Source: Rhodovulum marinum
Lineage (GTDB): Bacteria; Pseudomonadota; Alphaproteobacteria; Rhodobacterales; Rhodobacteraceae
Direction of reading: 5' to 3'
DNA: 64,000 nucleotides
NCBI RefSeq assembly: GCF_004343075.1
Contig: NZ_SLXP01000002.1
Coordinates: 186,001-250,000 of the forward strand
In this document: piece after piece, positions 1 to 64,000 of the stretch
Numbering within the stretch: the stretch's first letter is position 1
Layout: every line of letters starts with the position of its first letter
Made by a program: the position numbers and the translations under genes
Notes under the pieces: model-generated
Seen by the model: the letters and a program-made list of their open reading frames with translations, nothing else
Database searches by the model: none
What the model was told of the DNA's origin: nothing

Positions 1-102
1 CTCATTCAAAGCTTCCTCTAGGCGCAACTCGAGGTCAGACACCTCAGAACTCACGTTGAGGATGTCGTTTTCCAGCTTCTTTTGTGCTATGTCCCACGTC
101 AT
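1..102 (-). CDS. Partial coiled-coil protein overlapping nuoI (3' end outside window)
   Basis: This frame is open from an ATG at 102 to the window edge, giving 34 residues ([14 protein letters not shown]...) rich in Leu, Glu and Asn with heptad-like spacing, which suggests a coiled coil. Its ATG overlaps the nuoI stop as ATGA, so translation is probably coupled to nuoI. Codon use (ATA, AGT, TCT, GCT, TTG, CTA, AAT) and base composition are clearly less GC-rich than every neighbour. NuoJ normally follows nuoI, and this is not NuoJ, which begins with a hydrophobic helix. Function unknown; the low-GC composition suggests acquired DNA. It could be a chance frame, but the exact overlap argues for a real gene. 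Confidence 0.5.
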
Positions 103-593
103 CGGTAGGGCGCGTCCAGTTCCAGGTTGCGGGCGATCTCGGCCTCCCAGCGTTCGCCGTTCTCAAGCAGTTTCCGCTTGTCGTAGAACAGTTCCTCGCG
201 GGTTTCGGTGGCGAATTCGAAATTCGGGCCCTCGACGATGGCATCCACGGGGCAGGCCTCCTGGCAGAAGCCGCAATAGATGCATTTCGTCATGTCGATG
301 TCATAGCGCGTGGTCCGGCGCGAGCCGTCCTCGCGCGGTTCGGCGTCGATGGTGATGGCCTGGGCGGGGCAGATCGCCTCGCACAGCTTGCAGGCGATGC
401 AGCGTTCCTCGCCATTGGGATAGCGGCGCAGCGCGTGTTCGCCGCGGAACCGGGGCGACAGCGGCCCCTTTTCATGCGGGTAGTTCACCGTGGCCTTGGG
501 CGCGAGGAAGTATTTCATCCCCAGCCGGAAGCCTTCGAGGAAATCCATCAGCAGGAAGTATTTCCCGGCGCGTTTCCAATCCATGGTGGTCAT
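99..593 (-). CDS. nuoI: NADH-quinone oxidoreductase subunit NuoI
   Basis: The 164-residue protein is the peripheral-arm ferredoxin-like subunit of complex I. It carries two 4Fe-4S clusters (N6a, N6b) that pass electrons from NuoG towards NuoB. Two CxxCxxCxxxCP motifs are visible: Cys65, 68, 71, 75 and Cys104, 107, 110, 114. An amphipathic N-terminal helix (about residues 10-30) fits membrane association. Length is usual for the alphaproteobacterial/mitochondrial TYKY type. The start has AAAAGGAG about 8 bases upstream. It is the last nuo gene in the window. Confidence 0.97.
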
Positions 594-664
594 CGGACGG
601 ACTCCTTTTCGGGACGGGGCGACGGATGCGGGGGGCCGATGCGGTCTTGTTCGCTTGCGGTCAT
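590..664 (-). CDS. Possible 24-codon micro-ORF before nuoI
   Basis: An ATG at 664, one base beyond the stop of the upstream secreted-protein gene, opens 24 codons ([12 protein letters not shown]...). Its TGA overlaps the nuoI ATG as ATGA. The peptide is charged and proline-rich with no recognisable domain. It may be a translational coupling leader or chance, because the frame is short. Confidence 0.2.
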
Positions 665-665
665 G

Positions 666-1181
666 TCATTCCTCGCATTCGGACGTGACGGCCTTGACCC
701 GTTCGGTCATCTCGGCGCCCTGGGCGGGCATCGCGAAGGGGGCCGCCCAGTTTTCCAGGTTTTCGCACAGCGCGCTCTTGCTGTCCTCGGCGCAGGCCGC
801 ATCGCCCAGCGCCGCGCAGGTTTCGGCGCGTACCATGTGCAGCGTGGCGTACATGTAACGGGTGTCGCCATATTCCGCGCGGACGAATTCCAGAAGGCGC
901 TCGACCTCGTTGCGCGCGGCCAGATTGCCAAGCTGTGGAACGGCGAGCCGGACGAACACCTCCCAGCGCGCGCCGGCCACGGTCAGGTCGCCATCCGGGT
1001 TTTCGAGTGGCGCGGCCTGATCGGACATCATGAACGCGCTGAAGCTGCGAAGCGCACAGATGAAATCGCCGTTCTCGGCACATTCCATGGCCTTGGCGTC
1101 AGGGTTCGCCGGTTGCGCCGCGGCCGTGCCGGCGATGCCCCCAAGCCCCAGAAACAGGGCGGCGAGAAGGGAATATCGCAT
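666..1181 (-). CDS. Secreted hypothetical protein inside the nuo operon
   Basis: A 171-residue protein with a clear signal peptide (MRYSLLAALFLGLGG, likely cleavage after TAAA near residue 22). The mature part contains several cysteines (Cys34, Cys42 and others towards the C terminus), suggesting disulfides in the periplasm. It starts 3 bases after the nuoH stop, so it is co-transcribed with complex I. No catalytic motif is recognised. Helical, repeat-like spacing of aromatic and Leu residues could be TPR-like, but that is a guess. Unassigned extra frames are known within the Rhodobacter capsulatus nuo operon. This one is comparable in context; homology was not tested. Confidence 0.8.
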   Translation of the reverse strand: MRYSLLAALFLGLGGIAGTAAAQPANPDAKAMECAENGDFICALRSFSAFMMSDQAAPLENPDGDLTVAGARWEVFVRLAVPQLGNLAARNEVERLLEFVRAEYGDTRYMYATLHMVRAETCAALGDAACAEDSKSALCENLENWAAPFAMPAQGAEMTERVKAVTSECEE

Positions 1182-1184
1182 GGC

Positions 1185-2222
1185 TCAGCCCCCCACGGCC
1201 CAGCGGGCATAGGCGCCGCCGAACAGTTCGAATTGCGCGAAGAACGCCACGATGACGACCCAGGCCAGGCTCATCGGCAGGAACACCTTCCAGCCCAGGC
1301 GCATCAGCTGGTCATAGCGGTAGCGGGGCACGATGGCCTTGACCATGGCGAAGAGGAAGAAGAACACCCCCATCTTGGCCACCATCCACAGCGCCCCGTC
1401 GGGCAGGCCCGGGATGGGCGACAGCCAGCCGCCGAAGAACAAAAGCGTCATCAGCGCGCACATCAGGAAGATGGCGATGTATTCGCCCGCCATGAACAGC
1501 AGGAACGGCGTCGAGGAATATTCCACCTGGTAGCCCGCCACGAGTTCCGATTCCGCCTCGGGAAGGTCGAAGGGCGGGCGGTTGGTCTCGGCCAGGGCCG
1601 AGATGAAGAACAGGAACACCATCGGCAGGTGCGGCAGCCAGTACCACGAGAACAGGCCGAACCGGCCGTCCTGCGCGTGGACGATGTCACCGAAATTCAG
1701 CGAGCCGGTCGACAGGATCACGCCCACGATGATGAGGCCGATGGACACCTCGTAGGAGATCATCTGCGCCGCCGAGCGCAGGCTGCCCAGGAAGGCGTAT
1801 TTCGAGTTCGACGCCCAGCCGCCCATGATGACGCCGTAGACCTCGAGCGAGGAAATCGCGAAGACATAGAGGATCGCCACGTTCAGGTCGGCCAGCACCA
1901 GCCGGTCGGAGAACGGGATGACCGCCCAGGCGATCATCGCCATGACGAAGGAAATCATCGGCGCCAGCAGGAAGACCGGACGGTCGACACCGGCGGGAAT
2001 GACGACCTCTTTGACCACGTATTTCAACGCGTCGGCCACCGTCTGCAGCAGGCCGAACACGCCCACCACGTTCGGCCCCTTGCGCATCTGCACCGCGGCC
2101 CAGATCTTGCGGTCGCCATAGACGAGGAACAGCAGCGAGATCATCACGAAGGCGATCACCATCAGCCCCTGCGCCATGATCGTCAGCGCCACCCCGAACC
2201 CGGTATCCAGAAAATCCGCCAT
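1185..2222 (-). CDS. nuoH: NADH-quinone oxidoreductase subunit NuoH
   Basis: The 345-residue integral membrane subunit (ND1 type) forms the quinone-binding interface between the two arms of complex I. About eight hydrophobic helices are visible, with conserved stretches such as [17 protein letters not shown] near the N terminus and [14 protein letters not shown] in the central loop that lines the quinone tunnel. The frame extends upstream of 2222, but ATG 2222 (MADFLDTGF) gives the family N terminus and is preceded by AGGGACGAG. It lies between two non-complex-I genes, a lipoprotein-like gene upstream and a secreted protein downstream. Confidence 0.97.
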
Positions 2223-2239
2223 CTCGTCCCTATCGTTCC

Positions 2240-2647
2240 TCAGACCGTCGGTATGCCCTGCCCGGCGCAATCGGCCACGACGACTTCGGCGTCGATGGTC
2301 CGGATGCCCTCGGGCAGGATCGCAGACATGGTATAGACGGCATCGGCCTTGACGATGCCGCCGCGTTCCTGGCCCAGCTGCGTGCGCACGTGGCGCAGAA
2401 AGCCGTAGCCCCGGCCCAGCGCGTAATTCGCCGCCGCGCAACGCGCATAGGCCTGCACCGCCTCGGGGCCGTCGGGGTGCTTCATGCGGACGACCATGTT
2501 CACCAGGTCGTCGCTGAGCACCGCCGCCTCGGCGCCCAGGTAGGCGGGCGCGCGGTCGGCGCCCGGCAGGGTCGGCGCACAGCCGCCCGCCCCGGCCATA
2601 AGGCCCAGCGCGAGAAGCGGCGCGATAGGGTGGCGGACCCGCTGCAT
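2240..2647 (-). CDS. Putative lipoprotein between nuoG and nuoH
   Basis: A 135-residue protein with a positively charged start (MQRVRHP), a hydrophobic segment and a Gly-Gly-Cys (about residue 23) resembling a lipobox, though -3 is Ala instead of the usual Leu. The mature part has two further cysteines that could pair. It starts 4 bases after the nuoG stop and ends 17 bases before nuoH, so it belongs to the operon. No family was recognised. Role in complex I biogenesis is possible but not shown. Confidence 0.72.
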
Positions 2648-2651
2648 CGGC

Positions 2652-4664
2652 CTATTCCGCGGCCATGGCGCCGGTCCGGCGCGCCTTGGCCAGGGCCGAG
2701 AGTTCGGCCATCAGCTTGGAGGCGCGCGCGATCGGGTTGGTCAGGTAGAAATCCCGGACCGGGCTGTCGAAGGCGCCGGTGCCCAGCGGCCCCTCGGGCA
2801 GCGCGTCCCAGGCGTTTTCCGGCACCTCGTCGATCAGGGCCAGGTGCGGGGCGGCCTTGACCAGGCGCTGGCGCAGCTGAACGAGCGTGTCATAGGGCAA
2901 CGTGGCGCCGATCTCGGCGGAAAGGGCACGCAGGATCGCCCAGTTCTCCTTGGCCTCGCCCGGCGGGAAACCGGCGCGAAGCGCCAGTTGCGGGCGGCCT
3001 TCGGTGTTGACGAACAGGCCCTGTTCCTCGGGATAGGCCGCGCCCGGCAGGATCACGTCGGCGCGGTGCGCGCCGCGGTCGCCATGGCTGCCCTGGTAGA
3101 TCACGAAGGGACCCGGCGCGATGTCGATCTCATCGGCGCCGAGGTTGTAGACCACGTCGGCGCCGTTCAGCAGGTCGGCCACGCCGTTCGGGCCGACGCA
3201 GCCCGCATCCATCGCGCCGACGCGCGCGGCGGCCGTGTGCAGCACCAGCATCCCGCCGCCGGTGCGTTCGGAGAGCAGCATCGCCGCAGCCAGCACCGCC
3301 GCGCCATCGTCCCCGGTCAGCGCACCCTGCCCGACGATGACCAGCGCGTTTTCCTGCGTCTCGGCCCCGTCGACGAGCGCCTTGAGCGCGGCGCGGTCGG
3401 TGCCGTGTTCGACCACGTCGAAGGTCAGGTCCGATGGCGGGCCGACGCGGTGCACGGTGGCGCCGTGCAGCCAGGCCTTGCGCAGGCGGGCGTTCAGAAC
3501 GGGCGCCTCGGCGCGCGGGTCGGTGCCCACCAGGTAGATCGTGCGGGCGTGGTCGATATCCTCGATCGCGGCATTGCCGACATAGGCGGACCGGTTGCCC
3601 GCGGGCAGTTTCGCGCCGTCGGTGCGGCATTCGACATGGCCGCCCTGCCCCTCGACCAGTTCCCTGAGCGCGAAGGCGGGTTCGACGGGCACCAGGTCGC
3701 CCACCAGACCGGCCAGCTTCTTCGCGCCCTTGATGGCGGTCGCGGCGGCGGCCAGCGCCTCGGGCCAGGAGGCCGCGCGCAGCTTGCCGTTCTCGCGGAT
3801 GTAGGGTTTGTCGAGGCGTTGCCGGCGCAGCCCGTCCCACACGAAACGGGTCTTGTCGGAGATCCATTCCTCGTTCACGCCGTCATGGTTGCGCGGCAGG
3901 ATGCGCATCACCTCGCGGCCCTTGGTGTCGATGCGGATGTTCGACCCCAGCGCGTCCATCACGTCGATCGTCTCGGTCTTGGTCAGTTCCCAGGGCCGGG
4001 CGGTGAAGGCATAGGGTTTCGAGGTCAGCGCGCCCACCGGGCAGAGGTCGATGATGTTGCCCTGCAATTCGGAATCGAGCGTCTGGCCGAGGTAGGAGGT
4101 GATCTCGGCATCCTCGCCGCGGCCGGTCTGGCCGAGTTCCGGCATCCCCGCCACCTCGGTGATGAAGCGCACGCAGCGGGTGCAGGAGATGCAGCGGGTC
4201 ATGCAGGTGCCCACCAGCGGGCCCAGGTCCGGGTCCTCGACGGCGCGCTTGGGTTCGCGGTAGCGGCTGAAGTCCACGCCGTAAGCCATTGCCTGGTCTT
4301 GCAGATCGCATTCCCCGCCCTGGTCGCAGATGGGGCAGTCGAGGGGGTGGTTGATGAGCAGGAACTCCATCACCCCTTCGCGGGCCTTCTTGACCATTGG
4401 GGAGTTCGTCCGGACCACAGGCGGCTGGCCCTCGGGGCCGGGGCGCAGGTCGCGCACCTGCATCGCGCAGGAGGCCGCCGGTTTCGGCGGGCCGCCGACG
4501 ATTTCCACCAGGCACATCCGGCAATTGCCCGCGATGGACAGCCGTTCATGGTAGCAGAAGCGCGGGATCTCGATCCCCGCCACCTCGCAGGCCTGCAGCA
4601 CCGTCATCGCGGGGTCGACCTCGATCTCGTGCTCGTCGATGATGATCTTGCGTAGCTCTGCCAT
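2652..4664 (-). CDS. nuoG: NADH-quinone oxidoreductase subunit NuoG
   Basis: The 670-residue largest peripheral subunit carries one 2Fe-2S and several 4Fe-4S clusters and passes electrons from NuoF to NuoI. The N-terminal ferredoxin-like domain shows [15 protein letters not shown] near residues 37-51. It is followed by the His-Cys cluster region ([18 protein letters not shown]) and CISCTRC. The C-terminal two thirds is the molybdopterin-oxidoreductase-like fold, which carries no cofactor in this subunit. Length fits the mitochondrial 75-kDa type. Confidence 0.97.
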
Positions 4665-4792
4665 GCCCTTGCCTTGTCACCTGTCCTGCGGTGCGCCCAG
4701 GCGCCCCGTCCGGTTCCGAATGCCGCGGCCCGAGCCTGTCCGGCCCGGCGCCCCGCGGGATCGCCTGTCGTTGTCGCCCCGCGGCCCCATCC

Positions 4793-5203
4793 CTACCTCG
4801 CCTTCAACAGAACGCCGATCTGGCTGTTCCGGTCGATTTCGGTCAGGCCGACGGGGCAATAGCTGGCCCCGTCCTTCAGCGTCACGCCCCGCGCCACCAG
4901 CCAGGCGCGGGCGGCGTCCTCGACGCGCGTCTTCTCGGCCTTGTCGGTGACGAAGGCCTCGATCTCGTCGTCGGAATAGCCCGCCTCATTGGCGGCCTGC
5001 TTGAGGTCGCGCATGAAGCCATAGGCGCGCAGGAAACGCGGCTCGATGCGGTCGCAGTTCCGGCGGATCATGTTCGCGATGGCGATGACCGTCAGGCCCT
5101 GGTTGATCTGCGCATGTTCGGACAGCGGCGGCCGGGCCTGGGCGGCAGCGGCGGTGCCGGCGGCAAGACCCGTGGCAAGGACGGCGGACAGGACAAGACG
5201 CAT
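4793..5203 (-). CDS. DUF5333-type secreted protein in the nuo operon
   Basis: A 136-residue protein with a signal peptide (MRLVLSAVLATGLAAGTAAA). The mature part has two cysteines, in RRNC and SYCPVG, which may form a disulfide. It resembles the DUF5333 family known from Rhodobacterales genomes; I recall that family next to nuo genes, but no search was run. ATG 5203 is chosen because it creates the signal peptide, although the frame stays open upstream. Spacers of about 128 bases flank it on each side between nuoF and nuoG. Function unknown. Confidence 0.72.
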   Translation of the reverse strand: MRLVLSAVLATGLAAGTAAAAQARPPLSEHAQINQGLTVIAIANMIRRNCDRIEPRFLRAYGFMRDLKQAANEAGYSDDEIEAFVTDKAEKTRVEDAARAWLVARGVTLKDGASYCPVGLTEIDRNSQIGVLLKAR

Positions 5204-5331
5204 GGCGCGGACCTCTCTGCGGATGGCGGGAACGGCGGCGCGCGCGCCCCGTCCCGCCCCGAAGATGGGGCCGCGGGGTGCCGCTATGCAATAACAGCCC
5301 CCCCCGGCCCGGGATATGCGCCCCGTCCCGA

Positions 5332-6627
5332 TCACTCGGCCGCCACCGCGCTGATCTTGCCGGTCTTGCGGGCCTTGATGCGGTCCTCGATCTCGTCGCG
5401 GAAATGCCGGATCAGGCCCTGGATCGGCCAGGCGGCGGCATCGCCCAAGGCACAGATCGTGTGGCCCTCGACCTGTTTCGACACGTCGAACAGCATGTCG
5501 ATCTCTTCCACCTCGGCCTCGCCGCGGACGAGGCGTTCCATCACCCGCATCATCCAGCCGGTGCCCTCGCGGCAGGGGGTGCACTGGCCGCAGCTTTCAT
5601 GCTTGTAGAACTTGGCCAGGCGCCAGATCGCCTTGATGACGTCGGTCGACTGGTCCATCACGATCACCGCCGCGGTGCCCAGCCCCGATTGCTGTTCGCG
5701 CAGCCAGTCGAAATCCATGATCGCCTCGTCGCAGAGGCTGGCGGGCAAGAGCGGCACGGACGAGCCGCCCGGGATCACCGCCTTGAGGTTGTCCCAGCCG
5801 CCGCGCACGCCGCCGCAATGCAGATCCAGCAGCTCGCGCAGGCTGATCGACATGCTTTCCTCGACCACGCAGGGGTTGTTCACATGGCCCGAGATCGCGA
5901 ACAGCTTGGTGCCCGCGTTGTTCGGCCGGCCGAAACTGGCGAACCAGTCGCCGCCGCGGCGCAGGATGGTGGGCACGACGGCGATGGATTCGACGTTGTT
6001 CACCGTGGTCGGACAGCCGTACAGGCCGGACCCCGCCGGGAAGGGCGGCTTCATCCGGGGCATGCCCTTCTTGCCCTCGAGGCTTTCCAGAAGCGCGGTT
6101 TCCTCGCCGCAGATATAGGCGCCGGCACCGTGCGAGACGTAAAGGTCGAAATCCCAGCCGGATTTCGCGGCGTTCTTGCCCAGAAGACCCGCGTCATAGG
6201 CCTCGTCGATGGCGGCCTGCAGGGCCTCGCGCTCGCGGATGTATTCGCCGCGGATGTAGATGTAACAGGCATGGGCCTGCATCGCGAAACTGGCGATCAG
6301 CGCCCCCTCGATCAGCGTGTGGGGGTCGTGGCGCATGATCTCGCGGTCCTTGCAGGTGCCCGGCTCGGATTCATCCGCGTTGATCACCAGGTAGTGCGGC
6401 CTCCCGTCGCTTTCCTTCGGCATGAAGGACCATTTAAGACCGGTGGGGAAACCCGCGCCGCCACGGCCGCGAAGACCGGATTTCTTCATCTCGTCGATGA
6501 TCCAGTCGCGGCCCTTGGCGATGAGTGCCGCCGTGCCGTCCCAATGCCCCCGGGCGCGCGCGCCGGAGAGGGTGCGGTCATACATCCCGTAGAGATTGGT
6601 GAAGATGCGGTCCTGGTCGGTCAGCAT
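5332..6627 (-). CDS. nuoF: NADH-quinone oxidoreductase subunit NuoF
   Basis: The 431-residue NADH- and FMN-binding subunit oxidises NADH and reduces FMN at the tip of complex I. Visible hallmarks are the NADH-binding glycine-rich stretch [13 protein letters not shown] (about residues 54-66), the FMN region [13 protein letters not shown]-like (here [13 protein letters not shown]) and the C-terminal 4Fe-4S motif [15 protein letters not shown]. Full length for the family. A 255-base spacer separates it from the upstream helix-hairpin-helix gene. Confidence 0.97.
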
Positions 6628-6882
6628 GCCTTATCCCCGTTGGTTCCGGCCCGAAAGCCGAAGCGTTCCTGTCGCGCCCCGCGCCGTGGCGCGGGAGGCG
6701 TGCCCGGCCTGATGCGCCGGATGTTGGGGGCCATCGGGCAGGTGTCCCTGCCCCTGGCCCCGTGCCGCCGGGGAGGCGACCGGCGGGCGGTGCCCGCGGC
6801 GGGGTCGGTCCACCGTCATGGACCCCATCCCGCGCCGCGCCGCGCGCCGTCGTCGATCACCCCACCCGTCACGGTCACCTCG

Positions 6883-7596
6883 TCAGGCTTCGCCCTCGCT
6901 GGCCCGCTTCGAGAACTCGGTCTCGCCGCCGGCGGCCAGGATCTTGGCCTGGGCAACCCAGTCGTCACGGCTGACGCGGCCCTTGAAGCCTTCCAGGTGC
7001 TCGTCCACCCACGCGACCTCGTCCGCGGTCCAGGCCGAGATCTGGTCGTAGTGGTAGAAGCCCAGCTCGTTGCACAGCTTTTCAAGCTTGGGTCCGACGC
7101 CCTTGATCAGCTTGAGGTCGTCGGCACCGCCCGCGCGGGGACCCGACAGCGCCACGGGGCGCTTGCCCACCTCGGCGGCGGCCGGCGCAGGCGCCGGGGC
7201 CGGCTTCGGAGCGGGCGCGGGCGCGGGTTTCGGCGCCGGTTTGGCGGCGGCGGGCTTGGGCGCCGATTTCGGCACGGTGGGCGCCACCTTGGGGCCGCCC
7301 GGCTTTTCGGCGGTCTTGATTTCCTTGGCCGCGTTGGCCTCGAGATAGGGCTTGCGGGCGGCCTCTGCCTCCCGACGCGCCTGGGCCTCTGCCTTGAACT
7401 CGGCATCGGTCTTGCAGAAGTTCATGGTCAGCACGAGCCCGGCCACGATGCCGACACCGGCACCGCCGATGAAGGACCCCAGCGCCCACAGCCCGATCAG
7501 GTTGCCGAAGGCCACCACGGTCAGGCCGATCACGGCGGCGATCGCCCACCAGAAGATCGCGCATTTGAACTTTGCTTCACTGCGAGAAATGTTCAT
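6883..7596 (-). CDS. Membrane-anchored helix-hairpin-helix protein (NuoE C-terminal-domain-like)
   Basis: A 237-residue protein with two hydrophobic helices (about 12-33 and 38-58), a charged linker, a Pro/Ala/Lys-rich low-complexity stretch (about 100-140) and a C-terminal domain (about 155-220). The C-terminal domain has the LIKGVGPKLEKL hairpin followed by TADEVAWVDEHLEGFKGR. The same kind of domain occurs as a C-terminal extension of NuoE in some Rhodobacterales. Here it stands alone just downstream of a NuoE that lacks it. It may bind complex I at the membrane; the function is not established. Confidence 0.8.
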   Translation of the reverse strand: MNISRSEAKFKCAIFWWAIAAVIGLTVVAFGNLIGLWALGSFIGGAGVGIVAGLVLTMNFCKTDAEFKAEAQARREAEAARKPYLEANAAKEIKTAEKPGGPKVAPTVPKSAPKPAAAKPAPKPAPAPAPKPAPAPAPAAAEVGKRPVALSGPRAGGADDLKLIKGVGPKLEKLCNELGFYHYDQISAWTADEVAWVDEHLEGFKGRVSRDDWVAQAKILAAGGETEFSKRASEGEA

Positions 7597-7654
7597 CTCT
7601 TGTCTCCGCTCCGACGGTTATTCGTCCGACGCCATTTGTAACGCGTCCGCCGCC

Positions 7655-8392
7655 CTATGTCTTGACCTCTTCCGCCGCAGGTCCCGCGCGCCGCCAGGGC
7701 GTCAGAAGCGGCACCTCGGTGCCGTCGATCCGCTTGACCGTGTCGCCGATCGTGGTGGCCAGTTCGACCGAGGCGTTCTGCGCCAGTTTCGCACCGCCCT
7801 GCCCGGTCAGGCTGGTCGCGCCGCCCTTGGGTTCCGAGGCGAAACGGCCGTTCTGCGGCCCCGGGGTCGGCACCCGGCCCGCGGCCAGTTCGTCGAGGAT
7901 CCAGCCCAGCCGCTCGGCGGTGAGATCCTCGTAGTAATCCTTGCCGATCTGCGCCATCGGCGCGTTGGAACAGGCGCCCAGGCATTCGACCTCTTCCCAG
8001 CTGAACTTGCCATCAGGGGACAGCGTGAAGGGCTGGGTGGCGATCTTGTCCTTGCAGACCGCGATCAGGTCCTCGGCGCCGCAGATCAGGCAGGACGTCG
8101 TGCCGCAGATCTGCACATGGGCCACCGAGCCAACCGGGGCCAGCTGGAACATGAAATAGAACGTCGCCACCTCGAGCGCGCGGATATGCGCCATGCCCAG
8201 CATGTCGGCCACGTATTCGATGGCCGGCCGGGTCAGCCAGCCCTCCTGCTCCTGGGCACGCCACAGCAGCGGGATGATGGCGCTGGCCTGGCGGCCGGGC
8301 GGATATTTGCCGATCTGGGCCTCGGCCCACGCCCGGTTCTCGGGCGTGAACGCGAAGCTGTCGGGTTGGTCGTGGTGCAGACGTCTTTGCAT
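7655..8392 (-). CDS. nuoE: NADH-quinone oxidoreductase subunit NuoE
   Basis: The 245-residue thioredoxin-like subunit carries 2Fe-2S cluster N1a, with ligands visible as Cys96, Cys101, Cys137 and Cys141 (QICGTTSC...[10 protein letters not shown]). It partners NuoF. Its ATG overlaps the preceding stop as TAATG, so it is translationally coupled. The last 80 or so residues after the core are Pro/Gly-rich and do not contain the helix-hairpin-helix extension, which is encoded by the next gene. Confidence 0.96.
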
Positions 8393-8697
8393 TACTTGGC
8401 ACAGTCTCCCGAAATGAGCCGGATCCCGGCCCGGTCGCCGGTCTGGTCCTCGATCTCGCCGCGGGCACGCAGCGCGGCGGCGATCTCTTCCAGCTTGGCC
8501 TCGTCGAAGCCGGTGGCGGTTTCCACGGCGGCGGCCCGGGCCGCGCTGTCGACGAGACAGCCGACATCGACCATCGCGCGGCGCAGCGCGTCGAGATCGG
8601 ACTGGCCGACCTCGGCGAAGGCCGCCCATGGCGCCAGCGCGCCGGCAAGGCCCAGCGCCGTCGCGGCGCGGGCGGTTATGGGACGCGGGCCGCTCAC
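8392..8697 (-). CDS. Small secreted hypothetical protein between nuoD and nuoE
   Basis: A 101-residue protein starting at a GTG that overlaps the nuoD stop as GTGA, and ending in a TAATG overlap with nuoE. Residues 8-28 form a signal-peptide-like hydrophobic stretch ([15 protein letters not shown]). The mature part contains two cysteines (Cys47 and Cys99) and an acidic helical middle. The two overlaps strongly support translation as part of the operon. No family recognised; the position matches one of the extra frames typical of nuo operons in this order. Confidence 0.75.
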
Positions 8698-9905
8698 CGG
8701 TCGATTTCCCCGAACACCACGTCCATCGTGCCGATGATCGCGGCCACGTCGGCCAGCTGGTGGCCGCGGGTGATGTGGTCCATCGCCTGCAGGTGCAGGA
8801 AACCCGGCGCGCGCAGCTTGGCGCGGTAGGGCTTGTTGGTGCCATCGGCCACCAGGTAGACGCCGAATTCGCCCTTGGGCGCCTCGACCGCGGCGTAGAC
8901 CTCGCCCTCGGGAACGTGGAAGCCCTCGGTATACAGCTTGAAATGGTGGATCAGCGCTTCCATCGAGGTTTTCATGTCGCCCCGCGTGGGCGGCGCGATC
9001 TTGCCCCGGTTCAGCACATCGCCCTTTTCGCGGCGCAGCTTTTCGCAGCACTGGCGGATGATGTGGGTGGACTGGCGCATCTCTTCCATGCGGACGAGGT
9101 AGCGGTCGTAACAGTCACCGTTCTTGCCCACGGGGATCTGGAACTCGAACTCGTCATAGCATTCATAGGGCTGCGACCGGCGCAAATCCCAGGCCAGGCC
9201 CGAGCCGCGCACCATCACCCCCGAAAAGCCCCATTCGAGGATTTCCTCTTCGGTGACGACACCGATATCGGCGTTGCGCTGCTTGAAGATGCGGTTTTCC
9301 GTCAGCAGGCCGTCGATGTCGTCGATCACCGCGGGGAATTCCACCGCCCAGCGGTCGATATCCTCGATCAACTCGTCGGGCAGGTCCTGGTGCACGCCGC
9401 CGGGCCGGAAATAGGCCGCGTGCAGGCGCGCACCGCAGGCCCGCTCGTAGAAGATCATCAGCTTTTCGCGCTCTTCGAAGCCCCAGAGCGGCGGCGTCAG
9501 CGCGCCCACGTCCATCGCCTGCGTGGTGACGTTCAGCAGGTGGTTCAGCACCCGGCCGATTTCGGAATACAGAACCCGGATCAGCTGTGCCCGGCGCGGC
9601 ACCTCGGTTTTCGTCAGCTTCTCGATGGCCAGGCACCAGGCATGTTCCTGGTTCATCGGGGCCACGTAATCGAGCCGGTCGAAATAGGGCAGGTTCTGCA
9701 GGTAGGTACGGCTTTCCATCAGCTTTTCGGTGCCGCGGTGCAGCAGGCCGATATGCGGGTCGGCGCGTTCGACGATCTCGCCGTCCAGCTCCAGCACCAG
9801 GCGCAGAACGCCATGCGCCGCAGGGTGTTGCGGACCGAAGTTGATGTTGAAGTTGCGGATGCTCTGTTCGCCTGTCCGCGCGTCGTGAAAGGCGTTGTCC
9901 TTCAT
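8694..9905 (-). CDS. nuoD: NADH-quinone oxidoreductase subunit NuoD
   Basis: The 403-residue 49-kDa-type subunit lines the quinone site next to cluster N2 with Nuo[16 protein letters not shown] near residue 20 is the family signature, and [12 protein letters not shown] follows. The protein is separate from NuoC, as in alphaproteobacteria and mitochondria and unlike the fused NuoCD of E. coli. The upstream frame is open, but ATG 9905 gives the expected N terminus. It follows a sulfotransferase gene by 2 bases, an unusual neighbour. Confidence 0.97.
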
Positions 9906-9907
9906 CG

Positions 9908-10789
9908 TCACACCCCCACCCGATGCGATTGCCAGACGGCGGGCACCCGGCCCAGCCGTTCGGCGACGAAATCGTATTGCGGCGCCAGCCATTCGGCCGC
10001 CGCGCGGCGCTGGTCGCGACTCATCGGGACCGGCACGCCGGCATGGACGCGCACCCCGAATTCGGCCTGCACCGGGCGAATGCCGAGAAAGCCGCACAGC
10101 CGGTCGACCGAGGATTGCGAGAACAGCTCTTCGTAATAGGACAGGCACAGCCGGGTCGGGTCGACCGCCGACCACAGCCGGGTCAGCACCGCCCGGTAAT
10201 CGCCGCGCTCGGCGATATGCGCCTCGTCGCCCGCGAGCACCCGCGCCAGGATGCGGCCGGCGCGCGGCCCGATCGCCTCGCCCGGGTTGGCGCGGCGGCG
10301 CGCGATCATGCGCACATGGCTCCACAGCCGTTCGACCGGGTCGCGCAGCAGGTAGACGAAGCGCACGTCAGACGCCATCGCGGCCATCCGTTTCAAACGC
10401 CCCACCGGCAGCAAGGAATAGGCAGGGGTTATGTCCGCGACGAGACGGCGTTTGCCGAGACCGTCCGACAGGTAGCCGAGATAGGCCGCCTCGGTCCCGG
10501 TGGCCAGCGCCGCCGACCAGTCGGCCATGTCCTTCAGCCGCCGGGCGCGCGCCTCGGCCCGCGCACGGTTCGAGGGGACCGGGCGCGCGGCGAGAAGGGC
10601 CCGCTCTGCGTCGAGCTCCTCTCTCGCGCGCGCCGTGCGACCCTCCTCCAGGGTATCGAAGTAATGCAGCTCCTTGATCGAGCGCAGGTGGCACTGGGGG
10701 TGGCCGGCCAGGTAGGCATGCAGCCAGCTGGTGCCCGCCTTGGTGGCGCCGACGCCGAACAGAAGGGTTGCCTCGTCCGTCATGGTCAT
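9908..10789 (-). CDS. Sulfotransferase family protein inserted between nuoC and nuoD
   Basis: A 293-residue PAPS-dependent sulfotransferase-like protein. The 5'-phosphosulfate loop GATKAGTSW lies at residues 14-22, and the 3'-phosphate motif [10 protein letters not shown] at 149-158. Its ATG overlaps the nuoC stop as ATGA and its stop lies 2 bases before nuoD, so it is fully embedded in the operon. Substrate unknown; bacterial relatives act on carbohydrates or other small acceptors. No complex I role is known for such enzymes, so the location probably reflects insertion. Confidence 0.9.
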
Positions 10790-11397
10790 CCCCCGGCCCC
10801 GCGGGACTTGTCGTCGCCGGGCAGGATGTAATCGGCACCCTCCCACGGGCTCATGAAGTCGAACTGGCGGTATTCCTGGGTCAGCTTGACGGGTTCGTAG
10901 ACCACGCGTTTCTGCGCCTCGGAATAGCGCACCTCGGTATAGCCGGTGGTCGGGAAATCCTTGCGCAGCGGGTGCCCGCGAAAGCCGTAATCGGTCAGGA
11001 TGCGGCGCAGGTCGGGATGGCCCGAGAAGAGGATGCCGAACATGTCGAACACCTCGCGCTCGAACCAGTTGGCCGAGGGGTGGACCGACACGATGGACGG
11101 GATCATCTCGTCCTCGCGGACGGCGCATTTCACGCGGATGCGCTGGTTCTGGTACATCGACAGGAAGTGGTAGACCACGTCGAAGCGCGCCTCGCGCTCG
11201 GGGTAGTCGACGGCGGTGATGTCGACCAGCGACGAGAACCGGCAGGTGGCATCCGTGCGCAGGAAGTCGGTCAGCCCGACGATCGAACTGGGCGCGGCGA
11301 TCACGTTCAGCTCGTGATGGGCCACCTCCCACGAGATCACGCAATCCGGCCGGCGTGCCTCGATATGTGCCCCGAGTTCCCTCAGCGCCTCGTTCAT
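10786..11397 (-). CDS. nuoC: NADH-quinone oxidoreductase subunit NuoC
   Basis: The 203-residue 30-kDa-type peripheral subunit stabilises the NuoB-NuoD core. The family signature [22 protein letters not shown] is present ([20 protein letters not shown]). ATG 11397 was preferred to an ATG seven codons earlier because AGGGAGGAACC precedes it at good spacing. It overlaps the sulfotransferase start by four bases. Confidence 0.96.
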
Positions 11398-11545
11398 CAC
11401 AGGTTCCTCCCTTGGCACCGCGCCGCGCCATGCCCCCCCGCAAGGGGGGCGCGCGCCGCCGTGCCGACACGTTCTGCGGCATGTCCGGGGCGCAAGTATG
11501 TGACCAAGTCACCCCCGCGCCGAACCGATGTCGCAGGCCGCCCGG

Positions 11546-12435
<890 letters not shown>

Positions 12436-12495
12436 CGGGTTCTCCCTTCTGTCTTCGGCGCATTCTTGCATTTGATGCGCGTCTTTTCGACGTCG

Positions 12496-12525
12496 ACGTT
12501 AGCCGGGCCGCCGGGGCCGGGTCAA
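12496..12525 (-). promoter_or_regulatory. Putative sigma-70-type promoter of the nuo operon
   Basis: On the minus strand TTGACC (12525-12520) and TAACGT (12501-12496) are separated by 18 bases, placing a start near 12489 and a leader of about 55 bases before the nuoA GTG. The rest of the 12436-12691 spacer holds a TGTATACA palindrome at 12577-12584, a possible GntR-type half site. Prediction from sequence only. Confidence 0.4.
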
Positions 12526-12691
12526 CAAAGCCCCGCGCCGATCTTTGGCCCCTCTGTTATCGTGGTCTTCCGGAAATGTATACAGTCGTGCGCATTGAAA
12601 ACGCGCCGGAATGCCGCATCAGGACGAAATGGTTTCTTCACAAAGTCTTGGCAGTCGGCTTTCAGGGGATTCGGGGGCCTTTGCGGTCCGG

Positions 12692-13486
12692 TCAACCGGC
12701 CTCGCCCGGGGCCCAGCGCGGCCTGCGCCGGCCGAAAAAGGCCGCGATTCCCTCGGCCGCCTCGTCGCTTTCCCAGGCGTCCACCAGGCGGCGGATGCTG
12801 TCCTCGATCACCGCGTCGTCGATGCGCGGGCCCAGCGCGCGCAGCTGCGCCTTGGCGCGCGCGACGGCCCCCGGCGCGCAGGCCAGGTAGGGCGCGATCT
12901 CGGCCTCGGTCGCGGCGTCCAGTTCGGCCTCGGGGACGGCGCGGGCCAGAAGGCCCAGCGCCACCGCCTCGCCCGCATCAAAACGCCGACCCGACAGGAA
13001 GACCCGCCGCGCCGCCGCCTCGCCCAGGCGGGCGGCGACATAGGGGCCGATGGTGGCCGGGATCAGCCCCAGCCGCGTTTCGGTCAGGGCGAAACGCGCG
13101 GTGTTGACGGCCACCGCCACGTCGCAGACCGAGATCAGCCCCACCCCGCCCCCGAAGGCCTGGCCCTGCACCCGGCCGATCAGCGGCTTGGGCAGGGTGT
13201 TGAGCGCGCCCAGCATCCGCGCAAGGCGGCGGGCGGCCGCGGCGCGGGTGTCGGCATCGGCGGCCATCTGCGCCTGCATCCAGGCCAGATCGCCCCCCGC
13301 GCAGAAACTGGCGCCGTTGCCCGTCAGCACGACGGCGCGCACGTCCGGGTTGGCGCCCAGGCGGTCGGCGGCCTCGTGCAGGGCGGCGATCAGGCTTTCG
13401 GACAGGGCGTTGTGCTTGTCGACGCGGTTCAGCGTCAGCCGTGCCACGCCGCGGTCGTCGATGGCGACCCCCAGTTCCTCACGCAT
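12692..13486 (-). CDS. liuC: Enoyl-CoA hydratase family, probable methylglutaconyl-CoA hydratase
   Basis: A 264-residue crotonase-fold protein. The oxyanion-hole region GNGASFCAGGDLAWM and the second conserved segment QGQAFGGGVGLISVCDVAVA are visible. In leucine degradation this family hydrates 3-methylglutaconyl-CoA to HMG-CoA. Position directly after the HMG-CoA lyase gene (8-base overlap) in a liu operon supports that assignment. The family alone does not fix the substrate. Last gene of the operon. Confidence 0.85.
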   Translation of the reverse strand: MREELGVAIDDRGVARLTLNRVDKHNALSESLIAALHEAADRLGANPDVRAVVLTGNGASFCAGGDLAWMQAQMAADADTRAAAARRLARMLGALNTLPKPLIGRVQGQAFGGGVGLISVCDVAVAVNTARFALTETRLGLIPATIGPYVAARLGEAAARRVFLSGRRFDAGEAVALGLLARAVPEAELDAATEAEIAPYLACAPGAVARAKAQLRALGPRIDDAVIEDSIRRLVDAWESDEAAEGIAAFFGRRRPRWAPGEAG

Positions 13487-14354
13487 CGCGCTGATCTCCC
13501 TCGCTTGTCCGCATCGCGCGGGCCATGTCGGCCGCCGCGGCGATCACATCGCGGTCCAGGCCCGTTTCATAGCCCAGCGCCGCCAGACGGTCGGCCACCG
13601 CCTCGGTCGCGACATTGCCGGTCGCGCCCCTTGCATAGGGGCAGCCGCCCAGCCCCCCCACGGCGGCGTCGAAGACCCGCAGGCCCAGGTCCAGCGACGC
13701 CTCGATATTGGCCAGCGCCCGGCCGCCCGTGTCGTGGAAATGCCCCGCCAGCCGGTCGGGGGGGGCGACGTCCAGCACCGCGCGCAGCATCGCGGTCACG
13801 GTGTCGGGCGTGCCCTGCCCGATCGTGTCGCCCAAGGATATCTCGTAGCAGCCCAGCGCCAGCAGGCGTTCGGCGACCTCGGCCACCTTGCCGGGCGCGG
13901 TCGGGCCGTCATAGGGGCAATCGGTCACGCAGGAGATGTAGCCGCGCACCGGTATCCCGTCGGCGCGCGCCGCCTCGGCCACGGGGGCGAAGCGGTCCAG
14001 GCTTTCGGCGATGGTGGCGTTGATATTGGCGCGGCTGAAGCCCTCGGACGCCGCGCCGAAAATGGCGATCTCGTCGGCGCGGGCCGCCCGGGCGCGGTCA
14101 TAGCCCTTGATATTGGGGGTCAGCGCGGCGTAGCGCACGCCCGGCGCGCGGGTGATGCCCGCCAGCACCTCGGCCCCGTCGGCCATCTGCGGCACCCATT
14201 TCGGCGAGACGAAACTGGCGACCTCGATCCGCCGGAACCCTGCGCGCGACAGCGTGTCGATCAGCGCGATCTTGTCCGCGGTGGGGATCGGGCGTTTCTC
14301 GTTCTGCAGCCCGTCGCGGGGGCCGACCTCGAAGATTTCGACCCGCTCAGGCAT
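13479..14354 (-). CDS. liuE: Hydroxymethylglutaryl-CoA lyase
   Basis: A 291-residue TIM-barrel lyase that splits HMG-CoA to acetoacetate and acetyl-CoA, the last step of leucine catabolism. It begins with EVGPRDGLQNE, which carries the metal-site Asp and catalytic Arg. The active-site loop GGLGGCPYARGATGN with the catalytic Cys lies near residue 230, and the HFHDTGGRA metal-binding histidines are present. Overlaps both neighbours by 8 bases. Confidence 0.94.
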   Translation of the reverse strand: MPERVEIFEVGPRDGLQNEKRPIPTADKIALIDTLSRAGFRRIEVASFVSPKWVPQMADGAEVLAGITRAPGVRYAALTPNIKGYDRARAARADEIAIFGAASEGFSRANINATIAESLDRFAPVAEAARADGIPVRGYISCVTDCPYDGPTAPGKVAEVAERLLALGCYEISLGDTIGQGTPDTVTAMLRAVLDVAPPDRLAGHFHDTGGRALANIEASLDLGLRVFDAAVGGLGGCPYARGATGNVATEAVADRLAALGYETGLDRDVIAAAADMARAMRTSEGDQRDA

Positions 14355-15002
14355 CGGGCGGCCCGTAGAAATCGCGGGTATAGATCTCGGGCGTGCCGTC
14401 CTCGCCCATAGCCTTCTGGAAGGCGGGGCGCGCGGCGAGGCGGTGGTAATAGGCGTCCACCCCGGGCAGCAGGTCGGCAGGCACGAAGCGGCGCGCGATC
14501 ATCACGCCGTAGCCCAGGTTGGTATCCACCGCCGAGAACCCCGAGGGCAACAGCCAGTCGCGCCCTTCCAGCGCGCGGTCGACAACCTCCAGCGCCTTTT
14601 CCAGCCGCTTGGCTTCCAGCCGCATCACGGTGGGGCTGCGCATCCAGTCCTCGCGCAGGGCGATATGCTGCTGGGTCAGGATCGCGAGGTGCTGGCCGAT
14701 GGTTTCGGCGAAATGCAGCCATTCCAGCCAGTCGGCGCGCTCCTCCTCGCCCGGGAAGCGGCCGAGGCCGCAGTCGGGCCGGGTTTCGACCAGGTATTCG
14801 GTGATCGCGCCCGACTCGAACAGAACCCGCCCGTCGATTTCCAGCGCGGGCACCCGGCCCGCGGGCGACAGCGCCAGGTAATCGGGATGGCGCAGCGAGC
14901 GGTCGAAGAACGAGTAGTGCCGGATGTCGAAGTCCAGCCCCATCTCGTGCATCAGCCAGAGCGTGCGGAAGGACCGCGCCTGCGGGCAGTGGTGAAGGCG
15001 GA

Positions 15003-15006
<4 letters not shown>
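14347..15006 (-). CDS. Glutathione S-transferase family protein
   Basis: A 219-residue GST-fold protein with an N-terminal thioredoxin-like domain. HHCPQARSFRTLWLM sits where the catalytic residue lies, and a cis-Pro and VLFESGAITEYL follow in the glutathione site, with a helical C-terminal domain after. It overlaps liuD (ATGA) and liuE (8 bases), so it is expressed with the leucine genes. Specific substrate unknown; GSTs have no established step in the pathway, so it may protect against a reactive intermediate. Confidence 0.88.
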
Positions 15007-16946
<1,940 letters not shown>

Positions 16947-16970
16947 GTTCACCTCTTGCCGGACCATGGC

Positions 16971-17020
16971 GGGGGGCCAGCCCCCCGCGCCCCCCGGAGT
17001 ATTTGGACCAAGAAAAAGGG
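16971..17020 (+). repeat. Dispersed intergenic element, copy A
   Basis: A short G6/C6 hairpin (16971-16986) is followed by a GGAGTATTT core and a tail TGGACCAAGAAAAAGGG. Two better-matched copies lie at 35049-35103 and 29702-29755. This copy is divergent and points against the direction of the flanking genes, filling the liuB-liuD spacer. Confidence 0.55.
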
Positions 17021-17027
17021 CATGGGG

Positions 17028-18632
17028 TTACATCCTGAAGACGCCGAAGCGGGTTTCGGGAATCGGGGTGTTGAGCGCGGCGGAAAGCGAGAGGGCGAGG
17101 ACCGCGCGGGACTTGCGGGGGTCCACGATGCCGTCATCCCAGAGCCGCGCCGAGGCGTAGAGCGGGTGGCTTTGGGCCTCGAACATCTCGATGGTGGGGC
17201 GCTTGAATTCGGCTTCCTCCTCGGGGGACCAGGTGCCGCCCGACCGTTCGATGGCGTCGCGTTTCACGGTGGCCAGCACGCCCGCGGCCTGTTCGCCGCC
17301 CATGACGCTGATGCGCGAGTTCGGCCAGGACCACAGGAAGCGCGGCTGGTAGGCGCGGCCGGCCATGCCGTAGTTCCCGGCGCCGAAAGACCCGCCGACG
17401 ATCATGGTGATCTTGGGGACCGATGTGGTGGCGACGGCGGTGACCATCTTGGCGCCGTGGCGCGCGATGCCTTCGTTTTCGTATTTCCGGCCGACCATGA
17501 AGCCGGTGATGTTCTGCAGGAACACAAGCGGCGTGCCGCGTTGGCTGCAGAGTTCGACGAAATGCGCGCCTTTCTGGGCGGCTTCGGAGAAGAGGACGCC
17601 GTTATTGGCGATGATGCCGACCGGGCAGCCCATGACATGGGCGAAGCCGGTGACGAGGGTTTCGCCGAAGCGCGGCTTGAACTCGTCGAAGCGCGAGCCG
17701 TCGACGAGGCGCGCGATCACCTCGCGGATATCGTAGGGGGTGCGCAGGTCGGCGGGGACCACGCCCAGCAGTTCCTCGGGGTCGTAGGCGGGGTCTTCGG
17801 GGGTTTCCCAGCGGACGGTTTGCGGTTTTTCCCGGTTCAGATGGCTGACCGCGCGGCGGGCGAGCGCGAGCGCGTGGGCGTCATCCTCGGCCAGGTAGTC
17901 GGCCACGCCGGACAGCCGCGTGTGGACGTCGCCGCCGCCGAGGTCCTCGGCTGTCACCACCTCGCCGGTCGCGGCCTTCACCAGCGGTGGCCCGGCAAGG
18001 AAGATCGTGCCCTGTTCGCGCACGATGATGGTCACGTCCGACATGGCCGGGACATAGGCGCCGCCCGCGGTGCAACTTCCCATGACCACGGCGATCTGGG
18101 GGATCCCCTTGGCCGACATCCGGGCCTGGTTGTAGAAGATGCGGCCGAAATGGTCGCGGTCGGGGAAGACCTCGTCCTGGTTCGGCAGGTTGGCGCCGCC
18201 CGAATCCACCAGGTAAACGCAGGGCAGCGCGCATTCCTCGGCGATTTCCTGCGCGCGGAGGTGTTTCTTGACCGTCATCGGGTAGTAGGTGCCGCCCTTT
18301 ACCGTGGCATCGTTGCAGACCACCATGACCTCGGTCCCGTGGACGCGGCCGATGCCCGCGATCACGCCCGCGCAGGGGGCGGCGCCGTCGTAAAGGCCAT
18401 GGGCGGCGGTCGCGCCGATTTCGAGGAAGGGCGCGCCGGGGTCGAGCAGGTTCGCCACCCGCTCGCGGGGCAGCATCTTGCCGCGCGCGAGGTGCCGGTC
18501 GCGCGCCTTGGACCCGCCGCCCGCGGCGGCCAGCGCGGCGGCCTCGCGAACCACGCGCAGCGCGTCGAGATGGGCGGCGCGATTGGCCTGGAACGCCTCG
18601 GAGCCCGGGACGGCGGCGGAGGTCAGTTTCAT
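17028..18632 (-). CDS. liuB: Methylcrotonoyl-CoA carboxylase carboxyltransferase (beta) subunit
   Basis: A 534-residue carboxyltransferase with two crotonase-like halves. [35 protein letters not shown] is typical of the MCC beta family, and the second acyl-CoA site shows [23 protein letters not shown]. It transfers the carboxyl group from biotin on LiuD to 3-methylcrotonyl-CoA. ATG 18632 gives the family start [10 protein letters not shown]; the longer open frame upstream is untypical. Confidence 0.95.
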
Positions 18633-18745
18633 CGCCGATCCCCCGCGCAGGCGGAAGTCATCGCGCAAGCCGTTCCCATTGTCCCGCTCCTCCCTGTGCG
18701 CCCGCGCTGCGCGGCCCCCTCCCCCGGGGCCGCGCGCGGGCAGGC

Positions 18746-19261
18746 TTACTTGGTTTCCATGTAGGTCACGGCGCTTTCCATGAAGAGCGCCTGTTCGCCC
18801 ATGCGTTTCATCGTGCAGCTGGCGGCGGCCGTCATCGTGTAGGGCGTGCCGCGGCGCATCATGGCCTCGACCGCGCAGCGGATCTCGCGCCAGTCGCCCC
18901 ATTTCTCCTGCTGGATCGCCAGATCCTCCACCAGGCTGAAGGGGATGTCCTTCGATTTGGCGGTCTTTTCGAACTCGGCATCGGCCACCTTGGCCAGTTC
19001 CACCATGCGGTCATAGGCGGCGTCCAGACGGCCCTTCCAGTATTCGGATTCCTTGCCCATGCAGGCGGCGATATCGGAATTGCTGGGGTTCTTCATGCGC
19101 TGGAAACAGACCCGCGCGGATTCGCCGATGCAGGTGTCATCGGCGCCGGGCAGGCGCTGTTTTTCCATGCAGTCGAGCGTGGCGTCGGGCGAGAACTTGA
19201 CCTCCTGGGCGGCGGCGGGGGCTGCGGCCAGGCAGGCGGCAAGGATCAGGGGGAGTCGCAT
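18746..19261 (-). CDS. Secreted LprI/DUF1311-like protein
   Basis: A 171-residue protein with a signal peptide ([18 protein letters not shown]). The mature region is rich in Lys and Glu helices with four or more cysteines and resembles the lysozyme-inhibitor LprI N-terminal (DUF1311) family, including a [15 protein letters not shown] segment. It lies between liuA and liuB in the same direction. No role in leucine degradation is known; periplasmic location inferred. Confidence 0.75.
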
Positions 19262-19297
19262 GGGATCACCTCATAAAGTTGACTGTATAAGTCACCT

Positions 19298-20461
19298 TTA
19301 CCCCATCGCCTTCATGAGTTCACGCCCCACCAGCATCCGCCGGATCTCGGACGTGCCTGCGCCGATCTCCATCAGCTTGGCGTCGCGGAACAGGCGGCTG
19401 ACCGCTGAATCGGCCAAAAATCCAGCCCCGCCCATGGCTTGCACGGCCTGGTGGGCCTGTTTCATCGCCTCTTCGGAGGCGTAAAGCACGCAGGCGGCGG
19501 CGTCCTGCCGCGTCACCGCGCCGCGATCACAAGATCGTGCAACCGCGTAGACATAGGCCCGCGCGCTGTTCATCGCCGTGTACATGTCGGCGATCTTGGC
19601 CTGCATCAGCTGGAAATTCCCGATGCTTTCGCCGAACTGCTTGCGGTCGCGCATGTAGGGCATGATCTCGTCCAGGCAGGCGGCCATGATACCGGTGCCG
19701 ATGCCCGCCAGGACCACGCGTTCGTAGTCGAGGCCCGACATCAGCACCCGAACGCCCTTGCCCTCCTCGCCAAGGACGTTCTCGAAGGGGACTTCCACGT
19801 CGTCGAAGATCAGCTCTCCGGTGTTGGACCCACGCATCCCGAGCTTGTCGAAATGCGGAGAGGTGGAAAACCCCTTCATGGATTTCTCGATGATGAAGGC
19901 GGTGATGCCCTTGGGCCCCGCCTCCGGGTCGGTCTTGGCATAGACCACCAGCGTTTCGGCGTCGGGGCCGTTGGTGATCCAGTATTTCGTGCCGTTCAGC
20001 GTGTAATAGCCGTTCTTCTTCTCGGCGCGCAGCTTCATCGACACGACGTCGGACCCGGCGCCCGCCTCGGACATGGCGAGCGCACCGACATGTTCGCCGC
20101 TCAAGAGCTTCGGCAGGTATTTCCGCTTCTGCTCCTCGGTGCCGTTCAGCTTGATCTGGTTCACGCACAGGTTCGAATGCGCCCCGTAGGACAGCGAAAC
20201 GCTGGCCGACGCGCGGGCGATTTCCTCGATGGCGATGGTGTGGGCGAGATAGGACATGCCCGCACCGCCGTATTCCTCGGGCACGGTGATGCCCAGAAGG
20301 CCCAGCTCGCCCATCTCGCGCCACAGCTCGGCGGGGAAATCGTTGGTCTTGTCGATCTGGGCGGCCATCGGGCGCACCCGTTCCTGCGCCCAGCGATGCA
20401 CCATGTCGCGCAGGGCGGCGGTATCCTCGTCGAGGTCGAAATCCATGGTGGCGGTGAACAT
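19298..20461 (-). CDS. liuA: Isovaleryl-CoA dehydrogenase
   Basis: A 387-residue acyl-CoA dehydrogenase that oxidises isovaleryl-CoA to 3-methylcrotonyl-CoA and passes electrons to ETF. The FAD-binding segments [11 protein letters not shown] and [10 protein letters not shown] are visible, as is the C-terminal [14 protein letters not shown]-type region (here [24 protein letters not shown]). GGAGGAGG precedes the start. First gene of the liu operon, which supports IVD over a general acyl-CoA dehydrogenase. Confidence 0.93.
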
Positions 20462-20486
20462 GTGGGGCCTCCTCCGCTGCGCTTAT

Positions 20487-20531
20487 TGAACGCTTGTTCA
20501 TTAAATAGCACCGGGCCGGGTGCGGCGTCAA
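20487..20531 (-). promoter_or_regulatory. liu operon promoter with overlapping inverted-repeat operator
   Basis: On the minus strand TTGACG (20531-20526) and TATTTA (20507-20502) are 18 bases apart. Immediately downstream lies the inverted repeat TGAAC-N4-GTTCA (20487-20500), covering the expected start point near 20495. The half-site form resembles TetR-family operators. The regulator gene is not in the window. Confidence 0.5.
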
Positions 20532-20557
20532 TCGCCACGCGACAGCCCCGACAGGAC

Positions 20558-20589
20558 GAGGCCCGCGCCAGCATGCGGGCGCGGGCCTC
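20558..20589. terminator. Strong GC hairpin after the crystallin gene
   Basis: A perfect 12-bp stem (GAGGCCCGCGCC with its complement, 8-base loop) lies 30 bases beyond the stop of the crystallin-like gene and upstream of the liu promoter. There is no U tract, so intrinsic termination is uncertain. Confidence 0.45.
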
Positions 20590-20618
20590 TGGATCACCAA
20601 ACCGAATGGATGGGCCGC

Positions 20619-20894
20619 CTAGCAGCGCAGGGACGAAATCTGGTCGTTCGGAATGCCGAAATGCCGGCAGGAATTGTAGATGCCGGGCCCCAGGATCGGG
20701 GCGTAGCAGCCGCCATAATTGGCATGCTGGTAGAACCGCCAATAGCCCGAAAGCACGACGAAACTGGAGACCGTGTCATTAAAGTTCAAATCCGTAAGCC
20801 GGTTGCACTCGTTGAAGACATGTCTCGACGCGCCGCGCAAATTCGCGTGTTGGTACAAAACGATTTGTCCCCGGACGGGAATGGGCATGGGCAT
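20619..20894 (-). CDS. Small beta/gamma-crystallin domain protein
   Basis: A 91-residue protein that is one beta/gamma-crystallin domain of two Greek-key motifs. Each has the canonical calcium-binding signature (N/D)(N/D)XX(S/T)S: NDTVSS at residues 39-44 and NDQISS at 83-88. YQHANLRG and YQHANYGG occupy the equivalent early strands. There is no signal peptide, so a cytosolic location is inferred. ATG 20894 has GGAG 7 bases upstream; a TTG at 20900 lies too close to it. Microbial relatives are Ca2+-binding stability proteins; this function is inferred from the motifs only. Confidence 0.82.
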   Translation of the reverse strand: MPMPIPVRGQIVLYQHANLRGASRHVFNECNRLTDLNFNDTVSSFVVLSGYWRFYQHANYGGCYAPILGPGIYNSCRHFGIPNDQISSLRC

Positions 20895-21078
20895 GGCCAA
20901 TCTCCTTTTTACTCAACCATGGGGTGAGTTCAGCACGGCCGAACCGATTCCCGATAGCGCGGGGTGGCGCACATATTGCCGCACGGGCCGGGCGCGGACC
21001 GGGGGCGCCGGGTTGAAACGGTGGCAACCGGCCGGCGGGGTGCTTACCTTTGGCGCGCAACCACCCGGAGGAGCCGCC

Positions 21079-21540
21079 ATGAGACGCCCTGCCCTGTTCG
21101 CCGCGCTGCTTGCCGCCCTGCCGCTGGCCGCCCCTGCCGAGGAAGTCGGGCGCGTGGGCGTCGACTGGACCGGCAACGACATCATCATCGAGGCGGTCCA
21201 CGACCCCAAGGTAAAGGGCGTGACCTGCCACCTGACCTATTTCGACCGGTCGCTTCTGGACCGTCTCAGCCAGGGCAACTGGTTCGAGGACCCGTCGAAC
21301 GCCTCGATCGCCTGCCGCCAGACCGGGCCGATCGAGATCGGCGATATCGACATGGGTCCCGATGGCGAAGAGGTGTTCCGCGAGCGCCAGTCAATCGTGT
21401 TCAAGTCGATCCGGGTCAAGCGTATCTACGATGCGCCGAACCGAACGCTGATCTACCTGGCGCATGCGCGGGAACTGGCCCAGGGATCGGCCAAGATGGC
21501 GATCTCGACCGTGCCGCTTTACGGGTCGGGCGTGGAATAA
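21079..21540 (+). CDS. creA: CreA family periplasmic protein
   Basis: A 153-residue protein with a signal peptide (MRRPALFAALLAALPLAAPA). The mature sequence VGRVGVDWTGNDIIIEAVHDPKVKGVTCHLTYFDR matches the CreA family. Two cysteines (in GVTCHL and SIACRQ) may pair. GGAGGAG precedes the ATG. Divergent from the crystallin-like gene. CreA has no established biochemical function. Confidence 0.9.
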   Translation: MRRPALFAALLAALPLAAPAEEVGRVGVDWTGNDIIIEAVHDPKVKGVTCHLTYFDRSLLDRLSQGNWFEDPSNASIACRQTGPIEIGDIDMGPDGEEVFRERQSIVFKSIRVKRIYDAPNRTLIYLAHARELAQGSAKMAISTVPLYGSGVE

Positions 21541-21588
21541 GGCAACAGGCCCCGCGACCGGGGCGGACCATGCCGGCCAAGCCGCGAT

Positions 21589-22776
21589 TCAGCCGGCGGT
21601 CGCCTCTTCCCGGATGATGCGGGCGATCCGGGCGCAATCGTCCGGGGTGAAGGTCAGCGGCAGGCGCAGGTCGATCAGCCCCGCCAGCACCTGGTCGGTC
21701 TGCGGCAGCGGTTCGGGCGCCGCCCAGGCCCAGTGGGCATAGCGCGAGGTGAACCCGGCCGGGGCCGGGGCGCCGAACCATTTCAGGTCGACCCCCCGGG
21801 CGGCGCAGCGCCGGATGAAATCCGCGATCCGGTCCGGCCGGAAATCGGGCAGCCGGAACTGGAAGGACGACCCGACGAAGCCTTCGGCCTCGGGGCGGTC
21901 GATCAGCGCGATACCCGGTGCCCCCGCAAGCCCGGCCTCGACCGCGCGGTAAAGCCGGTTCCAGCGTGCCACCCGGTCGGGCAACCGGGCCAGTTGCGGG
22001 CGCAGGATCGCCGCGCGAAGCGCATCCATCCGGCCCGAGACATTGGGCACCTCGGCCACCAGCCCCTCGAACGCCTCGGGGGGCGGCGCGGCGCGGTGGC
22101 GGTCATACATCATGTATGACCCCGACAGCAGGATGGCGCGGGCCATCAGCGTGGGGTCGTCCGACAGGATCAACCCGCCCTCGCCCGAATTCAAGTGCTT
22201 GTAGGTCTGGGTGGAATAGCAGCCCATGGCCCCGTGCCGCCCCGAGGGCGTGCCGTTCCACGCCGCCCCCATGGTATGCGCGCAATCCTCGATCACGGTG
22301 ACCCCCGCCGCGTCGCAGATCGCCATGAGTGCCGCCATGTCGCAGATATGCCCGCGCATGTGGCTGAGCGTCAGCACCCGCGCGCCGGTTTCGGCGATAC
22401 GCCGGGCCAGGTGGCCCAGGTCGATCACCAGGTCCGCGGTGGTCTCGACGAAAACGGGGCGTGCGCCAAGGCTGGCGATGGCGCCGGGCACGGGGGCGAG
22501 CGTGAAGGCGTTGGTCAGGACCGGCTGGCCCGGCACGACGCCCAGCGCGCGAAGCGCCGTGGCCAGCGCATAGCCCCCCGAGGCCACCGCCAGGCAATAG
22601 CGCGCGCCGGTGAACCGCGCGAATTCCTGTTCCAGAAGCGCCACCTCGCCCGTCTCGCCGGGGGCGAGGTTGTAGCGGTGCAGCCGGCCGTGGCGCAGCA
22701 CGGCGACGGCGGCATCGATCGCGTCCTCGGGGATCGGTTCCTGCTGGGTGAAGCTGCCGGTGAACCGGTCGCTCAT
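21589..22776 (-). CDS. DegT/DnrJ/EryC1/StrS family aminotransferase
   Basis: A 395-residue PLP-dependent sugar aminotransferase-like protein. The Schiff-base lysine is in TYKHLNSGEGG, and the preceding VTVIEDCAHTMGAAWNG is the usual cofactor segment. Such enzymes aminate keto-sugar nucleotides. Its ATG overlaps the gph stop (ATGA). No other sugar-nucleotide gene is adjacent except glmU-glmS across the divergent promoter, so the substrate is open. Confidence 0.88.
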   Translation of the reverse strand: MSDRFTGSFTQQEPIPEDAIDAAVAVLRHGRLHRYNLAPGETGEVALLEQEFARFTGARYCLAVASGGYALATALRALGVVPGQPVLTNAFTLAPVPGAIASLGARPVFVETTADLVIDLGHLARRIAETGARVLTLSHMRGHICDMAALMAICDAAGVTVIEDCAHTMGAAWNGTPSGRHGAMGCYSTQTYKHLNSGEGGLILSDDPTLMARAILLSGSYMMYDRHRAAPPPEAFEGLVAEVPNVSGRMDALRAAILRPQLARLPDRVARWNRLYRAVEAGLAGAPGIALIDRPEAEGFVGSSFQFRLPDFRPDRIADFIRRCAARGVDLKWFGAPAPAGFTSRYAHWAWAAPEPLPQTDQVLAGLIDLRLPLTFTPDDCARIARIIREEATAG

Positions 22777-23453
22777 TGCGCCGTCCCGCGCGGGATCAGG
22801 CGTTCGGCCAGGCCGTGAAGCTGGGCGTAATCGGCCATCAGCGCCTCGGGGTCGAGCCCCGGCATCGCGTCGGCTGCGGGGCCGAAGGTGACCAGCACGC
22901 AAGGCACACCGGCGGCACGCGCGGTGTTCCGGTCGGTCGCGGAATCGCCGATCAGGATGGAACGCGCAACGGCGCCGCCCGCCCGTTCCACCGCCGCGCG
23001 ATAGGGCGCGGGGTCGGGTTTGCGCACGGGCAGCGTGTCGGCGCCGACCAGCGAGCCGAACAGCCGCCGCACGCCAAGGCGTCCCAGCAGGTCCTCGGCC
23101 AGCGCCTCGGGCTTGTTGGTGCAGATCCCGACGCGGAACCCCTCGTCCCGCAGCCGTTCCACCGCGTCGATGGCGCCGGGATACATCCGCGTGTGGCGGT
23201 CGATGTTGCGGGCGTAATGGTCCAGAAAGATGGGGAATTGTCGGGTGATCTCGGTTTCGGCCTCGGGCAGGCCCAGCCGTTGGAACGCAAGCCGCAGCAT
23301 CGCCCGGCCGCCCAGGAACGCGGTGGCGGCATCCTTCACCGGATCCAGCGGCAGGCCCAGCCCGACGCCCTCGAAACAGGCATTCGCCGCGTCGATCAGA
23401 TCGCGGCTGGTGTCGGCCAGCGTGCCGTCGAGATCGAAGATGACCGTGCGCAT
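22773..23453 (-). CDS. gph: HAD-family phosphatase, probable phosphoglycolate phosphatase
   Basis: A 226-residue HAD hydrolase with the nucleophile motif FDLDGTLADT at residues 6-15, a helical cap, the motif II region GICTNKPEAL, the lysine of RKPDPAPY and the acidic motif ILIGDSATDRNTA. This matches Gph, which dephosphorylates 2-phosphoglycolate. The family is broad, so the substrate is inferred. Divergent from glmU. Confidence 0.85.
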   Translation of the reverse strand: MRTVIFDLDGTLADTSRDLIDAANACFEGVGLGLPLDPVKDAATAFLGGRAMLRLAFQRLGLPEAETEITRQFPIFLDHYARNIDRHTRMYPGAIDAVERLRDEGFRVGICTNKPEALAEDLLGRLGVRRLFGSLVGADTLPVRKPDPAPYRAAVERAGGAVARSILIGDSATDRNTARAAGVPCVLVTFGPAADAMPGLDPEALMADYAQLHGLAERLIPRGTAQ

Positions 23454-23579
23454 TTCCCCTCCGCCCCGCGCGTTCCGCCCCTGAAACAGAGCGAAACCCC
23501 AAGTGATCCGGGTGCCGGTTGCGCACCCGCAGAACCGCGATAAAAGGGATGCGTCCAAAAGGAAAGAGCGACAGACCCC

Positions 23580-24929
23580 ATGCCGACAGCGCTGATCATC
23601 CTGGCCGCGGGCCAAGGCACACGGATGCGGTCCGACCGTCCGAAGGTGCTGCACGAGGTGGCGGGCGCGCCGCTGATCGCGCATGCGATGGCGGCCGGGG
23701 CCGCGGTAGAGCCCGCCCGCACGGTGATCGTGGCGGGCCACGGCGCCGAGGCGGTGCAGGCGGCCGCGCTGGACCTGGATCCCGACGTGACCGTCGCGGT
23801 GCAGCCCGAGCAGCTGGGCACCGCGCATGCCGTCGCCCAGGCCCGCGCCGCGCTGGACGGGTTCGAGGGCGACGCGATCGTCCTTTACGGCGACACGCCC
23901 TTCATCCGGCCCGAAACGCTGGCCGCCATGGCCGAGGCGCGGGCGCGCCACGCGGTCGTGGTGCTGGGCTTCGAGCCGGCCGAGCCGGGGCGTTACGGGC
24001 GCCTGGTGATGGCGGGCGACGAGCTGGACCGGATCGTGGAATACAAGGACGCGAGCGCCGCCGAACGGGCGATTGCGCTGTGCAATTCCGGCGTGATCGC
24101 GGCCGATGCGAGCCTGTTGTTCGAGCTGATCGCCGAGGTCGGCAACGACAACGCGGCGGGCGAATACTATCTGACCGACATCGTGGCGCTGGCGCGGGCA
24201 CGCGGGCTGTCGGCGGGCGTGGTGACCTGCGACGAGGCCGAGACGCTGGGCGTGAATTCCCGCGCCGATCTGGCCGCCGCCGAGGCCGCGTTCCAGGCGC
24301 GGGCCCGCGCCGAGGCGATGGAGAACGGCGTGACGCTGGTCGCGCCCGAAACGGTGTTCTTCGCCTACGACACGGTGGTGGGCCGTGATGCGGTGATCGA
24401 ACCCAACGTGATCTTCGGCCCCGGCGTGACGGTCGAATCGGGCGCCCGCATCCGCGCCTTCAGCCATCTCGAGGGCGCCCATGTCAGCCGCGGCGCGGTG
24501 GTGGGGCCCTATGCCCGGCTGCGCCCCGGCGCGGAACTGGCCGAGGATGTGCGCATCGGCAATTTCGTCGAGGTCAAGAACGCGCTGGTCGCCGAGGGCG
24601 CCAAGATCAACCACCTGAGTTACGTGGGCGATGCCACGGTGGGCGAGCACGCGAATATCGGCGCCGGCACCGTGACGTGCAATTACGACGGCGTGTTCAA
24701 GCACCGCACCGAGATCGGCGCGCGGGCCTTCATCGGGTCCGACACGATGCTGGTGGCGCCGGTCAGGGTGGGCGCGGGCGCGATGACCGGGTCGGGGTCG
24801 GTCATCACCGGCGACGTGCCCGACGGCGCGCTGGCGGTCGGCCGCGCGCGGCAGGAGAACAAGCCCGGCCTTGCGACCAAGCTGTTCGAGAGATTGCGGG
24901 CCGAGAAGGCCCGGCGGAAAGGCGAGTAG
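23580..24929 (+). CDS. glmU: Bifunctional GlmU (uridyltransferase / GlcN-1-P acetyltransferase)
   Basis: A 449-residue enzyme making UDP-GlcNAc for peptidoglycan and LPS. The N-terminal pyrophosphorylase begins IILAAGQGTRM (LxxGxGTxM signature). The C-terminal half has left-handed beta-helix hexapeptides ending in the acetyltransferase region KINHLSYVGDATVGEHANIGAGTVTCNYDG. It lies 4 bases before glmS, a natural pairing because GlmS makes the precursor. Confidence 0.97.
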   Translation: MPTALIILAAGQGTRMRSDRPKVLHEVAGAPLIAHAMAAGAAVEPARTVIVAGHGAEAVQAAALDLDPDVTVAVQPEQLGTAHAVAQARAALDGFEGDAIVLYGDTPFIRPETLAAMAEARARHAVVVLGFEPAEPGRYGRLVMAGDELDRIVEYKDASAAERAIALCNSGVIAADASLLFELIAEVGNDNAAGEYYLTDIVALARARGLSAGVVTCDEAETLGVNSRADLAAAEAAFQARARAEAMENGVTLVAPETVFFAYDTVVGRDAVIEPNVIFGPGVTVESGARIRAFSHLEGAHVSRGAVVGPYARLRPGAELAEDVRIGNFVEVKNALVAEGAKINHLSYVGDATVGEHANIGAGTVTCNYDGVFKHRTEIGARAFIGSDTMLVAPVRVGAGAMTGSGSVITGDVPDGALAVGRARQENKPGLATKLFERLRAEKARRKGE

Positions 24930-24933
24930 ACCC

Positions 24934-26754
24934 ATGTGCGGAATAGTCGGCGTCCTGGGCGATCACGAGGTGGCCCCCATCCTGGTCGAGGCGCTCAGGC
25001 GGCTGGAATATCGCGGCTATGACAGCGCGGGGCTGGCCACGGTGAATGACGGCAAACTGGACCGCCGCCGCGCGGTGGGCAAGCTGGTCAACCTGTCGGA
25101 CCTGCTGGTGCACGACCCGCTGGCGGGCAAGTCGGGCATCGGGCACACCCGCTGGGCCACCCATGGCGCGCCCACGGTGGCCAACGCCCACCCGCATCGC
25201 GCGGGCCGGGTCGCGGTCGTCCATAACGGGATCATCGAGAATTTCCGCACGCTGCGCGACGAGCTGGTGGCCCGGGGCGCGGGGTTCGAAAGCGACACCG
25301 ACACCGAGACCGTGGCGCACCTGGCGCAGGCCTTCCTGGACGACGGCCTGTCCCCGCGCGAGGCCGCCGAACGCACGCTGGCCCGGCTGGACGGCGCCTT
25401 TGCGCTGTTGTTCCTGTTCGAGGGCGAGGACGACCTGATGATCGCCGCGCGCAAGGGCAGCCCGCTGGCCGTGGGACATGGCGAGGGCGAGATGTATGTC
25501 GGCTCGGACGCCATCGCGCTGGCCCCCCTGACCCACCGGATCACCTATCTGGAGGAAGGCGACCGCGCGGTGATCACCCGCGCGGGCGCGGCGTTCTTCG
25601 ACGAGGCGGGCCAGCCCGTCACCCGCGAGGTGCGCACGATCGAGATCGACGCCACCCGCGTGGAAAAGGGCGGCTACAAGCATTTCATGGCCAAGGAAAT
25701 CGCCGAGCAGCCCGCCGTTCTGGGCGATGCGCTGCGCCATTACCTGGGCGAAACCGGCCAGATCACCCTGCCCGGGGGCGGCATCGACTTCACCGGTGTC
25801 AGCCGGCTGACCATGGTCGCCTGCGGCACCGCCTACCTGGCCTGCATGACCGCCAAATACTGGATCGAGCAGTTGGCGGGCCTGCCGGTGGATGTCGATA
25901 TCGCATCCGAGTTCCGCTATCGCGAGCCGCCGATCCCCGAGGGCACGCTGGCCGTTTTCGTGTCGCAATCGGGCGAAACCGCCGACACGCTGGCCGCGCT
26001 GCGCTATTGCACGGGGCGCGCGCAGCGGATCGTTTCGGTGGTCAACGTGGCCGAAAGCTCGATCGCGCGGGAAAGCGACCTGGCCCTGCCGATCCTGGCC
26101 GGCGCCGAGATCGGGGTGGCCTCGACCAAGGCGTTCACCTGCCAGCTGGCCGTTCTGGCGCTGGTCGCACTGGAGGCCGCGCGGCAGCGGGGCACGCTCG
26201 ACGCGGCGACGCTGGCGGCGCATGTTCAGGACCTGCGCTCGATGCCCGGCCGGCTGAACGCCGCGATGGCCACCGAGGCCACGGTGGCCGAGACCGCGCG
26301 GCGCCTGGCCGAGGCCGAGGACGTGTTGTTCCTTGGCCGCGGCACGATGTATCCGCTGGCGTTGGAAGGGGCGCTGAAGCTCAAGGAAATCAGCTATATC
26401 CACGCCGAAGGCTATGCATCCGGCGAGTTGAAGCACGGCCCCATCGCGCTGGTGGACAAGACCGTCCCGGTGATCGTGATGGCCCCCCATGACCGGCTGT
26501 TCGACAAGACCGTGTCGAACATGCAGGAGGTGATGGCCCGCGGCGGCAAGGTGCTGCTGATCACCGACGCGAAAGGCGCGGCCGAGGCGGGCGAGGGCGT
26601 CTGGCAGACGCTGGTTCTGCCCGAGGCGCCCGAACTTTTCGCACCGATCCTCTATGCGCTGCCCGCGCAGTTGCTGGCCTATCACACGGCGGTCGCCAAG
26701 GGCACCGACGTGGACCAGCCGCGCAACCTGGCGAAATCGGTGACGGTGGAATAG
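24934..26754 (+). CDS. glmS: Glutamine-fructose-6-phosphate aminotransferase
   Basis: A 606-residue amidotransferase converting fructose-6-phosphate and glutamine to glucosamine-6-phosphate. MCGIVGV provides the N-terminal nucleophile Cys (Cys1 after Met removal). Two SIS domains follow, with SQSGETADTL and STKAFTCQLAVL. The C terminus ends PRNLAKSVTVE, as in the family. ATG 24934 follows from this N terminus. Confidence 0.98.
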   Translation: MCGIVGVLGDHEVAPILVEALRRLEYRGYDSAGLATVNDGKLDRRRAVGKLVNLSDLLVHDPLAGKSGIGHTRWATHGAPTVANAHPHRAGRVAVVHNGIIENFRTLRDELVARGAGFESDTDTETVAHLAQAFLDDGLSPREAAERTLARLDGAFALLFLFEGEDDLMIAARKGSPLAVGHGEGEMYVGSDAIALAPLTHRITYLEEGDRAVITRAGAAFFDEAGQPVTREVRTIEIDATRVEKGGYKHFMAKEIAEQPAVLGDALRHYLGETGQITLPGGGIDFTGVSRLTMVACGTAYLACMTAKYWIEQLAGLPVDVDIASEFRYREPPIPEGTLAVFVSQSGETADTLAALRYCTGRAQRIVSVVNVAESSIARESDLALPILAGAEIGVASTKAFTCQLAVLALVALEAARQRGTLDAATLAAHVQDLRSMPGRLNAAMATEATVAETARRLAEAEDVLFLGRGTMYPLALEGALKLKEISYIHAEGYASGELKHGPIALVDKTVPVIVMAPHDRLFDKTVSNMQEVMARGGKVLLITDAKGAAEAGEGVWQTLVLPEAPELFAPILYALPAQLLAYHTAVAKGTDVDQPRNLAKSVTVE

Positions 26755-26758
26755 CGCC

Positions 26759-27361
26759 TCAGACCACCCGGCACTCGAAGAGCTGCCAGTATCGCGCCAC
26801 GCCCGCCTCCTGCAGGGCGGCGACCAGCGGGCCGCTCATGAAGAACCCATTGATCAGCCTGGAGTCGAACCAGATCGCCGGGGCCTCCAGCGCCTGGGGC
26901 TTCACGGCCACGTCGCCATCCTTCGGCGCGCGCGGCAGCAGCCATTGTGCATCGTCGTATTCGCTTTGCCGCAGTGCCGGGCTGTCCTCGGGCGCCAGCG
27001 CCTCGAAGACGTGGTAGCGCGGGATCGTGTAGAAGGCGCGCTCCGCCCCGATCTCGGTGGTGCGGTCGGCGAGGAGAATCCGCAGCGGCAACAGCAGCGT
27101 CCGGCCGAGGTCGAAGTTCAGCATGGGCGCGGCGATCTGGCCGCTCATGCTGATGCCGCTGCCGCCCATGAACAGCGGTGGCAGGTCCTTGAGCGGATCG
27201 TCCCGGTATTTGCCATAGAGATGCACCGGTAGGTCCTGCTCGGCGGGATCGCGGCGTTCGTTCAGCGCCACCCATCCGGGTTCGCTCTCGTCCTTCTCAA
27301 GCCCCTTGACCAAGGACGAGTCGGTCTTGATCGCACTCACCCAGACCCGATCCTGCGCCAT
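26759..27361 (-). CDS. Hypothetical protein, weakly imm11-like
   Basis: A 200-residue cytosolic protein without signal peptide or membrane segment. The C-terminal WFDSRLINGFFMSGPLVAALQEAGV resembles the end of imm11/DUF1629-type proteins, some of which are immunity proteins of polymorphic toxins. No toxin gene is adjacent, so this remains tentative. Convergent with glmS with only 4 bases between the stops. Confidence 0.6.
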   Translation of the reverse strand: MAQDRVWVSAIKTDSSLVKGLEKDESEPGWVALNERRDPAEQDLPVHLYGKYRDDPLKDLPPLFMGGSGISMSGQIAAPMLNFDLGRTLLLPLRILLADRTTEIGAERAFYTIPRYHVFEALAPEDSPALRQSEYDDAQWLLPRAPKDGDVAVKPQALEAPAIWFDSRLINGFFMSGPLVAALQEAGVARYWQLFECRVV

Positions 27362-27473
27362 CGCCCTGCTCCTCCGTCCCGGTCGTCCCCTCGATAGCCC
27401 GGACCGCCCGGCGGGAGAATGGGACGCTCGGTCCCGGCTTGACGGGGGGCCGGGCCGGGGTCAGGAACGCAGC

Positions 27474-29012
27474 ATGACACCAGAGGACGCCCTCGCCGAG
27501 CTGACCGCCCACGCCGACCCCGCCAAGGCCGCCGAGATGGCGGCCTATAACAAGGCGCAACGGGTCTACCTGGGCGTGGCAAACCCCGAGATCGACGCGT
27601 TGGCCAAGGGCTGGCGGGCGGCGTGCTCGCTGGAGGAACGGTTGGCGCTGGCCGGGGCGCTGTGGGACAGCGACATCCACGAGGCGCGGATCGCGGCGGC
27701 GAAGCTGTTGACGCAGGCGCGGATACGCCCCGACGACACGGGGGCCTGGCGGCTGATCGCCTCCTGGGTACCGGACTTCGATGGCTGGGCGATCGCCGAT
27801 GCGGCCTCGATCGCCGGGCAGAAACGGCTGGTGGCCGACCCCGGGCGGCTGGACGAGGTGGCGGGCTGGACCCGGTCGGATCACATGTGGACCCGCCGCG
27901 CCGCGCTGGTGATGACGCTGCCCTGGGCCAAGATGCCGAACCCCAAGCCCGCCGACCTGGGCGTCCGCGAGCGGGTGCTGGGCTGGGCGGCCGCTTACGT
28001 CGGGGACCGCGACCGGTTCATCCAGAAGGCGGTGGCCTGGTGGCTGCGCGACCTTTCGAAACGCGATGCGTGCCGGGTGCGCGCCTTTCTCGACGCCCAT
28101 GGTGCGGCGATGAAACCCTTTGCCCGGAAAGACGCCGCGCGGCTGTTGCCCTGGGCGTCAGCCGAACAACCGCCAGCGCGCCGCGGCCAAGCTGCGGATC
28201 ACCAGGCCCAGGTAAACGAGGTCGAGCACCAGCAAAAGCGCCCAGGGCCGCGAGAAGGTCAGCCCGACCCCGATCACCAGGGCGAACATGATCGGCCCGA
28301 TCAGCCGGCGCGGCACCCGGATCGACTTGGGCGACAGCGTCCGCACCTTGGAGATCATCAAAAGCGCGACGACGCCGATCCAGGCCGCCACCAGAAGCGG
28401 CACCTGGTGGAAATCCACCACGCCGCCCAGCGTCGCAAAGGCCGGCATCAGCGCCAGCATGGCGCCCGCGGGCGCGGGCACGCCGACGAAATGCGTGTTC
28501 GCGGTGTCGTCTTCCTGTGCCTTGCCGGACATCACGTTGAACCGCGCAAGCCGCAGGCAGGTCGCGGCGGCGAAGACCAGCACGAAGATCCAGCCCAGGC
28601 TGCCCGCGGGCGCCAGGTGGAACTGGTAGATCAGCACGCCGGGCGCGACCCCGAAGCACAGGAAATCCGACAGCGAATCGAGCTGCGCCCCGATTTCCGA
28701 GGTCGCCTGCAGCCGCCGCGCGATCAGCCCGTCGAGCCCGTCCATCACGGCCGCCACCAGCAGCAGGAATACCGCCACGCCAAAGCGTTCGTCCATCGCG
28801 AAGCGGATCGAGGTGAGACCCACGCACATCCCCGCCAGCGTCACCATGTTCGGAAGCAGTTGCAGCACCGGCACGCGGTCCAGGCTGTCGGGATTGCGCG
28901 GGCCGAAGCGTCTCATGGGCGCGGCTCCGCGACCAGATCCGCGATCACGGTTTCGCCCGCCACCATGGTCTGGCCAATGGCGACCCGCGGCACCGCCCCC
29001 TCCGGCAGGTAG
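27474..29012 (+). CDS. AlkD-like DNA alkylation repair protein with lost stop codon
   Basis: Residues 1 to about 229 (27474-28160) match the HEAT-repeat DNA alkylation repair (AlkD) family: helical repeats, [27 protein letters not shown] and [18 protein letters not shown] normal protein should end just after this, but no in-frame stop occurs until 29012. The frame therefore runs on for about 283 codons antisense to pssA and half of psd, giving a low-complexity His/Gln/Arg-rich tail. A +1 shift near 28150 would end at a TAA around 28213. Either a stop-loss or frameshift, real or from sequencing. AGGAA precedes the start. Confidence 0.7.
28158..28916 (-). CDS. pssA: CDP-diacylglycerol-serine O-phosphatidyltransferase
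   Basis: A 252-residue membrane enzyme making phosphatidylserine. The CDP-alcohol phosphotransferase signature DG-xx-AR-x8-G-x3-D-x3-D is complete in the segment from DGLDGLIAR to LDSLSD, near residues 56-80. Several membrane helices follow. Its ATG overlaps the psd stop (ATGA), coupling the two steps of phosphatidylethanolamine synthesis. The AlkD-like frame runs antisense through all of it. Confidence 0.95.
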
Positions 29013-29593
29013 ACATCCAGCCGCGAGCCGAAGCGGATCAGGCCGAACCGCGCGCCCGTGGCCAACCGGTCGCCCTGCGCCGTCCAGCACAGGATGCGGC
29101 GCGCGACCAGCCCGGCGATCTGCACCACGCCATAACGCCGCCCGTCCGCCATCTCGACCGCCAGACCGTTACGCTCGTTGTCCTCGGACGCCTTGTCGAG
29201 CGAGGCGTTCAGGAACTTGCCCGGCCGGTAGGCCACCGCCGTGACCCGGCCCGCGGCGGGCAACCGGTTCACATGGCAGTTGAACACCGACATGAAGACG
29301 CAGATGCGCATCATCGGCGCCTCGCCCAGGCCCAGTTCGGCCGGCGGCACAGCGCGCCCCATCAGCGAGACGATCCCGTCGGCGGGCGAGACCATGATTC
29401 CGGGGCGGTCGGGCACGACCCGTTCGGGGTCGCGGAAGAAGTAGTAGACCCAGATCGTCAGACCCGCGCAGACCCAGCCCAGCGGCGCCCAGAGCAGGAA
29501 GGCCAGCAACGTGATCCCAGCGGCGATGGCCACGAAGCGGCGCCCCTCGGGGTGCATCGGCTTGACGAAGGTCGACAGCATCGAAACGGACAT
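28913..29593 (-). CDS. psd: Phosphatidylserine decarboxylase proenzyme (short type)
   Basis: A 226-residue pyruvoyl-dependent decarboxylase. The self-cleavage site is FGS at residues 188-190, giving the pyruvoyl group at Ser190. Hydrophobic N-terminal segments (about 20-55) anchor it in the membrane. The short, archaeal-like form is common in alphaproteobacteria. It lies upstream of pssA in the same operon and converts phosphatidylserine to phosphatidylethanolamine. Confidence 0.95.
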
Positions 29594-29701
29594 GAGAACA
29601 CCCGGTTTTTTGGCTGGCCCCGTCCTTAGACCAGTTGCGTGCCCAAGGAAACGGCGGATCCTCGCCCGGCCGGTGGCCGAGCCCGCTCATCGTCGCACCC
29701 G

Positions 29702-29782
29702 CCCCTTCTTCTGGCCACAAGTATCCCGGGGGGTCGGGGGGGGCAGCGCCCCCCGGCGGGTCGCCCTGGCAACGCCAGGGCG
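29702..29782 (-). repeat. Dispersed intergenic element, copy C, with adjacent terminator hairpin
   Basis: Read on the minus strand: a perfect 9-bp hairpin (29762-29782, loop 3 bases) just after the acyl-CoA synthetase stop, then a G-rich/C-rich hairpin, then the core GGGATACTTGTGGCCAGAAG ending near 29702. The core closely matches copy B at 35049-35103. The first hairpin probably terminates the upstream gene. Confidence 0.6.
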
Positions 29783-29801
29783 AAACCGGTCAGCGCCCGC
29801 C

Positions 29802-31406
29802 CTATCCGCCCCGCAGCGCCCGGCGCATGATCTTGCCGGTCGCGGTCATCGGCAGGCTGTCGGCGCGGATCACCTTGCGCGGCGCGACATGGGGGCTGAC
29901 GTGGTCGCGCACGCGCTGGATCAGCGCCTCGGCCAGACCGTCCCAGTCCGCGCCCGCGCGCAGCACGACATGGGCCACCACGATCTCGGTCCTGACCGGG
30001 TCGGGCGCGCCCACCACGGCGGCCATCACCACGTCGGGATGGCCTGTCAGGCAGGTCTCGATCTCGGTCGGCCCGATCCGGTAGCCCGCGGAGGTAATCA
30101 CGTCGTCGTCGCGCGAGACATAGGTGAAATGCCCGCCCGCGTCGCACCGCCCCAGGTCGCCCGTGCGCATCCGGTCGCCCGCGAATTTCGCCGCGGTCTT
30201 GTCTGGCTGGCCCCAGTAGCCCAGGAACATCGAGGCCGCGCCGCGCCTCACCGCGATCTCGCCCAGCCCGCCCGGCGGCAACGGCGCCCCGTCCGGCCCG
30301 ATCACCGCCACGTCGAAACCGGGCGTCGCGCGGCCCATCGCGCCCGGGGGCGCGTCCATCAGCCCGGGCACGCAGGTGACGACGAGGTTGCATTCGGTCT
30401 GGCCGTAGAATTCGCAGATCTCCAGGCCCAGCACGTCCCGCCCCCAGGCCAGCAGGTCGGGCCCCAGGCTTTCGCCGCCCGATCCCACGCTGCGCAAGGC
30501 GATGCCCGTAGGCACCGGAACCTGCCGCATGAGTTTCAGCGCGGTGGGCGGCAGGAACAGGTTGCGCACCTTCAGCCGGTCGATCAACGCCCAGGCCTCG
30601 GTGGCGTCGAACTTGCGCATGCGACAGGCCACCAGCGGCACGCCGTAGAAAAGGCAGGGCATCGCCATGTCCATCAGCCCGCCGATCCAGGCCCAGTCGG
30701 CCGGCGTCCAGCCGCGGTCGCCCTCCTGCGGAAAGCCGCGATGGTGCAGCTCGATCGACGGCAGGTGGCCGATCAGGAAGCGGTGCGCGTGCAGCGCGCC
30801 CTTGGGCGGGCCGGTGGTGCCCGAGGTGTAGATCAGCACTGCCGGGTCCTCGGCGGCGGTGTCGCGGGGCGCGGGGATCGGCTCGGCGGCGGCGATCTCG
30901 GCCCAGAGATCGCGCGCGGGGCCGCCATCGACCGAAAACACGTGATCGAGCGCGGGCAGCCGGTCCGCGATCCCGGCCAGCTTCGCCGCGCCCTCGGCAT
31001 CGGTCACCGCCAGTTTCGCACCGCTGTCGGCCAGCCGGTATTCCAGCGCGTCCGGCCCGAACAGCGTGAACAGCGGCAGCACGATGGCCCCCAGCTTCAT
31101 CGCCGCGAAATGCGCGATCAGCACCGCGGGTGCCTGCGGCAACAGCACCGCCACCCGGTCGCCCGGCCCCACGCCCGCGGCCGCCATCACGCTTGCCAGC
31201 CGGTCGGACGCGTCTTTCAGCGCGCCATAGGTCCAGTCCCGGTCGCCGTCGCTGGCGTCGATCACCGCGACCCGGTCCGGCGCCTCGGCCGCCCAGTCGT
31301 CGCAACAGGCGCGCGCGATGTTGAAGCGCGCGGGAATGTCACAGCGGAACCCCGCCCGCATCGCGTCCCAGTCGCCCTGGTCCGGCAAGAGCCTGCGGTC
31401 GCGCAT
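29802..31406 (-). CDS. AMP-forming acyl-CoA synthetase
   Basis: A 534-residue adenylate-forming enzyme. The phosphate loop YTSGTTGPPKGAL, the A5 motif EFYGQTECN, the A7 hinge TGDLG and the C-terminal catalytic lysine in PMTATGKIMRRALRG are present. It activates a carboxylic acid to its CoA thioester; the pocket sequence does not tell me the acid (acetyl/propionyl or medium-chain are possible). It follows a lipoprotein gene with a 3-base gap. Confidence 0.9.
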   Translation of the reverse strand: MRDRRLLPDQGDWDAMRAGFRCDIPARFNIARACCDDWAAEAPDRVAVIDASDGDRDWTYGALKDASDRLASVMAAAGVGPGDRVAVLLPQAPAVLIAHFAAMKLGAIVLPLFTLFGPDALEYRLADSGAKLAVTDAEGAAKLAGIADRLPALDHVFSVDGGPARDLWAEIAAAEPIPAPRDTAAEDPAVLIYTSGTTGPPKGALHAHRFLIGHLPSIELHHRGFPQEGDRGWTPADWAWIGGLMDMAMPCLFYGVPLVACRMRKFDATEAWALIDRLKVRNLFLPPTALKLMRQVPVPTGIALRSVGSGGESLGPDLLAWGRDVLGLEICEFYGQTECNLVVTCVPGLMDAPPGAMGRATPGFDVAVIGPDGAPLPPGGLGEIAVRRGAASMFLGYWGQPDKTAAKFAGDRMRTGDLGRCDAGGHFTYVSRDDDVITSAGYRIGPTEIETCLTGHPDVVMAAVVGAPDPVRTEIVVAHVVLRAGADWDGLAEALIQRVRDHVSPHVAPRKVIRADSLPMTATGKIMRRALRGG

Positions 31407-31409
31407 CGC

Positions 31410-31871
31410 TCAGGACCCCGCCGAATAGACCGCGATCTCGCGCAGCGCCGTCAACGGCACCCCCAGCGCCCGGAGGGCGGGCAAGGACACCAGCGTGCCC
31501 GCCCCCGGATCGGCCCTACGCGGGCGCAGTTCCACCAGCACGCTGAACCCCGTGACCGGGTCGACCAGCCGCCCCTGCCGGACGGACGACACCAAGGGCG
31601 TCAGCGCCCAGAACCCCGGATCGGCCGGATCGCCGAGGCTGGCGACGGTGCGGCCCAGCATTTCCTCGGGGGTCGAGGGCGCCCGCGTCGCCGCGGCCCG
31701 CTGGGCGGCCGTCGTCGTGTCGAACTCCTCGACGGTGCGCGCGGCGGCAGGCGGCTGAAGCACCGAGAGCGGCGCCCCCGGTTCCCTCTGGGGCGCAGGG
31801 GCCTCGCCGGGCGGCGCCGCCGCGCAGCCCGCAAGTGCCAGCGCCAGTGCCATCGCGTTGATCCGTCCCAT
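31410..31871 (-). CDS. Lipoprotein of unknown function
   Basis: A 153-residue protein with a clear lipobox LAGC at residues 13-16. A Pro/Ala-rich linker is followed by a conserved-looking domain (FDTTTAAQRAAA, LGRTVASLGDPADPGFWALTPLVSS, RGRLVDP-like). Similar lipoproteins occur in Rhodobacterales and I recall some being labelled D-galactarate dehydratase, a name with no visible support here. GGGGAGG precedes ATG 31871. Divergent from moaA. Confidence 0.8.
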   Translation of the reverse strand: MGRINAMALALALAGCAAAPPGEAPAPQREPGAPLSVLQPPAAARTVEEFDTTTAAQRAAATRAPSTPEEMLGRTVASLGDPADPGFWALTPLVSSVRQGRLVDPVTGFSVLVELRPRRADPGAGTLVSLPALRALGVPLTALREIAVYSAGS

Positions 31872-31969
31872 CGCCGCGCCTCCCCGTCGGTGCTGCCCCA
31901 GCCTAGCCGGTCGCGCCGCGCCCCGAAAGACGCTTGCCGCGCGGCTGCCCCGCCCTTACGTTCTGCGAC

Positions 31970-32983
31970 ATGATGCAGCAGCCGCCCCTGATCGACCCCT
32001 TCGCCCGCGCGATCACGTACTTGCGCGTCTCGGTCACCGACCGTTGCGATTTCCGCTGCGTCTATTGCATGGCCGAGAACATGACCTTCCTGCCGAAGAA
32101 GGAACTTCTGACGCTGGAGGAACTGGACCGGATGTGTTCGGCCTTCGTGGGCCTCGGCGTGCGCAAGCTGCGCATCACCGGGGGCGAACCGCTGGTGCGC
32201 CGGGGCATCATGACGTTTTTCAACGCGATGGGCCGGCACCTGGAGTCGGGCGCGCTGGACGAGCTGACGCTGACCACCAACGGCTCGCAGCTGGAGAAAT
32301 TCGCCCATGATCTCTATGCGGCGGGCGTGCGCCGGGTGAATGTCAGCCTGGACACGCTGGACGCCGAGAAATTCGCGCGCGTCACGCGGTGGGGCAAGCT
32401 GGACCAGGTGATGCGCGGCATCCACGCGGCACAGGCGGCAGGGCTGCGGGTCAAGATCAACACCGTCGCGCTGAAAGGGTTCAACGAGGCCGAGCTGTTC
32501 GACATCGTCGACTGGTGCGCGGGCCGCGACATGGACCTGACCTTCATCGAGGTGATGCCGATGGGCGACCTGGGCAACGAGGACCGGGTCGGGCAATACT
32601 GGTCGGTGCGCGACGTGCGCTCTCGGCTGGAGGAGCGGTTCACGACCGTGGACCTCGCCGAACGTTCGGGCGGGCCTGCGCGATACGTGCGGCTGGAAGA
32701 GACGGGCCAGAAGGTCGGCTTCATCACGCCGCTGAGCCACAATTTCTGCGAAAGCTGCAACCGCGTGCGCCTGACCTGCACCGGCGAGCTGTACATGTGC
32801 CTCGGCCAGGAGGACATGGCCGACCTGAGGGCGCCCTTGCGCGCCTCACCGGACGACGACGCGCCGCTGGTGGCGGCCATCCGCGCGGCGATCGAGCGGA
32901 AACCGAAGGGCCACGATTTCGACTATTCCCGGCAGCGGGCGGATGGGCAGGTTTCCCGGCACATGAGCCATACCGGCGGCTGA
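31970..32983 (+). CDS. moaA: GTP 3',8-cyclase MoaA
   Basis: A 337-residue radical-SAM enzyme starting molybdenum cofactor synthesis. The N-terminal cluster motif CDFRCVYC lies near residue 25. The C-terminal cluster has [18 protein letters not shown], and the protein ends in the conserved Gly-Gly. No good ribosome site precedes either of two adjacent ATG codons (31970, 31973). No other moa gene adjoins; molybdenum enzymes are encoded at 57-63 kb of this window. Confidence 0.97.
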
Positions 32984-33128
32984 ATTGGGCCGCCCCCGGA
33001 ACGGTGAACGCATGCGTCCGGTTTGTCACACGAACCGAAAATACCCCGATTTGTCGTGCACTTGACCGAAATCAAACCCGAAACGCGCCGTTCGTCCGAG
33101 CCTGTCACCGCAGGCACAGGAGGACGAC

Positions 33129-33575
33129 ATGCGATTCATGATTCTGAAACTTACATTTGCGCTGGCGCTGCTGCTCGCGCCGCTCGCGGCGGCGGCCCAG
33201 GACGCCAAGCCGGGGCTATTCATCAACCTGACCACCGACGACACCTGGGCCGCGGCCAAGGCGATCATGTTCGCACATGAGAAATCGCTGAAGAACGGCC
33301 ACAAGACGGCGATCTGGATGAACGTGCGCGCGGTCTACCTAGCCGACAGGAAACGGCCCAGCCATGTGCACGGTCTGATGGCCGATCAGGGCCTCTCGAT
33401 CCAGGACATGCTGGCCAATTTCATGGCCGATGGCGGCGTGGTGATCATGTGCCAGGCGTGCTCGCAGGCCGCAGGGCTGACCGCCGAGGACTATATCGAC
33501 GGCGTGCAGATGGGGACATTCCCGCTGGTCGAAAGCTGGCTGTTCGACCCCGAGGTCAAGACGCTGTCCTGGTAG
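33129..33575 (+). CDS. Periplasmic DsrE/DsrF-like protein
   Basis: A 148-residue protein with a signal peptide (cleavage after AAAAQ near residue 24) and a DsrE-fold body: LFINLTTDDTWAAAKAIMFAHEKSLKNGH at the start and GGVVIMCQACSQAAGL with Cys108 and Cys111 at the usual active-site position. Related proteins carry sulfur as persulfide; an exported form may act on periplasmic thiols. GGAGG precedes the start. Stand-alone, with a convergent neighbour downstream. Confidence 0.85.
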   Translation: MRFMILKLTFALALLLAPLAAAAQDAKPGLFINLTTDDTWAAAKAIMFAHEKSLKNGHKTAIWMNVRAVYLADRKRPSHVHGLMADQGLSIQDMLANFMADGGVVIMCQACSQAAGLTAEDYIDGVQMGTFPLVESWLFDPEVKTLSW

Positions 33576-33597
33576 GCCAGCCTCCGGCCCTATGGAT

Positions 33598-33622
33598 GCG
33601 GAGCGCCAGGGTGGCGCTCCGC
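33598..33622. terminator. Bidirectional hairpin between convergent genes
   Basis: A perfect 10-bp stem (GCGGAGCGCC and complement, loop 5 bases) lies between the DsrE-like gene and the convergent aminotransferase gene, followed on the plus strand by a short T/C run. Confidence 0.6.
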
Positions 33623-33640
33623 GCTTTCCCCTTCGGGGGC

Positions 33641-35011
33641 TCAGCCCAGCACGGCCTTGACCGCCTTCGCCGTCGCCGCCACCACCTGGTCGGCCTCTTC
33701 CCGGGTCAGGCAGAGCGGCGGCGCATAGCCGATGATGTCGCCCTGCGGCATGGCGCGTGCGATGACCCCATCCTTGGCCATCTCGGCCACCACGGCGCCG
33801 GCCACCTTGCCCGCGGGGTCGTAGAAGGTCCGCGCGCCCTTGTCCTCGACGAACTCGACGGCGCACAGCATTCCCTCGCCGCGCACCTCGCCGACATGGG
33901 CATGGGCCCCCAGCGCGTCGGCCATGGCGCCCACGAAATAGCCGCCCACCTCGCGCGCGTTCTGCACCAGACCAAGATCGTCCACCAGTTTCAGGTTGGC
34001 GACACCCGCCGCCGCCCCGATCGGATGCGCCGAATAGGTCCAGCCATGGCCGATGGGGCCGAACTCGTCGGTGCCCTGTTCCAGAACCTTCCACATCTTT
34101 TCCGACACGATCGACCCCGACAGCGGCGCGTAGGCCGAGGTCAGGCCCTTGGCGATGGTGATGAGGTCCGGCTTCAGCCCGTAATGGTCCGATCCGAACA
34201 TGGTGCCCAGCCGCCCGAAGCCCGTCACCACCTCGTCGGCGATCAGCAGGATGTCGTGACGCTCCAGGATCGGCGTAATCGCCTCCCAGTAGCCCGCCGG
34301 CGGCGGCACGATGCCCCCCGTCCCCATCACCGGCTCGCCGATGAAGGCGGCGATGGTGTCGGGGCCTTCCTTCTCGATCAGCGCCTCCAGTTCGGCCGCG
34401 CAGAAGGCCACGAAATCGGCCTCGGACATGTCCAGGTCCGGGCGGCGGAAGTAATAGGCGGGTTCGGTATGCAGGATGCGATCCAGCGGCAGGTCGAACT
34501 TGTTGTGGAACAGCGTCAGCCCCGTCAACGACCCGGTGACCAGCCCCGAACCGTGATAGCCGCGCATCCGCGAGATGATCTTCTTCTTCTCGGGGCGGCC
34601 GAGGATATTGTTGTAATACCAGACGAGTTTCACGTTGGTCTCGTTCGCGTCAGACCCGCCCAGCCCGAAATAGACCTTCGACATGTGCCCCGGCGCCCGG
34701 TCCATCACCATCTTGGCCAGCGTTATGCTGGCCTCGGTGCCATGGCCGACATAGGCGTGGTAATAGGCGAGTTGCTTCGCCTGCTCGGCGATCGCCTCGG
34801 CGATCTCGGTCCGGCCATAGCCCACGTTCACGCAGTAAAGCCCGGCAAAGGCGTCGAGGAAACGGTTTCCGTCGCGATCCTCGATGAAAACGCCCTCGCC
34901 CCCCCGGATCACCCGCTCGGACGCCTCGCCGCGTGCGAACTGGCCCAGATGCGTCGAGGGATGGAAAAAGTTCTCGCGGTCCCACTGCTCCAGCATGTCG
35001 TTCTTCAACAT
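33641..35011 (-). CDS. doeD: Class III aminotransferase of ectoine catabolism
   Basis: A 456-residue PLP aminotransferase of the omega-amino-acid type. GGSDANETNVKL, the cofactor Asp in LLIADEVVTGFGR and the Schiff-base lysine in ITIAKGLTSAYAP are visible. In ectoine clusters this gene (DoeD, atf) is thought to convert L-2,4-diaminobutyrate to aspartate semialdehyde. Putrescine- or GABA-type transamination cannot be excluded from the fold. ATG 35011 has AAAGGA upstream. It follows the aldehyde dehydrogenase gene. Confidence 0.82.
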   Translation of the reverse strand: MLKNDMLEQWDRENFFHPSTHLGQFARGEASERVIRGGEGVFIEDRDGNRFLDAFAGLYCVNVGYGRTEIAEAIAEQAKQLAYYHAYVGHGTEASITLAKMVMDRAPGHMSKVYFGLGGSDANETNVKLVWYYNNILGRPEKKKIISRMRGYHGSGLVTGSLTGLTLFHNKFDLPLDRILHTEPAYYFRRPDLDMSEADFVAFCAAELEALIEKEGPDTIAAFIGEPVMGTGGIVPPPAGYWEAITPILERHDILLIADEVVTGFGRLGTMFGSDHYGLKPDLITIAKGLTSAYAPLSGSIVSEKMWKVLEQGTDEFGPIGHGWTYSAHPIGAAAGVANLKLVDDLGLVQNAREVGGYFVGAMADALGAHAHVGEVRGEGMLCAVEFVEDKGARTFYDPAGKVAGAVVAEMAKDGVIARAMPQGDIIGYAPPLCLTREEADQVVAATAKAVKAVLG

Positions 35012-35048
35012 ATCGTTCGTCCTTTCGTTGACAGGCACAAGCGCCCTG

Positions 35049-35103
35049 CCCTTCTTCTGGCCAAAAATATCCCCGCCGGAGGCACCGGCCCCGCAGGGGC
35101 CGG
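35049..35103 (-). repeat. Dispersed intergenic element, copy B
   Basis: Read on the minus strand: an 8-bp perfect hairpin (35085-35103, loop GCA) directly after the aldehyde dehydrogenase stop, then a GGGATATTTTTGGCCAGAAG core. It shares the core with copy C and, more weakly, copy A. The hairpin may attenuate transcription into doeD. Confidence 0.6.
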
Positions 35104-35110
35104 CCCCCTT

Positions 35111-36595
35111 TCAGGCCCAGTCGCGGCAGACATACTTCACTTCGGTAAAGGCCTCCATCCCCAGCCTCGCGCCTTCGCGGCCCAGCCCCGACTGCTTGTA
35201 GCCGCCAAAGGGGATCGGCGCGCCGGTGACCTTGGTGCGGTTGACCGCGACCATGCCGAATTGCAGGGCCCGGGCCACGCGGTAGATACGCCGCGGCGCG
35301 CGGGTGTGGACATAGGCCACCAGCGCGAATTCCGTGGCGTTGGCGCGGCGGATCACCTCTTCCTCGGTCTCGAATTGGGTGATCGCGGCAACGGGGCCAA
35401 AGGTCTCTTCGGCCATGATCTTCGCCCCGTCCGGCACGCCGGCCAGCACCGTGGGGCGATAGAACAGGGGCCCCGCCTCGTGGCGCGTGCCCCCGGTCAA
35501 CAGGCGCGCGCCCTGCCCCAGCGCATCGGCCACGTGGTCCTCCTGCTTGGCGATCGCGGCCGCGTTCATCAGCGGGCCGATATCCGGGTCGCCCATCCCG
35601 GGCCCCACGCTCAGCTTCGCCGTCGCCTCGGCGAAGCGCGCGCAGAACTCGAGATAGACCGGCCTTTCCACGTAGAAACGGTTGGCGCCCAGGCAATCCT
35701 GGCCCGACGTGGCGAACTTGGCCTTGATCGCCTCGTCCACGGCCTCGTCCAGGTCGGCATCCGCGAAGACGATGAAGGGCGCGTGGCCGCCCAGTTCCAG
35801 CACCAGCCGTTTCACGGTCCCGGCGGATTGGCGGTACAGCAGCCGCCCGACCTCGGTGGACCCCGTAAAGGACAGCGCGCGGACGCGGGGGTCTTCGGTC
35901 CAGGGTTTCACCACGGTGGCCGCGTCGCCGGTGACCACGTTGAACACGCCCGCCGGGATCCCCGCCCGTTCGGCCAGTTCCGCCAGCGCCAGCGCCGAGA
36001 ACGGCGTTTCGTGCGAGGGGTGGGCGACGACCGTGCAGCCCGCGGCCAGCGCGGCCCCCGCCTTGCGGGTCAGCATGGCGGAAGGGAAATTCCACGGCGT
36101 GATGCAGGCGGCCACGCCCACCGGTTCGCGCCACAGCTCCATCTCGGCATCGGCCAGGTGGCTGGTCACGCCTTCGATGTTCGGGCGTTTCGCTTCCTCG
36201 GCATAGAATTCCAGGAACGAGGCGGCATAGTCGATCTCGCCACGGGCCTCGGAAATCGGCTTGCCCTGTTCCAGGGTCATCAGCCGGGCAAGGTCCTCGC
36301 GGTTTTCCTCCATCAGCCGGAACCACTTGCGCAACAGGGCGGAACGGTCCTGCGGCAACAGCCCCGCCCAGGCGGGAAAGGCGGCCTGCGCGGCGTCCAC
36401 GGCGGCGGCGCTATCGGCGGCGGTCAGCGCCGCGACCTCGCCCAGCCAGTCGCCCGTGGCCGGGTCGGTGACGGCGAAGGTCGCGCCCTCGGCGCCGCCG
36501 GTCCACTTGCCGTTCACATAGGAAAAGCTGCGAACCAGCCGGGGGTCGGACAGGCCGGAAAGCGGGGAATCCGGATGGCTCTGGTGCAGGGTCAT
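35111..36595 (-). CDS. doeC: NAD(P)-dependent semialdehyde dehydrogenase of ectoine catabolism
   Basis: A 494-residue aldehyde dehydrogenase close to the succinate-semialdehyde type. The cofactor segment ITPWNFPSAMLTRK, the catalytic Glu in LELGGHAPFIVF and the catalytic Cys in SGQDCLGANRFYV are present. In ectoine clusters the homologue (DoeC/ssd) is thought to oxidise aspartate semialdehyde to aspartate. AAGGAG precedes ATG 36595. Annotation as gabD would fit the family equally; the neighbourhood decides for ectoine. Confidence 0.82.
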   Translation of the reverse strand: MTLHQSHPDSPLSGLSDPRLVRSFSYVNGKWTGGAEGATFAVTDPATGDWLGEVAALTAADSAAAVDAAQAAFPAWAGLLPQDRSALLRKWFRLMEENREDLARLMTLEQGKPISEARGEIDYAASFLEFYAEEAKRPNIEGVTSHLADAEMELWREPVGVAACITPWNFPSAMLTRKAGAALAAGCTVVAHPSHETPFSALALAELAERAGIPAGVFNVVTGDAATVVKPWTEDPRVRALSFTGSTEVGRLLYRQSAGTVKRLVLELGGHAPFIVFADADLDEAVDEAIKAKFATSGQDCLGANRFYVERPVYLEFCARFAEATAKLSVGPGMGDPDIGPLMNAAAIAKQEDHVADALGQGARLLTGGTRHEAGPLFYRPTVLAGVPDGAKIMAEETFGPVAAITQFETEEEVIRRANATEFALVAYVHTRAPRRIYRVARALQFGMVAVNRTKVTGAPIPFGGYKQSGLGREGARLGMEAFTEVKYVCRDWA

Positions 36596-36711
36596 GGCGT
36601 CTCCTTCGCGCTTTGGCGTGTCCCGGAAGAATGCCCTGTTCCGCCCAGAGGAAGGGACCAAAGTCCCGCGCCCCGGCAGAGGATTCGACTGCGCCCCGGC
36701 CGGGCCGGCAG

Positions 36712-37200
36712 TCAGTCCTTCTGCGGACCGGCCAGCAGGCCCAGGGGCGGCAGGCCCGGCCCCTTGACCGGTTTCGTCACGATGTAGGTGTAATAGCGCG
36801 ACAGCCCGATCCGGTTCTCCAGCATGCGATCGATCAGGCGCTGATAGCTGTCGATGTCGCGGGTGACGACCTGCATCAGGTAATCGAACCCGCCGCCCAG
36901 TGCCCAGCAGGCGGTCACTTCGGGATAGGCGTTCAGCCCACCCTCGAAGCGGGTGAAATCCTCGACCGTGTGGCCCGAAAGTTCGACCGCGACGAAGACG
37001 GTGACATGGGGGCCCAATGCCTTGAGCGCGATCTCGGCGCGGTAGCCCGCGATCAGGCCGGCCTGTTCCAGCCGCTTCAGCCGTTCCCAGGCCGGCGTCG
37101 GCGTCAGGTTGATCCGGCGGGCAAGCTCGGCCTTGGTGATGCGGCCGTCTTGCGACAGGATGCGCAGGATTTCCAGGTCGCGATCGTCAAGCTGTATCAT
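36712..37200 (-). CDS. Lrp/AsnC family regulator of the ectoine cluster
   Basis: A 162-residue regulator with an N-terminal winged helix-turn-helix (DDRDLEILRILSQDGRITKAELARRINLTPTPAWERLKRLEQ region) and a C-terminal RAM ligand-binding domain with GGGFDYLMQV. AsnC-type genes (DoeX, AsnC) accompany ectoine-degradation genes in Halomonas and Ruegeria, where they sense pathway intermediates. It starts 4 bases after the eutC stop, so it is in the same operon. Confidence 0.9.
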   Translation of the reverse strand: MIQLDDRDLEILRILSQDGRITKAELARRINLTPTPAWERLKRLEQAGLIAGYRAEIALKALGPHVTVFVAVELSGHTVEDFTRFEGGLNAYPEVTACWALGGGFDYLMQVVTRDIDSYQRLIDRMLENRIGLSRYYTYIVTKPVKGPGLPPLGLLAGPQKD

Positions 37201-37204
37201 TGGG

Positions 37205-38197
37205 TTACGTCTCGATCCTGATACCTGCGCCGGCGGCCTGCGTGGCCCGCAGCGCATGTGTGGCGATGGCGGTGTCCTGCGCACCGGTGCCGGTCAGGTC
37301 GCAGATGGTGACCTGCGCGTCATCGGTGCGCCCCGGATGCGCGCCGGTGACGACCTGCCCCAGTTCGGGCGGCAGGCCGCGCGTCCAGAGACCGGCGCGC
37401 TCGGCCGCGCGCAGCTCGCCCAGGCGCGCGCATTGCGCGGCGTTGTCGGCGACATAGAGATCGGCCTCGGCCAGGGCGCGGGCCTCGATCTCGTTCTTGC
37501 CGGACCGGTCGGCGCCCATCGCGGTGACATGCAGGCCCGGGTGCAGCCAGGCGGCGCGCAGCACGGGTTCGCGCGCGGGGGTGGTGGTGACGACAAGCTG
37601 GGACTGGGCCACCAGCCGCGCGGGGTCGTCCACCGGCACCGCATCGACGCCCAGCGCGGCAGCCAGGTCCTCGGCGCAGGCCCGTGCCTTTTTGGCGTCG
37701 CGGCCCCAGACCAGAACCCGTTCGAAGGGGCGGACAAGGTGGGCGGCCCGCATCTGCAACCGCGCCTGCACGCCGGTGCCGATCACGCCGGCGGTGCTAA
37801 CGGTTTCCGGCGCGAGGTATTTGGCCGCGACCGCCCCGGCGGCAGCGGTGCGGACATCGGTGAGATAGCCGTTGTCCAGAAACAGCGCCTGCACAAGACC
37901 GGTGCCGGCCGCGAACAGGATCATCAGCCCGTTCAGGCTGGGCAGGCCCAGTTTCGGATTGTCGAAGAAGCCGGGGCTGACCTTGACCGCGAACCCGTCG
38001 AAACCCGGCAGCCAGGCGGTTTTCACGTCGACCTCGCCATGGACCTCGGGAAGCTCCATCGACAGCACGGGGGGCATCACCACGCCGCCCGCGCCCAGCG
38101 CGGCAAAGGCCCGTTCGACGGTGTCGATGGAGGCCATGTCCAAGGGTACCACGCGGCGCAACTCGGCCTCGGTGACGATCAGAACCTCATGGGGCAT
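37205..38197 (-). CDS. eutC: Ectoine-utilisation EutC (ornithine cyclodeaminase family)
   Basis: A 330-residue member of the ornithine cyclodeaminase/mu-crystallin family. The NAD-binding glycine motif GVIGTGVQARLQ and VDVKTAWLPGF with the substrate-binding Lys are visible. In ectoine clusters EutC acts with EutB, probably in converting hydroxyectoine into ectoine. Here its start overlaps a truncated eutB by 11 bases, so it remains downstream of a broken partner. This is unrelated to ethanolamine EutC. Confidence 0.82.
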   Translation of the reverse strand: MPHEVLIVTEAELRRVVPLDMASIDTVERAFAALGAGGVVMPPVLSMELPEVHGEVDVKTAWLPGFDGFAVKVSPGFFDNPKLGLPSLNGLMILFAAGTGLVQALFLDNGYLTDVRTAAAGAVAAKYLAPETVSTAGVIGTGVQARLQMRAAHLVRPFERVLVWGRDAKKARACAEDLAAALGVDAVPVDDPARLVAQSQLVVTTTPAREPVLRAAWLHPGLHVTAMGADRSGKNEIEARALAEADLYVADNAAQCARLGELRAAERAGLWTRGLPPELGQVVTGAHPGRTDDAQVTICDLTGTGAQDTAIATHALRATQAAGAGIRIET

Positions 38198-38516
38198 AGG
38201 GGGTTTCCTTCACGGTCAGATCGCCCAGCGTCACGTCCTGCACGGTGACGATCCACGCCTCGGCGCGCAGCGCGCGCATGCCCGTGACCTTGGCCCTGGG
38301 CACCACGCCCGGCACATCGCCCGGCCCCGCCACGGCGTTCAGCGCGCCGCGCAATTTGAACGCGCCGATGGGTTGCGCGATGTCGCGTTTCAACAGGGCA
38401 TCGGTGCCCGCCAGCCTCGACAGGAACGGCGACGGCACCAGCGGCGGTGCGTCGGCCACGCCCCTGATCCGCGCGGCGGCGGCCATGATGTCGGCCAGTG
38501 ACAGGCACATCGCCAT
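38187..38516 (-). pseudogene. eutB: Remnant of eutB (threonine-dehydratase-like), internally deleted
   Basis: A 109-codon frame. Residues 4-65 look like the N terminus of a fold-type II PLP serine/threonine dehydratase (ADIMAAAARIRG..., then PIGAFKLRGALNA with the Schiff-base Lys54). After about residue 68 the similarity stops, and some 40 residues follow that do not resemble the family. EutB proteins are normally about 330 residues, so roughly two thirds of the enzyme, including the phosphate-binding glycine loop, is missing. The frame itself is intact. Probably inactive. Confidence 0.72.
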
Positions 38517-38674
38517 CCCCTTGTCGCAATTGGGCAATTCGGCGTCGCCCCGGGACAGACCTTGACGCGGCCCTGCGCGCATCGTCTGATGTCCACAACG
38601 CCCGACCGCGCCCCCCAAAGCACCATGCGGGTCCGCCCGAAGTCAAGCACACCGCAGGCGTGCACAAAGGAGCC

Positions 38675-39898
38675 ATGTTCGACATGAACGAGGAAATCGT
38701 CCAGTTCGGCTATGCCGCCGAGGGCCGCGCCCCCTTTTCCCTTGCCGAATACGAGCGCCGGCTGGGCCTGGTGCGCCGCGCGATGGACGAGCGCGGCATC
38801 GACCTGTTGTTCGTCGAGGACCCGTCGAACATGGCGTGGCTGACGGGCTATGACGGCTGGTCCTTCTATGTCCACCAGGGGGTTCTGGTGTTCCACGATG
38901 CGGACCCGATGTGGTGGGGCCGGCAGATGGACGCGAACGGGGCGGTGCGGACCGTCTGGATGGCGGGCGTGCACATCACGCATTATTCCGACGAATACGT
39001 GCAATCTACCACGCGCCACCCCATGCAGCAGCTTGCGGGCATCATCCACGAACTGGGCTATGGGGCGAAACGGATCGGGGTCGAGCTGGAGAATTACTAT
39101 TTCTCGGCCAAGGCCTATCTGACGCTGCGCGAGGCCCTGCCCGACGCCGACCTTGTGGACGCAACCGCCCTGGTGAACCGCCAGCGCACGGTGAAATCCG
39201 ACGAGGAACTGGATTTCATGCGGCGCGCGGCGAAAATCTCGGAAAAGATCATCGATGGCGTGCTCGAGCGGATCGAGCCGGGCCTGCCCAAGAACGAGCT
39301 GGTGGCCGATATCTATCGCGATGCGCTGACGGGGCTGGATGGCGACTGGGGCGATTACCCGGCGATCGTGCCGCTGTTGCCGTCGGGATCGGACGCGGCG
39401 GCCTGTCACCTGACGTGGAACGGCCGCGAATTCGCCGAAGGCGAGGCCACGTTCTTCGAGATCTCGGGCTGTTACCGGCGCTATCACGCGCCGTTCTGCC
39501 GGACGGTGTTCCTGGGCGAGCCGCCCGATTACATGCGCGCCGCCGAAGCCGCGCTGATCGAGGGGATCGAGGCGGGGCTGTGGGCGGCCAAGGCCGGGAA
39601 CCGCGCCTGCGATATCGCCAACGCGCTGAACGGGGCGCTGGCGCGGGCGGGCATCGACCGCGGCGCGCGCTGCGGCTATCCCATCGGGCTGAGTTATCCG
39701 CCCGACTGGGGCGAACGCACGATTTCGCTGCGCCCCGAGGACGAGACGGTTCTGGAACCGGGGATGACGTTCCATTTCATGCCCGGTCTCTGGATGGAGA
39801 CCTGGGGGCTGGAGATCACGGAATCGATCCTGATCCGCGAGGATGGCCCGGCGGAAACGCTGTGCAACCGTCCGCGCAAGCTGTACGTGAAACCGTGA
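38675..39898 (+). CDS. doeA: Ectoine hydrolase DoeA (EutD)
   Basis: A 407-residue M24 (creatinase/prolidase-fold) protein that opens the ectoine ring to N-acetyl-diaminobutyrate. The N-terminal creatinase-like domain (FSLAEYERRLGLVRRAMDERGIDLL, DPSNMAWLTGYDGWSFYVHQG) and the C-terminal pita-bread fold (FMRRAAKISEKIIDG, GLSYPPDWGE) match DoeA. AAAGGAG lies close to ATG 38675; ATG 38684 is an alternative. Its stop overlaps the doeB start (TGATG). Confidence 0.92.
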   Translation: MFDMNEEIVQFGYAAEGRAPFSLAEYERRLGLVRRAMDERGIDLLFVEDPSNMAWLTGYDGWSFYVHQGVLVFHDADPMWWGRQMDANGAVRTVWMAGVHITHYSDEYVQSTTRHPMQQLAGIIHELGYGAKRIGVELENYYFSAKAYLTLREALPDADLVDATALVNRQRTVKSDEELDFMRRAAKISEKIIDGVLERIEPGLPKNELVADIYRDALTGLDGDWGDYPAIVPLLPSGSDAAACHLTWNGREFAEGEATFFEISGCYRRYHAPFCRTVFLGEPPDYMRAAEAALIEGIEAGLWAAKAGNRACDIANALNGALARAGIDRGARCGYPIGLSYPPDWGERTISLRPEDETVLEPGMTFHFMPGLWMETWGLEITESILIREDGPAETLCNRPRKLYVKP

Positions 39899-41064
39899 TG
39901 ACACCGCTGGCGCAGACCCGTTCGATCCTGTCGGACCTGGTGGCGTTTCCCACGGTTTCGTCCGACTCGAACCTGGAGATGATCGTCCATATCGCGGCGA
40001 TGCTGGGCGAGCTGGGCGCACATGTGGACCTGTTCCATGACGAAAGCGGGCACAAGGCGAACCTGTTCGCGACGCTGGGCCCGCGCGAGGCGGGGGGCGG
40101 CATCGTGCTGTCGGGGCATACCGACGTGGTGCCGGTGACCGACCAGGACTGGTCCAGTAATCCCTTCGAGATGGTGGAAAAGGATGGGCGGCTTTTCGGG
40201 CGCGGCACCTGCGACATGAAGGGGTTCATCGCCTGCACGCTGGCCATGGCGCCCGGCTTCGCCGCGCTGGACCTGAAACGCCCCCTGCATTTCGCGTTCA
40301 CCCATGACGAGGAGGTGGGGTGCCTTGGCGGTCAGGCGCTGGTGCGGGAACTGGCCGCGCGCGGCATCCGTCCCGAGGTGGCGATCATCGGCGAACCCAC
40401 CGAGATGCGCATCGTCGAGGCGCACAAGGGTTGCTGTGAATACACGGTGGAGTTTCACGGGCTGGAGGGGCACGGGTCGAACCCCGAGGCGGGCGTGAAT
40501 GCCGCCGAGGCGGCGGTGCGCTATGTCACCCGGCTGATGGAACTGGCCGAGGCGCTGAAGGGGCGCACGCCCCATAACAGCCCCTTCACCCCGCCCTGGA
40601 CCACGATCAACCTGGGCCGCATCGCGGGCGGGCACGCCCACAACGTGATCCCGGGCCGCGCCGAGGTGGAATGGGAAATGCGGCCCGTGCAACAATCGGA
40701 TATCGGTTTCGTCAAGGACGCGATGGCCCGCCATGTCGAGGATGTCCTGCTGCCCGGCATGCGCGCGGTCGATCCGGGGGCCAGCATCCTGACCGAGGTG
40801 ATCGGCGAGGTGGTCGGGCTGGAGCCGATGGATGACAGCGCGGCGCGCCGCTTGCTGGCGGACCTTACCGGCCAGGTGCGGGCCGAAACGGTGCCCTTCT
40901 CGACCGAGGCGGGGCTGTTCCAATCAATCGGCTGCGCCGCGGCGGTTTGTGGCCCGGGGTCCATCGCCCAGGCCCACAAGCCCGACGAATATGTCAGCCT
41001 CGACCAGCTGTCCCAATGCCTCGACATGCTGGAGGGCCTGTCGGGGGTTCTGACGGCGGCGTGA
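39898..41064 (+). CDS. doeB: N2-acetyl-L-2,4-diaminobutanoate deacetylase DoeB (EutE), M20 family
   Basis: A 388-residue M20 metallopeptidase-family deacetylase, ArgE-like. The metal-site histidine and aspartates lie in LSGHTDVVPV and GRGTCDMKGF, the catalytic Glu in THDEEVGCLGG, and GEPTEMRIVEAHKG follows. With DoeA it completes conversion of ectoine to diaminobutyrate. Coupled to doeA by a TGATG overlap. Confidence 0.92.
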   Translation: MTPLAQTRSILSDLVAFPTVSSDSNLEMIVHIAAMLGELGAHVDLFHDESGHKANLFATLGPREAGGGIVLSGHTDVVPVTDQDWSSNPFEMVEKDGRLFGRGTCDMKGFIACTLAMAPGFAALDLKRPLHFAFTHDEEVGCLGGQALVRELAARGIRPEVAIIGEPTEMRIVEAHKGCCEYTVEFHGLEGHGSNPEAGVNAAEAAVRYVTRLMELAEALKGRTPHNSPFTPPWTTINLGRIAGGHAHNVIPGRAEVEWEMRPVQQSDIGFVKDAMARHVEDVLLPGMRAVDPGASILTEVIGEVVGLEPMDDSAARRLLADLTGQVRAETVPFSTEAGLFQSIGCAAAVCGPGSIAQAHKPDEYVSLDQLSQCLDMLEGLSGVLTAA

Positions 41065-41088
41065 CACCCCCGCTTCGCCCGGCTCGGA

Positions 41089-43008
41089 TCAGCGCGTCCG
41101 CGCCTCGCGCTTGCGGATCGGATCGGCCAGCAGCCGCAGACCGTTCAGCACGACCAGAACCGTGCCGCCCTCGTGCCCGACGACCGCGACGGGCAGCGGC
41201 AGGTGGAAGAACAGCCCCGTGGTCACCAGCACCGCCATCGCGCCCATGGCGAAGATCAGGTTCTGGCGGATGATGCGCGCGGTCCGCCGCGCCAGACGGT
41301 GCGCCGCGGCCAGGCGGGCGATATCATCGGACAAAAGCGCCACGTCCGCGGCCTGCAGCGCGACCTCGGACCCGGCCGCGCCCATCGCGATGCCGACATC
41401 CGCCCGCGCAAGCGCCGCGGCGTCGTTCACACCGTCGCCCACGAAGGCCACGCGCCCCTGCGCCGTCAGGTCGGCCACGATCCGAACCTTGTCCTCGGGC
41501 CGCAGGTCGGCATGGATCTCGGCCGCACCGATCCCCAGTTCCGCGCCGATGCGTTCGGCCACCGCGCGCCGGTCCCCGGTCAGCATCGTCACCTGCCGCA
41601 TCCCGCGGTCGCGCAGCGCCTTCAGGCCCGCCAGCGCGCTGTCGCGGGGCCGGTCCTCGACCGTCACCGCGCCCAGGATGCGCGCCCCGCGCCCCATGAG
41701 GACCAGGGTCTGGCTGCCCGCGTGCAGCGCGTCGATCCGGGCGGAGCGCTGCGCGGGCGCGTCGCGGGCGCCCATCCGTTCGGCCATGCGGACATTGCCG
41801 GCCCAGATCATGCCCTCGTCATCCACGCCGACCATGCCGGCGCCGGGCACCGCGCGAGCCTCGCGCACGGCAGCCGGCACGATCTGCCGTGCCTCGGCCA
41901 CGCGCCGGATCGCGTCGGCGATCGGGTGCTCGGAATGGGCCTCGATGCCTGCCAGCCGGGACAGGAACGCGGTCTCGTCGCCCTCGCAGGCGATGTCCAC
42001 CACTTCCTGGCGCCCGGTGGTCAGCGTGCCGGTCTTGTCGAAGGCAAAGATGTCGACGCGCGCCAGCGTTTCCAGCGCCGCGCCGCCCTTGAACAGCACC
42101 CCGCCCCGCGCCGAGGCCGACAGCGCCGAGAGGATCGCCGCGGGCACCGAGATCACGATGGCGCAAGGACTGGCCGCGACCAGAAGCGTCGCCGCCTTGT
42201 ACAGCGCGCCGTGCCAGCCCAACCCCAGCGCCATGAACACGGCGAAGGCCAGGATCGCCCCGGCGAGGACCGCGACGGTATAGCGCTGGCCGAACCAGTC
42301 CGAGAACCGTTCCGAGGGCGCGCGGGCCGCCTGTGCCTCGGTCACCAGGGCGATCATCCGGGCAACCGTGCTTTCGGACAGCGGCCGGCTGACCTCGACG
42401 GCCAGTACGCCGTGCAGGTTGACCGTGGCCTCGAAGACCTGCGCACCGGGCGATTTGTGGACCGGCACGGATTCCCCGGTGATGGTGGATTCGTCCAGCG
42501 ACCCCTCGCCCTCGACGATGACGCCGTCGACGGCCACCCGCGCGCCGGGGCGCAGGATCACCACGTCGCCGGGGACCAGCGCCTCGACCGGCACCTCTTC
42601 GGTGCCTTGGGCGGTGCGGCGCAGCGCCCGGTCCGGGCGCAGTTCCATCAGCGCCTCGATGGCGCGGCGCGCCCGGCCCATGGCCCGCTGTTCCAGCGTG
42701 GTCGACAGGCTGAACAGCGTCAGCAACACGGCACCTTCAAGGGGCGCGCCCACGGCCGCCGCGGCGATTGCGGCGATGACCATCAGAAGGTCGATGTCGA
42801 GGTCCCGGTCCCGCCACAGGGCACCCAACGCCCGCACGCCCGCCGGAACGCCCCCGGCGGCGTAAACCCCCAGCAACGCGGCGATTTCCAGCGTGTGGGC
42901 GACGCGGTCCGCGGGCAATGCCCAATGCGCCACCGCAGCAAGGCTCATGCCCGCCAGGGTCAGCCCGGTCAGGACCAGCGGCCAGCTCTCGTTGTTCAAC
43001 TTCGTCAT
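41089..43008 (-). CDS. P1B-4-type heavy-metal ATPase
   Basis: A 639-residue metal-exporting P-type ATPase. There is no N-terminal metal-binding domain. The membrane motif SPC (residues 280-282) and the HEGGT motif in the last helix (612-616) define the P1B-4 group (CoaT, CtpD, PfeT; Co2+, Fe2+ or Zn2+ export). The TGES loop, phosphorylated Asp in DKTGT (324-328), SEHP and GDGVNDAAAL are intact. The metal is not decided by sequence. Convergent with doeB; the cytochrome genes lie upstream in the same direction. Confidence 0.9.
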   Translation of the reverse strand: MTKLNNESWPLVLTGLTLAGMSLAAVAHWALPADRVAHTLEIAALLGVYAAGGVPAGVRALGALWRDRDLDIDLLMVIAAIAAAAVGAPLEGAVLLTLFSLSTTLEQRAMGRARRAIEALMELRPDRALRRTAQGTEEVPVEALVPGDVVILRPGARVAVDGVIVEGEGSLDESTITGESVPVHKSPGAQVFEATVNLHGVLAVEVSRPLSESTVARMIALVTEAQAARAPSERFSDWFGQRYTVAVLAGAILAFAVFMALGLGWHGALYKAATLLVAASPCAIVISVPAAILSALSASARGGVLFKGGAALETLARVDIFAFDKTGTLTTGRQEVVDIACEGDETAFLSRLAGIEAHSEHPIADAIRRVAEARQIVPAAVREARAVPGAGMVGVDDEGMIWAGNVRMAERMGARDAPAQRSARIDALHAGSQTLVLMGRGARILGAVTVEDRPRDSALAGLKALRDRGMRQVTMLTGDRRAVAERIGAELGIGAAEIHADLRPEDKVRIVADLTAQGRVAFVGDGVNDAAALARADVGIAMGAAGSEVALQAADVALLSDDIARLAAAHRLARRTARIIRQNLIFAMGAMAVLVTTGLFFHLPLPVAVVGHEGGTVLVVLNGLRLLADPIRKREARTR

Positions 43009-43050
43009 GCCGTTCCGCGCGCTCCGGTCCCGGGGGTCTCACATGTCGAT

Positions 43051-43082
43051 GCCCCGGCGGCTCCACCTGGAGTCGCCGGGGC
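43051..43082. terminator. Strong hairpin between cytochrome and ATPase genes
   Basis: A 14-bp stem with one G.U pair (GCCCCGGCG-G-CTCC, loop of 4) occupies the gap between the DHC stop and the ATPase start. It lacks a U tract, so it may attenuate transcription rather than stop it. Confidence 0.5.
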
Positions 43083-43107
43083 GGTATACACCGAACCGAA
43101 AGCGGTG

Positions 43108-43548
43108 TCAGTCGTCCTCGAAATAGCCGCGCTCGGCACCCTTGTGGCAGGCCACGCAGTTCGACATCGATTTGGCGCGCTCCATCATCCGTGCGGAAAC
43201 CTCCCTTTCATGTTCGCGCTTGAACCAGGGCAGTTCGCTGATCCGCAGCGGCGTGGCGGTTTCGGCCACGCCCCGGACCCGCGGCGCGGCGTTCGAAACC
43301 AGGTAAGCCTCGATCTCGGCGCGGGTCGCCTCGTCCAGGCGTGCGTCCTCGCCGAAATGGTTTTCCAGGTTGCCCATGATCGCCTGCCAGGACCGCGCGG
43401 GCAGGAAGCCCGCGGGATAGGCCATGTGGCAGGCCGAGCATTCCTCGGCCGTGGCCGGATGTGTGACGGGCGGCATGTAGTCGTCGTCGGCCAGCACGGG
43501 CGCGGCCGGGAACGCAAGGGCCAGGATCAGGGTGAAACGGCGGATCAT
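43108..43548 (-). CDS. Diheme cytochrome c (DHC)
   Basis: A 146-residue periplasmic protein with a signal peptide (cleavage after VLA, residue 20) and two heme c motifs, CSACH at 37-41 and CVACH at 131-135. The first is followed by MAYPAGFLPARSWQAIMGNLENHFGED, matching the DHC family that donates electrons to SHP. It is clearly paralogous to the C-terminal half of the cytochrome b fusion two genes upstream. It follows the shp gene by 17 bases. Confidence 0.92.
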   Translation of the reverse strand: MIRRFTLILALAFPAAPVLADDDYMPPVTHPATAEECSACHMAYPAGFLPARSWQAIMGNLENHFGEDARLDEATRAEIEAYLVSNAAPRVRGVAETATPLRISELPWFKREHEREVSARMMERAKSMSNCVACHKGAERGYFEDD

Positions 43549-43565
43549 GGTCGGTCTCCTCGGGA

Positions 43566-43964
43566 TCAGAAGCTGGCGAGCCAGGCGACGATGTTCGCCT
43601 TTTCGGCGGCGGTGCAGTCGCGGCCCAGCACGCTGTTGCAGTTGCGGCCGAACCATTTCTCGACCTTGGCGCTGTCGGTCAGGCGCTCGGGGTTGGCCGC
43701 GGGCGCCAGCGGCTCGATGGTCTTTCCGGTGCGGGCCTGCCCGGCGGCGCGGGGGTCGCTGGTGTGGCAGGTGACGCAGGACGGCGTCTCGGGCTTGCCG
43801 CCCGAATGCTCGGCCAGGAAGAACGCCTTGCCCGCTGCGGGATCAGCGGCAGCGCCGGACTCGGCCTCGTACCCGGAGCGGAGTTGGGCGGGCGAGGTGT
43901 CCTGGGCAAGCGCCGGTACCGCGGCCGCGGCGAGGATCAGGGGAAGCGCAAGAAATCGGGTCAT
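43566..43964 (-). CDS. shp: Oxygen-binding cytochrome c SHP (DUF1924)
   Basis: A 132-residue protein with a signal peptide (MTRFLALPLILAAAAVPALA), one heme motif CVTCH at 63-67 and the SHP segment KWFGRNCNSVLGRDCTAAEKANI. SHP has an unusual Asn sixth ligand, which dissociates on reduction so that O2 or NO can bind; Asn108 in RNC is the likely equivalent, with Cys109/Cys117 as the disulfide. Its ATG overlaps the stop of the cytochrome b-DHC gene. Confidence 0.92.
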   Translation of the reverse strand: MTRFLALPLILAAAAVPALAQDTSPAQLRSGYEAESGAAADPAAGKAFFLAEHSGGKPETPSCVTCHTSDPRAAGQARTGKTIEPLAPAANPERLTDSAKVEKWFGRNCNSVLGRDCTAAEKANIVAWLASF

Positions 43965-45076
43965 TTGGGGGTCTCCTTCGGGATTTCGATGGCAAAGGGA
44001 CTGAAGCGGCCCGTCGCGGCATCCGCGTGGCAGGCCGCGCAGTTCGCGCGGGTGAAGATCGGGGCCCGGGCGAACAGCCCGTCGGGCAGGTCGTCGTGCA
44101 ACCGTTCCCAGGCCGGGGTTTCGGTCAGTGTGGCCGGGGCGGCCGGATCGGTGCGGACGAACAGGCGCGCGGGCGCGGTATCGACCGTCTCGGCGGCATG
44201 GGCGGTCAGCCAGGCCTCGATCTCGGCGGCGTCGCCGGCGTCGATCCAGGCGTTCTCGCCGAAATGGGCGTCGAGCCCGGCCATCAGGTCCGACCACGAG
44301 GCCGCGGGCAGCAGGCTGGGGTGATAGACCATGTGGCAGGCGCCGCATTCCTGGGCGGTAAGCGGGTCTGTCACGGCGACCGGCAGGTTCGGCGCCGGCC
44401 GCGCCGACAGCGTCGCGCCCCCCAGCCCGAGCGCCGCGCCAAGCCCCGCGACGAGCCCGAGAGCGAGCCCGCCGCGGGCGCGCGCCGGGGCGACGGGGGC
44501 ATCGCCGGGGCGCGCTTGCTTGCGGCCCGTCACCATCGCGCGGGCGAGGTTCTCGCCTTCGCGGCGGCTTTCGAAGACGACGCCGCCGACATGCAGGGCG
44601 ACCAGGGCCAGCACGCCAAGTGCAACGCCCCCGTGCAGGTCCAGCGCCATGCGCCCGGTATCGGTGCCGAGATCGGCCGCCAAGGGACCGATGCGCAGCC
44701 AGCCGCCCAGCCCTGCCAGCCCCGTCCCCGCAAGCGCGAGGATCGCCGCGAACAGCGCCAGCACCATCAACGCCCCCAGCGGATTGTGCCCGCGATGGCG
44801 CCGATCCCGCCCGGAAAGATGCGCGATCACCGCGCCGGGGCGCGGCAGGAAATCGGCGAACCGGGCATGGGTCGGGCCGAAGACACCCCAGACGATCCGC
44901 GCCAGCACCAGGCCGGTCGCCGTCAGCCCGCTTGCGACATGGACGAGGGTCCATCGTGCGTCGCCCAGGAAACCGGTCAGGGCGGCGGCCCCGACGCCCA
45001 GGACCAGCGCCCAGTGGAACAGGCGCACCCAGATGTCCCAGGCCGGGACGTAAGAGACAGGGGTGGGTCGGGACAT
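43961..45076 (-). CDS. Cytochrome b561-diheme cytochrome c fusion
   Basis: A 371-residue protein. Residues 10-180 form a four-helix cytochrome b561 with candidate heme histidines in LFHWALV (21), LVHVASG (46), DLHGGVA (148) and ALHVGGV (162). A linker and a fifth helix (about 201-222) lead to a periplasmic diheme domain with CGACH 244-248 and CAACH 346-350, homologous to DHC. It likely takes electrons from quinol and hands them to DHC/SHP. ATG 45076 is preferred; ATG 45103 would add nine residues. Confidence 0.88.
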   Translation of the reverse strand: MSRPTPVSYVPAWDIWVRLFHWALVLGVGAAALTGFLGDARWTLVHVASGLTATGLVLARIVWGVFGPTHARFADFLPRPGAVIAHLSGRDRRHRGHNPLGALMVLALFAAILALAGTGLAGLGGWLRIGPLAADLGTDTGRMALDLHGGVALGVLALVALHVGGVVFESRREGENLARAMVTGRKQARPGDAPVAPARARGGLALGLVAGLGAALGLGGATLSARPAPNLPVAVTDPLTAQECGACHMVYHPSLLPAASWSDLMAGLDAHFGENAWIDAGDAAEIEAWLTAHAAETVDTAPARLFVRTDPAAPATLTETPAWERLHDDLPDGLFARAPIFTRANCAACHADAATGRFSPFAIEIPKETPK

Positions 45077-45147
45077 CGGTTGGCCTGTTCCTGGGGTCGA
45101 CATGGAGCGGTCTTCGCATGGCTGGGCTGACGGCGGCCTGCCCGGGG

Positions 45148-45165
45148 CTGTCAGCGTTCTGTCAG
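45148..45165. promoter_or_regulatory. Tandem CTGTCAG repeat in the divergent spacer
   Basis: CTGTCAG occurs twice with a 4-base gap, an 11-base period (45148-45154 and 45159-45165). This is the layout of binding sites for OmpR/PhoB-type response regulators. It lies about 45-70 bases upstream of the cytochrome b gene and about 140 bases upstream of the oxidase gene, so it could control either or both. No regulator gene is close by. Confidence 0.4.
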
Positions 45166-45305
45166 CGGGACGGCGGCGCGCGTCTGCGCGCACGCCCCTC
45201 TCACCGCGCAATCACGCTTGCGTGGGCGGGCGGTCCGAACTGTCGCACCCGCATTGACCGGGCGTGTGCCGGAATAGCTCTGCCCGAAACAACGTGGAGA
45301 CCCCA

Positions 45306-45941
45306 ATGTTCGACAATACCGACCGGCCCGACCTCGACCTTACCACCCACAAGCCGCCCGCCGATCTGAGCGACCGGATCGCGCTGCGGCTGGTCAAGGT
45401 CATGCGCGTCTTCGCCGACGCTTTTTTCGCCAAACGCTATGGCCACCGGGCGGTGGTGCTGGAAACCGTGGCCGCCGTGCCCGGCATGGTGGGCGGCATG
45501 TTGCAGCACCTCAAGGCGATCCGCCATATCCGCGACGACCAGGGCTGGATCCGCGAGTTGCTGGACGAGGCCGAGAACGAGCGGATGCACCTGATGACCT
45601 TCATCAAGATCGCGCAACCCTCGGCGCTGGAACGCGGGATCATCCTTGTCGGGCAGGCGCTGTTCTTCAACGCCTATTTCTTCCTTTACCTGCTGTTCCC
45701 GCGCTTCGCGCACCGGGTGGTCGGTTACCTGGAGGAAGAGGCGGTGATCAGCTACACGCAATACCTGTCGCAGGTCGACGCGGGCGCGGCCGAGAACGTG
45801 CCCGCCCCGCAACTGGCCATCGACTATTGGGGCCTGCCCACCGATGCACGCCTGCGCGAGGTGATCGTCGCCGTGCGCGCCGACGAGGCCGGCCACCGCG
45901 ACCGCAACCACGAAATGGCCGACGAACTGGCCGGATCCTGA
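45306..45941 (+). CDS. aox: Alternative oxidase (AOX), ubiquinol oxidase
   Basis: A 211-residue diiron membrane-surface oxidase that passes electrons from ubiquinol to O2 without pumping protons. All four motifs are present: LET (Glu53), NERMH (Glu92, His95), LEEEA (142-146) and RADEAGH (Glu194, His197). ATG 45306 has GGAGACC upstream. AOX is widespread in plants and fungi but sporadic in alphaproteobacteria. It is divergent from the cytochrome b-SHP-DHC genes. AOX enzymes are insensitive to cyanide and NO. Confidence 0.95.
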
Positions 45942-45951
45942 CCGGCGCCGT

Positions 45952-46326
45952 TCAGACCGGGTTCTGGGCGCCGGCGAAATACATCAGCCGCCCGTCCTCG
46001 TCGAAGATCGGGCGGATGCGCAGCCGGTTGACGAAGGGCGTGCCGTCCTTGCGGTAGTTCAGGATGTCGATGCTGAACCGCGTCTGCGCCCGCAGCGCGT
46101 GGCGAATCGCCTCGACCGCGTGGGGGTCGGTGTCCGGCCCCTGCAGGAAGCGGCAGTTCTGGCCCACCGCCTCGGCGGCGGAATAGCCGGTCTGCCGCTC
46201 GAATTCCTCGCTGACATAGATCATCGGGTTGTCGGGCAGGCCTGGATCGGAAATCACCACGCTCATTTCGCGTTCATCGCTTGCCAGAAGCGCCCGCGCC
46301 TCGTCCACCGTAAGATCCCGTCGCAC
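45952..46326 (-). CDS. Short LOV photoreceptor protein
   Basis: A 124-residue protein that is almost entirely one LOV (light-oxygen-voltage) PAS domain. The flavin-adduct motif GQNCRFLQG at 55-63 has the photoactive Cys58. Flavin contacts are visible in NYRKDGTPFVNRL (Asn90, Asn100) and in the Gln121 of FAGAQ. There is no output domain, so it would signal by protein contact or dimer changes, as proposed for short LOV proteins such as DsLOV of Dinoroseobacter. GTG start after GGGGAA. Convergent with aox, 10 bases apart. Confidence 0.93.
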   Translation of the reverse strand: MRRDLTVDEARALLASDEREMSVVISDPGLPDNPMIYVSEEFERQTGYSAAEAVGQNCRFLQGPDTDPHAVEAIRHALRAQTRFSIDILNYRKDGTPFVNRLRIRPIFDEDGRLMYFAGAQNPV

Positions 46327-46397
46327 CGCGTTCCCCGTCAGTCACCCTGCCCCCCAAGGCCTATCCCGCAATGCCGCCGCGGACAAGCCGGGGCCGG

Positions 46398-46829
46398 TCA
46401 CGGCCGCGGCATCACCGTCATCATCCGCCCATCGCTCCAACTGACGGCCTCGTAACAGATTTGCGCCCCGGCCCCGCCGCACCAGCCGCCGTCGCGCGCG
46501 ATCAGCAGGATGGGCCGCCCGTTCCAGTCGATCATGCGCCAGCCCTCGGCCTGGAACGCCCAGGCCTGGCCGTCGATCACCGCGTGCAGCATGCACCCGC
46601 CCGACCCGCAATACATCGACGCCGCCGAGGAACACTCGAACCGGCTTTCGTCGATCAGCGTATCGAGATCACCATCGCCGTCCAGATCGACCGCCGCAAG
46701 CGCGTCGCCCTGCGAGAAGACGCCGTTCTCGTAATTCGCGCAAATCTCCCGCGCGGCGGCGATGATCCGATCGGCCCCGGCCGCTGCAACGCCCGGCAAG
46801 CAGATCGCTGCCAGACCGACGCCCCCCAT
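46398..46829 (-). CDS. Secreted hypothetical protein with a calcium-loop-like motif
   Basis: A 143-residue protein with a signal peptide (MGGVGLAAICLPGVAAA). DLDGDGDLDTLIDE near residue 50 is typical of EF-hand/FG-GAP type calcium loops. Six cysteines occur in the mature part, suggesting disulfides. ATG 46829 has GAAAGG 7 bases upstream; a TTG at 46844 would lengthen it. Same strand as the LOV gene. Function unknown. Confidence 0.75.
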   Translation of the reverse strand: MGGVGLAAICLPGVAAAGADRIIAAAREICANYENGVFSQGDALAAVDLDGDGDLDTLIDESRFECSSAASMYCGSGGCMLHAVIDGQAWAFQAEGWRMIDWNGRPILLIARDGGWCGGAGAQICYEAVSWSDGRMMTVMPRP

Positions 46830-46995
46830 GATCCAACCTTTCAAGGGCTTTCTCCATGCTCAGCGGCGGACCGGCCGCCCGTTAGGGAAATGCTGTTCCC
46901 TGACGCGCGCAGTTGCAAGCCCGCAGGGGCAAAACCGGCACTGGACGCCGCGCCGTCCATTCCTTATATCTTTTGTAGGATTTGCAGGAAACGCC

Positions 46996-47358
46996 ATGTC
47001 GATGCAGCAGGAAAAGCTTGAGGGGGCGCCCCTCATCCGGCCTTCATCCACCGATCACCCGCTTTACGATCAGGTCGTCGCGGCCTGCCGGTCGGTCTTC
47101 GACCCCGAGATCCCGGTCAATATCTACGATCTGGGCCTGATCTACACGATCGAGATCGATGACGAGAACGCGGTGTCGATCATCATGACGCTGACCGCGC
47201 CGGGCTGTCCGGTCGCGGGCGAAATGCCGGGCTGGCTGGCCGAGGCGGTGGAACCGCTGCCGGGCGTCAAGCAGGTGGATGTCGAGATCACCTGGGACCC
47301 GCCCTGGGGCATGGACATGATGTCCGACGAGGCCCGACTGGAACTGGGCTTCATGTAA
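46996..47358 (+). CDS. sufT: SufT/MIP18-family iron-sulfur maturation protein
   Basis: A 120-residue DUF59/MIP18 protein. VFDPEIPVNIYDLGLIYTIEI at the start and the metal-binding Cys in LTAPGCPVAGEMP fit SufT, which aids maturation of Fe-S proteins. AGGA lies 7 bases upstream of ATG 46996. The rest of the suf operon is not here, but an A-type carrier gene follows. Confidence 0.88.
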   Translation: MSMQQEKLEGAPLIRPSSTDHPLYDQVVAACRSVFDPEIPVNIYDLGLIYTIEIDDENAVSIIMTLTAPGCPVAGEMPGWLAEAVEPLPGVKQVDVEITWDPPWGMDMMSDEARLELGFM

Positions 47359-47430
47359 AGGGGGCCGGCCTGCCCCTTGTCGGGCGGCGCCGCAATCCCT
47401 ACCCTCGAATGTGGAAAAGGAGACGCATCC

Positions 47431-47799
47431 ATGTTCGGCATCCCGGGAAAACCGCCCATCACCCTGACCCCCGCCGCGGCGGCCCAGGTGGCGCGCCTGA
47501 TGGCGCGCGACGACGCCGCCGCCCTACGGATCGGCGTGAAAAAGGGCGGCTGCGCGGGCATGGAGTACACCATGGATTACGTGGCCGATCTGGACCCCCA
47601 TGACGAGGTGGTGGAACAGGACGGCGCGCGCGTCGCCATTGCGCCGATGGCGCAGATGTTCCTGTTCGGCACCGAGATCGACTACGAGGTGTCGCTGCTG
47701 GAATCGGGGTTCAAGTTCCGCAACCCCAACGTGGTCGATGCCTGCGGCTGCGGCGAATCGATCAAGTTCCGCGAAATGGACGAGGCGCAGGGCGACTGA
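47431..47799 (+). CDS. A-type iron-sulfur carrier (SufA/IscA/ErpA-like)
   Basis: A 122-residue HesB-family protein with the three ligand cysteines in GGCAGMEY and ACGCGES. It delivers Fe-S clusters to apoproteins. AAAAGGAG precedes the start. Adjacent to sufT, so probably used together; the sequence does not decide between SufA and IscA. Confidence 0.92.
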   Translation: MFGIPGKPPITLTPAAAAQVARLMARDDAAALRIGVKKGGCAGMEYTMDYVADLDPHDEVVEQDGARVAIAPMAQMFLFGTEIDYEVSLLESGFKFRNPNVVDACGCGESIKFREMDEAQGD

Positions 47800-47848
47800 C
47801 GCCCCGCCCCCCCCTGCGCGGAAAAGGGCCGTTCCGCCGCGCGCCGAA

Positions 47849-47862
47849 ATGTCCTAGGACAT
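47849..47862. promoter_or_regulatory. Perfect 14-bp palindrome upstream of tpiA
   Basis: ATGTCCTAGGACAT lies 31 bases before the tpiA start. It could be an operator or a chance palindrome; nothing else marks it. Confidence 0.3.
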
Positions 47863-47893
47863 CCCCCGACATCCGTAACGAGGGAGAGAGCGC

Positions 47894-48643
47894 ATGCGGC
47901 GGAAACTTGCGGCCGGCAACTGGAAGATGAACGGCACCGGCAAATCGCTGGCCGAGGTGGTCGAGATTTCCAAGGACTACATGACGTCGAATATCGACAT
48001 CCTGATCTGCCCACCGGCGACCCTGATCGAACGCATGGCGCGCACCGCGGTCGACAGCGCGGTGGCCGTGGGCGGGCAGGATTGCCACGCCAAACCCTCG
48101 GGCGCGCATACCGGCGACATCTCGGCCGAGATGCTGACCGATGCGGGGGCCACCCACGTGATCCTCGGCCATTCCGAACGCCGCGCCGATCACGGCGAAA
48201 CCGATGCCGACGTGCGCGCCAAGACCCAGGCCGCCCTGGCGGCGGGGCTGGTCGCGGTGGTCTGCGTCGGCGAAACCGAAGCCCAGCGCGACGCAGGCGA
48301 CACGCTGGCGGTGGTCGGCGCGCAACTGGCCGGATCGCTGCCCGACGCGGGCGTGACCGGGGGCACCGTCGTTGTCGCCTATGAACCGGTCTGGGCCATC
48401 GGCACGGGCCGCGTGCCGACGCTGGACCAGATCGCCGAAGTGCACGATTTCCTGCGCACCGAGCTGGTGAAACGCTTCGGCGACGCGGGCGAGCGCATCC
48501 GGCTGCTGTATGGCGGATCGGTCAAGCCGGACAATGCGGCGGAAATCTTCGCCACCTCCAACGTGGACGGCGCGCTGGTCGGCGGGGCCTCGCTGAAGGC
48601 CACGGATTTCTCGGCGATCATCGCCGCGCTCGAAGCCGCCTGA
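47894..48643 (+). CDS. tpiA: Triosephosphate isomerase
   Basis: A 249-residue TIM-barrel enzyme interconverting dihydroxyacetone phosphate and glyceraldehyde-3-phosphate. The catalytic Lys in AGNWKMNG (about residue 11), the His in ILGHSERR and the Glu in [11 protein letters not shown] are present. The phosphate-binding YGGSVKPDN ends the barrel. GAGGGAGAG precedes the ATG. A terminator follows. Confidence 0.97.
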
Positions 48644-48671
48644 GCGGCGCGTCACATCTGCCACAGGCCAA

Positions 48672-48697
48672 GGGCCGCGCTATCGCGCGGCCCTTTT
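48672..48697 (+). terminator. Intrinsic terminator of tpiA
   Basis: A 9-bp perfect GC stem (GGGCCGCGC, loop TATC) is followed by TTTT, 28 bases after the tpiA stop. Confidence 0.75.
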
Positions 48698-48707
48698 CGC
48701 ATCTCTT

Positions 48708-48731
48708 GCGCCGGCCCGCAGGGGCCGGCGC
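48708..48731 (-). terminator. Hairpin downstream of the TRAP operon
   Basis: A perfect 10-bp stem (GCGCCGGCCC, loop GCAG) lies 10 bases beyond the dctM stop. No U tract follows on the minus strand. Confidence 0.5.
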
Positions 48732-48740
48732 GCCTTTGGA

Positions 48741-50138
48741 TCAATTGGTGATGATCTCGGGGCCCATCAGCGACGTCGGCAGCCAGGTCGACAGCCAGGG
48801 CACGTAGGTCACCAGGATCAGGAACACGAAAAGCACGGCCAGGAAGGGCAGCGCGGCACGCACGACGCGCATCATCGGCATGCCCGCCACGCCCGAGGTC
48901 ACGAACAGGTTCAACCCCACCGGCGGCGTGATCATCCCGATTTCCATGTTCACCACCATGATGATGCCCAGGTGAATCGGATCCACCCCCAGCTCGATCG
49001 CGATCGGAAAGACCAGCGGCGCGACGATCACGATCAGCCCCGAGGGTTCCATGAACTGCCCGCCGATCAGCAGGATCACGTTCACGACCACCAGGAACAT
49101 GATCTTGCCGAACCCCGCCTCCAGCATCGCGCCCGCGATCTTCTGCGGGATCTGCTCGTCGGTCAGCACGTGTTTCAGGATCAGCGCGTTGGCGATGATG
49201 AACATCAGCATCACGGTCAGCTTGCCCGCCTCGAGCAGCGTGACCCGCGTGTCGCGGTGCACGAACCCGGTCAGCAGCGCCTGCGGCTGGCGGAACAGCG
49301 CGACCGGCGCGCCGCCCTCCTCGCGCGGTTTCAGCGGCCCCATGTCGCGATAGACGAAGACCGCGATCACGAAGGCATAGACCGATGCGACGGCGGCGGC
49401 CTCGGTGGGCGTGAAGATCGCCCCCGTCACGCCCGGGATCCCGTAGATGCCGCCCATGATGATCACGATCAGCATCAGCCCCCAGAACGCCTCGCGGAAG
49501 CTGGCGAAGATCTCGCCCCAGCCCTGCCATTCGCCCTTGGGCATGTCGCGGATCGTGGCGATGACATAGATCGCCGTCATCAGCATCAGCCCCGCGATCA
49601 GCCCCGGGATCACGCCCGCGAGGAACATCCGCCCCACCGACACGTCGGTGGCCGAGGCATAGACCACCATCACGATCGACGGCGGGATCAGGATGCCCAG
49701 CGTGCCGGCGTTGCAGATCACGCCGGCGGCGAAGTCGCGGGTATAGCCCACCTTGCGCATCGCGGCGATCACGATGGACCCGATGGCGACCACGGTGGCG
49801 GGCGAGGATCCCGAAAGGGCTGCGAACAGCATGCAGGCGAACACGCCCGCGATGGCAAGACCGCCGCGCAAATGCCCCACGCAGGCGATGGAAAAGCGGA
49901 TGATCCGCCGCGCCACGCCGCCCGTCGACATGAAGCTGGACGCAAGAATGAAGAACGGAATCGCCAGAAGCGTGTAATGCCCCGCCATCGCCTGGTAGAG
50001 CGACTGGGCGATCGAGGCCAGCGAGGTGTCCGAGAACACCAGCAGGAACAGCATCGAGGCAAAGCCCAGCGACACCGCGATCGGCACCCCGATCAGCAGG
50101 AAGCCGATCACCATGGCAAAAAGAAGTGCAACTTCCAT
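48741..50138 (-). CDS. dctM: TRAP transporter large permease DctM
   Basis: A 465-residue membrane protein with about twelve hydrophobic helices, the channel subunit of a tripartite ATP-independent periplasmic transporter driven by sodium or proton gradients. IPFFILASSFM and NAGTLGILIPPSIVMVVYA are typical DctM segments. Starts 3 bases after the dctQ stop. Substrate not fixed by sequence. Confidence 0.94.
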   Translation of the reverse strand: MEVALLFAMVIGFLLIGVPIAVSLGFASMLFLLVFSDTSLASIAQSLYQAMAGHYTLLAIPFFILASSFMSTGGVARRIIRFSIACVGHLRGGLAIAGVFACMLFAALSGSSPATVVAIGSIVIAAMRKVGYTRDFAAGVICNAGTLGILIPPSIVMVVYASATDVSVGRMFLAGVIPGLIAGLMLMTAIYVIATIRDMPKGEWQGWGEIFASFREAFWGLMLIVIIMGGIYGIPGVTGAIFTPTEAAAVASVYAFVIAVFVYRDMGPLKPREEGGAPVALFRQPQALLTGFVHRDTRVTLLEAGKLTVMLMFIIANALILKHVLTDEQIPQKIAGAMLEAGFGKIMFLVVVNVILLIGGQFMEPSGLIVIVAPLVFPIAIELGVDPIHLGIIMVVNMEIGMITPPVGLNLFVTSGVAGMPMMRVVRAALPFLAVLFVFLILVTYVPWLSTWLPTSLMGPEIITN

Positions 50139-50141
50139 CGG

Positions 50142-50873
50142 TCAGCCTTCCTTGCGCGCGGCGGCCTCGGCCTCGGCCACGGCATCCTCGGCCTCGTGGC
50201 TGACGATCAGCCATTCCTGGCGGCCGGTGACGATGCGCCACGATGCCTGGCCCAGCCGGAACAGGATCAGCGCGGCCGCGACAGGCAACATCGCATAGGG
50301 GATGAAACGGGGCAGTTTCTCGTATTCCTCGCCCTCGTTGAAGATCGGTTCGATGAAACGCAGCCAGTCGGGAATCGGGATCTGCTCGGTCTCGTACCAG
50401 CCCTGGTCGCGGCTATTGGCGAACCCGGTGGGAAACCACCGACCCGTGGTCGCATCCAGCCCCGCGAAGGGCGCCCAGTAGTCCCACGCCCCCTTCATCA
50501 GCAAAAGCGCGTAGACCAGGCAGATCGCGACCGCCGTCAGCGACATCACCCGCCGCGTGCCCCGCGACACCAGGTTCAGCACCGCGTCGACGCCCAGGTG
50601 CATGGTGATCTTGAACCCGTAGGCGATGCCGAACAGCACCAGCCACGCGAACAGCACAAGCGTCATTTCCAGCGCCCAGATGATCGTGGTGGGCAGTTGC
50701 ACGCCCACCGCCTCGGCGGCGCTGCGCACCCAGGGCAGGTTGAACACGTAGCGGACAACCACGTTGGCGAAGGTCACCAGCGTCATCAGCCCCAGAAGGG
50801 CCGCGATCGCCGTTTCCTCGAAGGCATGGACGGCACGCCCGAGCGCGGTCTCGGGCCGGTAAGACGAGCTCAT
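50142..50873 (-). CDS. dctQ: TRAP transporter small permease DctQ
   Basis: A 243-residue protein with four membrane helices, longer than the usual 160-180 residues because of a loop of about 70 residues between helices 3 and 4 (about 125-195, with WFPTGFANSRDQGWYETEQIPIP). Large DctQ forms of this kind occur in some dicarboxylate-type systems. It sits between dctP and dctM. Confidence 0.88.
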   Translation of the reverse strand: MSSSYRPETALGRAVHAFEETAIAALLGLMTLVTFANVVVRYVFNLPWVRSAAEAVGVQLPTTIIWALEMTLVLFAWLVLFGIAYGFKITMHLGVDAVLNLVSRGTRRVMSLTAVAICLVYALLLMKGAWDYWAPFAGLDATTGRWFPTGFANSRDQGWYETEQIPIPDWLRFIEPIFNEGEEYEKLPRFIPYAMLPVAAALILFRLGQASWRIVTGRQEWLIVSHEAEDAVAEAEAAARKEG

Positions 50874-50913
50874 CCCCCTGTCTCCCCGGATAAATTCGGC
50901 TTTACTGGGCGAA

Positions 50914-50937
50914 GACGGCGGCCCAAGGGCCGCCGTC
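50914..50937 (-). promoter_or_regulatory. Intercistronic hairpin dctP-dctQ
   Basis: A perfect 11-bp stem with a 2-base loop (GACGGCGGCCC) lies between the binding-protein and permease genes. Such structures often protect the upstream message, raising DctP over DctQM. No U tract. Confidence 0.5.
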
Positions 50938-50960
50938 CCCGACTGTCATGCGCCGCGGCC

Positions 50961-51962
50961 TCAGAGGCCGGCGTTGATTTCCTGCGCGGCGGCGATGTTC
51001 TCGGCACCGACATCGCCTTCGAACTGGCTCCAGACCGGCTTCATGGCGTCGACCCAGGCCTGGCGCTGTTCCGGCGTCAGCTGGCGCACTTCGCCGCCGG
51101 CCTCGATGATCGCCTGCTTGGCCTGTTCGTTCACGGCGAAGGATTCGCCGTTGCGGGCCTCGGTCACCTCGGCAAGGATCGTTGCCAGCTGGTCGCGCAC
51201 CGCCGGGTCGAGGCTGTCCCACCAGTCGACCGAGGTCACCACCAGGTAGTCGATCACGCCATGGTTGGTCTCGGTGATGCCGTCCTGCACCTCGAAGAAT
51301 TTCTGGCCGTAGATGTTCGACCAGGTGTTTTCCTGCCCGTCGACGACGCCCGTCTGCAGCGCGCCATAGACCTCGGAAAAGGCCATGGGCTGCGGGCTGG
51401 CGCCCAGGGCTTCCATCTGCGCGACCAGCACGTCCGAGGTCTGGACGCGGAATTTCAGACCCTTGGCGTCGGCGGGGTCCAGCAGCGGCACCTTGGCCGA
51501 GAACTGCTTCATCCCGTTATGCCAGAACTGCAGACCCAGCAGACCACGGCGGGTCATCGATTCCTTCATCGCCTGGCCGGTCTCCGAGGCCTGGAAGGCA
51601 TCCACCGCCTCGATGTTCTTGAACATGAACGGCAGGTCGAAGATGCGGAAGACCTTGGTGAACTGCTCGAATTTCGACAGCGAGGGCGCGGCGAACTGGA
51701 CGTCGCCGTTCAGCATCGCCTCCAGCACCTGGTCGTCGTTGTAGAGCGTGGAGTTGGGATAGACCTCCATGCAGGCCACGCCGTTCATCTCTTCGTTCAC
51801 ACGATCCATCAGCAGGGATGCGGCGATGCCCTTGGGGTGCTTGTCGGAATTGGTCACGTGGCTGAACTTGATGACCATCTCGCCATCGTCGCACTGCGCC
51901 AGCGCGGCACCGGCCGATACGGACAGCGCCACGGCAGCGGCGGCGGCAGTCAGGACTTTCAT
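50961..51962 (-). CDS. dctP: TRAP transporter periplasmic substrate-binding protein DctP
   Basis: A 333-residue protein with a signal peptide (MKVLTAAAAAVALSVSAGAALA). The DctP fold shows IKFSHVTNSDKHPKGIAA, the substrate-carboxylate-binding arginine in LKFRVQTSDV and the QTGVVDGQENTWSNIY segment. The profile is close to C4-dicarboxylate binders. ATG 51962 defines the signal peptide. First gene of the transporter operon. Confidence 0.92.
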   Translation of the reverse strand: MKVLTAAAAAVALSVSAGAALAQCDDGEMVIKFSHVTNSDKHPKGIAASLLMDRVNEEMNGVACMEVYPNSTLYNDDQVLEAMLNGDVQFAAPSLSKFEQFTKVFRIFDLPFMFKNIEAVDAFQASETGQAMKESMTRRGLLGLQFWHNGMKQFSAKVPLLDPADAKGLKFRVQTSDVLVAQMEALGASPQPMAFSEVYGALQTGVVDGQENTWSNIYGQKFFEVQDGITETNHGVIDYLVVTSVDWWDSLDPAVRDQLATILAEVTEARNGESFAVNEQAKQAIIEAGGEVRQLTPEQRQAWVDAMKPVWSQFEGDVGAENIAAAQEINAGL

Positions 51963-52175
51963 TCGGTATCCTCCCAGATAACCCGTTTGTATCTGTCGAA
52001 AACGCACGCCCCGACAGGGCGGCGGCGTCCGACTATCACCGATGAAGGCCCGGGCCTCAAGCGAAACCGGCCCGCGGCGGGTCCGCTTCGCGCCATGGGC
52101 GAGCCACCCCCGCCCCGCGCAGCCATGGGGTCGCACGCAGGTCCAGGACAAGACGTTCGGGGAACCTGCGCGGGG

Positions 52176-52889
52176 TCAGCCGGCCTTCAGGGCGCGGGTT
52201 CCGGACGAGATGCGGACCGCGTCGAACGCCGCGGCAAAGTCCGATGGATCGACGATCCGAAGCCATCCATATCCGGTCTCGATCAGCCCTTCCGCCACGA
52301 ACTGGCGCATCGCCCGGTTCGCCGAATTGCGCGACAGTCCCGACATCTCGGCCAGTTCGGATTGCGTCAGCGGAAAGATCGTGGCGCCGTCGTTGAACTT
52401 GTGCAGGCGGTGCAGCGAGATCAGCAAGCGCGCACGCGGGTCGGGATGGCAATGCGCCGTCAGCAAAAGCGCCAGGCTGTCGTAATTCGCCGCGATATTC
52501 GCGGCGACGTGGCGCCAGGCCTCGCTGTCGCGCCGGGCCAGCGCCTCGACATGCATGCGTGGCACCGACAACAGCACCGAATCCGAACGTGCGACCACGG
52601 TGCCGCGCCGGTCGGACCCGCCGACGATGGCGATGCTGCCGGCCCACCATCCCGGATGCGCGACGAAGGTCAGCTTGTGCCCGTCCTCGCCTGCATCGCT
52701 GTAGACATAGAGCAGCCCATCGACCAGCCCCAGGACGTCGGGGGCCGGGTCCTCCTTGTGGAAAAGCACTTCGCCCGCACCGACACGGCGCAGGTGCGAC
52801 CCCGCAAGCAGGGCCGTGCAGAACGTGCTGGGCAGGCTGCGCAGCCAGCCCATTTCGCGGATCGTGCGTCTTGCGTGATTCAGGTCCAT
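52176..52889 (-). CDS. Crp/Fnr family transcriptional regulator
   Basis: A 237-residue protein with an N-terminal cyclic-nucleotide-like domain (about 20-140) and a C-terminal helix-turn-helix (TQSELAEMSGLSRNSANRAMRQFVAEGLI, about 175-205). FNR-type N-terminal cysteine ligands are absent, so it does not look like an oxygen-sensing FNR. It sits upstream of dctP in the same direction, so it may regulate the transporter. A palindrome lies in its own upstream region. Confidence 0.88.
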   Translation of the reverse strand: MDLNHARRTIREMGWLRSLPSTFCTALLAGSHLRRVGAGEVLFHKEDPAPDVLGLVDGLLYVYSDAGEDGHKLTFVAHPGWWAGSIAIVGGSDRRGTVVARSDSVLLSVPRMHVEALARRDSEAWRHVAANIAANYDSLALLLTAHCHPDPRARLLISLHRLHKFNDGATIFPLTQSELAEMSGLSRNSANRAMRQFVAEGLIETGYGWLRIVDPSDFAAAFDAVRISSGTRALKAG

Positions 52890-53283
52890 AGCGACTTAGA
52901 ATAGCTGTAAGAAATGGCGCAGACTGTCAATTTGGAGACATTATCGCAATGTCTTTGTCATTGTGCACAAATTTCCACCGATCTGTTGCATGGGCGGAAC
53001 ACTGCACGGATTCCGCTCATGTTGACCGGAGTGCTGCAAAACCGGCCTGTGCTGAGACGGGCCGATCGCACGGCGCGGCGATGCGACGCAGCGCGCCGGG
53101 CCGGGGCGCCTGCGACATGAGGGGTTGATCTGGGTCATGGTCGCGGCCCCGCCGCTGGGGAATACCCGGCGGGACGGGCGGCGCCGGACCCAAGGCGTCC
53201 GGGCCCGCAGGTGGGGGGTTTCCCCGGACGACGAGGACACCTAGAAAGAAAGGAGCGGGGCGCCCTGCCCCGTTGTCGCATAC
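52890..53283. other. 394-base intergenic region between the regulator and fpr
   Basis: No convincing gene is seen. The first 90 bases are A/T-rich and hold the hyphenated palindrome at 52936-52954 and a TTGTGCACAA palindrome at 52961-52970, probably regulatory. The remainder is GC-rich. The end carries AAGGAG at 53249-53254, a small hairpin (53257-53271) and then the fpr start. Confidence 0.6.
52936..52954. promoter_or_regulatory. Hyphenated palindrome upstream of the Crp/Fnr-type gene
   Basis: AGACATT-ATCGC-AATGTCT has perfect 7-base arms and a 5-base spacer, 47-65 bases upstream of the regulator start. Size and symmetry suit a dimeric helix-turn-helix protein; autoregulation is an inference. 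Confidence 0.45.
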
Positions 53284-54105
53284 ATGAATCAACAGACCGC
53301 CGTGACCCAACCCAACGCTGCCAAGAAGCATCTGCCCGACGCGCAGACCGTGACCGAAGTGCGCCACTACACCGACCGTCTGTTCTATTTCCGCACGACG
53401 CGACCGCAATCCCTGCGTTTCCGCTCGGGCGAGTTCGTGATGATCGGGCTGCCGGGCGAGGACGGCAAACCGATCATGCGCGCCTATTCCATCGCCTCGC
53501 CGTCCTGGGACGACGGGCTGGATTTCTACTCGATCAAGGTGCAGGACGGCCCGCTGACCAGCCGGCTGCAACATATCAAGGAAGGCGACGAGATCATCCT
53601 GCGGCCAAAACCGGTCGGCACGCTGGTCCTCGACGCGCTGCTGCCGGGCAAGCGGCTGTGGTTCCTGGCCACCGGCACCGGCATCGCCCCCTTCGCCAGC
53701 CTGATGCGCGACCCCGAGACATACGAGCAGTATGACGAGGTCATCATGATGCACACCTGCCGCGAGGTGGCGGAACTGGAATTCGGCCGCCAGCTGATCG
53801 AGAGCCTGCCCGAAGACCCGCTGATCGGCGAATTCGTCGGCGACAAGCTGAAATACTATCCCACCACCACCCGCGAAGAGAGCAAGTGGATGGGCCGCGT
53901 CACCGACAACCTGGCCTCGGGCAAGGTGTTCGCCGATCTGGGCCTGGAGGGCACCCAGATGGACCCGGCCACCGACCGCGCGATGGTCTGCGGCTCGCTC
54001 GACTTCAACAAGGACGTGATGGCGATCATGGAAGGCTGGGGCCTGCGCGAGGGCGCCAATTCGGAACCGGCCGAATACGTGGTGGAAAAGGCCTTCGTCG
54101 GCTAG
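53284..54105 (+). CDS. fpr: Ferredoxin/flavodoxin-NADP+ reductase
   Basis: A 273-residue FAD enzyme exchanging electrons between NADPH and ferredoxin or flavodoxin. The FAD motif RAYSIASPSW (RxYS) and the NADP segment FLATGTGIAPFASL are visible, and it ends AEYVVEKAFVG as in bacterial subclass FPR. The nearest ribosome site (AAGGAG) is 29 bases from the ATG, with a hairpin between them. Confidence 0.94.
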   Translation: MNQQTAVTQPNAAKKHLPDAQTVTEVRHYTDRLFYFRTTRPQSLRFRSGEFVMIGLPGEDGKPIMRAYSIASPSWDDGLDFYSIKVQDGPLTSRLQHIKEGDEIILRPKPVGTLVLDALLPGKRLWFLATGTGIAPFASLMRDPETYEQYDEVIMMHTCREVAELEFGRQLIESLPEDPLIGEFVGDKLKYYPTTTREESKWMGRVTDNLASGKVFADLGLEGTQMDPATDRAMVCGSLDFNKDVMAIMEGWGLREGANSEPAEYVVEKAFVG

Positions 54106-54125
54106 GGCTGCCAGCGCACCGAACG

Positions 54126-54160
54126 AAAAGCCCCGCAAGGTTCTGCCTTGCGGGGCTTTT
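54126..54160. terminator. Strong bidirectional terminator
   Basis: A 15-base A-tract/GC arm (AAAAGCCCCGCAAGG), loop TTCTG and perfect complement ending in a T run. It serves fpr and also lies beyond the stop of the convergent Ala/Glu-rich gene at 54223. Confidence 0.9.
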
Positions 54161-54222
54161 TCTTGACTGGTTTTCGGGGCGGATGGGCCGGGCGCGACAC
54201 GCGCCCAGGCCCGCCCCCGGTC

Positions 54223-54906
54223 TTACATGCCCAGCGCGCTGCGCACCTGGGCCAGCACGTCTGCCGCCACCGAAGGGCTGTTCCGGGCGGTTTCGACCGC
54301 GGATTTCAGCGCCCGCTTCTGGCCATCGCCCAGCGACGAGTTGTCGATCATCTCGATCACCGCATCGGCATCGAAGCCCTCGGGACTAAGGACATCCACG
54401 ACCTCTTCGGCGGTCTCCTCGACCGCGGCGGCCGCATCTTCAGCCGCCTCTTCCGTGGCCTCGGCGGCCGCTTCTGCGGCGGCTTCGGTTTCCTCTACGG
54501 CCTCGGTCGCGGTTTCCTCGACAGCCTCGGTCGTCGCCTCTACCGCTTCCGCGGCCTCTTCGGTGGCCTCGTCCACGGCCTCGACCGTTTCTTCGGTGGC
54601 TTCCTCGACGGCCTCGGCCACGTCACCGGCGGCCTCTTCGGTGGCCTCGACGGCCTCGCCGGCAGCCTCTTCGGTGGCCTCGGCAGCCTCCTCGGTGGTT
54701 TCCTCGACAGCCTCGGCGGCCTCCTCGGTCGCCTCGACGGCCTCATCCACCGTTTCCTCGACGGCTTCGGCGGCTTCGGGGGCCGCAGTCTCGGGCGCGG
54801 CGGCTTCGGGGGCCGAGCCGTCCCCGGTCATGTTACCAAGATACCAGATATAGCCGCCAACCCCGACGGCGGCGAGAATGACGATCGTGATAAGGGCCTT
54901 TTTCAT
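54223..54906 (-). CDS. Ala/Glu-rich repetitive membrane-anchored protein
   Basis: A 227-residue protein. An N-terminal hydrophobic anchor (residues 4-23) is followed by a low-complexity stretch (about 33-172) of Ala, Glu, Val and Thr in near-repeats such as EATEEAAEAVEE. This predicts a long acidic amphipathic helix or coiled coil in the periplasm. A distinct C-terminal domain (about 173-227: SPEGFDADAVIEMIDNSS...) follows. ATG 54906 gives the anchor. Function unknown; it faces infC divergently. Confidence 0.8.
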   Translation of the reverse strand: MKKALITIVILAAVGVGGYIWYLGNMTGDGSAPEAAAPETAAPEAAEAVEETVDEAVEATEEAAEAVEETTEEAAEATEEAAGEAVEATEEAAGDVAEAVEEATEETVEAVDEATEEAAEAVEATTEAVEETATEAVEETEAAAEAAAEATEEAAEDAAAAVEETAEEVVDVLSPEGFDADAVIEMIDNSSLGDGQKRALKSAVETARNSPSVAADVLAQVRSALGM

Positions 54907-55035
54907 CGCTGTGTCCTCACATCCCGGGATTGCGCGATCCCTGTCCTGGCGCGGTTTTCGCATGATAGGCACGGCGTGCAAACCGCCCGAACGCCGCAGC
55001 GGCGTTTCTCTGCCGAACGTTCCCGGAAAACCGCC

Positions 55036-55064
55036 TTGAAGCAAGGCGTTCCCACGAGTAATTT
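55036..55064 (+). promoter_or_regulatory. Putative sigma-70-type promoter of infC
   Basis: TTGAAG (55036-55041) and TAATTT (55059-55064) are 17 bases apart, giving a leader of about 30 bases before the AUA start. Confidence 0.45.
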
Positions 55065-55101
55065 GTAGCGCGTCAACATTGGCAGAACAAGGAACGACAC
55101 C

Positions 55102-55644
55102 ATAGCCCGCAGACCCCACAACGCGCCCCCTACGCGCGATACCGGCCCCCGCGTGAACGATCGTATCCGCGCCCCTGAAATCCGCCTGATCGGCGCAGAG
55201 GGCGAGAACATCGGCGTGGTGCCACCCGCCCGCGCCCTTGAGCTGGCCGAGGAAGCCGGGCTCGACCTGGTCGAGATATCACCGAACGCCACGCCCCCGG
55301 TCTGCAAGATCATGGATTTCGGCAAGTTCAAGTACGAAACCCAGAAACGCGAGGCCGAGGCGCGCAAGAAGCAGAAGATCATCGAGGTCAAGGAGGTCAA
55401 GTTCCGCCCGAACACCGACACCCATGACTACGAAGTCAAGATGCGCAACGTGGTCCGTTTCCTGGAGAACGGCGACAAGGTGAAGGTGACGCTTCGCTTC
55501 CGCGGTCGCGAGATGGCGCACCAGAACCTTGGGCGCGAGCTGCTGGAGCGGGTGGCCGAGGACGTCAAGGAAATCGGCAAGGTCGAGAACATGCCCAAGA
55601 TGGAAGGCCGCCAGATGGTCATGATGATCGGGTCGCTGAAATAG
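55102..55644 (+). CDS. infC: Translation initiation factor IF-3 with AUA start codon
   Basis: A 180-residue IF-3. The conserved N-terminal segment [17 protein letters not shown] continues upstream of the GTG at 55153 as [13 protein letters not shown], and the only suitable start before it is ATA at 55102, preceded by AAGGA 8 bases away. Rare start codons (AUU, AUA, AUC) in infC are the known basis of autoregulation, since IF-3 rejects them. The C-terminal domain ends in [15 protein letters not shown] terminator follows, so it is monocistronic here. Confidence 0.9.
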
Positions 55645-55669
55645 CCTGCGCACCGTTTGTCACGTGTCG

Positions 55670-55694
55670 AGGCCGTCCTGCGGGGCGGCCTTTT
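55670..55694 (+). terminator. Terminator of infC
   Basis: AGGCCG and CGGCCT arms enclose a GC loop and are followed by TTTT, about 25 bases after the infC stop. Confidence 0.7.
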
Positions 55695-55820
55695 CATTTG
55701 AACTTTAAGCTCTTTCCGGGGCCCGAACCGGCGGCGCTAACTTCCTGGCAACCGAACGGCCGCTATCCGGTAGGGGAGACCGCCCACCCCTTTTGCGTTG
55801 ACCTTGACCGGAAAGACTTC

Positions 55821-57161
55821 ATGCAGCAGCGTTCCCCCGCCCGGCTCTGGGCCTATGGCCTCGACAAAGAAACCCGCGCCGCCCTCCGCGAGGTTGGAGA
55901 AATCGTGATCCCCCGCCTCGACGAGGTGCTGGGCGATTTCTACACCGATGTCGACGCGACGCCCGACTGGTCGCAGTTCTTCAACTCGCCCAAGCTGCTC
56001 AACCACGCGAAATCCCATCAGAAAATCCATTGGGAGCGGATGTTTTCCTGTGACTACACGCAGGACTATTTCACCCAGGCGGACAAGATCGGGCGCGTGC
56101 ATTATCGCATCGGGCTGCCGTTGCGGCACTATGTCGGCGCCTATGCGCGGGTCGCGGCAACGCTGCAGCGGATCATTTCCTGTGAACAGAATGGGCGATT
56201 GCGCGCGCTGCTGCGGCGCCGGTCCTGCATGCATTCCGACGCGCTGACCCGCGCGCTGATGCTGGATATCGAACTGGCCGTCTCGGGCTTTCACGAGGCC
56301 CAGAGCGAAGAGTTCGCCCAGCGCATGGAACGGCTGGGCGAAAGCTTCGAATCCGAGGTCAGCCGCGTGGTCGACGTGCTGAACGGATCGATGTGTCGCC
56401 TGTCGGGCGCCGCGAACGGGCTTGACGACGAAATCCTGGGCGCGCGCCAGGGCGCGGGGTCGGTTTCGGCCAACGCGGTGCAGATCGCCACCAGCACCCA
56501 GTCGGTCGCCGCCGCGATCGAGGAATTGTCCGCCTCGATCGCGTCGATCACCCAGGATGTCAGCGAGGCCGCCGCAGCCTCGGTCAGCGCCGCCACCGAG
56601 GCCGAGGCCTCGGCCAGCCAGGTCGGTGCATTGCAGACCGCGGTCGAGGAAATCGGCGAGGTTGTCAGCCTGATTTCGGCCATCGCGCGGCAGACCAACC
56701 TGCTGGCCGTGAACGCCACCGTCGAGGCCGCCCGCGCGGGCGATGCCGGCAAGGGATTCGCGGTGGTCGCCTTCGAGGTCAAGGCCCTGGCCCAGCGGAT
56801 CAGCGACGCCACCGCCTCGATCAGCGACCGGATCGAGCGCATCCAGACCGAAAGCGGCTCGATGGCCAACCGGATGAGCGGCATCGGCGACAGCGTGTTG
56901 CGGATGAAGACCTTCACGGAAAGCATCCGCGTCGCGGTGGACGAACAGAAGGCGGCCGCGCGCCATATCACCCAGCACGCCGAATCGACCGCGGCCAGCA
57001 GCAACGAGATGGCCGACATGATCCATGACGTGTCCTGCCGCGTGGAACGGTCCGGCACGACCTCGGGCACGCTCAAGGATGCGGTGGCCACCGTCTCGGG
57101 CGAGACGGGGACGTTGTCCGAGCGGGTGCGCGCCTTTCTCGGCGCACTCAAGGCGGCCTGA
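55821..57161 (+). CDS. Soluble globin-coupled chemotaxis transducer (HemAT-like)
   Basis: A 446-residue protein without membrane helices. Residues 5-170 form a protoglobin-type sensor with proximal His94 in [11 protein letters not shown]. The C-terminal methyl-accepting signalling domain has its hairpin tip in [24 protein letters not shown] and [13 protein letters not shown]. It probably senses O2 or another gas and signals to CheA/CheW. No che genes are in the window. GGAAAG precedes ATG 55821. Confidence 0.9.
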
Positions 57162-57179
57162 GCGCCCCGGACAGCGAAA

Positions 57180-57208
57180 GGGCGCCCTCGCCCGTGGCGA
57201 AGGCGCCC
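57180..57208. terminator. Hairpin between convergent transducer and coxM-like genes
   Basis: GGGCGCC arms (57180-57186 and 57202-57208) enclose an inner TCGC/GCGA stem, between two stops. No T run. Confidence 0.45.
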
Positions 57209-57230
57209 CCGATCCGGTTCGCGCCGTGGC

Positions 57231-58022
57231 CTAGCCCGCGGCGGTGACCGCGCGGCCCGTCAGGACCTTGACGAGATGGGCGCGATACTCGGGCGAGCCG
57301 TGCAGATCGCCGATCATGTTCTCCGCATCCACCGCAAGACCCGCAATCGCGCCCGCCGAAAAGTCGGAAGACAGCGCCGCCTCGGCCTCGGACCAGCGGA
57401 ACACCCCCTCTTCGGAGGCGCCCGTCACCGCGACGCGCACGCCATCGGCGTATTTCGCCACGAAGACCCCGGTCAGCGCAAAGCGGGAGGCGGGCTGTTC
57501 GAACTTCACGTAAGCCGCCTTTTGCGGCACCGGGAAGCGGACCTCGGTAATGATCTCGCCCTCTTCCAGCGCGGTGGTGAACATGCCCTGGAAATAGTCA
57601 TCCGCGGCGATGTCGCGGATGTTCGTGCGGATCATGGCACCCGAGCCCAGTGCGGCGGCAGGATAACAGGCCGAGGGGTCGTTGTTGGCCAGCGACCCGC
57701 CGATCGTGCCGCGGTTGCGCACCGCCGGATCACCGATATTGCCGGCCAGCGCCGCCAGCGCCGGGTAATGCGCCGCGGCCTCGGCGGCGACGACGGCGTG
57801 CGGCGTCGCGCCGCCGATGCAAACCGCGCCGTCATCGGCGATGCACACGCCCCTGAGTTCGGCGATACCGGTCAGGCTGACCAGCTTGGCGGGCCCCGCA
57901 AGACGTTGTTTCAGCGTGGGAATCAGGGTCTGCCCCCCGCCCAGCGCCTGCGCCTCTTCCGTGCCCAGGGCCGCGACCGCCTCGTCCAGGGTGGTGGGCC
58001 GCTCGAAATCGAATGCGTACAT
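57231..58022 (-). CDS. coxM: CO-dehydrogenase-like FAD subunit (CoxM type)
   Basis: A 263-residue FAD-binding subunit of a molybdenum hydroxylase. The flavin motifs [10 protein letters not shown] and [17 protein letters not shown] are present. It passes electrons from the 2Fe-2S subunit to an acceptor. It follows the large subunit by 10 bases. Order on the minus strand is S-L-M. Confidence 0.9.
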
Positions 58023-58032
58023 GTCTGCCTCC

Positions 58033-60399
58033 TCAGCCCTGCATCGCCGACCAGACGCGCGAGGGCGTCAGCGGCATGTCGATATGGGTAACACCGGTGT
58101 GCCCGGCGCGTTGCAGTGCGTCGACCACGGCATTGACCACCGCGGGCGGGCTGCCGATGGCGCCGGCCTCGCCGCAGCCCTTGACCCCCAGCGGGTTGTG
58201 GGTGCAGGGCGTCTGGCAGGAATGATCGACCGTGTAGAACGGCACGTCATCGGCCCGCGGCATGGCGTAATCCATGTAGGACCCCGACAGAAGCTGGCCG
58301 TACTCGTCATAGGCCGCCCCTTCCAGCAGCGCCTGGCCGATGCCCTGGGCGATGCCGCCATGCACCTGGCCGTCGACGATCATCGGGTTGACGATATTGC
58401 CGAAATCGTCGGCCGCGGCAAAGCGCTCGATCGTTACCTTGCCGGTCTCGGGGTCGACCTCGACCTCGCAGGCATAGGCACCCGCGGGATAGGTGAAGTT
58501 GTTGGGGTCGTAGAAGGCGGTTTCCTCCAGCCCCGGTTCGATTTCCTCGAGCGGGTAGTTGTGGGGCACGTAGGCGGCAAGCGTCACGTCGCCCCAGGCC
58601 ACCGACTTGTCGGTGCCCGCGACGGTGAAGGCGCCGTCCTTGAGCTCGATATCGTCGGGCGAGGCCTCCATCAGGTGGGCCGCGATCTTCTTGGCCTTGG
58701 CGATGATCTTTTCGGTGGCCCGCACCATGGCAGAGCCGCCCACCGCGAGCGAGCGCGAGCCGTAGGTGCCCATGCCCATTGGCGTGTTGGCGGTGTCGCC
58801 GTGGACGATTTCCACCATGTTCTCGTCGATGCCGATCATGTCGGCCACGACCTGGGCAAAGGACGTCTCGTGCCCCTGCCCGTGGGAATGCGAACCGGTC
58901 ATCACGACCAGCCCGCCGGTGGCATTCACCCGCACGGTGGCCGATTCATACAGGCCGGCACGAGCCCCAAGTTGGCCGACAAGGTGGCTGGGCGCGATCC
59001 CGCAGGCCTCGATATAGCAGTTGATGCCAAGACCGCGCAGCTTGCCACGCGCCTTGCTTTCGGCCAGCCGGGACTCGAAGCCCGAGACGTCCGCGATCTC
59101 CAGCAGCTTGTCGAGCGTCGCATTGTAGTCGCCGGTGTCGTATTCCACTGCCACGGGCGTGGCATAGGGGAACTGGGTGATGAAGTTCTTGCGGCGCAGC
59201 TCCACCGGGTCGATCCCCATCTCGCGCGCGGCCTTGTCGATCACGCGCTCCAGCTGGAACGTCGCCTCGGGGCGGCCCGCGCCGCGATAGGCATCCACGG
59301 GCACGGTGTTGGTGAACACCGCCTTGACGTTCACGTAGATCAGCGGGGTCTTGTAGTTGCCCGCCATCAGCGTGCCGTGCAGCCACGTGGGGACGCTGGG
59401 CGCAAACGTGGAAAGGTAGGCGCCCATGTTGGCGTAGGTCTCGGTGCGGATCGCCTGGAAATGGCCCTCGGCATCCAGCGCCAGTTCGATCTTGGTGACG
59501 TGGTCGCGGCCATGGGCGTCGGTGATGAAGCTTTCGCTGCGCGAGCAGGTCCATTTCACCGGGCGTTTCAACTGCTTGGCGGCGAAGGTGCAAAAGGCTT
59601 CCTCGGCGTAGTGGAAGATTTTCGAGCCGAAGCCCCCGCCCACATCGGGCGCCACCACGCGCAACTTGTGTTCCGGGATACCAAGCACGAAGGCGCCCAT
59701 CAGCAGGCGGATCACGTGCGGGTTCTGGGACGTGGTGTAAAGCGTGGAGTCCTCGGTGCCGGGGTCGAAATCGCCGATGGCCACGCGCGGTTCCATCGCG
59801 TTCGGCACAAGGCGCTGGTTCACCAGTTCCAGCGTGGTGACGTGATGCGCCGTTTCGAACGCCTTGTTCACTGCCTCGCGGTTTTCCTCGACAAAGCCCC
59901 AGTCGTAGCAAAGGTTCGAGGTCAGATCGTCATGCACCTTGGGCGCGCCGTCTTCCAGCGCCGCCTTCATGTCGAGGACCGGTTCCAATTCCTCGATATC
60001 GATCACCACCGCCTCGGCGGCGTCGCGGGCCTGGTCATAGGTTTCGGCCACCACCACGGCGATCGGGTCGCCCACGTGGCGCACCTTGCCCTGCGCCAGC
60101 ACCGGGTGGCCCGGTTCCTGCATGACCTCGCCATGGCGGTCGGTCACCTGCCAGCCGCAGGGCAGCCCCCCGATGCCTTCGAAATCGGCGCCGGTGAAGA
60201 CGCGGATCACGCCGGGCATCGCCTCGGCATCGGCGGTGTTCACGCCGTTCAGCCGGCCATGGGCCACCTGGCTGCGCACGAAACAGGCATAGGCCTGGCC
60301 GCGCAGGTTGATGTCATCGGTATAGCGGCCCCGTCCCGTCAGGAACCGCACGTCTTCGCGCCGCTTGGAGCTGGCGCCGATGCCGTGATCTTTCGGCAT
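58033..60399 (-). CDS. coxL: Form II CO-dehydrogenase-like molybdopterin subunit (CoxL type)
   Basis: A 788-residue large subunit of the xanthine oxidase family. The active-site loop is AYRGAGR (about residue 370), the form II signature, not the AYXCSFR of true aerobic CO dehydrogenase. GGGFGSK binds the cofactor, and the catalytic Glu lies in [18 protein letters not shown] near the C terminus. Form II enzymes are often not shown to oxidise CO, so the real substrate is uncertain. Confidence 0.9.
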
Positions 60400-60448
60400 G
60401 TCTGATCCTCCCTGAAACGGCGGGTCTCCCGGCCCGCCCGAACCCGCC

Positions 60449-60934
60449 CTACTCGGCGGCGATGGCGCCCACGTCCTGGCCCGAGGCCGCCATGATCGCC
60501 TTGACGATGTTATGATAGCCCGTGCAGCGGCAGATATTGCCCTCGAGATAGTCGCGGATCTCGGCCTCGCTGGGCTTGGGGTTCTTCTCCAGAAGGGCTG
60601 CGGCCGTCATCACCATGCCGGGCGTGCAAAACCCGCATTGCAGGCCGTGATGGTCCTGGAACGCCTGCTGGATCGTCGACAGCGACCCATCGGCGTTGGC
60701 CATGCCCTCGATCGTGCGGACCTCGGCGCCCTCGCATTCCAGCGCGAACATTGTGCAGGATTTCACGTCCTGCCCGTTCACATGCACCACGCAGGCGCCG
60801 CACTGGCTGGTGTCACAGCCGATATGGGTGCCGGTCATCCCCAGCCCCTCGCGCAGGAATTGCGACAGCAGCGTGCGCCCCTCCACCTCTCCGGAAACGG
60901 GTTTCCCGTTCACGGTCATCGTGACCTTGGTCAT
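60449..60934 (-). CDS. coxS: CO-dehydrogenase-like 2Fe-2S subunit (CoxS type)
   Basis: A 161-residue protein with two 2Fe-2S clusters. The N-terminal ferredoxin-type ligands are Cys40, 45, 48 and 60 ([12 protein letters not shown]), and the C-terminal helical ones Cys100, 103, 135 and 137 (CGFCTPG, CRCTGY). GGGAGGAG precedes ATG 60934. First gene of the S-L-M set. Confidence 0.93.
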
Positions 60935-61063
60935 CGATCTCCTCCCTCGATTTCGACGATACTTAAGCATGGCGACCGGGCTTTGAGAACCGTTGATTTG
61001 CACATGCTTTGGTCTAGGCTGCGGGTGCCGTTACGTCCCGCTAGGATGCGGCATTCCCGTCGA

Positions 61064-62062
61064 TCAGCCCTCGCGCGGCTGGGGCCGCGAGGGGATTTCC
61101 TTGAGCAGCCCCCCGACGCCCATCGCCGCGATCTCGTCCGCTCCGAGCCTCAGCCCGCAGGCCACCCGTTCCAGCACCCAATCCGCCCCGTTCAAGGCCG
61201 GGCTGCGGGCGCAGCCGGGCAGCCCGATCACCGGCCGCCCGCCCTGGTCGCCCAAAAACAGCAGGTTGCCGGGATCGACCGGCATGCCAAACCGTTCGAC
61301 CGCGCCGCCCGCGGCGCGCACCGCCCGGGGGCCGGTATCGTACAGGTCCGAGGTGGCCGAACCGGTCAGGATCAGCGCGATGTCACCGGGCAGCACGGCC
61401 AGCGCCGCGGCCATCGCGCTTGTGTCATGGGGCACGGTTTCGACGGCAACCAGCGCGATGCCCAGCGCGGCCAGCCGCGCCTCGACCGCGGCGCGGCCCT
61501 TGGCGGCCAGGTCCGGTTTCTGGCCGGCCACCTCGGACAGGATCAGCCCCGCGGTCCTGCGCGCCACCGGGTGCACGCGGAGCGCACCGGGCGCGGCGGT
61601 GCAGGCGGCGTCAAGCGCCGCCCCGGGGACCGCGTAGGGGATGATCTTGACGGTGCCGACCAAAAGCCCCGGCGTGACCCGGGTGAAGGGTGCCAGCGTG
61701 GCCAGCGTCACGCCGGGATCGACCCGGTTCAGCACGTGGATCGCCTCGGCATCCAGCCCGACCACCCCGGCGCAAACGGCGTGCAGGTTCACCCGCCCCC
61801 GCGCCGCCTTGCCGATCCTGAGCGCCGCGCCCTTCGGGTCGGGCACCAGCGCACGGGCCAGTCGGGCCGCGGCGGCATCCTCGGCCACGTCGCCGGGATC
61901 GGGTCGGGCCACCGTCACCTCACCCACCCCGGCGGCCATCAACGCGGCGACCTCGTCAGGCCCCAGCACCAGCCCCTTTTTCAACATCCGCCCACCGACG
62001 CGCAAGGAATGGGCCAGGATCGCGCCCTCGGCCTGATCGGGCGGCACGGGACCGAAGCGCAT
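61064..62062 (-). CDS. Molybdopterin-binding protein, MoeA/MoCF-like
   Basis: A 332-residue protein of the type found with XdhC and Cox-like genes. The N-terminal part has a MoeA-like beginning (EGAILAHSLRVGGRMLKKGLVLGPDEVAALMAAG). The C-terminal part has a molybdopterin-binding MoCF-type segment with LILTGSATSDLYDTGPRAVRAAGG and PVIGLPGCARSPALNGADWVLERVACG. Its start overlaps the xdhC stop (TGATG). A role in cofactor processing for the adjacent hydroxylase is inferred. Confidence 0.8.
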   Translation of the reverse strand: MRFGPVPPDQAEGAILAHSLRVGGRMLKKGLVLGPDEVAALMAAGVGEVTVARPDPGDVAEDAAAARLARALVPDPKGAALRIGKAARGRVNLHAVCAGVVGLDAEAIHVLNRVDPGVTLATLAPFTRVTPGLLVGTVKIIPYAVPGAALDAACTAAPGALRVHPVARRTAGLILSEVAGQKPDLAAKGRAAVEARLAALGIALVAVETVPHDTSAMAAALAVLPGDIALILTGSATSDLYDTGPRAVRAAGGAVERFGMPVDPGNLLFLGDQGGRPVIGLPGCARSPALNGADWVLERVACGLRLGADEIAAMGVGGLLKEIPSRPQPREG

Positions 62063-63048
62063 CAGCCCTTCCTCAGCCGTTCGATGATCTGGGCCATGAT
62101 GGAAACGGCGATCTCTGCCGGGCTTTTCGCACCGATATTCAGGCCCACGGGGGCGTGGATACGGGCGATGCGGTCGTCCGGGATACCGGCCCCGCGCAGC
62201 CGCTCCACCCGTTTCGCATGGGTCCGCGTCGACCCGAGGCAGCCGAGGTAGAACACATCCGAGTCCAGCGCGGCCAGGATCGCCGGGTCGTCGAGTTTCG
62301 GGTCATGGGTCAGGGTGACGACGGCGGTGCGCGCGTCCAGCCCGTGATGGGCCAGCGCCGCGTCGGGCCAGTCGTCCAGGATCACCTCGCCGGGAAACCG
62401 GTCCAACGCGCCGAAGGCAGGCCGCGGATCGATCAGCGTGGGGGCGAAACCGGCCAGGCGGGCCATCTGCACAAGGGGTTGCGCGATATGGACGGCCCCG
62501 ACGATGGCCATGCGCAAGGGCGGGTTGTGGATGCCGATGAAGGCGTTGCCCTCGAAGCCCGACCTGTCCGCGCGCAACCGGTCCGCGATCTGCGGGCCCA
62601 GCGCGGGATCGTCAGGCCCCGCGAGGCGCCGTGCCCAGCTTTCGGTATTCACCACATAGGCCACGGCCCGCCGTTCGGCGCGGGCGGCGGCAAGGTCTGC
62701 CAGCAACGGCTCGGGCAAGGCCGCGCCCACGGGTTCGACCAGCACCCGGATGCGCCCGCCGCAGGCCAGCCCCACGGCGAAGGCGTCGTCATCGCTGACG
62801 CCGAATTCCAGCATGCGGGGCTTGCCGTCCGCAAGCGCCTCCAGCGCCTCGGCGATCACCGCGCCCTCGACGCAACCGCCCGATACCGAGCCGGCCATGC
62901 CGCCCTCGCCCGAAATCGCCAACTGGCTGCCCACGGGGCGCGGCGCGCTGCCCCAGGTTTCCACCACCGTGGCCAGGACCGCCCCCCTGCCCGCGCGATG
63001 CCAGTCCAGCGCGGTTTCCGGAATCGCCTCGAAATCGCCGATCTGCAT
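62062..63048 (-). CDS. XdhC-family molybdenum cofactor maturation protein
   Basis: A 328-residue XdhC/CoxI protein that binds sulfurated cofactor and inserts it into molybdenum hydroxylases. SVSGGCVEGAVIAEA carries the conserved Cys, and the C-terminal Rossmann domain shows GAVHIAQPLVQMARLAGF and CLGSTRTHAKRVERL. It fits the following hydroxylase genes. ATG 63048 was chosen; the longer frame upstream is not family-like. Confidence 0.92.
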   Translation of the reverse strand: MQIGDFEAIPETALDWHRAGRGAVLATVVETWGSAPRPVGSQLAISGEGGMAGSVSGGCVEGAVIAEALEALADGKPRMLEFGVSDDDAFAVGLACGGRIRVLVEPVGAALPEPLLADLAAARAERRAVAYVVNTESWARRLAGPDDPALGPQIADRLRADRSGFEGNAFIGIHNPPLRMAIVGAVHIAQPLVQMARLAGFAPTLIDPRPAFGALDRFPGEVILDDWPDAALAHHGLDARTAVVTLTHDPKLDDPAILAALDSDVFYLGCLGSTRTHAKRVERLRGAGIPDDRIARIHAPVGLNIGAKSPAEIAVSIMAQIIERLRKG

Positions 63049-63125
63049 GATTGGCCCTCCTCCCGGGGCCGATAATGGGGGTGGCCGGGTGGCTTCGCCA
63101 GAGGGAATCGCCCCCGCAAACGCGA

Positions 63126-63154
63126 CGGCGCCGCGGGACAGTCCCGCGGCGCCG
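63126..63154. terminator. Strong hairpin after the YeeE pair
   Basis: A 13-bp perfect stem (CGGCGCCGCGGGA, loop 3) lies 23 bases beyond the stop of the upstream gene and before xdhC. It separates the two operons. Confidence 0.6.
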
Positions 63155-63176
63155 ATGGCAGGCAATCGGGAAGAGG

Positions 63177-63779
63177 TTACTCGGCCGGTTCGGCCACGCC
63201 CTCGCCCGCGGGCGCCTTTTGCCCGGCCAGGCGCCGGGGCAGGATGATCGCCACGATGATGAAGGCGATGCCGATGCCGATGCCCAGCACATCGCCCGAG
63301 AACGGCAGGTTCGGCAGCGCCGCCGGATAGTCGGCCCCCGGGATCGCACCCAACGTCCATTTCTCGCCGTTGAGAAACCCGATCTGTTTCCAGAACGGAT
63401 AGGTCAGCGCATAGGCGCCCGCCCCCAGCAGGCCGCCGGCGACGAAGAACCACGCGTCCAGCCGGCCCGTGGCGGCCGCGCAGACCCCGGTGCCCGGGCA
63501 ATAGCCCGCGATGGCCCAGCCGATGCCCAGGATCGCCCCGCCCAGAAGCACGCCCACGTTGATCGCCTTGACCGACATGTGGCCGACCTCGACCAGGCCC
63601 AGCATCTGGCCGCCGAACATCAGGATCGAGGCGGTGCCGATGGCCACGAGGATGGTCTTCATCAGGTGAATGTTGGTCAGGTTCAGCATCCGGCCGATCC
63701 AGTTGGGATCGGTCGCCCCGATGCGTTCCAGCATGACCCCGAACAGGCCCCCGATCGCGATTGCCAGAAAGATTTCCAT
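63177..63779 (-). CDS. YeeE/YedE-family membrane protein (second of a pair)
   Basis: A 200-residue protein with five or six hydrophobic helices and the family motif GYCPGTGVCAAATGR near residue 96. YeeE/YedE proteins are linked to thiosulfate or sulfur uptake and occur as half-size pairs. AAGGAGG precedes its ATG within the end of the previous gene. The substrate is not shown. Confidence 0.88.
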   Translation of the reverse strand: MEIFLAIAIGGLFGVMLERIGATDPNWIGRMLNLTNIHLMKTILVAIGTASILMFGGQMLGLVEVGHMSVKAINVGVLLGGAILGIGWAIAGYCPGTGVCAAATGRLDAWFFVAGGLLGAGAYALTYPFWKQIGFLNGEKWTLGAIPGADYPAALPNLPFSGDVLGIGIGIAFIIVAIILPRRLAGQKAPAGEGVAEPAE

Positions 63780-63780
63780 C

Positions 63781-64000
63781 TCAGGCCTCCTTCTTCAGCA
63801 GGATGCGGGCGGTGGGGAAGGCGGTCAGGAACGCGCCGAACGCGAAGATGTAGCCCGACACCGCGGTCTGCATCATCCCCGACATCATGTGCCCCGAGGT
63901 GCACCCCCCCGCCAGGCGCGCGCCGAACAGCACCAGCGCCCCCCCGATGAAGGCGATGATCCAGCGGCCGATCCAGCCCAGGCTGAAATTCGCACGCCAA
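63781..64000 (-). CDS. YeeE/YedE-family membrane protein, 5' end outside window
   Basis: The last 72 residues are seen (WRANFSLGWIGRWII...TARILLKKEA). They contain the family motif FGARLAGGCTSGHMMSG, with the second cysteine-type signature of the pair, and two hydrophobic helices. The stop is one base before the partner's ATG, so the two halves are co-expressed. Confidence 0.85.
   Translation of the reverse strand, partial: WRANFSLGWIGRWIIAFIGGALVLFGARLAGGCTSGHMMSGMMQTAVSGYIFAFGAFLTAFPTARILLKKEA

Follow-up and report, generated by a model that had tools for sequence, protein, structure and literature searches.

The locus considered here, in Rhodovulum marinum, raises the question of whether genes for a sphaeroides haem protein (SHP) with its cytochromes, an alternative oxidase (AOX) and a short LOV protein, which meet around one spacer, form a single functional module, as the initial annotation had proposed, or have come together as parts of different systems. 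The window is the whole stretch of DNA that was analysed (64,000 nucleotides of contig NZ_SLXP01000002.1). The reading favoured here, with a probability of roughly 0.8, is that two separate and ordinary systems have become neighbours in a single Rhodovulum lineage, the SHP operon being switched by an SK1 two-component system through a palindromic box and the AOX being served by a promoter of its own.

The genes and their known relatives

The five genes are as initially described, their order and orientation being borne out by Pfam matches and coordinates (Table 1). Three of them lie on the minus strand, with the SHP start overlapping the CytB/mDHC gene by 4 bp, and the AOX gene on the plus strand starts 202 bp past the cytochrome b start; the LOV gene ends 10 bp from the AOX stop, so that these two are convergent. 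The P-type ATPase gene belongs to the same minus-strand block and was omitted from the initial annotation. A scan for consensus promoters and terminators gave terminators no better than the shuffled level and a single promoter-like site, which falls within sDHC.

Table 1. Features of the SHP-AOX-LOV region, in window coordinates.
Feature	Position	Strand	Evidence and remarks
Heavy-metal P-type ATPase	41089..43008	-	TIGR01525, E 3e-174; downstream of sDHC
sDHC, soluble dihaem cytochrome c	43108..43548	-	PF09626, E 6.9e-37; CSACH, CVACH
SHP, sphaeroides haem protein (DUF1924)	43566..43964	-	PF09086, E 6e-37; CVTCH, WFGRNCNSVLGRDC
CytB/mDHC chimera, cytochrome b561 fused to membrane DHC	43961..45103	-	PF01292, E 1.1e-18; PF09626, E 6.9e-33
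39-bp palindromic tandem box	45127..45165	-	one mismatch; ~24 bp upstream of cytochrome b start
AOX promoter region	45212..45259	+	TCACGCTTGCGTG (45212), GTCGCA (45242), TTGACC (45254, -35-like)
Alternative oxidase (AOX), 211 aa	45306..45941	+	PF01786, E 3.7e-83
Short LOV protein, 124 aa, GTG start	45952..46326	-	PAS families; GQNCRFLQ
148-aa protein without family match, between LOV and SufT	46398..46844	-	

The AOX is intact, matching its family model at 278.9 bits against a cut-off of 22.7, with E53, E92, H95, E143, E144, E194 and H197 invariant across 20 aligned sequences. These glutamates and histidines are presumably the ligands of the di-iron site. The enzyme is a bacterial alternative oxidase, 61-89% identical to 19 others of the same class, and the Rhodovulum form differs from these in its neighbourhood only, by the adjoining short LOV gene; it would be expected to act as a ubiquinol oxidase that withstands cyanide and NO. 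The LOV protein consists of a core with the GxNCRFLQ motif and carries no effector domain; its closest match in the PDB is 4kuk (E 7.2e-55, residues 7-124 of 124 aligned), which we take to be DsLOV of Dinoroseobacter shibae.

The chimera, SHP and sDHC, which follow one another in that order on one strand, are the SHP operon already published for Rhodobacteraceae by Meyer et al. (2010, PMC2909971), with which they have in common the three genes, their order, the chimera and the W-x3-N-C...C pattern of SHP. All hallmarks of SHP are present in an alignment with nine homologues and 1dw0, the best solved relative (E 5.6e-47), namely the CxxCH motif, the asparagine sixth ligand after Trp-x3 and the subsequent cysteine pair. 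Unlike the published operon, the one in the window is followed by the P-type ATPase gene and is divergent from AOX. The ATPase also adjoins the SHP operon in G003 and G013 (neighbours of 83-84% identity, in L091 and L092) and is not beside it in the stretches examined of G004, G010 and G011.

The CytB/mDHC chimera had been described in that earlier work, in which SHP is presented as the only c-type haem protein known at the time to bind O2, with binding by the reduced protein and electron transfer from DHC reported for R. sphaeroides, NO dioxygenase activity reported as well, and function and regulation regarded as unsettled (PMC2909971). A branch leading from quinol through the cytochrome b/DHC protein to SHP was proposed there, and the same electron route in the initial annotation agrees with it; in the window genome, too, electrons would be expected to take this path.

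The usual neighbourhood of AOX and LOV

Across the 16 Rhodovulum genomes AOX is present in five, and in each of these it is abutted by a convergent LOV gene. Both belong to a neighbourhood other than that of SHP, running AOX-LOV-SufT-SufA-TPI: SufT lies beyond LOV in nine of the ten genomes with LOV, and in G010, the remaining one, just 288 bp of contig follow the LOV gene. The LOV start faces SufT in the relatives, and in the window genome the gene for the 148-aa protein intervenes, which is absent from this gap (121-147 bp) in the eight other LOV genomes where it is covered. The ArgE gene beside LOV, used to place the insertion, was met in only one relative (G002) among 18 stretches searched.

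This arrangement bears on the possibility that LOV provides a blue-light input to the oxidase, for which the constant adjacency within the genus would speak, as would a genome of another genus (G230), where one of the two AOX genes has a LOV gene (71% identity) at a distance of 3.3 kb. Such control is nevertheless highly improbable, given that five of the ten LOV genomes have LOV at this position but no AOX, that the two genes are convergent, and that the remaining 79 named AOX loci are all without LOV (flanks of up to 8 kb examined). DsLOV, the studied short LOV of Dinoroseobacter and the nearest PDB match to the protein in the window, controls photopigments (PMC4335406). Of the suggested light input, then, the conserved proximity of LOV to AOX stands, but the presence of LOV at the same place without AOX speaks against a functional tie. 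Nine stretches around short LOV genes from eight further genera had no gene pair common to most of them.

Adjacency of AOX and SHP

SHP is found in six of the 16 Rhodovulum genomes, and of the five that carry both genes the window genome alone has SHP next to AOX. Of the other four, three have the genes on different contigs, and G013 has them 2.9 Mb apart on a single 3.73-Mb contig, or 0.86 Mb in the other direction should that contig be circular. SHP is missing from the flanks, examined over up to 8 kb, of all 80 named AOX loci, and none of 13 SHP plasmid records is among 21 AOX plasmid records. In the family sample, after removal of its two Rhodovulum, SHP is present in 1 of 35 AOX genomes as against 10 of 392 overall, and in that single genome the two genes are on different contigs. 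AOX and SHP are thus neighbours in no relative examined, the very observation that, as regards adjacency, the initial annotation had taken to speak against a module. Since AOX-LOV and SHP sit elsewhere in relatives and are adjacent only here, the five-part cluster is most likely the product of a rearrangement, and the adjacency itself would be without function.

The divergent promoters lead to the same distinction, in that they carry different elements, each common to relatives. Each of the five AOX genes of Rhodovulum is preceded by TCACR-N4-CGTG and TTGACC; CTGTCAG/CTGACAG is absent from the upstream regions (about 320 bp) of the four sister AOX genes, which lack the box, and no FNR-type TTG-N8-CAA site is present in the five AOX upstream regions. 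The AOX, as part of its AOX-LOV-SufT-SufA-TPI neighbourhood, would accordingly be run from its own promoter elements, which are box-free in relatives.

It could still be proposed that the common spacer brings about joint expression of AOX and the SHP branch, both of which would then drain the quinol pool when NO is present or O2 is low. The divergent genes do flank a single spacer, AOX and SHP co-vary in Rhodovulum (see below), the NO dioxygenase activity of SHP would fit such a role, and the AOX of Sphingopyxis is NO-induced (PMC6472365). Against this stand the adjacency in one of five Rhodovulum and in none of the 80 AOX loci, the lack of excess and of linkage in the rest of the family, the box-free sister promoters, the missing FNR-type sites and the distribution of NirK, whose model has any match in five of the 16 genomes and exceeds its cut-off in G009 alone, a genome without AOX and without SHP; co-expression is therefore improbable. 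The same NirK result speaks against the NO-response part of the initial proposal, and on it NO from the cell's own denitrification, as judged by NirK, was rejected as a signal. A joint AOX-SHP-LOV module was rejected on synteny and separate promoter elements. From the proposed quinol-overflow module there remain the published SHP branch, the intact AOX and the co-variation of the two, but not their union in one module. Searches of the open-licence literature found nothing that joins AOX with DUF1924, and nothing on AOX with a LOV domain in Rhodobacter or on AOX in Rhodovulum.

Co-variation without linkage

All five AOX-bearing Rhodovulum genomes have SHP, and only G003 of the 16 has SHP without AOX (Fisher p 0.0014). 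On the rpoB tree the AOX and SHP labels require four and five changes, respectively, and therefore do not reflect a single clade; simulations given the AOX pattern yield p 0.001-0.006. The co-variation makes a functional tie between unlinked genes possible, whereby AOX and SHP would be kept or lost together as both drain quinol, with the adjacency in the window a by-product. This explanation is tentative and clearly the less probable one, as the pattern was noticed after the fact in sixteen genomes, the probability when both traits are simulated ranges from 0.08 at the slowest rate tried to 0.002 at the fastest, the tree has 7 of 13 inner branches well supported and five drawn open, and the rest of the family shows no excess.

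A common box and the SK1 regulatory genes

The spacer contains a 39-bp tandem palindrome (CTGAC-N6-CTGAC-N7-GTCAG-N6-GTCAG), which has one mismatch, as against four in the closest of 2000 dinucleotide-shuffled spacers. Sites with up to three mismatches occur in seven of the 16 Rhodovulum genomes, the same seven that have the kinase at at least 58% identity, and the control pattern, i.e. the box read backwards, has one match in the 16 genomes, in G004. All six SHP-bearing Rhodovulum have the box ahead of the SHP operon (0-2 mismatches), and six of the seven kinase-bearing ones have it ahead of the PepSY/response-regulator/SK1-kinase genes (0-1 mismatch), where 0.004 matches at up to one mismatch are expected over all 16 genomes. 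In G003 the regulatory genes are not preceded by a full box, and G008 has such genes and the box without SHP. Outside the genus, G027 and the Ruegeria THAF33 and YS9 plasmids have the box at both promoters. It was not found, at up to three mismatches, at eight of ten other SHP loci of the family sample, among them that of G264, where the regulatory genes adjoin SHP.

In Rhodobacteraceae, no regulatory genes had been seen with SHP operons, and control by SK1 was only suggested by the 2010 authors, because the R. sphaeroides genes are on different chromosomes, with SK1 (RSP3512; Orf1 being RSP3510) on chromosome II (PMC2909971). In contrast, the regulatory genes adjoin SHP in five relatives of the window genome (five of the six SHP-bearing Rhodovulum), in G027 and G264, and on two Ruegeria plasmids (Roseobacteraceae in the NCBI taxonomy). 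They share with the SK1/Orf1 group of Rhodospirillum, Allochromatium and Shewanella the small PepSY-type protein, the OmpR-type regulator and the RSRSLWD-type kinase, variations of SGVYWQ and RSRSLWD being the hallmark of SK1 (PMC2909971); the kinase has GLYWQ in the three Rhodovulum read, with RSRSLWD in two and RARSLWD in the window genome. That group differs from the situation in the window genome and in G090, where the genes lie apart from SHP and have only the common box to connect them with it. In the window genome the Orf1/RR/SK1 genes are on another contig (G000:C1:245155-246492 and neighbours). The SHP of G090 does not differ in sequence from the R. sphaeroides protein of known structure, and this genome has the box at the SHP promoter and at the unlinked regulatory locus. 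There it is the only site at up to three mismatches on a separate 943-kb replicon and is followed by a PepSY-like frame, a regulator of 77% identity and a kinase of 47% identity that carries RSRSLWD.

Judged from its sequence and distribution, the box is the predicted site of the SK1-linked response regulator. Most likely, the SK1 two-component system (PepSY accessory protein, OmpR-type regulator and SK1 kinase) switches transcription of the SHP operon, the regulator presumably binding the palindrome just upstream of this operon and before its own genes. Since the regulatory genes of the window genome lie on contig C1 rather than beside SHP, control there would be exerted in trans, through the retained box. 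No prior description of the box was found in the open-licence literature, although it may be described elsewhere, and PMC2909971 was the only open-licence source combining three of PepSY, SHP, diheme cytochrome, a response regulator and cytochrome b561.

In the window genome the probable rearrangement leaves 88 bp between the box and the -35-like element of AOX downstream of it, and AOX might therefore, though with low probability, have been captured into the regulon. The wider scheme to which this would belong, in which the box marks a Rhodobacteraceae SK1 regulon of the SHP branch, joined by nifB in Rhodovulum, with AOX as a co-selected quinol-drain partner when O2 meets a reduced chain, has little chance of being correct.

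Implications

With the two systems read as separate, the locus calls for caution in deriving function from the gene order of one genome, in that a tempting five-gene module can be the result of a rearrangement. At the same time, the common box allows the suggested control of SHP by SK1 to be put to a specific test in a purple bacterium amenable to experiment.

Gene Content of the SHP Region

The initial annotation described a DHC, an SHP and a cytochrome b561-DHC fusion on one strand, with an alternative oxidase (AOX) divergent from them and a short LOV protein converging on it, and these identities are confirmed by strong family assignments and by matches to solved structures. The SHP part corresponds to the known operon of Meyer et al. 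2010 (PMC2909971), who gave the order CytB/mDHC, SHP, sDHC for the Rhodobacteraceae, put forward an electron path from quinol via CytB and DHC to SHP, and cited O2 binding and NO dioxygenase activity of SHP. The same path, predicted for the window from that paper together with the family assignments, is not new.

Features of the SHP-AOX-LOV region
Feature	Position	Strand	Remarks
Heavy-metal P-type ATPase	41089-43008	-	
sDHC	43108-43548	-	strong family assignment
SHP (DUF1924)	43566-43964	-	strong family assignment; matches solved chain 1dw0
Cytochrome b561/mDHC fusion	43961-45103	-	strong family assignment
39-bp box	45127-45165		one mismatch; in the spacer
AOX	45306-45941	+	matches solved mitochondrial AOX, E 1.2e-50
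Short LOV	45952-46326	-	converging on AOX; matches 4kuk
148-aa protein	46398-46844		cysteine-containing, without family match; between LOV and SufT

SHP is present in 6 of the 16 Rhodovulum genomes. The same ATPase follows the operon in G013 and G003 and was not found beside it in G004, G010 and G011 within the stretches covered. Two Ruegeria plasmids (L328, L329) carry the complete operon with regulatory genes; a Rieske-type gene comes next, and a copper P-type ATPase lies a few genes farther along. Genes for heavy-metal transport in the vicinity of SHP were also noted in PMC2909971.

AOX and SHP Occupy Different Neighborhoods

The proposal that the SHP branch, AOX and LOV form one joint module finds no support in the comparison, as the AOX-SHP adjacency is unique to the window genome among the 16 genus and 394 family genomes. 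All five AOX genomes of the genus also carry SHP, with the two genes on separate contigs in three of the four besides the window genome; in the fourth, G013, 2.9 Mb separate them on a contig of 3.73 Mb. In the family sample, AOX occurs in 37 genomes, SHP in 12 and both in three, two of these being Rhodovulum. At 80 named AOX loci (flanks up to 8 kb, some shortened by contig ends) SHP is absent from all, and LOV is found at one, the Rhodovulum locus.

AOX and LOV belong to a neighborhood other than that of the SHP operon. Window-type LOV (at least 80% identity) occurs in 10 of the 16 genomes and is the convergent neighbor of AOX in all five AOX genomes, with 13-25 bp between matched ends. SufT lies beyond LOV in nine of the ten, with SufA and TPI farther out (the contig of the tenth, G010, stops 288 bp beyond LOV), and this arrangement is unchanged in the five LOV genomes without AOX. 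The LOV-SufT gap, which holds the 148-aa protein in the window genome, is just 121-147 bp in the eight other LOV genomes in which it is covered. ArgE, located just past the ATPase in the window, directly abuts LOV in G002. A search of 17 further stretches did not find ArgE, and other relatives have different genes beside AOX. On the simplest reading, the lineage of the window genome acquired the ATPase-SHP block by insertion between ArgE and AOX. In G230, from another genus, a short LOV lies 3.3 kb from one of two AOX genes (L251, G230:C13:463-4737), the interval including a fasciclin gene and a pyridoxamine-oxidase-like gene.

It is possible that AOX and SHP share a physiological role without sharing gene order. 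On an rpoB tree of the 16 Rhodovulum, AOX requires four changes and SHP five, the patterns being unlike at G003 only. Co-occurrence gave 0.0014 in Fisher's test, 0.001-0.006 in simulations conditioned on the AOX pattern, and 0.08 (slow rates) to 0.002 (fast) when both traits were simulated, for a small sample tested post hoc. No such excess is seen elsewhere in the family, where SHP occurs in 1/35 AOX genomes versus 10/392 overall. The five-part module is most likely an accident of rearrangement among parts already known.

A 39-bp Box at the SHP and SK1 Promoters

The spacer contains a box, CTGAC-N6-CTGAC-N7-GTCAG-N6-GTCAG, which lies upstream of cytochrome b in all six SHP-bearing Rhodovulum with 0-2 mismatches over its 20 fixed positions. 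Among 2000 dinucleotide-shuffled versions of the window spacer, the closest match had four mismatches, and the expectation over all 16 genomes is about 0.004 sites at up to one mismatch and about 0.13 at up to two. Read backward as a control, the pattern gave one match, in G004.

The box also precedes a group encoding a small PepSY protein, an OmpR-type response regulator and an SK1 kinase in six of the seven kinase genomes (exception G003). Box and kinase (at least 58% identity, leaving out two lower matches, 35% in G005 and, in addition to its main one, 37% in G008) occur in the same 7/16 genomes. The SK1 hallmark comprises variations of SGVYWQ and RSRSLWD (PMC2909971); the kinases of the window genome, G003 and G010 all have GLYWQ, with RSRSLWD in G010 and G003 and RARSLWD in the window genome. 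The group adjoins the SHP operon in five relatives and is located on contig C1 of the window genome, away from the operon on C2.

G008 (C19, L204) carries the SK1 group and its box without SHP. In G013, the cytochrome b561-PepSY-regulator-kinase block is duplicated (C1, about 2.445 and 3.166 Mb; L205, L092), boxes included; the frames called in the two copies, among them one that runs antisense to the kinase, are 99-100% identical, the second regulatory copy has both boxes, and the SHP operon follows just one copy.

Seven further sites appear at up to three mismatches: four before nifB, a pair with the same sequence on a single contig of G003, and a three-mismatch site in G004. The nifB sites (1-2 mismatches) are in four SK1-bearing genomes, G004 (L260:6195), G010 (L261:6096), G011 (L262:5749) and G013 (L264:6002), with NifB model-checked in three and an adjoining NifA identified by model in one.

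AOX has promoter elements of its own: TCACR-N4-CGTG and TTGACC are common to all five Rhodovulum AOX genes, and the box repeats are absent upstream of the four sister genes. Since the box in the window ends 88 bp before TTGACC, an effect on AOX there is conceivable. GNCGCA is found in 71/109 upstream regions of distinct AOX loci (shuffled mean 18; window site 45242) and GCG-N5-9-GNCGCA in 34/109 (shuffled mean 2.6), a motif that resembles the degenerate inverted repeat of GCG put forward in PMC4263372 for PrrA/RegA.

The Box outside Rhodovulum

Among ten other family-sample SHP loci, regulatory genes are near SHP at two (G027, G264) and the box occurs at two (G027, at both promoters, and G090), with no box at up to three mismatches in the stretches covered at the other eight. 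On both Ruegeria plasmids the regulatory genes adjoin the operon, and the box stands at each of the two promoters, with 1 and 2 mismatches.

A 110-residue stretch of chain 1dw0, the R. sphaeroides SHP, is found in full in G090. Its SHP promoter has two box sites, with 1 and 2 mismatches. The complete 943-kb replicon has a single box (up to three mismatches). From there, a PepSY-like frame comes first, then, at a distance of about 410 bp, a regulator of 77% identity, and finally a kinase (47% identity, RSRSLWD). On the other large replicon, coverage was the SHP surroundings. PMC2909971, which cites the R. sphaeroides SHP structure, placed the SK1-group genes of that species on chromosome II and SHP on chromosome I, with no known functional relationship. 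That the two unlinked loci of G090 share the box is evidence for such a relationship.

The SK1 system is predicted, from these sequence comparisons, to control the SHP operon in Rhodobacteraceae via a defined 39-bp box, and would do so in trans in the window genome; this predicted control is the new element of the analysis.
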